From IMG/VR virus record IMGVR_UViG_3300030329_001774, positions 1 through 35,741 of that record: DNA of 35,741 nucleotides. The stretch is one strand, 5' to 3'. Positions 1-35,741 of this stretch are shown in pieces (position 1 is the first letter of the stretch; each line of letters starts with the position of its first letter). Both the position numbers and the translations under genes were made by a program. Below the pieces are notes generated by a model. The model made no database searches, was not told the DNA's origin, and saw only the letters and a program-made list of their open reading frames with translations. The stretch is from a virus.

Positions 1-2
1 AG

Positions 3-122
3 TTTATTAATATTCCGTATATACCGAGCAGCACACCTGCGAGGAAGAGCATATTTAAACGGAAAACACCCACCAAATATACCATACACACCACACAAAC
101 GGAGGTTAAGCATTCTCAATGA
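3..122 (+). CDS. C-terminal end of an upstream gene (partial)
   Basis: A frame is open from the left edge to a TGA at 120-122, giving about 39 residues of a basic, Thr/Lys-rich tail with no recognisable domain. Its stop overlaps the ATG of the next gene as ATGA, the junction used repeatedly in this window, which is the main reason to think it is real. Another frame is also open to 126, so the reading is uncertain. No function can be given. Confidence 0.35.
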   Translation, partial: FINIPYIPSSTPARKSIFKRKTPTKYTIHTTQTEVKHSQ

Positions 123-283
123 GTAACTTAGTAATTGAAGATATGTTATGTAACTTACATGACATTAAGAACATGGCAAGGCTTCACCAGTTTGGAGACT
201 TACCCAAGGACAACGACGGATCAGGATTTACTATTAATGACTGTCTTGATGACTGCATCCAAAAGCTACAAGAGGAATTATGA
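119..283 (+). CDS. Small early protein, 54 aa, unknown function
   Basis: The ORF starts at ATG 119, behind a strong GGAGG ribosome site at 101-105, and ends at TGA 281-283, overlapping the next start as ATGA. The product is acidic and has no signal peptide or membrane segment; it contains several Cys, Asp and Asn residues but no motif I recognise. It opens a chain of small coupled genes ahead of the RNA polymerase, the place where T7-like phages keep early host-takeover genes. That placement suggests, but does not show, an early role. Confidence 0.6.
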   Translation: MSNLVIEDMLCNLHDIKNMARLHQFGDLPKDNDGSGFTINDCLDDCIQKLQEEL

Positions 284-465
284 GCACTAAACCACTTTAC
301 ATTCTTATTAAGCTAGACGTTGATGGACATATTGTTAATCACAATAACGTCGAAACGTACGTTAAGAACCATTGCGATGCTTTGGAATATGAATGGAAGG
401 ATTACATGTTAGAAGATTATGAAAATCCTTTTGTTTACATTGCAGGTAGGGAGGATAAAAAATGA
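280..465 (+). CDS. Small early protein, 61 aa, unknown function
   Basis: It starts at ATG 280 within the stop of the preceding gene and ends at 465, overlapping the next start at 462 as ATGA, so it is probably translated by coupling on both sides. The product is mixed-charge and rich in Asp, Tyr and Val, with a beta-alpha look (a hydrophobic strand near residues 5-12). No known family is recognised and no membrane segment is visible. Confidence 0.6.
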   Translation: MSTKPLYILIKLDVDGHIVNHNNVETYVKNHCDALEYEWKDYMLEDYENPFVYIAGREDKK

Positions 466-548
466 TCATTAACTTCTTTGTAATTTTATTAATTATTTTT
501 ATTCTTTATATTGTTTATATCTTTAAGGTATGCAATCCTAATGGGTAA
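462..548 (+). CDS. 28-residue single-pass membrane peptide
   Basis: ATG 462 overlaps the previous stop (ATGA), and GGGAGG at 449-454 gives a good ribosome site. The product is almost only a transmembrane helix: residues 2-22 are Ile/Phe/Leu/Val/Tyr, followed by a short Lys-containing tail. Its stop at 546-548 overlaps the ATG of the following gene at 541, which also carries a membrane segment, so the two could act together in the inner membrane. Function unknown. It is real if coupling is taken as evidence, but at this length chance cannot be excluded. Confidence 0.5.
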   Translation: MIINFFVILLIIFILYIVYIFKVCNPNG

Positions 549-798
549 CATCTGGCAGGTATGGAAATACGCACTTGGCAGCTTTTCGGATGATAAGACT
601 TCGAAGTATGATGATGTTATAGCTATCGTTCGAACGTGTATTCTATTTGCTTACCTTATTACAAACTTTTTCATTATTAGTGGAGTAATTCGACATTGGA
701 ACAATGGCAACGATACCAAACTGGCAGCACCACAGCAAGAAGCCGCCCAAATACAAAAAGAAACCGCAGATGTTACGAGCTGCAAAGAAGAGGACTAA
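541..798 (+). CDS. Small membrane protein, 85 aa, unknown function
   Basis: I chose ATG 541, which overlaps the stop of the 28-residue peptide, over an in-frame TTG at 511 that would extend into that peptide's coding region. Residues about 27-48 form one hydrophobic helix (Val-Ile-Ala-Ile through Ile-Ser-Gly-Val), followed by a hydrophilic Gln/Glu/Lys-rich tail. The last 95 bases are shared in another frame with a basic ORF at 704-841, so the tail is the least certain part. It is probably an inner-membrane protein of the early region; no family is recognised. Confidence 0.5.
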   Translation: MGNIWQVWKYALGSFSDDKTSKYDDVIAIVRTCILFAYLITNFFIISGVIRHWNNGNDTKLAAPQQEAAQIQKETADVTSCKEED

Positions 799-841
799 AC
801 AGTTCATAACTAAATTAATCTCACAGTACCATTCACAATAA
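704..841 (+). CDS. Basic 45-residue protein overlapping the previous gene
   Basis: ATG 704 to TAA 839-841. The product is very basic (about a dozen Lys/Arg), with a Pro/Lys-rich middle (KKPPKYKKK) and an amphipathic C-terminal end, which would suit nucleic-acid binding, though that is only inference from charge. It overlaps the 541-798 gene by 95 bases and fills the gap that would otherwise precede the 859 gene. Ribosome-site support is weak. It may be real, or a shadow of the gene it overlaps. Confidence 0.4.
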   Translation: MATIPNWQHHSKKPPKYKKKPQMLRAAKKRTKQFITKLISQYHSQ

Positions 842-858
842 CAAGGAGGCAAGGACGC

Positions 859-1005
859 ATGAAGTACCACGTTGAGCTAGCATCAGGTAAGGATTTCATT
901 TTAGAAACTGACAAGGACGAATATGAGATCGCATATGATGCTTATGAAGAAGCCTGTCTCATGGACGACTATTTAAAAAACATTACACCAATTTGCGATG
1001 TCTAA
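859..1005 (+). CDS. Small acidic early protein, 48 aa, unknown function
   Basis: ATG 859 follows an AAGGAGG ribosome site at 843-849, one of the clearest in the early region. The product is acidic (many Asp and Glu, few Lys) with a helical stretch around residues 20-40. It overlaps the next start at 998 by 8 bases, so translation is probably coupled. No family is recognised. Small acidic proteins in this position in T7-like phages sometimes bind host enzymes, but nothing here demonstrates that. Confidence 0.6.
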   Translation: MKYHVELASGKDFILETDKDEYEIAYDAYEEACLMDDYLKNITPICDV

Positions 1006-1309
1006 GAAAAAATACTACCAGAACAACTGGAAAAAGATCCAATCAACTCCCGATAAATATTTTGAATCAATTGATTTTGATGATTTTATGGATTGGAAAA
1101 TTGGAGGTTATGAGCTACCTGTTGGAGTAGTGTGTCTCATTCGAGAACGTAATCTAAAAACAAATAAAATCAAAGAATATGCATATAAGCAGTTAATTGC
1201 TGCTAGAAAAAAGTCTAAAAAAATTGCTGTACGAGGAGACAGTGAGATGACTATATGCACTCATAATGAGGTTGCACATGTTGAACCATTCAATTACATA
1301 GGAGACTAA
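998..1309 (+). CDS. Conserved-type early protein, 103 aa, unknown function
   Basis: ATG 998 overlaps the preceding stop; the TAA at 1307-1309 overlaps the next ATG at 1309. The N-terminal third is basic and aromatic (KKKYYQNNWKK), a middle part carries Asp/Phe-rich and hydrophobic beta strands, then a Lys-rich helix around residues 60-76 and a short C-terminal strand region. There is no signal peptide or membrane segment. The size and even composition make it the most convincing gene of the pre-polymerase cluster, but I do not recognise its function. Confidence 0.7.
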   Translation: MSKKKYYQNNWKKIQSTPDKYFESIDFDDFMDWKIGGYELPVGVVCLIRERNLKTNKIKEYAYKQLIAARKKSKKIAVRGDSEMTICTHNEVAHVEPFNYIGD

Positions 1310-1476
1310 TGAAAGAGTCATTCAAGGACGTATATTCGTATGCTAGTCAAGCACTAGATATGATAGAACGTGAAAAGGATACTAATCCTAACTACAATGA
1401 ATTAAAGAAACTACTAACTGACCAAGTAAACGAAGAATTACATGATGTCGCCCATTCCACAGACTCTAGTAAATGA
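1309..1476 (+). CDS. Small helical protein, 55 aa, overlapping RNA polymerase start
   Basis: ATG 1309 overlaps the TAA of the previous gene (TAATG) and the ORF ends at TGA 1474-1476, 35 bases inside the RNA polymerase gene. Residues about 1-48 are predicted by eye to be mostly helical, alternating Glu/Lys with Leu/Ile/Tyr. The long overlap with the polymerase start suggests translational coupling that may set polymerase level. No known family. Confidence 0.55.
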   Translation: MKESFKDVYSYASQALDMIEREKDTNPNYNELKKLLTDQVNEELHDVAHSTDSSK

Positions 1477-3790
1477 GCAAGTTGAGTTAGAGAGATCCCA
1501 AGTAAGTCAAGGTCTCAAGCGTCTCAATGATAATACATTTAAACTTGAAGATAAAAGCTATGCTTCAGCTTCAGTTTATGGTATTGCATCTATTGATACA
1601 TTATTACCTTTACTTGTAGATAAGATTAAAGAGACTAATTTACGTATTCATAAAGGACATACAGGAGTAGCATTCAAGGAGATACACAAGTATCTTGCTA
1701 GATTAGAACCATTAGCAGCAGCAGCAATAGCCTGTAAACTTACATTTGATAAAGTCTTTAGTTTTAAAGAAGGTAGTAATACTGCGGTTAATGTATGTTC
1801 TTCTATAGGTCATGCTATTGAAGATGAGTGTCAAATGAGACACTATGAGACTAAGGTTCCGGGGTTATTAGCTACACTTAAGAAGAACTATTGGCATAAG
1901 TCCATAGGTACAAATCAAAAGTTAGTTGTAATTAAGACTTTAATGAATCGTTATGATGTGCCTAAATGGGATTCATGGGGTACAGCTATTCGTGTGAAGC
2001 TTGGAGGTTGGCTGCTTGACTGTATTATGGAGTCGAGTGGTTGGTTTACTAAGGAAAAGATAAGAGAAGGACATAAAACTGTTACATATGTACTACCAAC
2101 TGCTGAATTCTTGGACATCAAGGACGAAGTTATGGCAACTGCTGAACTGTTCTCACCTCTAGCGTGGCCGATGCTAGTACCACCAAAGGATTGGAGCAAT
2201 AAAGAGCAAGGAGGCTACATCCTAAATGAAGTTATGTGTGGTCATGATTTAGTTAGAAGGGGTGACAGCCACCTTATACAGGGAGAAACACCACTAGACT
2301 TTTTGAATAAAATTCAGAAGGTCGGATATAAACTAAATCCCTTTATAGTAAGTATTGCTGAGTTCTTACAAAAGAAAGAAATTAGTGTTGGAAAATTCCT
2401 TCCTGTTATCCATTATGACTTACCACCTAAACCTTTTGATATAGATAAGAACAAGGACTCTCGTAAGGATTATAGAAGAAGAGTAGCTGATGTACTGAAT
2501 AGACAAGCTCAAGAAACAAGAAAATCTTGTCGTACTCGTATGACTATGGAAGCGATAGATAAGTTCAAGGACAGAGATAGATTCTATATACCTTGGTCTT
2601 TCGATTATCGTGGAAGAGCATATCCTATACCTGCATTCCTTACACCGCAAGATACTGACTTTGGAAAAAGTTTAATTAAGTTTGCGAGTGAGTCAGAGGT
2701 TACACCAGAATCTTATAAATGGTTAGCTTTTCAAGTAGCTACTTCTTATGGTCTTGATAAGCACACATGGGAAGAAAGGCAGCAATGGGTAAGGGATAAT
2801 ATTTCTACAATAAATCGAGTTGCTGAAGATCCTATAGATAACTTAGGAGATTGGGAAGGAGCTGAGGAACCTTGGCAGTTTCTAGCAGCTTGCGAAGAGT
2901 ATTATCATTGCGTTATAAAGAAAGATAGATTAACCACTGGTCTATGTGTAGCTACAGACGCTACATGTAGTGGTCTCCAGATTCTAGCTGGTTTAGCTAG
3001 GGACAAATCGACAGCACAACTCGTCAATGTGTTGCCTTCTGATAGACCACAAGACGCTTATGCTGTAATAGCTAAGAAATCTAAACCTAATATACCTGAA
3101 GTCTTACGTCCTTTCTGGGACAGGAAATGCTGTAAACGCACAGTTATGACAATACCTTATAATGCTAAGGCGTTCAGTAACCGAGCATACATCAGGGAGG
3201 CACTTCAAGAAAAAGGTATAGAGGTAGATAAAGATGACCTCACGATAACTGTTAGAGCTGTCAGAGATGCGATGTCTCAGGAAGTTCCGGGTCCGATGTC
3301 TGTTATGAAATGGATTGAAGAAGAGGTCTCAAAAGCAATTAAGCGAGGAGCTACACATCTAAAATGGATCACTCCATCTGGGTTTGTAGTAGTTCAACGA
3401 TTAATGAAAAAGAAAACTGAGCTTATTGATCTTAAACTTTTAGGTCGTTGCCGCTTGACAGTTGCAACTGCAGATGGTAAGATAGTTGATAAGATTAGGC
3501 ATAAGGCTGCAACTGCACCTAACCTTATCCATTCACTAGATGCTAGTTTGTTACACCTAAGCGTTAAAAGATTTAATGAACCCATTGCATTGATACATGA
3601 TTCAGTACTATGCAGAGCTACAGATATGTCTTTACTGTCTACTATAGTCAGGGAAACATACATGTACTTGTTTGCTGATAATGATTATCTAACTACTTTC
3701 GCTCAACAAATTGGAGCGGAAACTGAACCACCGATCATTGGAGATCTTGAACCGAAATCCGTGATTGATTCCACTTATTTTTTCTGTTAA
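1442..3790 (+). CDS. T7-type single-subunit DNA-dependent RNA polymerase
   Basis: Transcribes phage middle and late genes from phage promoters. At 782 aa it is about 100 residues shorter than T7 gp1 (883). The palm Asp corresponding to T7 Asp537 is D506 in ATDATCSGLQ; the finger-helix Lys631/Arg632 and Tyr639 equivalents are K565, R566 and Y573 (KRTVMTIPY); a late conserved block reads APNLIHSLDAS; and the second catalytic Asp is D720 in ALIHDS, matching T7 Asp812. All catalytic residues are present, so it should be active. T7 ends in Phe-Ala-Phe-Ala, whereas this protein ends in Tyr-Phe-Phe-Cys. An alternative start is ATG 1445. The preceding gene overlaps by 35 bases and the next ATG follows the stop directly. 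Confidence 0.97.
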   Translation: MMSPIPQTLVNEQVELERSQVSQGLKRLNDNTFKLEDKSYASASVYGIASIDTLLPLLVDKIKETNLRIHKGHTGVAFKEIHKYLARLEPLAAAAIACKLTFDKVFSFKEGSNTAVNVCSSIGHAIEDECQMRHYETKVPGLLATLKKNYWHKSIGTNQKLVVIKTLMNRYDVPKWDSWGTAIRVKLGGWLLDCIMESSGWFTKEKIREGHKTVTYVLPTAEFLDIKDEVMATAELFSPLAWPMLVPPKDWSNKEQGGYILNEVMCGHDLVRRGDSHLIQGETPLDFLNKIQKVGYKLNPFIVSIAEFLQKKEISVGKFLPVIHYDLPPKPFDIDKNKDSRKDYRRRVADVLNRQAQETRKSCRTRMTMEAIDKFKDRDRFYIPWSFDYRGRAYPIPAFLTPQDTDFGKSLIKFASESEVTPESYKWLAFQVATSYGLDKHTWEERQQWVRDNISTINRVAEDPIDNLGDWEGAEEPWQFLAACEEYYHCVIKKDRLTTGLCVATDATCSGLQILAGLARDKSTAQLVNVLPSDRPQDAYAVIAKKSKPNIPEVLRPFWDRKCCKRTVMTIPYNAKAFSNRAYIREALQEKGIEVDKDDLTITVRAVRDAMSQEVPGPMSVMKWIEEEVSKAIKRGATHLKWITPSGFVVVQRLMKKKTELIDLKLLGRCRLTVATADGKIVDKIRHKAATAPNLIHSLDASLLHLSVKRFNEPIALIHDSVLCRATDMSLLSTIVRETYMYLFADNDYLTTFAQQIGAETEPPIIGDLEPKSVIDSTYFFC

Positions 3791-4000
3791 ATGTACACAT
3801 TATTTGATAGTTTCTTCGCACCTCCTACTATTGTAGTTGTGTCTGAAGAGAGGTTAAAAGCTGCTGAATTAAAAGCAAAAGAGAAACAACTTTTAGAAGT
3901 TAAGGTACGCATAGAGCAATTACAAGAGTTCTATGATAAACTTGATAAAGAAGTTAAAACTCTTCAACCTGCTAATGAGGAGGCAATAGCTAATGGCTAG
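3791..4000 (+). CDS. Coiled-coil small protein, 69 aa
   Basis: The ATG directly follows the RNA polymerase stop with no spacer, indicating coupled translation, and the 3' end overlaps the SSB start by 8 bases. After a hydrophobic N-terminal stretch (residues 3-17, Leu/Phe/Pro/Val), residues about 18-60 are a Lys/Glu/Leu-rich heptad-like helix, so a coiled coil is likely. The gene carries the ribosome site of the next gene (GAGGAGG at 3977-3983) in its last codons. No family is recognised; it might help oligomerise or tether a neighbour. Confidence 0.65.
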   Translation: MYTLFDSFFAPPTIVVVSEERLKAAELKAKEKQLLEVKVRIEQLQEFYDKLDKEVKTLQPANEEAIANG

Positions 4001-4571
4001 AACTATCCATAAAACTGATAAACCTGTTACACTCGAGGGATTCCAAGCCGTACTATCACCTAGTAAATATGGATATTCTCTCTCGGCTATAGTCGATAGT
4101 AATACTATTGATAAGCTAGAAAATGAGAGGTCTGAAGTCCTTAAATGGGCAGAGTCCAAGCTCAAGAACCCTAAAAGATCTACTCTTAAACCAGAACCTT
4201 GGGAAGAAGTAGCTGAAGGGAAATATAAAATAAAATTCTCATGGAATGAGGATACTCGTCCTCCAGTAGTCGACACGGAGGGAACTCAAGTCACCGATAC
4301 TAAAACACCTTTATATGCAGGATCTACTGTTAAATTGGGTTTCTATCAAAAGCCATATATTCTTAGGGATGGGGTTACCTATGGTAGCTCTCTTAAGTTG
4401 GTTGGTGTACAGGTTGTCTCTGTAAAAGGAGAAGCTGGCGTAGATACCGGAGATTTAGATGCCAATGAGGTTGCCGAATTATTTGGTAAGTCTTCTGGTT
4501 TTAAGGCATCTGATCCTAATGTTACACCTGATACTACACCAAGCTCTGTAGAAGATGACGACGACTTCTAA
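3993..4571 (+). CDS. Single-stranded DNA-binding protein (T7 gp2.5-like)
   Basis: Coats single-stranded DNA at the fork and contacts the primase-helicase and polymerase. Identified by its place between RNA polymerase and endonuclease as in T7, a beta-rich OB-fold-like body of about 150 residues, and an acidic tail ending Glu-Asp-Asp-Asp-Asp-Phe; T7 gp2.5 likewise ends in an acidic tail with a C-terminal Phe needed for protein contacts. At 192 aa it is about 40 residues shorter than T7 gp2.5 (232). A strong GAGGAGG site at 3977-3983 fixes the start at 3993. The last 17 bases overlap the endonuclease start. Body similarity to T7 is weak by eye, so the call rests mostly on position and tail. Confidence 0.85.
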   Translation: MARTIHKTDKPVTLEGFQAVLSPSKYGYSLSAIVDSNTIDKLENERSEVLKWAESKLKNPKRSTLKPEPWEEVAEGKYKIKFSWNEDTRPPVVDTEGTQVTDTKTPLYAGSTVKLGFYQKPYILRDGVTYGSSLKLVGVQVVSVKGEAGVDTGDLDANEVAELFGKSSGFKASDPNVTPDTTPSSVEDDDDF

Positions 4572-4920
4572 ATATAGGTCTAAGTTGGAGGAGAGACTTG
4601 CTACTCTCCTTACAACACTTGGAATATCATATGAATATGAATCTGAAAAGGTTCCTTATGTAATTCAACATAATTATACACCGGATTTTGTATTACCTAA
4701 TCATGTATATCTTGAAGCGAAAGGATATTGGGACCCGTCGGATAGACGTAAAATACTTGCAGTTAAAAAAGATAACCCAGATTTAGACTTACGTATGGTG
4801 TTTCAGTCACCTTATAATAAAATTAGTAAGAAAAGTAAGACAACTTATGCAATGTGGTGTGAAAAGCATAACATTCCATGGAGTTCTTACCATGATATTC
4901 CAATCGAATGGTTAATATGA
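4555..4920 (+). CDS. Endonuclease I, Holliday-junction resolvase (T7 gp3-like)
   Basis: Cuts branched DNA to resolve replication and recombination intermediates and helps degrade host DNA. The 121-residue product aligns by eye with T7 gp3 (149): the E20-D55-E65-K67 active site of T7 corresponds to E12, D44 (in YTPDF), E54 and K56 (LEAKG). The block YEYESEKVPYVI and the C-terminal CEKHNIPW also match. It lacks roughly the last 15 basic residues of T7 gp3. The ATG lies inside the SSB acidic tail and the stop overlaps the helicase start as ATGA. T7 has its amidase gene (gp3.5) immediately after; here there is none. Confidence 0.93.
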   Translation: MTTTSKYRSKLEERLATLLTTLGISYEYESEKVPYVIQHNYTPDFVLPNHVYLEAKGYWDPSDRRKILAVKKDNPDLDLRMVFQSPYNKISKKSKTTYAMWCEKHNIPWSSYHDIPIEWLI

Positions 4921-6497
4921 CTGAGAATGAGTTCGTTAGGCACATGTCTTGCGACAACTGTGGATCATCGGATGCAAATTCCTTGTATACCGATGGTCAC
5001 ACTTACTGCTTCGTCTGTCATAATGTCACGGACGGAGATACACCAATTCACAATAACAAAATGCGAGGAGCTGTATACCTTACAGGATCAGCCGAACGGC
5101 TGCAAAAACGTGGTATTTCTGAAAAAACTAACAAATTTTATCAAATTCATGTAGATGGTAATGAATTAAAGTTTCCATACTATGATGAATCAGGAATATT
5201 AAAAGGTATCAAAACAAAAACTAAGAAAAAAGATTTTCGTTATGAAGGAATTTCCACTAATACCCTATTCGGTCAGCATCGTTTTCCTATTACTGGTAAA
5301 CGTATTGTTGTTACTGAAGGCGAACTAGACGCCGCCTCATGTTATGAAGCCATGCCTTCGTGGCCGATGGTATCACTACCTCATGGAGCTGCGGCAGCTA
5401 AGAAGGACATCCAAAAACAAATACCTTTATTTCAAGGATATGAGGAAATTGTCTTATTTTTCGATAATGATGAGGCAGGTATCAAAGCCTCTGAAGAAGC
5501 TGCATCAGTTCTTCCACCGGGAAAAACTAAGATAGCCAGACTTGAAGGATATAAAGATCCCTCAGAAGCCTTGCAAGCCAAGGACTCTGATGCTATTAGA
5601 AAAGCAATTTGGGATGCCAAGCCATATCGACCAGACGGAATTGTTGAAGGTAAATCGTTATTAGAATTAGTTACAACACCAACCCCACCTGCAGATCATG
5701 AATATCCATTTGAAGGACTTAATGAAAAGTTACATGGAATTCGATATCAAGAATTGGTAACGATCACCAGTGGGTCAGGTATAGGTAAATCTAGTTTTTG
5801 TCGTCAAATTGCGGCAAATTTATTAAATAAAGGAGAGAAAGTAGGCTACTTAGCTTTAGAGGAATCTAACAGACGAAGTGCTTTAGGTCTAATGTCATGT
5901 GCATTGGGTAAATCTTTACACATTGGAGAGCATGAACAAACAGAATTGGCAGACGCTTTTCGTTCTACTATGGAACATTGGAATTTATTCTTGTTTGATG
6001 GTTTTGGTTCGTACGATCCTGACACAATTTACTCTAGGATCGAATACCTTGCCTGTGGATTGGAGTGTCGTATTGTATTCTTAGATCACCTTAGTATCTT
6101 ACTGTCTGGTTTAGATGGTGATGAACGTCGTATGATTGATACTACAATGACTAAATTAAGGTCATTAGTTGAACGTACGGGTATCACATTATTTCTAGTC
6201 TCACACTTAAGGAGAAGTAACAATGATAGGACTTCGCACGAAGAGGGAGGAAAAGTATCCCTCAGCCAGCTCAGAGGGTCTCATAGCATTGCTCAAATCA
6301 GCGATTCAGTCATCGCTTTGGAGAGAGACCAACAGAGCGAAAATGACCGAGATATTACCACTCTTAGAATTATTAAAAATAGATATTCAGGAGAAACTGG
6401 ATTCGCAGGTAAAATAAAATACAACTTATCAAATTCACGCTTTACGGAACATGAAACTACGACAACACCAATTTTCGATCCAGGCACCGACTTCTGA
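4917..6497 (+). CDS. Primase-helicase (T7 gp4-like)
   Basis: Bifunctional replication-fork enzyme: primes the lagging strand and unwinds DNA as a ring. I chose ATG 4917, which overlaps the previous stop as ATGA; ATG 4908 would add three residues. Counting from 4917 (526 aa, T7 566): zinc-binding cysteines C12, C15, C31, C34; TOPRIM fold with E135 (VTEGELD) and D183/D185 (FFDNDEAG); Walker A at 286-293 (GSGIGKSS, K291); Walker B D390 after hydrophobic IVFL; a VSHLRR sensor near 428-433; and a DNA-binding loop block with QLRGSHSIAQ. All modules are complete, so both activities are expected. It ends in acidic/aromatic GTDF, similar to the acidic helicase tail of T7 that contacts polymerase. Confidence 0.96.
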   Translation: MTENEFVRHMSCDNCGSSDANSLYTDGHTYCFVCHNVTDGDTPIHNNKMRGAVYLTGSAERLQKRGISEKTNKFYQIHVDGNELKFPYYDESGILKGIKTKTKKKDFRYEGISTNTLFGQHRFPITGKRIVVTEGELDAASCYEAMPSWPMVSLPHGAAAAKKDIQKQIPLFQGYEEIVLFFDNDEAGIKASEEAASVLPPGKTKIARLEGYKDPSEALQAKDSDAIRKAIWDAKPYRPDGIVEGKSLLELVTTPTPPADHEYPFEGLNEKLHGIRYQELVTITSGSGIGKSSFCRQIAANLLNKGEKVGYLALEESNRRSALGLMSCALGKSLHIGEHEQTELADAFRSTMEHWNLFLFDGFGSYDPDTIYSRIEYLACGLECRIVFLDHLSILLSGLDGDERRMIDTTMTKLRSLVERTGITLFLVSHLRRSNNDRTSHEEGGKVSLSQLRGSHSIAQISDSVIALERDQQSENDRDITTLRIIKNRYSGETGFAGKIKYNLSNSRFTEHETTTTPIFDPGTDF

Positions 6498-6526
6498 GTT
6501 AAAAAAACCTAACCCACCTACCAAAG

Positions 6527-7090
6527 ATGCAATCCGCCGTGCACAGTTTAAAGACAAAACCTTCAGTTGGGACAACAATAATAATAGACCTAGAAACTAA
6601 TGGTCTTCTTAAAGATACATCTGAAATACATTGTATTGTTATTCATGATTTAACTGAAGGTACTACTGAAAGCTTTAATGATTTAGGTTCAACTCAGCCT
6701 ATTATTAGAGCAGTTCAATATATTGAGTTAGCCGATAGAGTTATTGGACATAATATTATTGGGTTTGATTTACCCATAATAAAAAAAATATATCCATGGT
6801 TTAATCCTCAAGGAGAAATTATAGATACTCTTATCTTATCTCGTTTGTATCATCCAAACTTAATGGAGATAGATAAAAAAAGGAATTGGAAATATATGCC
6901 ATTACAATTATATGGTAGACATTCACTCGAATCCTATGGATACCGATTAGGAGAATACAAAGGAAACTTTGGAAAAGAAACTGATTGGGCTACATGGTCA
7001 CAGGAGATGGAAGACTACTGCGTACAGGACGTTGCTGTTACTAAACAATTATGCAATCATTTTTACCCTTACCTGAGTGGGTCCAATTAG
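6527..7090 (+). CDS. DNA polymerase, 3'-5' exonuclease part (split gene, first half)
   Basis: Proofreading domain of a T7 gp5-type family A DNA polymerase, 187 aa. The three exonuclease motifs are intact: Exo I D21/E23 (DLETNG), Exo II around D81 (GHNIIGFD), Exo III Y164/D168 (YCVQD). The block SLESYGYRLGEYKG matches T7 SHALEAWGYRLGEMKG. The ORF stops at TAG 7088-7090, exactly at the linker where T7 gp5 continues into its polymerase half. The rest of the protein lies in the -1 frame from 7051, overlapping by 40 bases. Either two subunits are made, or ribosomes shift frame, or the reading is a sequencing indel. Start support is weak (no clear ribosome site). Confidence 0.9.
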   Translation: MQSAVHSLKTKPSVGTTIIIDLETNGLLKDTSEIHCIVIHDLTEGTTESFNDLGSTQPIIRAVQYIELADRVIGHNIIGFDLPIIKKIYPWFNPQGEIIDTLILSRLYHPNLMEIDKKRNWKYMPLQLYGRHSLESYGYRLGEYKGNFGKETDWATWSQEMEDYCVQDVAVTKQLCNHFYPYLSGSN

Positions 7091-8319
7091 AACATCAGGT
7101 TGCTCAAATACTTACACAACAAGAAATTCATGGATGGTATTTTAACGAAGATGCTGCACGGGAACTTGAATCTGCTCTCAGAACTGAGTATGAGACGATT
7201 ACTCAAGTATTACGAAAAAGGTTCCCTTACGTCGCAGGAAAGGAATTCACTCCTAAAAGAAATAATAGCCGCCAAGGTTACATCGAAGGGTGTACATTTA
7301 CAAAATTAAAAGATTTTAACCCCTCATCACGGGATCATATAGCATGGATCTTACAAACACATTGTGGTTGGACGCCCGTATCAATGACCTCCACAGGAAA
7401 ACCAGTAATAGACGAAACAATTCTCAAAGAGATTGGGACGGATACTGCTCTAAAGTTTTTGACACTACTGGATCTGACGAAGCAGTTAGGAATGATATCC
7501 GAAGGCGTGAACGCATGGCAGAAGCTATGTACGAAGTCTAGAATTCACCATTACTGTGCAACAACTACAGCCACTTTTAGATGTGCACATCGTACACCTA
7601 ATCTTGGACAAGTTCCTGCTGATGAAAGATTCAGACGTTTGTTTACCGCCACACCGGGTCAACGCATGGTCGCAGCTGACTTGTCGGGTATAGAACTAAG
7701 AATGCTTGCTCATTATCTTGCTAAATATGATGGTGGTAGATATGCTAACATTCTTACAACAGGTGATATACACCAGACTAACGCCGATAAAATTGGTATC
7801 AGTCGAAGACAAGTAAAAACTGTAACCTATGCATTTTTATATGGTTGCGGAGATGTAAAATTAGGACATTCTTATGATCAATTATTATCCGAAACAGCTG
7901 CTAAAAATAAAGGAAAAGAGATTCGTAAAGCTTATGTTGATGCCATTCCGGGTCTTGCGGAGTTGTTGGAGGCTACTAAAAGAGGTGCAGAAAGAGGTTT
8001 CGCAAGTGCCATCGATGGTCGTCGTATCCGGGTTGACAAAGGGCATAAGTTTCTCAACTACCTCTTACAAGGAGGAGCAGCGGTTATTGCCAAAAGATGG
8101 ATGGTCAGAACACACGAACATATAAAGAATATGTCGTTGTCTTGTCATCAACTTGCTTTTATTCATGACGAATTACAATTTGAATGTGAGCCAAAACACG
8201 TAGAAGATCTCAAGTCCGTATTAGAATTATCTGCTGTTGAAGCAGGTGAATACTATAATATGAGGATTCCTATAGCTGCTGAAGCTAAAGATGGAGAGAC
8301 TTGGGCAGACACCCACTAA
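7051..8319 (+). CDS. DNA polymerase, polymerase part (split gene, second half)
   Basis: Family A polymerase domain (T7 gp5-like), 422 aa. Motif A has D210 (AADLSGIELRMLAH), motif B has K256 and Y260 (RQVKTVTYAFLYG), motif C has H372/D373/E374 (IHDELQ); NPSSRDHI and NLGQVPA also match T7. The C-terminus (TWADTH) corresponds to T7's last residues, so the domain is complete at that end. The thumb segment between residues about 58 and 90 is some 40 residues shorter than in T7, where it forms the thioredoxin-binding loop. The first ATG (7051) has no good ribosome site, so translation may depend on the upstream half by coupling or frameshift. Confidence 0.92.
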   Translation: MQSFLPLPEWVQLEHQVAQILTQQEIHGWYFNEDAARELESALRTEYETITQVLRKRFPYVAGKEFTPKRNNSRQGYIEGCTFTKLKDFNPSSRDHIAWILQTHCGWTPVSMTSTGKPVIDETILKEIGTDTALKFLTLLDLTKQLGMISEGVNAWQKLCTKSRIHHYCATTTATFRCAHRTPNLGQVPADERFRRLFTATPGQRMVAADLSGIELRMLAHYLAKYDGGRYANILTTGDIHQTNADKIGISRRQVKTVTYAFLYGCGDVKLGHSYDQLLSETAAKNKGKEIRKAYVDAIPGLAELLEATKRGAERGFASAIDGRRIRVDKGHKFLNYLLQGGAAVIAKRWMVRTHEHIKNMSLSCHQLAFIHDELQFECEPKHVEDLKSVLELSAVEAGEYYNMRIPIAAEAKDGETWADTH

Positions 8320-8322
8320 TTT

Positions 8323-9108
8323 ATGAAAATTTTAATAGACGCAGACTATATAGTATATAAGTCCTGTGCTGCAGCAGAAAGTGAAGTAGACTTTGGCGAT
8401 GATGTTATCCTCGTTACAAGTAATTTTAATGATGCTTACAATACTGCAAAACGTGAAATAGCTAAGATTGAAAAAAAACTTGGTGATTTCTCAAATACTA
8501 TTTTGTTCTTTTCTGATAGTGTAAATTTTAGAAAAAAAATCTTACCAGAATATAAAGGACATCGAAATCGTAAGAAACCATGTGGATACAAACGTATCAT
8601 CAGTGCTCTTGGAAAAGAGTACAAGGTCATCAAGAAGCCTTCATTAGAGGGTGATGATGCACTTGGTATTTATGCCACAAAATTTCCGGGTAATATAATT
8701 GTGTCTCCAGATAAAGACATGAAACAAATTCCCGGTCAGCTGTATAACTTTGACGATGTTTTCACAATAACACCTGAAGAAGGTGCTAAATGGCACTTGT
8801 TACAAACAATGGCAGGTGATAACACCGACGGATATGCTGGAGTACCTACAATTGGCGTAAAAAGAGCCGAAAAAATCTTTGAAGAAAAAGGATACACTTG
8901 GAAAGCCGTAGTGGAAACTTTTGAAGAAAAAGGTATGACAGAAGAAGATGCTCTAGTTAATGCTAGACTTGCAAAAATATTAACTGCTGACGATTATGAC
9001 TTTGAAAGAAAAGAACCTAAACTTTGGTCCCCCGCCTCCAATTACCAAGTTAACGACGGAACAAGATCTAAAAATGAGATTAATATCCGACAAGTTAAAG
9101 AGGGATGA
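8323..9108 (+). CDS. 5'-3' exonuclease, FEN family (T7 gp6-like)
   Basis: Removes RNA primers and degrades host DNA to nucleotides for phage synthesis. At 261 aa it is shorter than T7 gp6 (about 300). Metal-binding acidic residues typical of the family are visible: D6 and D8 (LIDADYI), E109/D111/D112 (LEGDDALG), D130/D132 (SPDKDMKQIPG), and D166/D169 in the helix-hairpin block (AGDNTDGYAGVPTIG). A basic arch region LPEYKGHRNRKKP lies at 74-86. It starts 3 bases after the polymerase stop. It directly precedes the ribonucleotide reductase genes, so nucleotide salvage and reduction are encoded side by side. Confidence 0.95.
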   Translation: MKILIDADYIVYKSCAAAESEVDFGDDVILVTSNFNDAYNTAKREIAKIEKKLGDFSNTILFFSDSVNFRKKILPEYKGHRNRKKPCGYKRIISALGKEYKVIKKPSLEGDDALGIYATKFPGNIIVSPDKDMKQIPGQLYNFDDVFTITPEEGAKWHLLQTMAGDNTDGYAGVPTIGVKRAEKIFEEKGYTWKAVVETFEEKGMTEEDALVNARLAKILTADDYDFERKEPKLWSPASNYQVNDGTRSKNEINIRQVKEG

Positions 9109-9241
9109 CGTTAGGAAAGAAGATATAATTACTATATTTTTAGCATTACAAAAACAAAACTTTGTATTAAGTAATTCTTTAATGAATTTAATTGACAAAT
9201 GGCCACAAGAGCCAGTTGCCACGTTTGGTATTTTAATTTAA
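9074..9241 (+). CDS. Small protein of 55 aa between exonuclease and RNR
   Basis: I chose ATG 9074, inside the exonuclease 3' end (35-base overlap). The frame is open further upstream to 8996, but that would bury it in the exonuclease. The TAA at 9239-9241 overlaps the RNR alpha ATG at 9241. The product is helical by eye, with a basic N-terminus and a hydrophobic middle (IITIFLALQ). No family is recognised. The overlap on both ends favours a real, translationally coupled gene, possibly tuning RNR expression. Confidence 0.55.
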   Translation: MRLISDKLKRDDVRKEDIITIFLALQKQNFVLSNSLMNLIDKWPQEPVATFGILI

Positions 9242-10605
9242 TGACAACAGAACTTATCTCCCGTACTGGTCGGGTCCAGTCTTGGCTGGATAACCCAGAA
9301 TCACGCCTACCAGTTTCATGTACTGTATTTGTAGTTGAGGACACAATGGAAGGTCCCAACGGCATAGAAGCCAGCTGGAGGTTCGTCTCTCATGCTCTTC
9401 GATACGGAGCAGGAGTAGCAGTCCATTTATCAAAAATTAGACCAAAAGGTCACGAAAATGGTAAAGGCTTAGTTGCTAGTGGACCAGTATCATTTGCAAA
9501 AATTTACTCAAGTTTAAATGAAACATTACGTAGAGGAGGGGTTTTCAAAAATGGTGCTGTGGTCGCCCATCTTGATATTGATCATACCGATATTCTTGAG
9601 TTCGTGCAAACCCCCAGAGAAGAACTCCCATGGATTAAACGATGTGTTAACCTCGATCGAGAAAGATGGGAAAATGCTACCGCCGGAATTAAATCAGCAA
9701 TTCTTAACGGAATTGCCAGAGGAGATATTTGGCTTAACAAAATAAAATATGACAAAAACTCTAAACGAATTCGTGGAAACGTCTGCCTCGAAGTTTACCT
9801 GCCCTCACGAGGAACATGCCTCTTACAACATGTCAATCTTGGTGGGTGCAGGATTGAAGACCTCCCGCAAGCTTTCGCTGTGGGTATGTCTGAATTGTGT
9901 GAACTCCATAGCAAAACAGGTGTCGGAGATACAGGCGAATATCTCCCTTCCGAAACGGACCGCCAAGTCGGACTTGGATGCCTTGGGTTAGCTAATTTTT
10001 TAACAAATAATAAAGTAACCTATGCAGATTTTGCTAACGCTTTAGAAAACAAACCATGCAGTAATACAGCTGCTACTATTAAATTAGAATTAAGACATGC
10101 TATCGAAGGAGCTGCATATATAGCTCGTCACAATAATATGGATAGAGCTTTTGCTATAGCTCCAACTGCGTCTTGTTCTTATAAAAGCAAAGATATAAAT
10201 GGGTACACATGTACTCCAGAAATTGCACCTCCAATAGCAAGGAGTGTAGATCGTGACTCTGGTACGTTTGGCGTAGAAAGAGTTGAATACGGCAATGTCG
10301 AAATTGCCTCGGAAGTTGGTTGGGACGTTTATAGGCGTGTTACCAATGGTATCGTAAAATTATTCGACGCTACGGGACTTCTTCATGGATACAGCTTTAA
10401 CTCTTGGAGTGATGTTGTAACCTACGACAATGCGTTCGTTGAAGAGTGGTTGGATTCTCCTCAAACCTCCCTTTACTATTCTTTACAAGTAATGGGTGAT
10501 ACTCAGGATAAGACGAATGCATATGCTGCTCTTGATCAGGATGAGGTTGATGATTACTTGAAAGATATTTTAGATAATCCGTTAACCTGTGACTGTCAAG
10601 AATAA
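9241..10605 (+). CDS. nrdA: Ribonucleotide reductase class I alpha (large) subunit
   Basis: Reduces ribonucleotides to deoxyribonucleotides for phage DNA. Start at ATG 9241 (TAATG junction); 454 aa against about 760 for E. coli NrdA, because the N-terminal regulatory cone and about 200 residues are absent. Core residues are present: C27 (first redox Cys), N180/C182/E184 (NVCLE, radical site), C193 (second redox Cys, GTCLLQHVNLG), a Tyr pair Y412/Y413 (SLYYSLQ) matching E. coli Tyr730/731, and C450/C452 in the tail that re-reduces the site. The Tyr pair and the adjacent beta gene mark it as class I rather than B12-dependent class II; related cyanophage enzymes were once misnamed class II. Loss of the cone suggests no dATP feedback control, which is inference. 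Confidence 0.93.
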   Translation: MTTELISRTGRVQSWLDNPESRLPVSCTVFVVEDTMEGPNGIEASWRFVSHALRYGAGVAVHLSKIRPKGHENGKGLVASGPVSFAKIYSSLNETLRRGGVFKNGAVVAHLDIDHTDILEFVQTPREELPWIKRCVNLDRERWENATAGIKSAILNGIARGDIWLNKIKYDKNSKRIRGNVCLEVYLPSRGTCLLQHVNLGGCRIEDLPQAFAVGMSELCELHSKTGVGDTGEYLPSETDRQVGLGCLGLANFLTNNKVTYADFANALENKPCSNTAATIKLELRHAIEGAAYIARHNNMDRAFAIAPTASCSYKSKDINGYTCTPEIAPPIARSVDRDSGTFGVERVEYGNVEIASEVGWDVYRRVTNGIVKLFDATGLLHGYSFNSWSDVVTYDNAFVEEWLDSPQTSLYYSLQVMGDTQDKTNAYAALDQDEVDDYLKDILDNPLTCDCQE

Positions 10606-11327
10606 TGAAAACAGATCCTTATGAAAAGCTATTTAGTAGAAAAAGAAAATGGACTCCAGTTAAGCCAAAGGCTGGAGACTTTAAAAGTGGAGCCGAAAAA
10701 GCCATCAGACGTTGCCTCGCTATACGTCATATGGAGTTACCTGTTGGTGACTTCATTAAAGAAGGTCTTGAAAAGAACGTTCCCAAGAACGCTCGAGCAT
10801 TATTAATAGATAATGTAAAAGATGAAGAAAGGCATGACTTAGCTTTAGGCTATATCGTTGATGCTCATGGAGCTGATATGAAAGATGAATACGAAGCTAT
10901 GAGGTTAAGAGATGCATGGATTGAACATCCTGATCATACTATTACAAAAGCACTCGTTGCAGAACGAGCTATATTTTTTGTTTTACTTCCTTTCTTTCGG
11001 TTTACTGGTGATCCTGCTCTCAGAACAGTATCAGCTGATATCTCCCGAGATGAACAAATCCATGTTGCAACGAATAGCCTTGTTTGTGCTGAGTTGGGTC
11101 TTATTCCTAGCCATAGTTTGGATAAGCTTCGGAAAGCAACTATCAATTGGATTTTCCAACCACTAGGTATTAATACTACCGATAAATATTTGGACAAAAA
11201 TTTTTGGCTGGATGCAAGCGATCGCTTAATGTATGAAGGTAAAGCACCACAACTTTCTGACACACGATCTGCAAGGATGCCAGCTTTTTTCGAACACTCA
11301 AATGTCAATCTCCCTCAATACTCTTAA
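10605..11327 (+). CDS. nrdB: Ribonucleotide reductase class I beta (small) subunit
   Basis: Ferritin-like di-metal subunit that starts the radical for the alpha subunit encoded just upstream (TAATG junction at 10605). At 240 aa it is well short of E. coli NrdB (376). The likely metal ligands are E44, E74 and H77 (EERH), E120 (VAER), and E150 with H153 (EQIH). The position of E. coli Tyr122, four residues after the first ligand His, is L81 here, so no stable tyrosyl radical would form at the usual place; Y83 is two residues on. Related P-SSP7-type enzymes have been proposed as a distinct class I subgroup with Mn and/or Fe. There is no radical-relay Tyr in an obvious C-terminal tail apart from Y239 (ending LPQYS). 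Confidence 0.9.
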   Translation: MKTDPYEKLFSRKRKWTPVKPKAGDFKSGAEKAIRRCLAIRHMELPVGDFIKEGLEKNVPKNARALLIDNVKDEERHDLALGYIVDAHGADMKDEYEAMRLRDAWIEHPDHTITKALVAERAIFFVLLPFFRFTGDPALRTVSADISRDEQIHVATNSLVCAELGLIPSHSLDKLRKATINWIFQPLGINTTDKYLDKNFWLDASDRLMYEGKAPQLSDTRSARMPAFFEHSNVNLPQYS

Positions 11328-11487
11328 ATTACATAATGAACGAGTGGAGGACCTGCTAAAGAAAGTTGAAGATAATTTTCAATGGCAACCCGTCCATCCC
11401 AAGGAGGAATTAGCCTCCATCATGTACCGTGCTGGCCAAGCTAGTGTGGTCGAATATATCAAACAACTTATACAGGAAGAAGAATAA
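11302..11487 (+). CDS. Small protein of 61 aa after RNR
   Basis: I preferred ATG 11302 over an upstream in-frame ATG at 11233, which would overlap the RNR beta gene by 95 bases instead of 26. The stop overlaps the next ATG (TAATG at 11485-11489). The product looks helical, with a Leu/Lys/Glu-rich half and an acidic tail (IQEEE). It has no membrane segment or signal. No family is recognised. Confidence 0.6.
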   Translation: MSISLNTLKLHNERVEDLLKKVEDNFQWQPVHPKEELASIMYRAGQASVVEYIKQLIQEEE

Positions 11488-11756
11488 TGTGCGTAGGCGG
11501 ATTATTAGGTACTGCTAGACAACCAACAGCACCTGAAAGACAAGCACCTGCACCAACAATGCAAGCAGCTGCACCTCCAACCGAAATGGTCAGTCCTGAA
11601 AGAATTAAGGATGACACAAGTAAGGAGGATAAATTATCAACAAAGAAAAAGAAAGCTTTAGAAATTAAAAAAGTTAGAGAAGGTGTCAAAACCTTTGGAG
11701 CTATTAATCCTGCTTCCTTACCAAAAACACCAAGCGGTGGTGTTAATACACCATAA
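11487..11756 (+). CDS. Small Pro/Ala-rich protein with Met-Cys start (possible gp7.3-like tail component)
   Basis: 89 aa. It begins Met-Cys-Val-Gly-Gly, has a low-complexity Pro/Ala stretch to residue about 33, a charged Lys-rich segment (TKKKKALEIKK) and a Gly/Ser end (SGGVNTP). T7 gp7.3, a small virion tail protein just upstream of the portal gene, has the same layout of an Ala-rich start, a basic middle and a C-terminal SGGGINI, so a similar role is plausible but not proven. The neighbour at 11766 also starts Met-Cys-x-Gly-Gly. A ribosome site for that neighbour (AAGGAGG, 11756-11762) sits at the stop. Confidence 0.65.
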   Translation: MCVGGLLGTARQPTAPERQAPAPTMQAAAPPTEMVSPERIKDDTSKEDKLSTKKKKALEIKKVREGVKTFGAINPASLPKTPSGGVNTP

Positions 11757-11765
11757 GGAGGAATT

Positions 11766-11972
11766 ATGTGTTTAGGCGGAGGCGGTGGATATAACCCACC
11801 ACCAATTCGAAAAGCTCCGGACCCAGATCCCGGACCAGCTTCACCACCGGATATGGTAAACAATATGGTAATACCTAATGTAAATCCACGGAATAAACAA
11901 GAAGCTGCAAGAGGAGAATTTGATCCTCCTACAAAAAGAACTAAACTTAAATCACAATCAAGTAAATACTAA
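11766..11972 (+). CDS. Small Gly/Pro-rich protein with Met-Cys start
   Basis: 68 aa, with a strong AAGGAGG site at 11756-11762. It begins Met-Cys-Leu-Gly and five Gly in all, then Pro-rich segments and a basic end. Its TAA overlaps the portal ATG at 11972. The start resembles the gene just upstream, so the two may be diverged copies or share a constraint on the N-terminus. It is disordered-looking, which suits a small virion or assembly protein. No family is assigned. Confidence 0.65.
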   Translation: MCLGGGGGYNPPPIRKAPDPDPGPASPPDMVNNMVIPNVNPRNKQEAARGEFDPPTKRTKLKSQSSKY

Positions 11973-13612
11973 TGAAAGCACGTGACAGATACACACAACT
12001 GACCAGAGGTAGATCACAGTTCCTTGATACCGCAGTTGAGTGTTCAAGATTAACGTTGCCTTATCTAATACAAGAAGATTTAAGTTCACGACCAACTCAT
12101 CAAAAGTTACATACTCCATGGCAATCAGTCGGTAGTAAGTCAGTTGTCAATTTGGCAGCCAAACTTATGCTTGCATTGCTACCACCACAAACAAGTTTCT
12201 TTAAGTTACAAGTTAGAGATGATAAACTTGGTGAAGAATTCCCAAGGGAAGTTAAAAGTGAATTAGATTTATCATTCTCTAAAATGGAGAGAATGGTTAT
12301 GGATTATATTAATGCTTCTAGTGATAGAGTTATAGTCCACCAAGCACTCAAACATTTAATTGTGTCTGGGAATGCATTGATATTTATGGGCAAAGAAGGT
12401 CTCAAAAATTACCCTCTTAACCGCTTTGTAATTAACAGAGATGGTAACGGGAATGTTTGTGAGATCGTAACAAAGGAACTAATAAGTCGTAAGATTCTAG
12501 GTACAGATCTGCCTGAATCATTACCAAACTCTCCCGGAGACGATGGTTACAAGACAGGATCTGATGATCAAGACGTAGAAGTGTATACATACGTCCGACT
12601 TGATAATAATGGTAGATGGGTTTGGCATCAGGAAGCATTTGATAAAATTATACCAAACAGCCGCAGTACAGCTCCTAAGAATACCAGTCCTTGGCTCGTT
12701 CTCAGGTTCAATACCGTGGACGGAGAAGATTACGGACGTGGCAGAGTTGAAGAGTTTCTGGGGGACATTAGATCCTTAGAAGGATTATCTCAGGCTATCG
12801 TAGAAGGCTCTGCAGCGGCTGCTAAAGTAGTTTTCCTTGTATCACCCTCAAGCACCACAAAACCAAAGACTATAGCCGATGCTGGTAACGGAGCAATCGT
12901 TCAGGGTAGACCTGATGATGTTGGAGTTATACAGGTAGGCAAAACCGCTGACTTCAGAACTGCAGCAGAACAAATGTCAACTTTAGAACGTAGGATAAGC
13001 GAAGCTTTCCTTGTACTACAGGTAAGACAAAGTGAAAGAACAACTGCGGAAGAGGTACGTCTCACGCAAATGGAATTAGAACAACAGTTAGGTGGACTAT
13101 TTAGTTTACTTACAATTGAATTTTTAGTACCATACCTCGACAGAACCTTACATATTTTACAACGCAATAAGCAACTACCTAAGATCCCTAAAGATGTGGT
13201 ACGTCCACAAATAGTTGCTGGTGTAAATGCATTAGGTAGAGGACAAGATCAACAATCCCTTGTTACTTTCGCTCAAACGCTTGCACAAACTATGGGACCA
13301 GAAGTTATGAGTAAATTCCTTGATCCAGCTGAATATGTTAAACGACTAGCAGCAGCTCAAGGTATAGATGTACTTAATTTAGTTAAGACACCTGAGACTA
13401 TGCAAATGGAGAAAGAAGAACAAATGCAACAGATGCAACAGCAAGAACTGTTGAAGCAAGCTGGTCAATTTGCAAGTTCTCCTATGATGGACCCAAGTAA
13501 AAACGAAGCAGCTAACGAATTAATCAAAGAACAAAAAGATCGACTAACAGATGGCAACAACCAAGGCGAGCCGCCCGCAGAAGGTGGCGAAGAAACCCCT
13601 CCCGAAGGTTAG
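11972..13612 (+). CDS. Portal (head-tail connector) protein (T7 gp8-like)
   Basis: Dodecameric ring at the capsid vertex through which DNA is packaged and ejected. The 546-residue size fits T7 gp8 (536). The N-terminal block TPWQSVGSKSVVNLAAKLM matches T7 TPWQAVGARGLNNLASKLM. The C-terminal 60 residues are Gln/Met/Glu-rich and then acidic/Pro-rich. It is followed by a 75-aa ORF that overlaps the portal 3' end by 62 bases, then by the scaffold gene, as in T7 (8-9-10) apart from inserted small genes. Confidence 0.95.
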   Translation: MKARDRYTQLTRGRSQFLDTAVECSRLTLPYLIQEDLSSRPTHQKLHTPWQSVGSKSVVNLAAKLMLALLPPQTSFFKLQVRDDKLGEEFPREVKSELDLSFSKMERMVMDYINASSDRVIVHQALKHLIVSGNALIFMGKEGLKNYPLNRFVINRDGNGNVCEIVTKELISRKILGTDLPESLPNSPGDDGYKTGSDDQDVEVYTYVRLDNNGRWVWHQEAFDKIIPNSRSTAPKNTSPWLVLRFNTVDGEDYGRGRVEEFLGDIRSLEGLSQAIVEGSAAAAKVVFLVSPSSTTKPKTIADAGNGAIVQGRPDDVGVIQVGKTADFRTAAEQMSTLERRISEAFLVLQVRQSERTTAEEVRLTQMELEQQLGGLFSLLTIEFLVPYLDRTLHILQRNKQLPKIPKDVVRPQIVAGVNALGRGQDQQSLVTFAQTLAQTMGPEVMSKFLDPAEYVKRLAAAQGIDVLNLVKTPETMQMEKEEQMQQMQQQELLKQAGQFASSPMMDPSKNEAANELIKEQKDRLTDGNNQGEPPAEGGEETPPEG

Positions 13613-13778
13613 TAAACCTGAATCTCTTGTAGAAGAGAATGAAAGAGCTAAACCAACCAAGTTTACAACAAAAGCTAATATAGGACCTGATCCTGAATTA
13701 GTAACAACATTTGGTTTAGGAAACCTAAAAGTAACCACCGCTAAAGGATTAAAGAATGACGGAAAAACTGACGTATGA
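13551..13778 (+). CDS. Basic 75-residue protein overlapping portal and scaffold genes
   Basis: ATG 13551 lies in the portal's last codons (62-base overlap) and the stop lies 23 bases inside the scaffold gene. The product is Lys/Pro/Thr-rich, with a basic N-terminal half and a mixed C-terminal half (PELVTTFGLGNL). The bases shared with the portal encode its acidic Pro/Glu tail in the other frame, so overlap may have shaped both. It could be a small virion or assembly factor; no homologue is recognised. Confidence 0.6.
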   Translation: MATTKASRPQKVAKKPLPKVSKPESLVEENERAKPTKFTTKANIGPDPELVTTFGLGNLKVTTAKGLKNDGKTDV

Positions 13779-14550
13779 CCCGACTCCAGCTGACGCTCCT
13801 GAGTTTACTCCAGATGAGTTAGACTCATTAGAAGTCGCTGAAGAATTGGGAGATGAAGAAGCTGCCTTATTAGCAGGTAAATTTCAGAATGCAGAAGAGT
13901 TAGAAGAAGCATACCTCAATCTACAAAAGAAATTAGGATCTCGTGATGAAGATGACGATGACGATGAAGTAGAAGATACTTATCTAGATGAAGACGAGTA
14001 TCCTGAAGATGTAGCTGCTGGTGTAGATTTAATTACTACTGCATCAGAAGAATATTATGAGAATGAAGGAGCACTCTCAGAGGAAACAATGGAACGTTTC
14101 AAAGAGATGTCTAGTTCAGAATTAGTAGAAGCTTACATGGCAATCAGAGATCGCAATCCTGATATTGATGGAGGTGGTTACTCTGAAGATTTAAGTGATG
14201 CTGAACTAAATCAAGTATATAATTCAGCAGGTGGAGAAGCAGAATATGAAAGACTTACAAGTTGGGCAGCTGAAAATTTAGACGAATCTAAGATGGATGC
14301 ATTTAATGATATAATTGATAGAGGTAATGCTACTTCTATACAAATAGCAGTTGCTGGCTTACGAGCTGAATATGAAAATCAAGAAGGATATGAGGGACGA
14401 ATGTTAACAGGAAAAGCAGCAAAAGCTGAAAATGGATTCCGAAGTCAAGCTGAAGTTGTTCAAGCAATGAATGATCCACGCTATGACAGAGACCCTGCCT
14501 ATCGTCAGGATGTTTACGATAAACTAGAACGTTCAAACGTACAATTTTAA
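13756..14550 (+). CDS. Capsid scaffolding protein (T7 gp9-like)
   Basis: Internal scaffold that directs procapsid assembly and then leaves. 264 aa (T7 gp9 about 307), strongly acidic with an Asp run near residues 66-72 and Glu-rich helices throughout, and a more basic, Arg-containing C-terminus expected to bind the coat protein. It is called from position after the portal and before the capsid gene plus this composition, since scaffold sequences are poorly conserved. In T7 the capsid gene follows directly; here about 3 kb intervene. Confidence 0.85.
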   Translation: MTEKLTYDPTPADAPEFTPDELDSLEVAEELGDEEAALLAGKFQNAEELEEAYLNLQKKLGSRDEDDDDDEVEDTYLDEDEYPEDVAAGVDLITTASEEYYENEGALSEETMERFKEMSSSELVEAYMAIRDRNPDIDGGGYSEDLSDAELNQVYNSAGGEAEYERLTSWAAENLDESKMDAFNDIIDRGNATSIQIAVAGLRAEYENQEGYEGRMLTGKAAKAENGFRSQAEVVQAMNDPRYDRDPAYRQDVYDKLERSNVQF

Positions 14551-14552
14551 TT

Positions 14553-14738
14553 ATGTCTAAAGCATACGATCCATCTGCACGTGCCAATGCAATGCAGGTA
14601 AAATATAAAGTAAATACTACAGGTGACCGTTGGTTTATTCCTTACAATGATAATGGAACTACAACAGCACAAGTAGCACAATGTAAAAAACAAGTTGGTA
14701 ACACAACTGATGGTACCGACGCAGGAGCTGAACAGTAA
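14553..14738 (+). CDS. Small protein of 61 aa, unknown function
   Basis: ATG 14553 follows the scaffold stop by two bases and the stop overlaps the next ATG at 14738 (TAATG). The product is hydrophilic, with an N-terminal Ser/Ala/Lys part, an aromatic strand (RWFIPYND) and a Gly/Thr/Asp-rich end. There are no membrane segments. It may be a minor capsid or assembly factor, given the neighbours, but no family is recognised. Confidence 0.6.
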   Translation: MSKAYDPSARANAMQVKYKVNTTGDRWFIPYNDNGTTTAQVAQCKKQVGNTTDGTDAGAEQ

Positions 14739-14944
14739 TGCCAGCAGGAAAAGGAACCTACGGAAACAAAGTAGGTAGACCCAGTAACAAAAGAACTGGA
14801 GAAGACTTTTTAGATAGAGAAGAAAAAAAGAAAAACAAGAAATCTGGTCTTTGGAATACTATGAAAAGAGATATCATGAAGAGTGAAATTTCTAAAAAAA
14901 AGAAAAAGACTATTCAAGATATGCTTAAGGAAATGAATCGATAA
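14738..14944 (+). CDS. Very basic 68-residue protein, unknown function
   Basis: Coupled to the previous gene (TAATG) and ended by a hairpin starting at its stop codon. About a third of the residues are Lys or Arg, concentrated in two clusters (EEKKKNKK and SKKKKK), with a likely amphipathic helix at the end. The charge would suit binding DNA or RNA, which is inference. It is the last gene before the photosynthesis island. Confidence 0.6.
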   Translation: MPAGKGTYGNKVGRPSNKRTGEDFLDREEKKKNKKSGLWNTMKRDIMKSEISKKKKKTIQDMLKEMNR

Positions 14945-15000
14945 ATCATAGAGGCGGCTCGAATCATATCGTAAACCGCCTAATGATTCACCTTTTATTT
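14944..15000 (+). terminator. Hairpin with U-rich tail ending the scaffold block
   Basis: AATCAT (14944-14949) and AGGCGG (14952-14957) pair with CCGCCT (14976-14981) and ATGATT (14983-14988) around an 18-base loop, followed by CACCTTTTATTTTT. This is a stem of 12 pairs with a small internal bulge, then a T-rich run just before hli. It may be an intrinsic terminator or an RNase III processing site separating the head genes from hli. Confidence 0.6.
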
Positions 15001-15002
15001 TT

Positions 15003-15206
15003 ATGACAGTAACTACTGAATATGGGAAACAAAATATTTTCCCAATTGAGACTCCAGCTAGAGTCATTCCTAACTACCCTACAAATATTAATCCTATTAT
15101 GACAAACGAAGCAGAAAGATTTAACGGATGGGCAGCTATGATTGGATTCATCGCAGCTATCGGAGCTTACGTTACAACAGGACAAATTATTCCCGGCATA
15201 TTTTAA
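15003..15206 (+). CDS. hli: High-light-inducible protein (Hli), thylakoid chlorophyll-binding type
   Basis: A one-helix relative of light-harvesting proteins that binds pigment and protects photosystem II under stress; phages carry it to support host energy supply. 67 aa. The C-terminal half has the family pattern: E38, N41, then AAMIGF, a helix of about 20 residues and the typical end TTGQIIPGIF. At the place where most members have Arg (NGR) this protein has Trp43 (NGW). The first 30 residues are a hydrophilic lead rich in Pro and Asn. The stop overlaps the next gene's ATG, and psbA lies 0.4 kb downstream. Confidence 0.93.
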   Translation: MTVTTEYGKQNIFPIETPARVIPNYPTNINPIMTNEAERFNGWAAMIGFIAAIGAYVTTGQIIPGIF

Positions 15207-15568
15207 TGAAGAAAATTCTTTTAACAGTAGCAGCAGCTACAATATCATCACCAGTATTGGCTGGTCCTTACGTTAACGTAGAGACTAACGCTTCTTATTC
15301 TGGATCTGATTATCAATCTAGAGCAACAGATTTACATGTTGGTTACGAAAATAGTCTTGGTTCCTTTGACTGGTATGTACAAGGAGGTAAGACAATCAAT
15401 TCTGTTGATGGATCTGATTCTAATTCCAATTTTTCTGGTAAATTTGGTGGCTCAGTAGCCGCAACAAAAAGACTAGGTATTTATGGTGAAGTAGCTTTTT
15501 CTAACATATTTGATGAAGAAACATCTAACACCTATAATACTAAACTTGGTACAAAATTTTCGTTTTAA
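15206..15568 (+). CDS. Secreted small protein with outer-membrane-barrel features, 120 aa
   Basis: I chose ATG 15206 (overlapping the hli stop, TAATG), because it begins a textbook signal peptide: KK, a hydrophobic core, and Ala-containing cleavage after residue 19 (PVLA before GPYVN). An ATG at 15128 in the same frame lies inside hli. The mature part of about 100 residues alternates polar and hydrophobic positions in short strands (for example DWYVQGGK, LGIYGEVAFS) and ends Lys-Phe-Ser-Phe, the terminal-Phe signature of outer-membrane barrels. Four to eight strands would be a minimal barrel or a barrel fragment. No catalytic motif is seen. Function unknown; encoded between hli and psbA. Confidence 0.75.
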   Translation: MKKILLTVAAATISSPVLAGPYVNVETNASYSGSDYQSRATDLHVGYENSLGSFDWYVQGGKTINSVDGSDSNSNFSGKFGGSVAATKRLGIYGEVAFSNIFDEETSNTYNTKLGTKFSF

Positions 15569-15573
15569 TTTAA

Positions 15574-16650
15574 ATGGCAACAATTACTCTTCAAGACCAA
15601 CAAACTGATTGGAAGAGTTTCTGTGAATGGGTTACAAGCACCAACAACCGAATTTACGTCGGTTGGTTTGGTGTACTCATGATACCCGCACTTTTAACCG
15701 CAGCAACTTGTTTTATTATTGCCTTCATCGCTGCTCCCCCTGTGGACATTGATGGCATACGTGAACCAGTAGCAGGATCTCTTTTATATGGCAACAACAT
15801 CATCTCAGGAGCAGTGGTCCCCAGCTCCAACGCCATCGGATTGCACTTCTACCCAATCTGGGAAGCAGCAAACCTCGACGAATGGCTCTACAATGGTGGA
15901 CCTTATCAACTCATCGTATTCCATTTTCTCATCGGTATCTCAGCTTACATGGGACGCCAATGGGAACTTAGTTATAGACTAGGAATGCGACCATGGATAG
16001 CAGTAGCATATTCAGCACCAGTATCTGCAGCAGCAGCTGTGTTTCTCGTTTACCCGTTTGGGCAAGGGAGTTTCTCTGATGGTATGCCTCTTGGTATTTC
16101 TGGTACTTTTAACTTTATGTTCGTATTCCAAGCCGAACACAATATCCTTATGCATCCGTTCCATATGCTCGGTGTTGCAGGGGTATTTGGTGGAGCTTTA
16201 TTCGCTGCTATGCATGGAAGTCTCGTTACATCTTCACTCATTAAAGAGACTACTGATCTTGAGTCACAAAATTATGGCTACAAGTTTGGTCAAGAAGAAG
16301 AGACTTATAATATCGTTGCAGCTCATGGTTACTTCGGTAGATTAATTTTTCAATATGCTTCTTTTAATAATAGCCGTGCTTTACATTTTTTTCTCGGTGT
16401 TTGGCCCGTGGTTGGCATATGGCTCACAAGTATGGGTATTTGTACCATGGCTTTCAACCTTAACGGATTTAACTTTAACCAATCCATTGTTGATTCCAAC
16501 AGTAAAATCATTCCTACTTGGGCAGATGTTCTAAACAGAGCTAACCTAGGTATGGAAGTAATGCACGAAAGAAATGCACATAATTTTCCTCTTGATTTAG
16601 CATCTGCTGAATCTACTGAGGTTGCATTAACATCTCCTTCACTAGGATAA
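15574..16650 (+). CDS. psbA: Photosystem II reaction-centre protein D1
   Basis: Core subunit of photosystem II, damaged by light and replaced during infection so photosynthesis can power phage growth. 358 aa, full length. Numbering runs one less than plant D1: Tyr-Z is Y160, with manganese and P680 region residues D169, E188, H189 and H197, non-haem iron ligands H214 and H271, and the manganese-binding end H331, E332, H336, D341 and A343. A C-terminal extension of 15 residues after A343 would be removed by the host CtpA protease. Q129 corresponds to Gln130 of the D1:1 form rather than Glu. By eye the bases are more GC-rich than in the structural genes, as expected for a gene of host origin. 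Confidence 0.99.
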
Positions 16651-16651
16651 C

Positions 16652-16722
16652 AGCCACGTCCGTTCATCCTTAACGGGACGCATGCAATCTGACCACGGAA
16701 CGGGGGTCAGGTACTGAGGTAA
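16652..16722 (+). ncRNA. Putative glutamine riboswitch (Downstream-peptide / glutamine-II type)
   Basis: Directly after psbA and before a 33-residue ORF. A first hairpin pairs CGTCCGTT (16657-16664) with AACGGGACG (16672-16680, one bulged G), with CGTTCATCC at 16661-16669; a second pairs CTGACC (16689-16694) with GGTCAG (16705-16710), enclosing ACGGAACGGGGG. CGTTCAYCC followed by GGGACG and ACGGAACGG is what I remember of the glutamine-binding Downstream-peptide RNA, known upstream of short ORFs in marine Synechococcus, Prochlorococcus and their phages. The ribosome site TGAGGT (16715-16720) lies at its 3' edge, so ligand binding could control translation. Identified from memory of the consensus; not searched. 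Confidence 0.7.
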
Positions 16723-16725
16723 ATT

Positions 16726-16827
16726 ATGACTCAAGTAGAACTTCAAGCTCGACTCAAAGAGCAAAAAGATTTTAAAAGAGAATCTTTACTTATGTATCGT
16801 GGCGTAGAATACAAAAAAACTAAATAG
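16726..16827 (+). CDS. 33-residue peptide controlled by the riboswitch-like leader
   Basis: ATG 16726 has a ribosome site TGAGGT five bases upstream. The peptide has a helical Gln/Leu/Lys/Glu half and a C-terminal LLMYRGVEYKKTK. The Tyr-Arg-Gly-x-x-Tyr pattern recalls the short cyanobacterial DUF4278-type proteins, which typically carry a YRG-x-x-Y core, but similarity over so few residues is weak. Its place behind a putative glutamine sensor suggests a role in nitrogen response, perhaps an inhibitor of host nitrogen enzymes or a signalling peptide; that is inference from context only. Confidence 0.65.
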   Translation: MTQVELQARLKEQKDFKRESLLMYRGVEYKKTK

Positions 16828-16832
16828 TATTC

Positions 16833-16897
16833 TAATGTGCGTAACCACATTAAACTATTATGTCTCCCGTAGCGAAACTGCGGGAGTTCAATTTCTT
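16833..16897 (+). terminator. Two tandem hairpins, second resembling an intrinsic terminator
   Basis: The first hairpin pairs TAATGTG (16833-16839) with CACATTA (16846-16852), seven perfect pairs and a loop of six. The second pairs CTCCCGTAG (16864-16872) with CTGCGGGAG (16878-16886), nine pairs with one G-U and loop CGAAA, followed by TTCAATTTCTT. The U-run is imperfect, so this may be a terminator, an RNA-stabilising stem or a processing site between the peptide gene and the next ORF. Confidence 0.65.
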
Positions 16898-16908
16898 AAT
16901 AATTAACA

Positions 16909-17460
16909 ATGCCTTTTACTAACAACACAACTTACGGAACAACTGCCTATTCAACTGGTACGTTCTATGATCAAAGCATTATTGTAGCGAATGATGGATC
17001 TGATTTATCATCCAATACTTTAGCAACTCAATCTGCACTTACTATTAAGTTAGGTGGATATGAAAGAGTCATAGGTAAGTATATTTTATGGTATGATTCA
17101 ACTAATACTAACGAACTTAAATTTATCGTTAGAACTGTAGCTCAATCTGATGGAACAACAGCTGTAGCAAGTACTATTTATACACAGGCAATTGCTAGTG
17201 TACTAGAATCTACTTCAGCTGCTACTTGTGCAGCTACTGCATTAGAATCATCAGGTACATCTTCTACAGATGGAGCCGGTGTTGAGCTTGAAGTAGACAT
17301 TGGTGCTGATACTACTGGTACACTACTTACTGTAGACTTTAACGTTCTCAGTACAGCAGCTACTAAAGCAGACCTTGTCTTCGCAGCAAGAAATACAACT
17401 GGAACAGCAGCAGGTACACACCTCTTAGCTGGTTCACACGTATTATATAAGAAGTATTAA
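16909..17460 (+). CDS. Probable virion surface or decoration-type protein, 183 aa
   Basis: It starts at ATG 16909 after the tandem hairpins. The product is Thr/Ala/Ser-rich, nearly all predicted beta by eye, with no signal peptide and no membrane segment. A conserved-looking centre (GGYERVIGKYILWYDST and LELEVDIG-like strands) and the C-terminal HLLAGSHVLYKKY suggest a compact beta-sandwich. Low-charge, Thr-rich proteins beside the capsid gene are often capsid decorations or minor head proteins. I do not recognise a named family, so the role is inference from composition and place. Confidence 0.65.
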   Translation: MPFTNNTTYGTTAYSTGTFYDQSIIVANDGSDLSSNTLATQSALTIKLGGYERVIGKYILWYDSTNTNELKFIVRTVAQSDGTTAVASTIYTQAIASVLESTSAATCAATALESSGTSSTDGAGVELEVDIGADTTGTLLTVDFNVLSTAATKADLVFAARNTTGTAAGTHLLAGSHVLYKKY

Positions 17461-17625
17461 ATTACTTAGAAGAGAGACACCTCAGAGTCGGATCTCTCTT
17501 CACTTGGCTTTTGGCCTCTACGGAGATACCCTTAAGCTGTCTAGACGGTGGGATAGACCACAAATATATAACAAAAAAATTTTCCAAGCTTGGAGAGACT
17601 GTAAACATTATCTCTCTATATAATA
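17461..17625 (+). other. Structured leader before the major capsid gene
   Basis: 165 bases with no convincing ORF but much pairing. GAAGAGAGA (17469-17477) pairs perfectly with TCTCTCTTC (17493-17501) over nine bases with a 15-base loop. GTCTA and TAGAC around 17539-17558 can form a second stem that competes with GTGG/CCAC. A 12-base palindrome TCCAAGCTTGGA lies near 17583-17594, and GAGAGA pairs with TCTCTC just before the ATG. In T7 this position holds the strong gene 10 promoter and an RNase III site; an equivalent is plausible, but no promoter consensus could be established. Confidence 0.5.
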
Positions 17626-18642
17626 ATGGCTAATGCCACACAGTCGGTACTTGGTGCTCTGAATAAAGCTGCTTCTAATACAGCAGGTTCAGTAGCATAT
17701 GATACAAAGTATGCGACTTATTTAAAGCTGTTCTCAGGTGAGCTATTCAAAGCTTATGAGTCAGCAACTATAGCACGTGACACCGTGCAAAGACGTACCT
17801 TGAAGAACGGCAAATCAATGCAGTTTATCTTCACAGGTAGAATGCAAGCGGCTTACCATACTCCCGGCGAACCTATCCTCGGAAGTGGTGATCCTCCAGT
17901 AGCTGAGAAAACTATACAATGCGATGACCTATTAATTAGTTCTGCATTTGTATATGACTTAGACGAAACACTTGCACATTATTCACTTAGATCAGAAATC
18001 TCTGCTAAGATCGGTCATGCTTTGGCTGAAGCTTATGATAAGAAAGTGTTTAGAACTATTGCTTTAGCAGCAAGAGAAGCACATCCTATCACAGCATCAC
18101 CCGGACCAGAACCCGGTGGTACACAGATTGAACTAGGTGCAACTAAGGAATATAACGCACAAGCACTTGTTGATGCTTTCTTTGAAGCAGCTGCAGTTCT
18201 TGACGAAAAAAATCTTCCAAAAACTGGACGTACTGCGATATTAAACCCAAGACAATATTATGCCTTGGTATCACAGGTTTCTTCTAACATCTTAAACAGA
18301 GATTATGGTAACTCACAAGGTAATCTTAACTCTGGTGAAGGTCTAGTTGAAATTGCTGGTATTAATATCAAGCGTTCAAACAACTTACCTTTCCTAGCTG
18401 GTACAGTTAATCCTGTATCTGGTGAGAACAATAGTTACAATGGTGACTTCTCAACTCATTGCGGATTGATCTATCAAAGAGATGCTGCAGGTATTGTAGA
18501 AGCTATTGGACCTCAAGTTCAAGTAACAGGCGGAGACGTTTCTGTTTTATACCAAGGTGATGTACTCGTCGGACGTCTTGCAATGGGAGCAGGAACACTA
18601 AACCCAGCAGGTGCCATCGAATTAACTTCAGCACGTAGCTAA
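17626..18642 (+). CDS. Major capsid protein (T7 gp10A-like)
   Basis: Builds the icosahedral head. 338 aa (T7 gp10A 345). The start resembles T7: Ala/Ser/Gly-rich lead, then YATYLKLFSGELFKAYE corresponding to T7 LALFLKVFGGEVLTAF; SGK-like NGKSMQFIFTGRMQAAYHTPGE aligns with T7 SGKSAQFPVLGRTQAAYLAPGE; the strand FVYDLDETLAHYSLRSE aligns with T7 LIYDIEDAMNHYDVRSE. The HK97-fold core is therefore complete. It lies behind a 165-base folded leader and is followed by two small genes and a strong terminator, matching the high late expression expected of a coat gene. Confidence 0.97.
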   Translation: MANATQSVLGALNKAASNTAGSVAYDTKYATYLKLFSGELFKAYESATIARDTVQRRTLKNGKSMQFIFTGRMQAAYHTPGEPILGSGDPPVAEKTIQCDDLLISSAFVYDLDETLAHYSLRSEISAKIGHALAEAYDKKVFRTIALAAREAHPITASPGPEPGGTQIELGATKEYNAQALVDAFFEAAAVLDEKNLPKTGRTAILNPRQYYALVSQVSSNILNRDYGNSQGNLNSGEGLVEIAGINIKRSNNLPFLAGTVNPVSGENNSYNGDFSTHCGLIYQRDAAGIVEAIGPQVQVTGGDVSVLYQGDVLVGRLAMGAGTLNPAGAIELTSARS

Positions 18643-18644
18643 TT

Positions 18645-18812
18645 ATGTCACTAAATCCCGGAACAAGTGTAACTATAACAAGGGAGAAAGGTCAATCTAA
18701 CTTACTTAGTGGGATTGGTACAGTTGATAAATCAATAACTATCAACCCAGCTACTCCTTTAGAGTATGGGAGAAAGCATCTTAGCCCTGCTAATATAGGA
18801 ACAGTTTCTTAA
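18645..18812 (+). CDS. Small protein of 55 aa after the capsid gene
   Basis: ATG 18645 follows the capsid stop by two bases and the TAA is at 18810-18812. The product is Ser/Thr/Gly/Asn-rich with one basic patch (TREKGQ) and little hydrophobic content. Its place between capsid and terminator suggests a capsid-linked small protein, but nothing more specific can be seen. Confidence 0.6.
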   Translation: MSLNPGTSVTITREKGQSNLLSGIGTVDKSITINPATPLEYGRKHLSPANIGTVS

Positions 18813-18825
18813 CTAATTAAATATT

Positions 18826-19023
18826 ATGGCAGCTCCAACAGCAGTCGGAGAATACGGATCTTGTCAAGGTACAGAGACTCGTATATCTCCTTCAGATACA
18901 AGTGGATCTGGCACACCTTCAGCGGTTGCCTCCACAACAAAAAACTTACGCCTAGCATATGCCACAGTTGGCACTTCAGGTACAGTTGACACTTGTGCAG
19001 TAGTTACAGCTCAATATAACTAA
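18826..19023 (+). CDS. Small Ser/Thr/Ala-rich protein, 65 aa
   Basis: ATG 18826 to TAA 19021-19023, just ahead of the strong terminator. The product has two Cys (residues about 13 and 57), a disordered Ser/Gly/Thr centre and short beta-like stretches (NLRLAYATV, CAVVTAQYN). No membrane segment or signal is seen. It resembles in composition the 183-aa protein upstream of the capsid gene, so it may be another small virion component. No family is recognised. Confidence 0.6.
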   Translation: MAAPTAVGEYGSCQGTETRISPSDTSGSGTPSAVASTTKNLRLAYATVGTSGTVDTCAVVTAQYN

Positions 19024-19031
19024 GCACACAT

Positions 19032-19061
19032 AAGGGGGGTTTCACGACCTCCCTTTTTTTT
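19032..19061 (+). terminator. Strong intrinsic terminator after the capsid block (T7 T-phi position)
   Basis: AAGGGGGGT (19032-19040) pairs with ACCTCCCTT (19047-19055), nine pairs with one G-U, loop TTCACG, followed by eight T in a row. It lies between the capsid-associated genes and tail tube A, the same place as the T7 late terminator T-phi between genes 10 and 11. It should lower transcription of tail genes relative to coat protein. Confidence 0.93.
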
Positions 19062-19079
19062 ATTCATAAATCTTAACCT

Positions 19080-19712
19080 ATGACTACCACAACTACAACA
19101 CTCGATACCGAACTATCCGCAGTAAACTCAATCTTGGGTAGCATAGGTCAGTCTCCTATATCTCAATTAGACTTTACTAATCCAGAAATATCATTTGTAT
19201 ATAACTTATTAAAAGAATCTAATCAAGATGTACAAAGTGAAGGATGGACTTTTAATATAGAATATCATATAAAAAATACTAGCAAAACTAGTGACAATAA
19301 ATTTATAATTCCATCAGATGTTATGCGTATAGACATGACAGATGAGTGGGATAAAACTAGAGACTTTGTAAGAAGAAAAGATTCGGATGGATTATGGAAA
19401 GTATATGATAGAGTTAATCATACATTTGAATTTCCGGATGATGATTATTTTCATTTTAATTATGTACGATTGTTAGAATTTGAAGATATACCTGCACCAT
19501 TCCAAAGGTATATAATATATAAAGCTTGCGGTAGAGCCGCAGTACAATTAGTTTCCAACGCTGACTTACAAACAATGATGGCTACTTTTGAGACTCAATC
19601 TAGAGCAGCGTGTATGGAATATGAATGCAATCAAGGTGACCATAACTTTATGGGATGGCCAGATGAATCAGCATATCAATCTTATAAACCTTATAATGCA
19701 CTAAGACGTTAA
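19080..19712 (+). CDS. Tail tubular protein A (T7 gp11-like)
   Basis: Forms the ring between portal and tail nozzle. 210 aa (T7 gp11 196). It starts with a Thr-rich lead, then a helix pattern ELSAVNSILGSIGQSPIS that matches the N-terminal ELEAVNQILASIGE-type pattern of the T7 family, a WTFN motif, the DVMRIDM strand, and a C-terminal helical part with YIIYKACGRAAVQLV. It is the first gene after the terminator. Its stop overlaps the tail tube B ATG (TAATG), so the two tail proteins are coupled. Confidence 0.93.
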   Translation: MTTTTTTLDTELSAVNSILGSIGQSPISQLDFTNPEISFVYNLLKESNQDVQSEGWTFNIEYHIKNTSKTSDNKFIIPSDVMRIDMTDEWDKTRDFVRRKDSDGLWKVYDRVNHTFEFPDDDYFHFNYVRLLEFEDIPAPFQRYIIYKACGRAAVQLVSNADLQTMMATFETQSRAACMEYECNQGDHNFMGWPDESAYQSYKPYNALRR

Positions 19713-22700
19713 TGGCAAGTGTTACACAAAAAATACCTAGTTACGTATTAGGTATGTCTACACAACCCGACGAAAAAAAAGTTCCGGGTCAAGTAGTAGA
19801 CTTAGTTAATGGCGTTCCTGATGTTGTAAGACAACTTATAAAACGTCCGGGAAGTCAATTAGTTAGTGCAATATCTCCTTCTACTGCATCACATACTAAA
19901 TGGTTTAACATTTATACAGATGATGATGAACAATATATTGGTCAAGTAGGAGCAGATGGAGCAATTATTATATGGAGATGTAGTGACGGAGCAATTATAC
20001 CAGTAGATTATGCAAATATTACTGGAACAAATAAAGCTACTTATTTAGATAATCAAAGTTTATCAGATGAAAAATCTTCTGATATACAGGTTATGACTAT
20101 TAATGAAACAACATTCTTTGTTAATAGAAGAAAAAATGTAGCAATGAAAACTACATCTGCTGACAAATCGCCTCCTCAATTAAATGAAGCATTTATATCT
20201 TTAGATACTATATCTTATGGTAAACAATATGCTTTAGATATTTATGATCCTACAAGTAATGAAACTTTTACACATACTAGAGCTACAGGTTTAGCTGTTG
20301 CTACTGTTGATGATTCTTCGGATTATAGTGGAACAAGTAATGGTGATTGTAAAGGAGCAGGTCGAGAAGTTGTTAATGTAAATGCTGGTAAAGGTATAGG
20401 TTCAACTTCACCACCTACCACAACTGCATTGACAGGGACGTATGTACGATCAGGTACTACTGTAACTGCAACAGTTACTAATCATGGTTATTCAGTTGGT
20501 GAATCCGTTGTAATTGATTTTACAAGCGGTGGAGCTGCAGATGGTACATTTACTGTCACTTCAGCAGCTGATGCTAATACCTTTACTATTACTCATGGTT
20601 CTTCTGGTACAATATCAACCAGCAATTTAAGTATACCAAAAGGTAGAAGTAACCTTAGATATGAAATAGATACACGTTGTACACCTCAACCTACAGGTAC
20701 AGTAGATGATAGTTATACATATCATGATACTTATCAAACTTATGTAAAACTACAGTTTGGTGGAGAAGGATGGACAACAGATGATACACATCAACATACA
20801 TCTAGTAAAGGTGTAACAACAACAACTACTGTTAAAAGTCATGTTAATGTGGTTTCTAGAGCTAATGTAGCTATGGTACGTCCAGCTCCTACATCATCTA
20901 GTGCCGATGAACATGTGTCTTCCGGTGGTATACTAGGTGATTTAAAAACAGCTATAGATGCAATAAGTGGACATGGAATTACAGCTACAATTTGTGGAAA
21001 TGGTCTTCATTTATATCGAGCAACTGCTTTTGGTGTTACATCACCAGAAAAACAATTAATGACTGTTACTACAACTGAAGCTAATAATATAGCTGACTTA
21101 CCTAGAGTATGTCGTCATGGTTATACAGTACGTATTGTTAATAGTGGTGAAGATATGGATGATTATTATCTTCGTTTCCAAGCTGAAGGTGTAACAGCCG
21201 ATATTGTACAACAAGGTACTTATGCTAGATCAAGTAATACTGTTACTGTAACTACATCAGAAGCTCATGGATTAGCTAATGGAAGTCAAGTTATTTTAGA
21301 TTTTACAAGTGGAGACGCTTCAGATAACTTTTATACTATTGCAAGTGTACCTAGTTCTACTACATTTACAGTTACAGATGCTTCATCTGGTACAATTAGT
21401 GCTGGAGAAACAGTTACAATCCATCCCTGTCGCTTCGGAGAGGGCGTGTGGGAAGAGGTAGCAGCTCCTAATATAACAACTACCTTTGATAACGATACTA
21501 TGCCTCTGAGCCTTACCAGAGTGCTTCCTAGTACACAGCATACTATTGCTACCTCAGCTGTTAATACAAGTAATGAACAAATTACAATTACTAGTCATGG
21601 TTTATCTACAGGTGATGCAGTTTTATATGACAATGGTGGAAGTACAGCTTTAGCAGGTTTAGTTGATGATACTATTTATTATGTAATTAAAGCTAGTGAT
21701 GATAATATAGCGTTAGCTTCTAATCTTACAAATGCTAATGCTGGTGTTGCTATAAACCTTACAGGTACAGGAAACAATGCACAGACTTTGACTCACGGGT
21801 ATTTTAGTATTAATGGAGGATCTAACACACATTATGGTAATGGTGCATTTCAGTTTAATTACCCAGATTGGGGTAAACGTGATGTAGGTGATGATATAAC
21901 AAACCCTGAACCATCGTTTGTAGGTTATCCAATTCAAAAGATGTTGTTCTTTAGAAATAGAATAGCTTTATTAAGTGGTGAAAATATTATTCTTTCACGA
22001 GTAAATGATTTCTATAATTTTTGGGTAAAAACTGCGATGGCAATTTCTAACGCAGACCCTATTGACTTACAATCTAGTTCTACTTTTCCGACTAAATTAT
22101 CTGATGCTGTTGAAACTCCGGGTGGTTTAGTTGTATTTAGTGCTAGTGAACAATTCTTATTAAGTTCTGGAGCAGAAGCTTTGCTTACTCCTGAAACAGC
22201 TAAGATTACATATGTTTCTTCTTATGCATTTAATTTAGATAGTAATCCTATTTCTTTAGGTACTACTATAGGATTTTTAAATAGTACAGCACGAGAAGCT
22301 CGATTTTATGAATTAGCTGAAGTATCAACTAGACAAGAACCTACAATTATAGAACAGAGTAAAATTATTGCAGAACTATTTCCACAAAATCTAACGAGTG
22401 CAACTGTTTCTACAGAAAATAACCTTTTACTATTTGCTGTAGATAGTACTTTACATACTGCAACTAATGAAGTATGGGGTTATAAATGGTATGAAGCTGG
22501 AAATCAACGTGCTCAATCTGCATGGTTTAGATGGACATTACCTAACAATGTTGTCTTTCATACAATGATGGATGACAATTATTATCTAATATTAAATACA
22601 GGTTCTACATATACATTAGAAAAATTTGACATAAAATTATCTTCAGCTACACCTATGTTAGGTACAGCTCCAGATGAAACTAGAGTACATTTAGATACTA

Positions 22701-23620
22701 AAAAAACAATAGCGTCTGGAGATATGACTTATAATAGTTTAACTGATATAACAACTTTTACATTAGGTGCAGGTTATTATAGCTCTCGAACATTAACAGT
22801 CTATTGTATACAAGCTGGTAACTCAGCTGGTAGAAGTTATGATGTACCAGCAGCTAGTATCACTGGAACAGCTCCTAATGAAACAGTAACCTTACCCGGT
22901 AACTGGAAATATGAAGAACAAACTTTTAATCATACAGCTGACACTTCTGATAATGTAGATAATATTACAGTTAATCATGTAAATACAACTGATGAAACTA
23001 TAACTCTAGCAAATCATAATTTAACTACAGGAGATGCAGTAGTATATAAAGCACCTACTACAACAGGTGGAAGTACTGTTGCAGGACTTTCTGATGGTAC
23101 TACATACTATGCAATTGTAGTTGATTCAACAACTATCAAACTTGCTACAAGTTCAAGTAATGCTACAGCAGGTACAGCTATTAATTTAACTGCTACAGGA
23201 CAAGGTACCAGTATATTACAAGTACTTACAGACTTAATTGTTGGGTATGAATATGAATTTGAAGTAGAGTTACCTAAAGTTTATGTAACACAAACTTCGG
23301 GAGAAAAATCTACATCTATAACTAGAGGATCTCTTGTTATTCATAGAATGAATTTTGACTTTGGAGATGTAGGAGTATTAGATGTTACCTTACAACGTCA
23401 AGGAAGAGATGATTATACTTATACTGTTGAATCCAAAGAATGGGATAATATTAATGGAAATTCTGCAGCAATAGCAACAGGATATAAACATACAATTCCA
23501 GTATATGATAGAAACACTAACTTAAGTGTATTTATAAAATCCAATCATCCTTCACCAGCAACACTTCATTCAATGAATTGGGAAGGAGATTATTCACCAA
23601 GATATTACGAACGTGTCTAA
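19712..23620 (+). CDS. Tail tubular protein B, nozzle (T7 gp12-like), enlarged
   Basis: Forms the tail nozzle and fibre attachment platform. 1302 aa against 794 in T7. The N-terminus (GMSTQPDEKKVPGQV) corresponds to T7 GGISQQPDILRYPDQG; PIQKMLFFRNRIALLS and SEQFLLSS near residues 745-820 are typical of the family. The excess is partly explained by four Thr/Gly/Asn-rich beta modules in two related pairs: residues about 242-302 and 502-571 (GTYxRSxxTVT with DFTSG), and about 611-698 and 1084-1169 (LxTGDAV-Y through AINLT-TG). They look like surface domains inserted into the nozzle. The C-terminus (DYSPRYYERV) overlaps the next gene by 8 bases. Confidence 0.94.
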   Translation: MASVTQKIPSYVLGMSTQPDEKKVPGQVVDLVNGVPDVVRQLIKRPGSQLVSAISPSTASHTKWFNIYTDDDEQYIGQVGADGAIIIWRCSDGAIIPVDYANITGTNKATYLDNQSLSDEKSSDIQVMTINETTFFVNRRKNVAMKTTSADKSPPQLNEAFISLDTISYGKQYALDIYDPTSNETFTHTRATGLAVATVDDSSDYSGTSNGDCKGAGREVVNVNAGKGIGSTSPPTTTALTGTYVRSGTTVTATVTNHGYSVGESVVIDFTSGGAADGTFTVTSAADANTFTITHGSSGTISTSNLSIPKGRSNLRYEIDTRCTPQPTGTVDDSYTYHDTYQTYVKLQFGGEGWTTDDTHQHTSSKGVTTTTTVKSHVNVVSRANVAMVRPAPTSSSADEHVSSGGILGDLKTAIDAISGHGITATICGNGLHLYRATAFGVTSPEKQLMTVTTTEANNIADLPRVCRHGYTVRIVNSGEDMDDYYLRFQAEGVTADIVQQGTYARSSNTVTVTTSEAHGLANGSQVILDFTSGDASDNFYTIASVPSSTTFTVTDASSGTISAGETVTIHPCRFGEGVWEEVAAPNITTTFDNDTMPLSLTRVLPSTQHTIATSAVNTSNEQITITSHGLSTGDAVLYDNGGSTALAGLVDDTIYYVIKASDDNIALASNLTNANAGVAINLTGTGNNAQTLTHGYFSINGGSNTHYGNGAFQFNYPDWGKRDVGDDITNPEPSFVGYPIQKMLFFRNRIALLSGENIILSRVNDFYNFWVKTAMAISNADPIDLQSSSTFPTKLSDAVETPGGLVVFSASEQFLLSSGAEALLTPETAKITYVSSYAFNLDSNPISLGTTIGFLNSTAREARFYELAEVSTRQEPTIIEQSKIIAELFPQNLTSATVSTENNLLLFAVDSTLHTATNEVWGYKWYEAGNQRAQSAWFRWTLPNNVVFHTMMDDNYYLILNTGSTYTLEKFDIKLSSATPMLGTAPDETRVHLDTKKTIASGDMTYNSLTDITTFTLGAGYYSSRTLTVYCIQAGNSAGRSYDVPAASITGTAPNETVTLPGNWKYEEQTFNHTADTSDNVDNITVNHVNTTDETITLANHNLTTGDAVVYKAPTTTGGSTVAGLSDGTTYYAIVVDSTTIKLATSSSNATAGTAINLTATGQGTSILQVLTDLIVGYEYEFEVELPKVYVTQTSGEKSTSITRGSLVIHRMNFDFGDVGVLDVTLQRQGRDDYTYTVESKEWDNINGNSAAIATGYKHTIPVYDRNTNLSVFIKSNHPSPATLHSMNWEGDYSPRYYERV

Positions 23621-24101
23621 ATATATTCACCCAATTACAATGGAGGCTGCCGTCGAGGTTGCCTCTAATCTTCGTCCAGATGATTATAGAGAAGTGTGGG
23701 AAGGCCACGGTCATTTCCCACGCTGGTATATTCCTTTGGCTGCTTTTAATGGAGACACAGTTTACTTTGAAGTGCCTAACGGCAAGACTGCCGGATTAGC
23801 CGGTGTACAGGAAGGTGGACAAATATGGATGTTATGTACACCAGCGATACATGATTATCCTCTCACCTTTGCACGAGAAGCTAAACGATTTATAGAAAGT
23901 AGAGAAGAAAAACTCCTTTGGAACATTGTAGATAAACGGAATACCGCTCATCTAAAACTTCTAAAGTTTCTGGGATTTAAGTTCTTACGGGAACTTGAAC
24001 ATGGTCCCAACAAATTAACCTTTATAGAATTTTGCCGTGTGCGAACCAGTAACAATGTTATCGACAGGTCTATCAATGGCCGGTCAGGTAGCTCAACATA
24101 G
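23613..24101 (+). CDS. Internal virion protein A (T7 gp13-like)
   Basis: Small protein needed for assembly of the internal core or tail in T7-like phages. 162 aa (T7 gp13 138). The C-terminal block LLWNIVDKRNTAHLKLLKFL matches T7 LWNYVWVGNTSHIRFLKTIG, with the same acetyltransferase-like pattern (Asn, His, Leu-Lys, Gly-Phe). The N-terminal half contains PRWYIPLAAFNGDTVYF and a QIWMLCTP strand like T7 VWRL. The last 25 or so residues, after the homologous block, are Ser/Arg-rich and lie in the overlap with the gp14-type gene (65 bases). Confidence 0.88.
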   Translation: MSKYIHPITMEAAVEVASNLRPDDYREVWEGHGHFPRWYIPLAAFNGDTVYFEVPNGKTAGLAGVQEGGQIWMLCTPAIHDYPLTFAREAKRFIESREEKLLWNIVDKRNTAHLKLLKFLGFKFLRELEHGPNKLTFIEFCRVRTSNNVIDRSINGRSGSST

Positions 24102-24729
24102 TGCAGAAAGTAGTGCAGTAGCAGGTAGAAACCGTGCTAAATTGCGTAACTTTGAAGAACGAAATAGATTGTATGATCGAGAAGTAATGCTTGATCGTGC
24201 TCAATATCGTAATGATATGGCTCTTGAAGATATCAAACAAGATGATATTTATCGAGCAATGGTAGATCAATGGACTCAACAAGATATACAATTAAATCGA
24301 TTATTTGCTGATACAGATCAAAAAATAGAACAAGGTATTAGAGAAATGTATCAAAAGGAATATGCAGGTACTCAAACCGGACGAACTGCAGCTCGATTAG
24401 CAGGTAAAAGTGCTAAAGAATTAGGATTTGCAAAATCTGCAGCACTTCATAGATTAATGATGGCTGAAGAAGAAACAATCATAAGCAAAGATATGTCAAG
24501 AGAACAAGCTGCGGTTAAATCTCGTGATACGTATGAAGCAATTAGATTTGCTCCTATACATGGACCAACACCTATGGCTCCAGAATTAGAAGCCAAACCA
24601 AGTTCTGCAAGTTTAATTTTAGGATTAGCTAGTAGTGCAGTTGGTGGATATCAACAGGCAAAGGAGTTTAAACCTCTCAATATAAGTAGTTATGATTCTG
24701 GATATAAGTTTTGGTATGGAGGTAATTAA
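24037..24729 (+). CDS. Internal virion protein B (T7 gp14-like)
   Basis: Ejected into the host envelope to form the outer-membrane channel in T7. 230 aa (T7 196). I chose the GTG at 24037, giving Met-Cys-Glu-Pro; T7 gp14 also starts Met-Cys, which supports this start over the in-frame ATG at 24055. Early Ser/Gly/Ala helix, then long Gln/Glu/Arg/Asp-rich helices through residue about 165, and a hydrophobic Ala/Gly/Ser segment near 191-205 that could insert in membrane. It overlaps the gp13-type gene by 65 bases and carries a GGAGGT ribosome site for the next gene at 24718-24723. Confidence 0.88.
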   Translation: MCEPVTMLSTGLSMAGQVAQHSAESSAVAGRNRAKLRNFEERNRLYDREVMLDRAQYRNDMALEDIKQDDIYRAMVDQWTQQDIQLNRLFADTDQKIEQGIREMYQKEYAGTQTGRTAARLAGKSAKELGFAKSAALHRLMMAEEETIISKDMSREQAAVKSRDTYEAIRFAPIHGPTPMAPELEAKPSSASLILGLASSAVGGYQQAKEFKPLNISSYDSGYKFWYGGN

Positions 24730-24731
24730 TT

Positions 24732-27101
24732 ATGTCATCATCATACGATAGAAACATCGACCGTCTTAGGTCAGCTGAACGAAGCAATGCTCAAACAGCT
24801 ATGTCTCAACGTACTAACATGGCTAGCACTATGGGTACTCGTGGGATTAATGAGGCAAATAAATTAAGTGAGCAATTATCTGATTTCTCTACTACCCTTA
24901 AAGACATGAGGAAAAAAGATATTGAAAAGAAATTAGAAAGAGGAAGACTTGATGCTATAAAATCATCGGAAATTAATGCTAAAAAATTAGTAGAATTACA
25001 AACTGAATTATCTACTTTAACAAAAACAGATACTAGATATCACGAAATTAAAGCAGAAATGTTAAGGATGTCAGGTCCTAATGTTTATCCTGATGCAGAT
25101 CGTATAGCACATCTTTCACCTTGGGGACAAGTAGGTTATGCTAAAGAAAAGTTACGTATGTTTAACGAGACTTTTCCTGATAAACTAAACCATGCCATGG
25201 CTAATAGTGAAAAAGCTATTACTATTCAAGGTATGTCTTTTACACCAAAAGAATTACACGATAACAATATACACGGATTACCTTTTAAAGAAGCTGCTAT
25301 GCATATAGTAGCAGATGATATAAAATTAGCTGCAGGTTTAGATAAGTTTTCTCCAGAATTATTAGAATTAGGTGGAGTTAATGATGCTATTCAAAAAGCA
25401 AAAGAATCTAATACTGCTAAATATAGACAAAGATATAATATAGAAGCCTCTTCAAATACAAGAAGTCAAGCGGAATTAACTTGGAAAACAAGTCAAAAAA
25501 CCGGAGATGACATTTATCATTTTTTAGTTAAGACTAGTGCTACTATGGATGGTAATAATAATCAATTAGGTAATGGAGGAGCGTGGGAAGCATTAGATAA
25601 TTTAATTATTCAAGAAGGTATTAATCAAAATAATTCTAATTATGCTTTTGATATATTAAATAAACCTATGCCACCTGAGTTAGCTAAGAAACTTGGTGCT
25701 AAACTAGGTACAACTTACGCTCAACAATGGCCAAATAAAGTAGCTTCTTTAAAACAAAGTATTCAAGATGGATCTACTAAAAAAATTAATAATGATTTAA
25801 AAAATTTAGAATCTGCTGGTACAGCTATACAAGTTGAGTTTATTAAAAAAGCTAGACAAGCTGATTTAACTACTCAAGAAGTAAACGAGTACAAAAGAAG
25901 ATTTGGTCAATTAGGTTTATCTATTCCTTCTAGTGTAACCAACTATGAAACTCTTACTATGAGGGATCAAAGAGAAGATAAACAATCTATAGAAGCATTA
26001 ATTGCTAGTCAAGATGGTTATATATCTCATGAACAATTAGATCAATTTCATCCTCAAGCTGCTGTAGAATATAGAGAAAAAGCAACTAAATTAGAAAAAG
26101 CTGCTATTGAAGACTTTGATTCAGAAGCAAAAATAAAAGCTTATTTAGATAGGACTTGGGAATCAATGGGACTTAAAGGAAATGAAAAAACTCCTGAATA
26201 TATTGAAGCTATGTCTAATGCAAAAGCTGATTATGCTAAGAAGTTTAATCTCTATGTTTCTATGGGATATACACCAGCAGAAGCTAGTCACTTTGCTTTT
26301 TATGCAGATGTTGTTAAAGACAAAGAAACAGGCGAATTAGTTCCAGATTCAGAAGGAGTTTTAAAACATATAGAAAGGGCTGAGGAAAATAATAAATATA
26401 TTGAAAAAGGAAGAGAAGTTTTACCTACATTAAAACAAGGTAACCTTAGAGTAGCTGAAATTAATAAAGGTAAAAGAGAAATGTTAGATAATTCTGATAT
26501 TATTTTTGAACAAGTTGTAGGTGGGTCATATGGTAAAAAACAATTAGATACTATTATAGAAAATATTAATAAATATGGACATAATAAAGGTGTTTTAAAA
26601 AATAAAAATGCTATACTTTATTACAAAGGTTTAGCACGAGGTAAGAATGTAACTTGGCTAGGTTTGGTCGATGCTCAGTTAAAAGTTGCAGGTCACGATG
26701 GATTATGGCCGGATGAACGTCCTGCTTTAATTAATTTATCTGAAGGTAAAGACGAGAAAGGTGTAACTATTGCAGATCCATATAAGTTTAGAGCTAATAT
26801 GAAAGATGTAATACGAGCATTTGAAGAAAATGGAGATCAAATGTCAGTTCTTTATGGAACAAGAATACTGCAAGATTCTTTTCCAAAATCTAAGACTCCA
26901 ATGTCTGTATGGGATCGAATAGAAGAACTATTATATCCTGATTGGATTCTAGAGGATACAGATGGACTCACTAATCCAACTCCAATACCTCGTACATCTA
27001 CAGGTGGAACAGTACCAGAATATAAACCTTTACCAAAGTGGGCAACTCTAGGTGGAACAGTACCAGAATATAAACCTTTACCAGATTGGGCAACAACTTA
27101 G
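24732..27101 (+). CDS. Internal virion protein C (T7 gp15-like)
   Basis: Core protein ejected with the DNA, forming the periplasmic part of the channel with gp16. 789 aa (T7 gp15 747). Assigned by position and by a highly helical Lys/Glu/Gln/Ala-rich sequence; direct similarity by eye is low. The strongest ribosome site of this block, GGAGGT at 24718-24723, precedes it. The extreme C-terminus has two exact-phase copies of a 16-residue unit (GGTVPEYKPLP-x-WAT), a feature not expected from T7. The gp16-type gene starts 8 bases after the stop. Confidence 0.85.
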   Translation: MSSSYDRNIDRLRSAERSNAQTAMSQRTNMASTMGTRGINEANKLSEQLSDFSTTLKDMRKKDIEKKLERGRLDAIKSSEINAKKLVELQTELSTLTKTDTRYHEIKAEMLRMSGPNVYPDADRIAHLSPWGQVGYAKEKLRMFNETFPDKLNHAMANSEKAITIQGMSFTPKELHDNNIHGLPFKEAAMHIVADDIKLAAGLDKFSPELLELGGVNDAIQKAKESNTAKYRQRYNIEASSNTRSQAELTWKTSQKTGDDIYHFLVKTSATMDGNNNQLGNGGAWEALDNLIIQEGINQNNSNYAFDILNKPMPPELAKKLGAKLGTTYAQQWPNKVASLKQSIQDGSTKKINNDLKNLESAGTAIQVEFIKKARQADLTTQEVNEYKRRFGQLGLSIPSSVTNYETLTMRDQREDKQSIEALIASQDGYISHEQLDQFHPQAAVEYREKATKLEKAAIEDFDSEAKIKAYLDRTWESMGLKGNEKTPEYIEAMSNAKADYAKKFNLYVSMGYTPAEASHFAFYADVVKDKETGELVPDSEGVLKHIERAEENNKYIEKGREVLPTLKQGNLRVAEINKGKREMLDNSDIIFEQVVGGSYGKKQLDTIIENINKYGHNKGVLKNKNAILYYKGLARGKNVTWLGLVDAQLKVAGHDGLWPDERPALINLSEGKDEKGVTIADPYKFRANMKDVIRAFEENGDQMSVLYGTRILQDSFPKSKTPMSVWDRIEELLYPDWILEDTDGLTNPTPIPRTSTGGTVPEYKPLPKWATLGGTVPEYKPLPDWATT
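27003..27098 (+). repeat. Two tandem 48-base repeats at the end of the gp15-type gene
   Basis: Unit 1 (27003-27050) and unit 2 (27051-27098) both begin GGTGGAACAGTACCAGAA and encode the same 16 residues except at two or three places (Lys-Trp versus Asp-Trp, Leu versus Thr). The base identity is near complete, so the duplication looks recent. Confidence 0.9.
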
Positions 27102-27109
27102 GAAATTAA

Positions 27110-30100
27110 ATGGACATTTTAAATATTAAACCAAATTCTGTTAATGAAACAGATGATGTCATGGAACAAGAAGGTTACGATAATCAAATAGAAACAATTC
27201 AAGAGGCATATCCTGAAGTAGATTTTCGTACACCTGCCGAGATTGCTGAGGCAAAACAATTAGAAGAAAAAATTACACCCCAAGAAAGTATAAATCCTAC
27301 AGAAGTAGAAACTCAAAACCCTACTCCTGAAATAACTCCAGAAACACCTAAGTCTAATATAGCAGGACATGAGACTTTACCTTTAGATAAACCTCAAGTA
27401 CCTACAGATCAGACTGGAATCACACCTGAAGTTGTACAAAAGAAACCTACTAAATTTACTTTTGTACCAGATGAAAACAATATGATCAGCAATGATCAGC
27501 TTGAAAGAGCTTTTCCAAACTTACCTCAAGGGTTAAATAAAGCTCTTAAGTTGAATTATGCATATGATCCAGAATTAGAAGGTCAAGTAAGTGAACTAGC
27601 TAAAGATGGTAATAATTTAGAGAAACAACTTCAATTATTTCATTTAATTAGAAATCATCCACGGCTTGCAGCTATACATGATCATAATAATGATGGTCAA
27701 ATTACATATGATGATTTTTTTGATACTACAAATCACGAAGATTGGGACCCAGAACTTAAAAGATTAAACCCAGAAGTTGATGCACAGCTCACAGCTGAAT
27801 GGTTAGAAGCTTTAGAAAATCCTACAGCTATGGCTAGATGGAAAGCATTATGGCAAGATGTAGGTCCCGGTCAGAATATGGCTCGTTATATTAATACTAG
27901 ACGTAGACACGCTTTATCAGATGTTGGTGAAGGTGAAGAAGGTTGGTTTGGATGGAACAGTAATGTTGACGAAGGATTTAGACAAAGTGCTGCTGGAGGT
28001 TTATTTGATATTGCAGCTTTTGTTACAGAAATGGCTGGTCGTATAGATGCATTTATAGAAGAAGAAGATATTTCAGCATTGGTTAAAAACTCTGATTTAG
28101 ATGAACGCTTACTACAAACCAAAAATGATCAATCTTTAGAATATATGGTTAACCATAATTTAAAGAGATCAGCAGGTGACGTGTTAGCGTATGAAGCATC
28201 ATATTGGATTCTACCTACTATTGCAACCGCTGGTATTGGAACGGGTGTAGGAGGAACAGTAAAAGGTATTGGATATTCTACTAAGATTCCAGCTATAGTT
28301 AGAGCAGGTAACTTCTTAACACCGGGAATTCGTACTGGAGTTCCAATTGTATCTAAAACAGCAACTGGACAAGTTGTAACTAAAATTGTTCAACCAGCTA
28401 CCGGTTGGTTTGGTAGGCAATCATTAGTTAAAGGTGCTAACGTAGCTAAAAGTGGTATAAGAACTGTCACTGTTACAGATATGCCTATAGCTTTATTCTC
28501 TAACCTTCAAGAAGATGGAAGAGGTATGATGCAGGAAGATGGTTGGTTTCAAAAACTAGGTGAAACGTATCCTGAACATTGGGCATTTTCTCCACAGATA
28601 GCTCAAGGTATTAATTCACCATTATTTAAACAATTAGATTTTGCAGCTACTACTGTTATGGAGGGTGGTATAGCTATCTTTGGTATTCAAGGTCTAGGTG
28701 GTGGTATTCTTAAACAAGGTAAAAGAGTTATAGGTGAATTACCCCAAGTATCTGGAAGTCTTACTAAATGGGGTCAGAAAAATCTTGATCAATTTGCAAT
28801 TAGTACTAAATCACTATCTACTAAAATAGATGCAGAATTTGTAAATCAAAAATATTTCTTTGAACAAACCCAAAAACAATTAACAGATTTAGCGGATGCT
28901 GCTAAAACACAAATGCGTAAAGCAGCTGACGGATATAAGAACCCATTCACACCAGAGAATATGTCTGACGGCATATTAAAAAATGGATATGGTGCCTATA
29001 AAAATGGTTCTAAAATGATGGGTCAAGGATATTCAAAAGCTAGAGATAGCGTAAACCAAATTATTAGAGATATAATTGAAATAAAAAATACTCGTTTTGT
29101 TGGTAAAAAAGGAAGTACTAATTCCATGTTTAGCCAAACAGATATAGCTAAAGGAGCTAGGGCTGGATTAAATGATATTGATATTGCTGCAAAAACTAAA
29201 GAATTAGTTGAAGATGTAAATTATCAAAAATATTTAGATAATTTAGATCCATCTAAACGAACTATTGGTGCTAGAACTCCTGATGCTTTAAATGATATTG
29301 TAGAAACTGTTTTAGGTAGAGATTCATCAAGAACTTCTCCAACAGCATATTTTGGAAAATTTTTAGATAATAAAGTTATAGCTAATAAGAATTGGACTAA
29401 AATGAGTCAATTTGATAAATGGGCAGTCCAGAATGTTGAAGTTCAAAATGCAGTTATGAAATCTCTTTTGATGCAATTAACAGATATGGCATCTGCTTCT
29501 AGTGATATGATAGGTAAAACTGATATATTTGCAGTTGATGGACCTATGAGAAATGTTGCAGATAATTTAGTTTCCGCATTACATCAAGTAAAACGAACTC
29601 AATATCTTTGGAATGAAGCTAATGTAATGTTAAAAAAACAAGGTGGTAAATTTACACCTGCTGATATAGCTATTTTAAACGGAAAATCTAAAGCACAATC
29701 TAAACGTCTTTTACAAGAAACAAAAGAAGCAGTTAATATAATGACTAATATGCTGAGGGAGAGAGGTGATGAAGAATTAGCTGGAGCTGTACTAGATGTA
29801 TTTAAAGTATCTAACGATATTCATAACTGGACAGATTTCGAAGCCTTTATGAAACAAATGATTGTTGGTGGTAAGTTTAGAGGACAAACTAAAACTGGTG
29901 ATTTAATTAAAGGTTTACAAAAAGTTATGATTCAAAGTCTTCTTAGTGGTCCCAAAACTCCATTAAGAGCTTTAATGGGTACTACAGTCAATACTTATTT
30001 AAATACTATTAATCAAGCTTTAGGTGCAACTTTACAGTTACCTTTTACACGTGATGTTGCTACTTATAAAGCATCTATGGCTAAATTAAAAGGGCAATTT

Positions 30101-31942
30101 GAACTTATACCTGAAGCTTATCAAGTATTTCAAAAACAATGGAATGCTAAATTTAATGCAAATATAGCTGATATTCAAACTCGATTTACTGAAGCCGATA
30201 CTCAAGCTGATAGGTTATGGGAAGCTAAACGTATTCATGTAGAAAAACAAGGTACTCCCGGTGAAAAAGCAGCATTTTATATTAATAATATTACTAGAAA
30301 TTTAACAAACAATAAATTATTTGGTTGGTCTCCACGTGCATTAGCTGCAGTTGATGATACTTTTAAACATTTACTTGTACGTTCTCGTTCTAAAGAACTT
30401 GCTATGCGTCAAGCTATGGAAGCGGTAGGAGATGATTGGACTAAAATTACTCCAGAAATGTTAGCCAAAGCTGAAGATTTACATTATGGAAATCTTTTAG
30501 ATGCTGATGGTAATATAAATATGAAAGCTGATTCTTGGCTAGAAAAACAATTTCAAGAAGTTACTTTAACAACTGACTTAAAAGGAACCTCTGGAAAATT
30601 AGATAATTTATTTAACGATATACCTTTAATTAAACCTTTTTATCTCTTTGCTAAAACAGGTTTAAATGGTCTCAATTTTACATACAAAAACACACCATTA
30701 TTAGGTATATTACATAAAGAGTCTGTTGCAATTTTAAAACATACAGGAGATAATTTTACAGAATTAGCTGAGTATGGTATTAAAAATGCTGCTGATTTAA
30801 GAGCTGCTAGAGCTTTATTTACTGGTAGACAAGCAATGGGTGCAACAGTAGTTGGATCTATGGCTATGATGTATCAAGCTGGACAATTAACTGGTAATGG
30901 ACCTGCTGATAGACAACTTAGACAACAATGGATAAATGCTGGTTGGAAACCTAATCATTTTTATATAGGTGATGTAGGATTTGATTACAGATCTCTTGAA
31001 CCATTTAACGTTATATTTTCAAGTATTGCTGACATTGGTGATAATTTAGAACTTATGGGTCCAGAATGGGGAGAAAAACGATTACAAGCTATAGCATTTG
31101 TGATTGGTAGAGGTTTGCAAGGTAAAACATATATGTCAGGTTTAGATCAGTTAATGCAGATTGCTCAAATGAAACCCGGAGCAATGGATAAAGCAGTTGC
31201 TAATTTACTTAATAACAGTGTACCTTTAGCTGGTCTAAGAAATGAATTTGGTAAGTGGATTAATCCACACATGAAAGAATTAAACTCTGATATGTGGTCT
31301 TCTATTAGAAACAGAAACTTAACTAGTGAATATTTAACTAGTAATCCTTTACCTAATAAAAGTGATCTATTAAACGGCAAACCTATTAATAATTGGAATA
31401 TTATTGGTAGATCATTTAATGCTGTATCTCCTATACAATTAGATATTAGAAATGATACACCCGGTAGACGTTTGTTAATGAGTAGTAATTATGATTTAAA
31501 ATCTACAACATATGCTTATAACGGATATTCTTTTGCTGAAGATGCAGTTGTAAGAGCACATTTCCAAAATGCTATAGGTACAGTTCCTATAACAATAGGA
31601 TTTAAAAAGTTTAAAAATGTTGAAGAAGCTTTAAATCATTTATCAAAAAGAGAAGATGTTAGAAAATCTATTGCTGAGATGAAAGCTAATCTTAATAATC
31701 CAGCTGCTTATGATATTAATCCTAATACATACCCACATAATACACTTATAGATAATGTTTTTAATCAAGCTAGACAAAAAGCTTGGGCAAAAATTAATCA
31801 ATCTGACCACGAAGGATACTCTGCCGTACAAAAATTAAAAGCAGAAAAAGATGGTCATACTACTAGAACACGAGCTAATAGAAATGAAATTCTAGAGTTA
31901 GCTAACCCAAGCAAACCTGCAGAATTATTCCCTAAAAACTAA
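27110..31942 (+). CDS. Internal virion protein D (T7 gp16-like), 1610 aa
   Basis: Largest ejection protein; in T7 (1318 aa) it spans the inner membrane and opens the cell wall with an N-terminal transglycosylase domain. Here the first 130 residues are acidic, Pro/Thr/Gln-rich and look disordered. Residues 191-202 (DHNNDGQITYDD) fit a canonical EF-hand calcium loop. I see no lytic transglycosylase signature in the N-terminal 300 residues. Hydrophobic Gly/Ala-rich stretches occur near residues 370-390 and 1245-1262 (the second around AMGATVVGSMAMMYQAG). The call rests on position, size and the general character of such proteins. The stop abuts the tail fibre ATG with no gap. Confidence 0.85.
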   Translation: MDILNIKPNSVNETDDVMEQEGYDNQIETIQEAYPEVDFRTPAEIAEAKQLEEKITPQESINPTEVETQNPTPEITPETPKSNIAGHETLPLDKPQVPTDQTGITPEVVQKKPTKFTFVPDENNMISNDQLERAFPNLPQGLNKALKLNYAYDPELEGQVSELAKDGNNLEKQLQLFHLIRNHPRLAAIHDHNNDGQITYDDFFDTTNHEDWDPELKRLNPEVDAQLTAEWLEALENPTAMARWKALWQDVGPGQNMARYINTRRRHALSDVGEGEEGWFGWNSNVDEGFRQSAAGGLFDIAAFVTEMAGRIDAFIEEEDISALVKNSDLDERLLQTKNDQSLEYMVNHNLKRSAGDVLAYEASYWILPTIATAGIGTGVGGTVKGIGYSTKIPAIVRAGNFLTPGIRTGVPIVSKTATGQVVTKIVQPATGWFGRQSLVKGANVAKSGIRTVTVTDMPIALFSNLQEDGRGMMQEDGWFQKLGETYPEHWAFSPQIAQGINSPLFKQLDFAATTVMEGGIAIFGIQGLGGGILKQGKRVIGELPQVSGSLTKWGQKNLDQFAISTKSLSTKIDAEFVNQKYFFEQTQKQLTDLADAAKTQMRKAADGYKNPFTPENMSDGILKNGYGAYKNGSKMMGQGYSKARDSVNQIIRDIIEIKNTRFVGKKGSTNSMFSQTDIAKGARAGLNDIDIAAKTKELVEDVNYQKYLDNLDPSKRTIGARTPDALNDIVETVLGRDSSRTSPTAYFGKFLDNKVIANKNWTKMSQFDKWAVQNVEVQNAVMKSLLMQLTDMASASSDMIGKTDIFAVDGPMRNVADNLVSALHQVKRTQYLWNEANVMLKKQGGKFTPADIAILNGKSKAQSKRLLQETKEAVNIMTNMLRERGDEELAGAVLDVFKVSNDIHNWTDFEAFMKQMIVGGKFRGQTKTGDLIKGLQKVMIQSLLSGPKTPLRALMGTTVNTYLNTINQALGATLQLPFTRDVATYKASMAKLKGQFELIPEAYQVFQKQWNAKFNANIADIQTRFTEADTQADRLWEAKRIHVEKQGTPGEKAAFYINNITRNLTNNKLFGWSPRALAAVDDTFKHLLVRSRSKELAMRQAMEAVGDDWTKITPEMLAKAEDLHYGNLLDADGNINMKADSWLEKQFQEVTLTTDLKGTSGKLDNLFNDIPLIKPFYLFAKTGLNGLNFTYKNTPLLGILHKESVAILKHTGDNFTELAEYGIKNAADLRAARALFTGRQAMGATVVGSMAMMYQAGQLTGNGPADRQLRQQWINAGWKPNHFYIGDVGFDYRSLEPFNVIFSSIADIGDNLELMGPEWGEKRLQAIAFVIGRGLQGKTYMSGLDQLMQIAQMKPGAMDKAVANLLNNSVPLAGLRNEFGKWINPHMKELNSDMWSSIRNRNLTSEYLTSNPLPNKSDLLNGKPINNWNIIGRSFNAVSPIQLDIRNDTPGRRLLMSSNYDLKSTTYAYNGYSFAEDAVVRAHFQNAIGTVPITIGFKKFKNVEEALNHLSKREDVRKSIAEMKANLNNPAAYDINPNTYPHNTLIDNVFNQARQKAWAKINQSDHEGYSAVQKLKAEKDGHTTRTRANRNEILELANPSKPAELFPKN

Positions 31943-34300
31943 ATGGCACATACAAAAGTAACAAAAACATATTCCCAAAATACGGGAACTGCAAATACAT
32001 TTAGCTACTCAGGGAGTTTTGATGTATTTAAAGGCACAGAAGTTGTAGTATTGTTAGATAATGTTAATTTAACATTTACATCTTCTACTATTAATGAATC
32101 CGCCTCACCCAGAGAATACACAGTAGATACATCAGCTAAAACCATTCATATTGGTGGAGCTGATTTGTCTAGTGGTACTATAATAATAAGACCTGAGACT
32201 GATATGGGTGCTCCTACACCAAGAGCAACCTATTCACCCGGATCTTCCGTTACATCTGATGATTTAAATAATAATCAACTACAGTTAATACGGAAAGCCA
32301 TGGAATACGACGAGCAGAAGTTATCTTCTACTGGTGGTACTATGACTGGTGATTTAACTATTGGTGAAGATAAAACAATTATATTTGAAGGTGCAACAGA
32401 TGATGGGTACGAGACCACTCTTACGGTTACTGATCCTACTGCTGATCGTACAATTACTATTCCTAACGTAACAGGAACAGTAGTAACGACAGGAGATACA
32501 GGTTCAGTTGCAACAGGTATGATTGCAGCAGATGCTATAACAAATGCAAAGATAGCAGATAATGCTTTAGATTCAGAACATTATACAGATGGTTCAATTG
32601 ATGCAGATCATTTAGCTTCTAGCTCTGTAACAACTGCTAAGATTAATTCTGATGCTGTTACTGGAGCTAAAATAGCTGATGATTCTATAGATTCTGAACA
32701 TTATGTTGCTGATTCAATTGATACAGAACACTATGCAGCTGGTTCAGTAGATACTACAGCTCTTGGAGCAGACGCTGTTACAGGAGCTAAGATAGCAGAT
32801 GATTCTATTGACTCAGAACATATTGTAGATGGTTCTGTTGATCTTGCACATTTATCCGCTAACTCTGTAAACTCATCTAAAATTGTAGATGGTACTATAG
32901 TTAATGCAGATATTGCAGATGATACTATTACAGAAGCTAAGTTAGATATTTCTAATGCGCCTACTGATGATTATGTTTTAACAGCAGATTCTGCCCAAGG
33001 TGGTGGATTAAAATGGGCAAGTCCGTCTGCTACTTCTAATGTTTCAATTTCTGCAAACAACTCTACTGATGAAACTGTATATCCAGTCTTTGTTGATGGT
33101 GCTACAGGAGAGCAAGGTTTAGAATCTGATACAGGTTTAACTTATAATCCAAGTACAGGTTTACTATCTACTACGTCTGCAAACATTAACACTGTTACTG
33201 TAGGTAGTACTTTAGTAGGTCCTTCAATTAGTGCATCCACCGAGGGTCAAACAAACAGTGTAACTCTTAACGCTGGACAAATAAGATTTGAAGGAGCAAC
33301 TGCAGATGACCATGAGCTAACATTAGCTGTTACAGATCCAACTGCAGATAGAACAATTACATTCCCAGATGAAACAGGAACTGTATTAACAACTGGATCA
33401 TCAATTGCTACTAGTAATATAGCCAATGATGCCATTGACGGAGATAAGATAGCCGATGATGCAATAGACTCTGAACACTATACAGATGGCAGTATTGATG
33501 AAGCTCATATAGCCGATGATGCTGTAACATATGCTAAAATACAAAACGTATCGGCTACAGATAGAATATTAGGTAGAGATTCTTCAGGTGCTGGTGTTAT
33601 TGAAGAAATTACACCCGCTAATCTACGTACAATGATTAACGTAGCTGATGGTTCTAATGCTTATACACACCCTAATCATACTGGAGAGGTTACATCTACC
33701 GCTGATGGTGCTACAGTTATTGCAGATAATGTTGTAGATGAAGCTAATCTTAAAGTATCTAATGCACCTACAAATGGACATGTATTAACAGCTCAATCTG
33801 GTGATACTGGAGGTTTAACTTGGGCAGCTGCTGCTGCTTCAGGAATAACTGAAATAGATCAACACAGAATTACAAGTAATACTGGAGCTGGTACAAACGC
33901 TGATGTTACAGCCAATTGGGAAAGAGTAGATACAGATGGTTTTGCAAGACTTGGAACTGGTGTAGATGAGAATTCAGGAATCTTTACTTTTCCTAGTGAA
34001 GGTTTCTGGCTTATTTTAACTAATGGTTTGTTTATGTCAGATAGTGGTGACGCTGTGGCTCATTTACACACCAAAGTAGACACTGGTTCGGGTTACAATA
34101 TTGCAGCTACAGCCTCAGTTGGTAATGAAGGTTCACAAGACGTAGATTTGGCAGCATCATCAATATTAACTTTAGATGTAACTAGTACGACAGATTTTAA
34201 AGTTAAATTAACAACAGCAAACTTTGGTAATTCTTACCTCTATGGAGATACTAATGTTAATAAAACACACATTACTTTTATACGTTTAGCTTCTACTTAA
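31943..34300 (+). CDS. Tail fibre (T7 gp17-like N-terminus, repeat shaft, jelly-roll tip)
   Basis: Recognises the host surface. 785 aa (T7 gp17 553). The first 130 residues resemble the T7 fibre attachment domain, ending in TSDDLNNNQLQLIRKAMEYDE like T7 AYDLNVAQIQTMH. The shaft is built of short Ser/Ile/Asp/His repeats (DSIDSEHY, DGSVDLAHL) and a longer unit, VTDPTADRTIT-x-P--TGTV-TTG, present twice (residues about 148-186 and 449-487). The last 150 residues (from ITEIDQHRIT) alternate like a C1q/TNF-type trimeric jelly roll. Tip and shaft are the expected adaptation points for host range. Confidence 0.92.
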   Translation: MAHTKVTKTYSQNTGTANTFSYSGSFDVFKGTEVVVLLDNVNLTFTSSTINESASPREYTVDTSAKTIHIGGADLSSGTIIIRPETDMGAPTPRATYSPGSSVTSDDLNNNQLQLIRKAMEYDEQKLSSTGGTMTGDLTIGEDKTIIFEGATDDGYETTLTVTDPTADRTITIPNVTGTVVTTGDTGSVATGMIAADAITNAKIADNALDSEHYTDGSIDADHLASSSVTTAKINSDAVTGAKIADDSIDSEHYVADSIDTEHYAAGSVDTTALGADAVTGAKIADDSIDSEHIVDGSVDLAHLSANSVNSSKIVDGTIVNADIADDTITEAKLDISNAPTDDYVLTADSAQGGGLKWASPSATSNVSISANNSTDETVYPVFVDGATGEQGLESDTGLTYNPSTGLLSTTSANINTVTVGSTLVGPSISASTEGQTNSVTLNAGQIRFEGATADDHELTLAVTDPTADRTITFPDETGTVLTTGSSIATSNIANDAIDGDKIADDAIDSEHYTDGSIDEAHIADDAVTYAKIQNVSATDRILGRDSSGAGVIEEITPANLRTMINVADGSNAYTHPNHTGEVTSTADGATVIADNVVDEANLKVSNAPTNGHVLTAQSGDTGGLTWAAAAASGITEIDQHRITSNTGAGTNADVTANWERVDTDGFARLGTGVDENSGIFTFPSEGFWLILTNGLFMSDSGDAVAHLHTKVDTGSGYNIAATASVGNEGSQDVDLAASSILTLDVTSTTDFKVKLTTANFGNSYLYGDTNVNKTHITFIRLAST
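32519..32970 (+). repeat. Short-period coding repeats in the tail fibre shaft
   Basis: About 150 residues made of a loose 10-residue unit with consensus [S/D]-[I/V]-D-x-[E/A]-H-[Y/L]-x-x-[D/G]-S. The segment DAVTGAKIADDSIDSEH occurs twice (nt about 32653-32703 and 32773-32823). A related stretch returns at 33418-33540. Such repeats fold as trimeric beta-helical shafts in other fibres. Confidence 0.8.
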
Positions 34301-34305
34301 TCACC

Positions 34306-34503
34306 ATGTTTCAAAAAATAGCAAATTTCCTTAGTATAATCTCTTTTCTTTTAATAACATCTATTATTGGAGGAGGTTATTTTGGATATAAATATATAAC
34401 TTCAGAATCATTCAAAAGTAAAATAATAAGTGAATTAATGCCAAAAGTTGACTTACCTGCTAATCCTGGTGGTGGCGGCTTTTCTTTACCTACACCTAAA
34501 TAA
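34306..34503 (+). CDS. Single-pass membrane protein of 65 aa, possible lysis-module component
   Basis: ATG 34306 to TAA 34501-34503. Residues about 7-30 form a strongly hydrophobic helix (IISFLLITSIIGGGYFGY), then a Lys/Ser-rich amphipathic part and a Gly/Pro tail (GGGGFSLPTPK). It lies directly after the tail fibre, where T7 has its holin (gp17.5, 67 aa, also small and membrane-bound), so a holin-like role is possible. Sequence does not match T7 holin by eye, so the function stays unassigned. Confidence 0.65.
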   Translation: MFQKIANFLSIISFLLITSIIGGGYFGYKYITSESFKSKIISELMPKVDLPANPGGGGFSLPTPK

Positions 34504-34506
34504 TTA

Positions 34507-34902
34507 GTGGATATACCCACTCTCCCAACTATAGTTTTACCGAATCCTCCTGTAATAGATACAGTTAGCATTCCATTACCTACAGCTGATGTTCCATCAT
34601 ATAAAATGATAATCGTTCCACCTAGCGATTTGGAACGTCCAAAAGATACTGAAGAAATTAAAACAGAAACAGAAACCCCAGAACCACCTAAGTTGGATAT
34701 ACCTGTTTTAGATATACAATTACCTCTGCCAACTGCGGAAGTAGTAGCAACTGCAACTTATGCAGCTGTGGCAGCAGTAGCAACAACCACCCTAGCTACA
34801 CCATTCTTTGATCAAATAAAGAAGAAACTACAGAAATTCATTCAAGGTAAAGTCGACAAATGGAAGGAAAACCACCAGAAGAAGAAAAAAAGAAAGGATT
34901 AA
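34507..34902 (+). CDS. Proline-rich membrane protein, 131 aa
   Basis: Begins at GTG 34507, three bases after the previous stop; no ATG start is available before residue 33. Residues 1-75 are Pro/Thr/Glu-rich (many PLPT and PP pairs), residues about 80-100 are an Ala/Val/Thr membrane-like helix (VATATYAAVAAVATTTLA), and the last 25 are very basic (ending KKKKRKD). The layout resembles proline-rich membrane proteins I know from cyanomyovirus genomes, which have no proven function. It overlaps the next gene by 43 bases. An envelope-spanning or lysis role is inference. Confidence 0.65.
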   Translation: MDIPTLPTIVLPNPPVIDTVSIPLPTADVPSYKMIIVPPSDLERPKDTEEIKTETETPEPPKLDIPVLDIQLPLPTAEVVATATYAAVAAVATTTLATPFFDQIKKKLQKFIQGKVDKWKENHQKKKKRKD

Positions 34903-35186
34903 TTGGTAAACTAAAAGATGTCGCTGAAGATAAAGAGCACAATCTAGAAGTCTTGGGCACTTTTGTAAGATTAGGGGTTGTGGTTTGGAGTGGTTTTATT
35001 ATCACTTTAAATTACATTGACTTACCAATGATTAAAAAGACTGCAAATACGGATATTACTTTTGTAGCCTCAATTTTTGGATCAGCTTTATATTCTTTTG
35101 GATTACAAACTAATAACGGAAATAAAAATAGTAAACCCTTTGTCTGCCCAATGGCTAAAAACAACGAAACCCAACCAAAAGTATGA
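34860..35186 (+). CDS. Two-helix membrane protein, 108 aa (holin candidate)
   Basis: ATG 34860 lies in the 3' end of the proline-rich gene. After a charged start (EGKPPEEEKKK) there are two hydrophobic helices, about residues 34-52 (VRLGVVVWSGFIITLNYI) and 67-83 (ITFVASIFGSALYSFGL), joined by a short loop, then a hydrophilic tail. Two helices with a charged N-terminus and polar C-terminus are the usual layout of class II holins and of small phage channel proteins. The stop overlaps the next start as ATGA. Holin is the best guess, from topology only. Confidence 0.6.
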   Translation: MEGKPPEEEKKKGLIGKLKDVAEDKEHNLEVLGTFVRLGVVVWSGFIITLNYIDLPMIKKTANTDITFVASIFGSALYSFGLQTNNGNKNSKPFVCPMAKNNETQPKV

Positions 35187-35551
35187 AAATATGGCTCATA
35201 CTCTTAGCTCTGTTATCACCCGGCATAGCAAGAGCAAATACTGTAACGCCTCAGTTCACCCAAGGCTCGATGAACAGTACGACAACAACAACTCAAACTG
35301 TAACAGAAACAATCCAGACTCAGGTATTTGGCGGCAAGCTGGACAGCTGGACTGGAAGCAATGTTACAGCAACCTCCGCAACTTCTGGAGGAATAACAGC
35401 AACAGATACAGTATTCGACATTTCAACAGCTGGAGACGCATTTCAGCTCGAAACAGTGACCAGAGCTGCAGGAGTAATAGAGCAAATAGACGTAACAAGA
35501 AATATTACTACAAACGCTACTACTACGTCCTTGTCGGTCTTCTCTCAATAG
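35183..35551 (+). CDS. Secreted protein of 122 aa, unknown function
   Basis: ATG 35183 (ATGA overlap) starts a clear signal peptide: MKIWLILLALLSPGIARA, cleaved near residue 18. The mature protein is Thr/Ser/Gln/Val-rich with a conserved-looking TPQFTQGSMNSTTTTTQ block, beta-rich, and ends SLSVFSQ. Proteins with this pattern are, as I recall, frequent in cyanophages of more than one family without known role. The whole gene is overlapped in the -1 frame by an ORF that also encodes a secreted-type protein (35191 onward). Confidence 0.7.
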   Translation: MKIWLILLALLSPGIARANTVTPQFTQGSMNSTTTTTQTVTETIQTQVFGGKLDSWTGSNVTATSATSGGITATDTVFDISTAGDAFQLETVTRAAGVIEQIDVTRNITTNATTTSLSVFSQ

Positions 35552-35741
35552 GAAGTCCGGTTTTCGCAGAAGGCGAGACAAACAACACATCTAACCCCGT
35601 GGCCGCTGCGACTGGAAATGTCACAAATCAAGCTGTGCAATTTCAGAACAACGGAGCTCAAAGTAGACAATACTTTGGTCCTAATATTAGCTGCAACGGA
35701 AGTACGATGACCTTTTCACCATTCTATATGGGTAATCATAC
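35191..35741 (+). CDS. Second secreted-type protein, overlapping the previous gene (partial, runs off window)
   Basis: The -1 frame relative to the 35183 gene is open from ATG 35191 to the window end (183 codons, no stop). The part encoded after about 35497 looks genuine: a Lys/Arg/Tyr-rich n-region, a hydrophobic core (VLVGLLSIGSPVFA, about 35527-35568), cleavage before EGETNN, then an Asn/Gln-rich mature part with SCNGSTMTFSPFYMGN, a pattern I recall from other cyanophage secreted proteins. The N-terminal 100 residues are Asn/Arg/Ser-rich and look like a shadow. No ATG, GTG or TTG lies between 35191 and the signal sequence, so the true start or a frameshift is unresolved. Confidence 0.55.
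   Translation, partial: MAHTLSSVITRHSKSKYCNASVHPRLDEQYDNNNSNCNRNNPDSGIWRQAGQLDWKQCYSNLRNFWRNNSNRYSIRHFNSWRRISARNSDQSCRSNRANRRNKKYYYKRYYYVLVGLLSIGSPVFAEGETNNTSNPVAAATGNVTNQAVQFQNNGAQSRQYFGPNISCNGSTMTFSPFYMGNH

Follow-up and report, generated by a model that had tools for sequence, protein, structure and literature searches.

A Glutamine-II Aptamer Precedes a One-Repeat DUF4278-Like Micropeptide Gene in T7-Like Cyanophages

Introduction

The closest described relative of the locus analyzed here is the host glutamine-II riboswitch of marine picocyanobacteria (type 2, RF01704; Yfr6-type RNAs), which is recognized by the same covariance model and has a short DUF4278-type open reading frame (ORF) directly downstream. 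The type 2 riboswitch is activated by glutamine binding and precedes DUF4278 genes, with a Prochlorococcus copy reported to act as an ON switch (PMC6316151), and a ligand-stabilized pseudoknot has been proposed to free the ribosome site (PMC6698751). Yfr6, which is such a host RNA, has coding capacity for a 33-aa peptide and falls on nitrogen depletion (PMC1242208). An RNA antisense to Yfr6 rises early in phage infection of MED4, as does a second RNA, antisense to a gene resembling the Yfr6 peptide (PMC2518516). The glutamine-I riboswitch (type 1, glnA, RF01739) likewise senses glutamine and has a similar binding site (PMC6698751); before gifB, for example, it controls a protein with a DUF4278-like N-terminus (PMC6316151). 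In contrast to glutamine-II, it is a three-way junction without a pseudoknot.

Glutamine riboswitches have also been reported on marine phages, namely Melnitz (tmRNA) and T4-like cyanophages (PMC9004378, PMC9602691). These are described as glnA-like or merely named, unlike the RF01704 aptamer and DUF4278-like ORF in the present window, by which we mean the whole 35,741-nt stretch of viral DNA analyzed. A sequence-only reading of this DNA had taken the Downstream-peptide aptamer to be established in phages; however, a review calls it apparently restricted to marine picocyanobacteria (PMC6316151), and we found no description in the open-access literature of the RF01704 and DUF4278 pair in T7-like phages.

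Results and Discussion

A Glutamine-II Aptamer behind psbA

The sole Rfam match in the 35.7 kb window is RF01704 (Glutamine-II, Downstream-peptide) at 16658-16712, scoring 51.6 bits against a curated cut-off of 33 bits (cmscan; E 7.2e-10 for the whole window; model positions 1-60 of 60). The glnA model (RF01739, Glutamine-I) gave no match in 16600-16950 at E up to 1, so that the cmscan comparison suggested by the sequence-only reading upholds the class it had named. The two hairpins, the GGGACG, the ribosome site and the short ORF starting at 16726 are all present as it described. Its interval, 16652-16827, takes in 5' flank, the Rfam match starting only at 16658. The features of the module, all on the plus strand, are as follows.

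16653..16658, +, 5' flank strand GCCACG, predicted to pair with the YRG codons at 16798-16803 (MFE and centroid; covariation in relatives)
16658..16712, +, glutamine-II aptamer, whole RF01704 match (cmscan 51.6 bits; covariation over 71 phage relatives)
16661..16665, +, 5' strand of the pseudoknot, CGUUC (alignment to RF01704 and crystal-structure numbering, PMC6698751)
16667..16678, +, P1 hairpin, UCC 16667-16669 with GGA 16676-16678 (both sides of the first pair vary in relatives)
16679..16681, +, linking strand CGC, crystal C17-G18-C19, expected ligand-site positions (invariant in 71 aptamers; numbering of PMC6698751)
16688..16711, +, P2 hairpin, UCUGAC 16688-16693 with GUCAGG 16706-16711 (six of six columns vary on both sides in relatives)
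16698..16702, +, 3' strand of the pseudoknot, GAACG (invariant in 71 aptamers)
16716..16719, +, Shine-Dalgarno-like GAGG (sequence)
16726..16827, +, 33-aa one-repeat DUF4278-like micropeptide, MTQVELQARLKEQKDFKRESLLMYRGVEYKKTK, stop included (YRG core in 132 of the 135 relatives listed; hhalign)
16798..16803, +, CGTGGC, Arg-Gly codons of YRG, putative partner of the 5' flank (predicted fold and covariation)
16864..16886, +, hairpin resembling a terminator, behind the micropeptide gene (from a consensus scan only; 4 sites versus 0.6 expected in the region)

The window aptamer contains P1, P2, the pseudoknot (16661-16665 joined to 16698-16702) and the long-range C19:G41 pair, together with the ligand-site residues C1:G40, G2:C39, G18 and C19:G41, which are invariant in the alignment (numbering of PMC6698751). 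Its characteristic motifs are CGTTCATCC (16661-16669), GGGACG (16675-16680) and ACGGAACGGGGG (16695-16706); the U before GGAACGGGG, near-invariant in relatives, is replaced here by C. Thirteen nucleotides separate the end of the aptamer from the start codon (ATG 16726). The plus-strand fold of 16651-16830 has a z of -3.3 relative to dinucleotide shuffles, none of 200 shuffles being as stable.

To assess covariation, 71 distinct aptamers from T7-like cyanophage loci were aligned, and pairing was tested at 15 pairs taken from the crystal structure (PMC6698751) and the Rfam alignment. Paired cells make up 98.6%, against 86.8% in shuffles and 22-62% with partners slid, and 109 cells are changed on both sides, against 26 in shuffles. 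The compensatory changes that had been anticipated for related phages are thus found, and they fall in P1 and P2; the pseudoknot is invariant, so covariation neither supports nor opposes it. Judging from these alignments, the phage aptamer is under structural selection, and the window element is by sequence a genuine riboswitch of known class.

A One-Repeat Relative of Host DUF4278 Proteins

A pattern scan of IMG/VR for unsplit aptamers, together with 14 T7-like phage genomes, yielded at least 134 further sites. Among the matches listed, window included, an ORF with a YRGxxY-type core (YRGVEY in the window) follows 132 of 135 phage or viral aptamers, and the remaining three aptamers are no more than 30 nt from the end of a contig. 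When the pattern matches by chance in unrelated bacteria, a YRG ORF mostly does not follow. The link between the aptamer and a conserved short ORF, suspected from the window, is borne out, and by sequence the pair is a recurrent cyanophage module. In about a dozen viral loci and in P-SSP7 the YRG ORF is in an alternative frame or has a GTG start. A tRNA or tmRNA was considered as the explanation of these loci and dismissed, the search at them returning only a tRNA-Gly in NATL1A-7 (L001). The P-SSP7 module (L008, about 3819-3872) has an unannotated ORF of 17 aa, MKVTFVYRGVAYTRVIG, located after the aptamer and before the capsid gene; as P-SSP7 carries the module, its role is testable in a cultured phage-host pair.

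Complete downstream peptides range from 13 to 60 aa, some having only 13-17 aa. The Y, R and G residues are retained through synonymous codons, Arg changing even from CGN to AGA. In marine Prochlorococcus and Synechococcus, in contrast, the aptamers are mostly followed by proteins of 55-58 aa that contain three such repeats, where the phage peptide of the window has one repeat in 33 aa. The commonest host protein behind the aptamer matches DUF4278 with 42.9 bits, in agreement with the report of host copies before DUF4278 proteins (PMC6316151).

The YRGxxY core is common to the window peptide, the small DUF4278 proteins of cyanobacteria (PF14105) and the N-terminal part of IF17. The window peptide itself, with its single repeat, does not match Pfam DUF4278 at the cut-off of 25.3 bits, which is exceeded by a 35-aa relative from L071 (29.9 bits) and by two of the tested two-repeat phage peptides. 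A profile of 22 phage peptides nevertheless aligns, in hhalign against the host alignment, with the final host repeat (94% probability, E 1.5e-7). Since the window peptide misses the Pfam cut-off and yet the phage profile aligns with that repeat, it is best called, on sequence grounds, a one-repeat DUF4278 relative and not a Pfam member. The short peptide of the sequence-only reading is therefore conserved, as expected, and is no orphan. The phage version, which keeps the YRG core in 13-33 residues, points to the minimal functional part of DUF4278.

The pairing of the aptamer with a YRG-core ORF is conserved across phages and marine picocyanobacteria. We consider it probable, at roughly 0.7, that the window carries a phage-encoded glutamine-II riboswitch controlling translation of a one-repeat DUF4278 micropeptide. 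If so, an RNA switch appears to give phages of the most abundant photosynthetic organisms a direct reading of glutamine, and their answer to it appears to be a miniature copy of a host nitrogen-response protein.

Genomic Setting and Distribution

In the window, psbA ends at 16650 on the plus strand, directly before the module. The aptamer is found in all 14 T7-like genomes of a first set, and in a second set of T7-like isolates RF01704 exceeds its cut-off in S-RIP2 and SS120-1. It scores below the cut-off in Syn5, P60, S-CBP2, S-CBP42, S-B28 and two freshwater phages of the second set, and also in S-SBP1, where the aptamer is split by a gene (see below). Several T7-like cyanophages thus do without the aptamer, which is not essential. 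In T7-like phages, and unlike in the hosts, the major capsid gene follows the module at a distance of about 0.2-1.4 kb. The position of psbA is more variable: among 92 T7-like loci it is within 400 nt upstream in 60, farther in 10 and absent over at least 1.2 kb in 12, the contig ending too early in 10. S-TIP28 (L006) and MedDCM-OCT-S28-C3 (L007) have the module and no psbA at that place. Because the module occurs there without psbA and tracks the capsid gene, its link with psbA is positional, and the functional tie to the light-energy gene that had been suggested is not supported.

These data also bear on the possibility that the element regulates a neighbor and not the peptide, serving either the psbA transcript as a 3' element or the capsid gene as a leader. 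In most T7-like loci it does lie directly behind psbA and always near the capsid gene, and the latter has its own covarying leader element (described below). However, the 132 YRG ORFs behind the 135 sites listed, the occurrence of the module in hosts and other phage types with other neighbors, the phages without psbA at the place and the terminator-like hairpin after the peptide gene all argue against such a role, which we regard as very unlikely. Control of the micropeptide itself is the reading that we retain.

Outside the T7-like phages, the T4-like P-SSM7 has a two-repeat peptide amid nrdAB, talC and hli genes. Loci of T4-like or unassigned phages resemble glutamine-I more than the window does, and many also have tandem glutamine aptamers. 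Back-to-back tandem aptamers, located in the 50 nt before the aptamer, were observed in L015, L023, L026, L031, L045, L076 and L102; the peptides of the tandem loci mostly have two YRG repeats, and the nearer aptamer scores about equally with RF01739 and RF01704. In S-CBP3 (L256, 2190-2321), the sequence in front of a YRG peptide, MSIQVTYTYRGVKYTKTVNR, contains CGTTCATC and GGAACG and is matched by neither RF01704 nor RF01739; it may be a glutamine aptamer that has diverged, or an aptamer for another ligand. Two contigs with glutamine aptamers also contain manA RNAs (RF01745; L079, 5366-5559, and L024, 1640-1839). Contigs with the phage-type aptamer and peptide were also found in MAGs titled Porticoccaceae, Dehalococcoidia and Rhodospirillaceae (L180, L172 and L204, respectively), the first also with the capsid-leader element; these are probably phage contigs binned wrongly.

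A Long-Range Helix and the Direction of Switching

In T7-like loci, the complementarity of the 18 nt before the aptamer to the ribosome site and ORF start exceeds that of shuffled and swapped flanks (-11.0 kcal/mol against -9.0 and -9.2 kcal/mol, respectively). In contrast, hosts and loci not assigned to T7-like phages gave no signal above shuffles. Where the flank ends in CGTC, its partner is the Arg-Gly codon pair of YRG, and the third base of the Gly codon covaries with flank position -8, mainly as G-C and A-U (0 of 2000 permutations). The observed helix length was reached by none of 1000 whole-flank permutations, a procedure that leaves relatedness in. Different combinations of flank and codons occur among similar peptides (window, L057, L063, L130). 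In other lineages the flank is complementary to the Shine-Dalgarno site (L039, L046, L104), or, as TTCGTAC, to a GTACGAA preceding the ATG, for example in L010 and L100. From this pattern, the 5' flank of many T7-like phages is able to pair with YRG codons in a covarying helix.

Such a helix raises the question of whether the ORF is an RNA scaffold only, with the YRG codons kept for pairing with the flank and no functional peptide made. The covariation of flank and codons would be expected in that case, and peptides of only 13-17 aa would fit as well. Nevertheless, Arg and Gly codons change synonymously with the residues kept, the CGN to AGA change included, the same core occurs in hosts and in loci outside the T7-like assignment whose flanks show no complementarity above shuffles, and the peptide aligns to host proteins of 55-58 aa. 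A pure scaffold is therefore the least probable of the alternatives considered here, and we continue to read the ORF as a micropeptide gene under riboswitch control.

The sequence-only reading had suggested that the loop ATCCTT can in part pair with the GAGG of the ribosome site. In the predicted ensemble, the Shine-Dalgarno site of the window pairs instead with its own early coding sequence (0.90), and the share of the P1 region in Shine-Dalgarno pairing, averaged over viral loci, is about 0.01. The P1 loop is, moreover, unconserved in the alignment of 71 aptamers. Unfavored in the ensembles and unconserved, an anti-Shine-Dalgarno sequence in the P1 loop was rejected. Nested folding of the free and the aptamer-constrained states predicts Shine-Dalgarno accessibilities of 0.35 and 0.40, respectively, in viral loci and of 0.10 and 0.12 in the window. 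With no clear change in accessibility, a nested-structure model does not account for the control and was also set aside.

With regard to direction, an OFF switch would have the bound aptamer, the flank or the P1 loop cover the ribosome site, and glutamine lower peptide synthesis. It would accord with the prediction that the Shine-Dalgarno site of the window is paired in both states, and with the flanks complementary to that site in L039, L046 and L104. Yet the relatives that have been tested are reported ON (PMC6316151), and the ATCCTT:GAGG pairing is neither favored nor conserved; we regard an OFF switch as unlikely. The ON direction is adopted on the basis of those relatives and of the proposal that the pseudoknot frees the ribosome site (PMC6698751). 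In the ON switch that we favor, the helix of flank and YRG codons, a trait of the phage copies and not above shuffles in those of hosts, would close the aptamer and the ribosome site into one domain; glutamine would stabilize the pseudoknot and turn translation on, by analogy with the Prochlorococcus copy. The peptide would then be made when nitrogen is plentiful in the infected cell. In the least certain step, it might mimic or compete with host DUF4278 proteins, adjusting nitrogen assimilation during capsid making, which fits the retention of the last host repeat in the phage copy.

Genes Nested inside Split Aptamers of Relatives

The most surprising part of this analysis is the presence, in relatives of the window, of genes nested inside the aptamer. 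The window's own aptamer is unsplit. In P-SSM7, S-SBP1 and some IMG/VR loci, P1 is interrupted, and in P-SSM7 and S-SBP1 by annotated small genes. Three long-gap pattern scans, together with the loci examined, gave at least 357 cyanophage glutamine aptamers split in P1, in at least 290 viral loci, all counts being lower bounds. Among the 357 listed, 342 hold an ORF of 50-75 aa; taking only the distinct ones listed, a nested ORF is found in 293 of 307, against 24.8 expected with the loop shuffled. The nested start codon lies at the 5' strand of P1, mostly 3-5 nt after CGTTCA. The stop codon lies at the 3' strand of P1, in the linker or just before the 3' pseudoknot strand; relative to the G that opens GACGCA, it is mostly 3 nt upstream or 6, 12 or 15 nt downstream. 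Covariation in P1 is seen at pairs three to five, and in most cases the A of the AUG could pair within P1. Directly downstream of the split aptamers listed is a YRG ORF in 257 cases, and in 74 a second aptamer within 25 nt. Where the stop is at +6, 40 of 42 split aptamers have either psbA upstream or, downstream, a T7-like capsid gene. The first gap class was found in 0 of 200 genomes of one host genus. Rfam probably misses split aptamers owing to the long insertion.

Examples of split aptamers are L264 (S-SBP1, 1938-2132), L268 (P-SSM7, 2772-2970), L017, L051, L075, L110, L272, L276 and L282. In S-SBP1, P1 is formed by CUAUG with CAUAG; in L017 it is formed by CUUAUGG with CCAUAAG, and the latter strand also holds the stop codon. 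L075 apparently has three aptamers, the middle one with a nested ORF. Six of seven representative nested proteins belong to PHROGs 504, 6471, 13397 or 628, all of unknown function, the seventh having only a weak PHROG match; none matches Pfam.

The anatomy described above, observed in 342 of the 357 split aptamers listed, suggests that folding of the aptamer and translation of the nested gene would be mutually exclusive. With the glutamine-bound aptamer excluding translation of the nested gene, glutamine would choose between the nested protein and the downstream YRG peptide. That the glutamine switch of many cyanophages is such a two-output device is a tentative proposal, to which we assign slightly less than an even chance. 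If it works in this way, placing a gene within an aptamer would be a new design for an RNA switch with two outputs; we found no description of an ORF inside a riboswitch aptamer in the open-access literature.

In 65 of the 123 aptamers listed without a preceding aptamer, a TATAAT-like hexamer is located upstream, its end 5-10 nt from CGTTCA; examples before first split aptamers are L272, L288 and L313. Given this hexamer, transcription may begin at the aptamer itself, which would place the nested AUG close to the 5' end and leave no space for a Shine-Dalgarno site.

A Leader Element of the Capsid Gene

Between the micropeptide and capsid genes of the window is a 183-aa ORF (16909-17460), with relatives in L001, L055, L057 and L084 and with neither a Pfam match over cut-off nor a PHROG match. 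Farther downstream, at 17504-17562, the major capsid gene is preceded by a 59-nt RNA element that has no Rfam match and recurs in T7-like cyanophage loci. In 37 distinct sequences of this element, 98.6% of cells are paired and 50 are changed on both sides, against 11.7 in shuffles. A model built from these sequences detects a single copy per locus in most of the T7-like loci searched, and only a weak one in a few. A repeated promoter was considered for this element and discarded, as a search allowing 3 mismatches still finds it only once in the window. The final 19 nt of the element are near-invariant.

Just before the capsid-leader element is a hairpin (about 17475-17503 in the window) that takes two forms among loci, one resembling a tRNA T-arm, GGGAGGTTCGATTCCTCCC, and the other with CACCTCAGAGTCGGA in the loop. 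In NATL1A-7 (L001, 4640-4710), a complete tRNA-Gly occupies the place of this hairpin.
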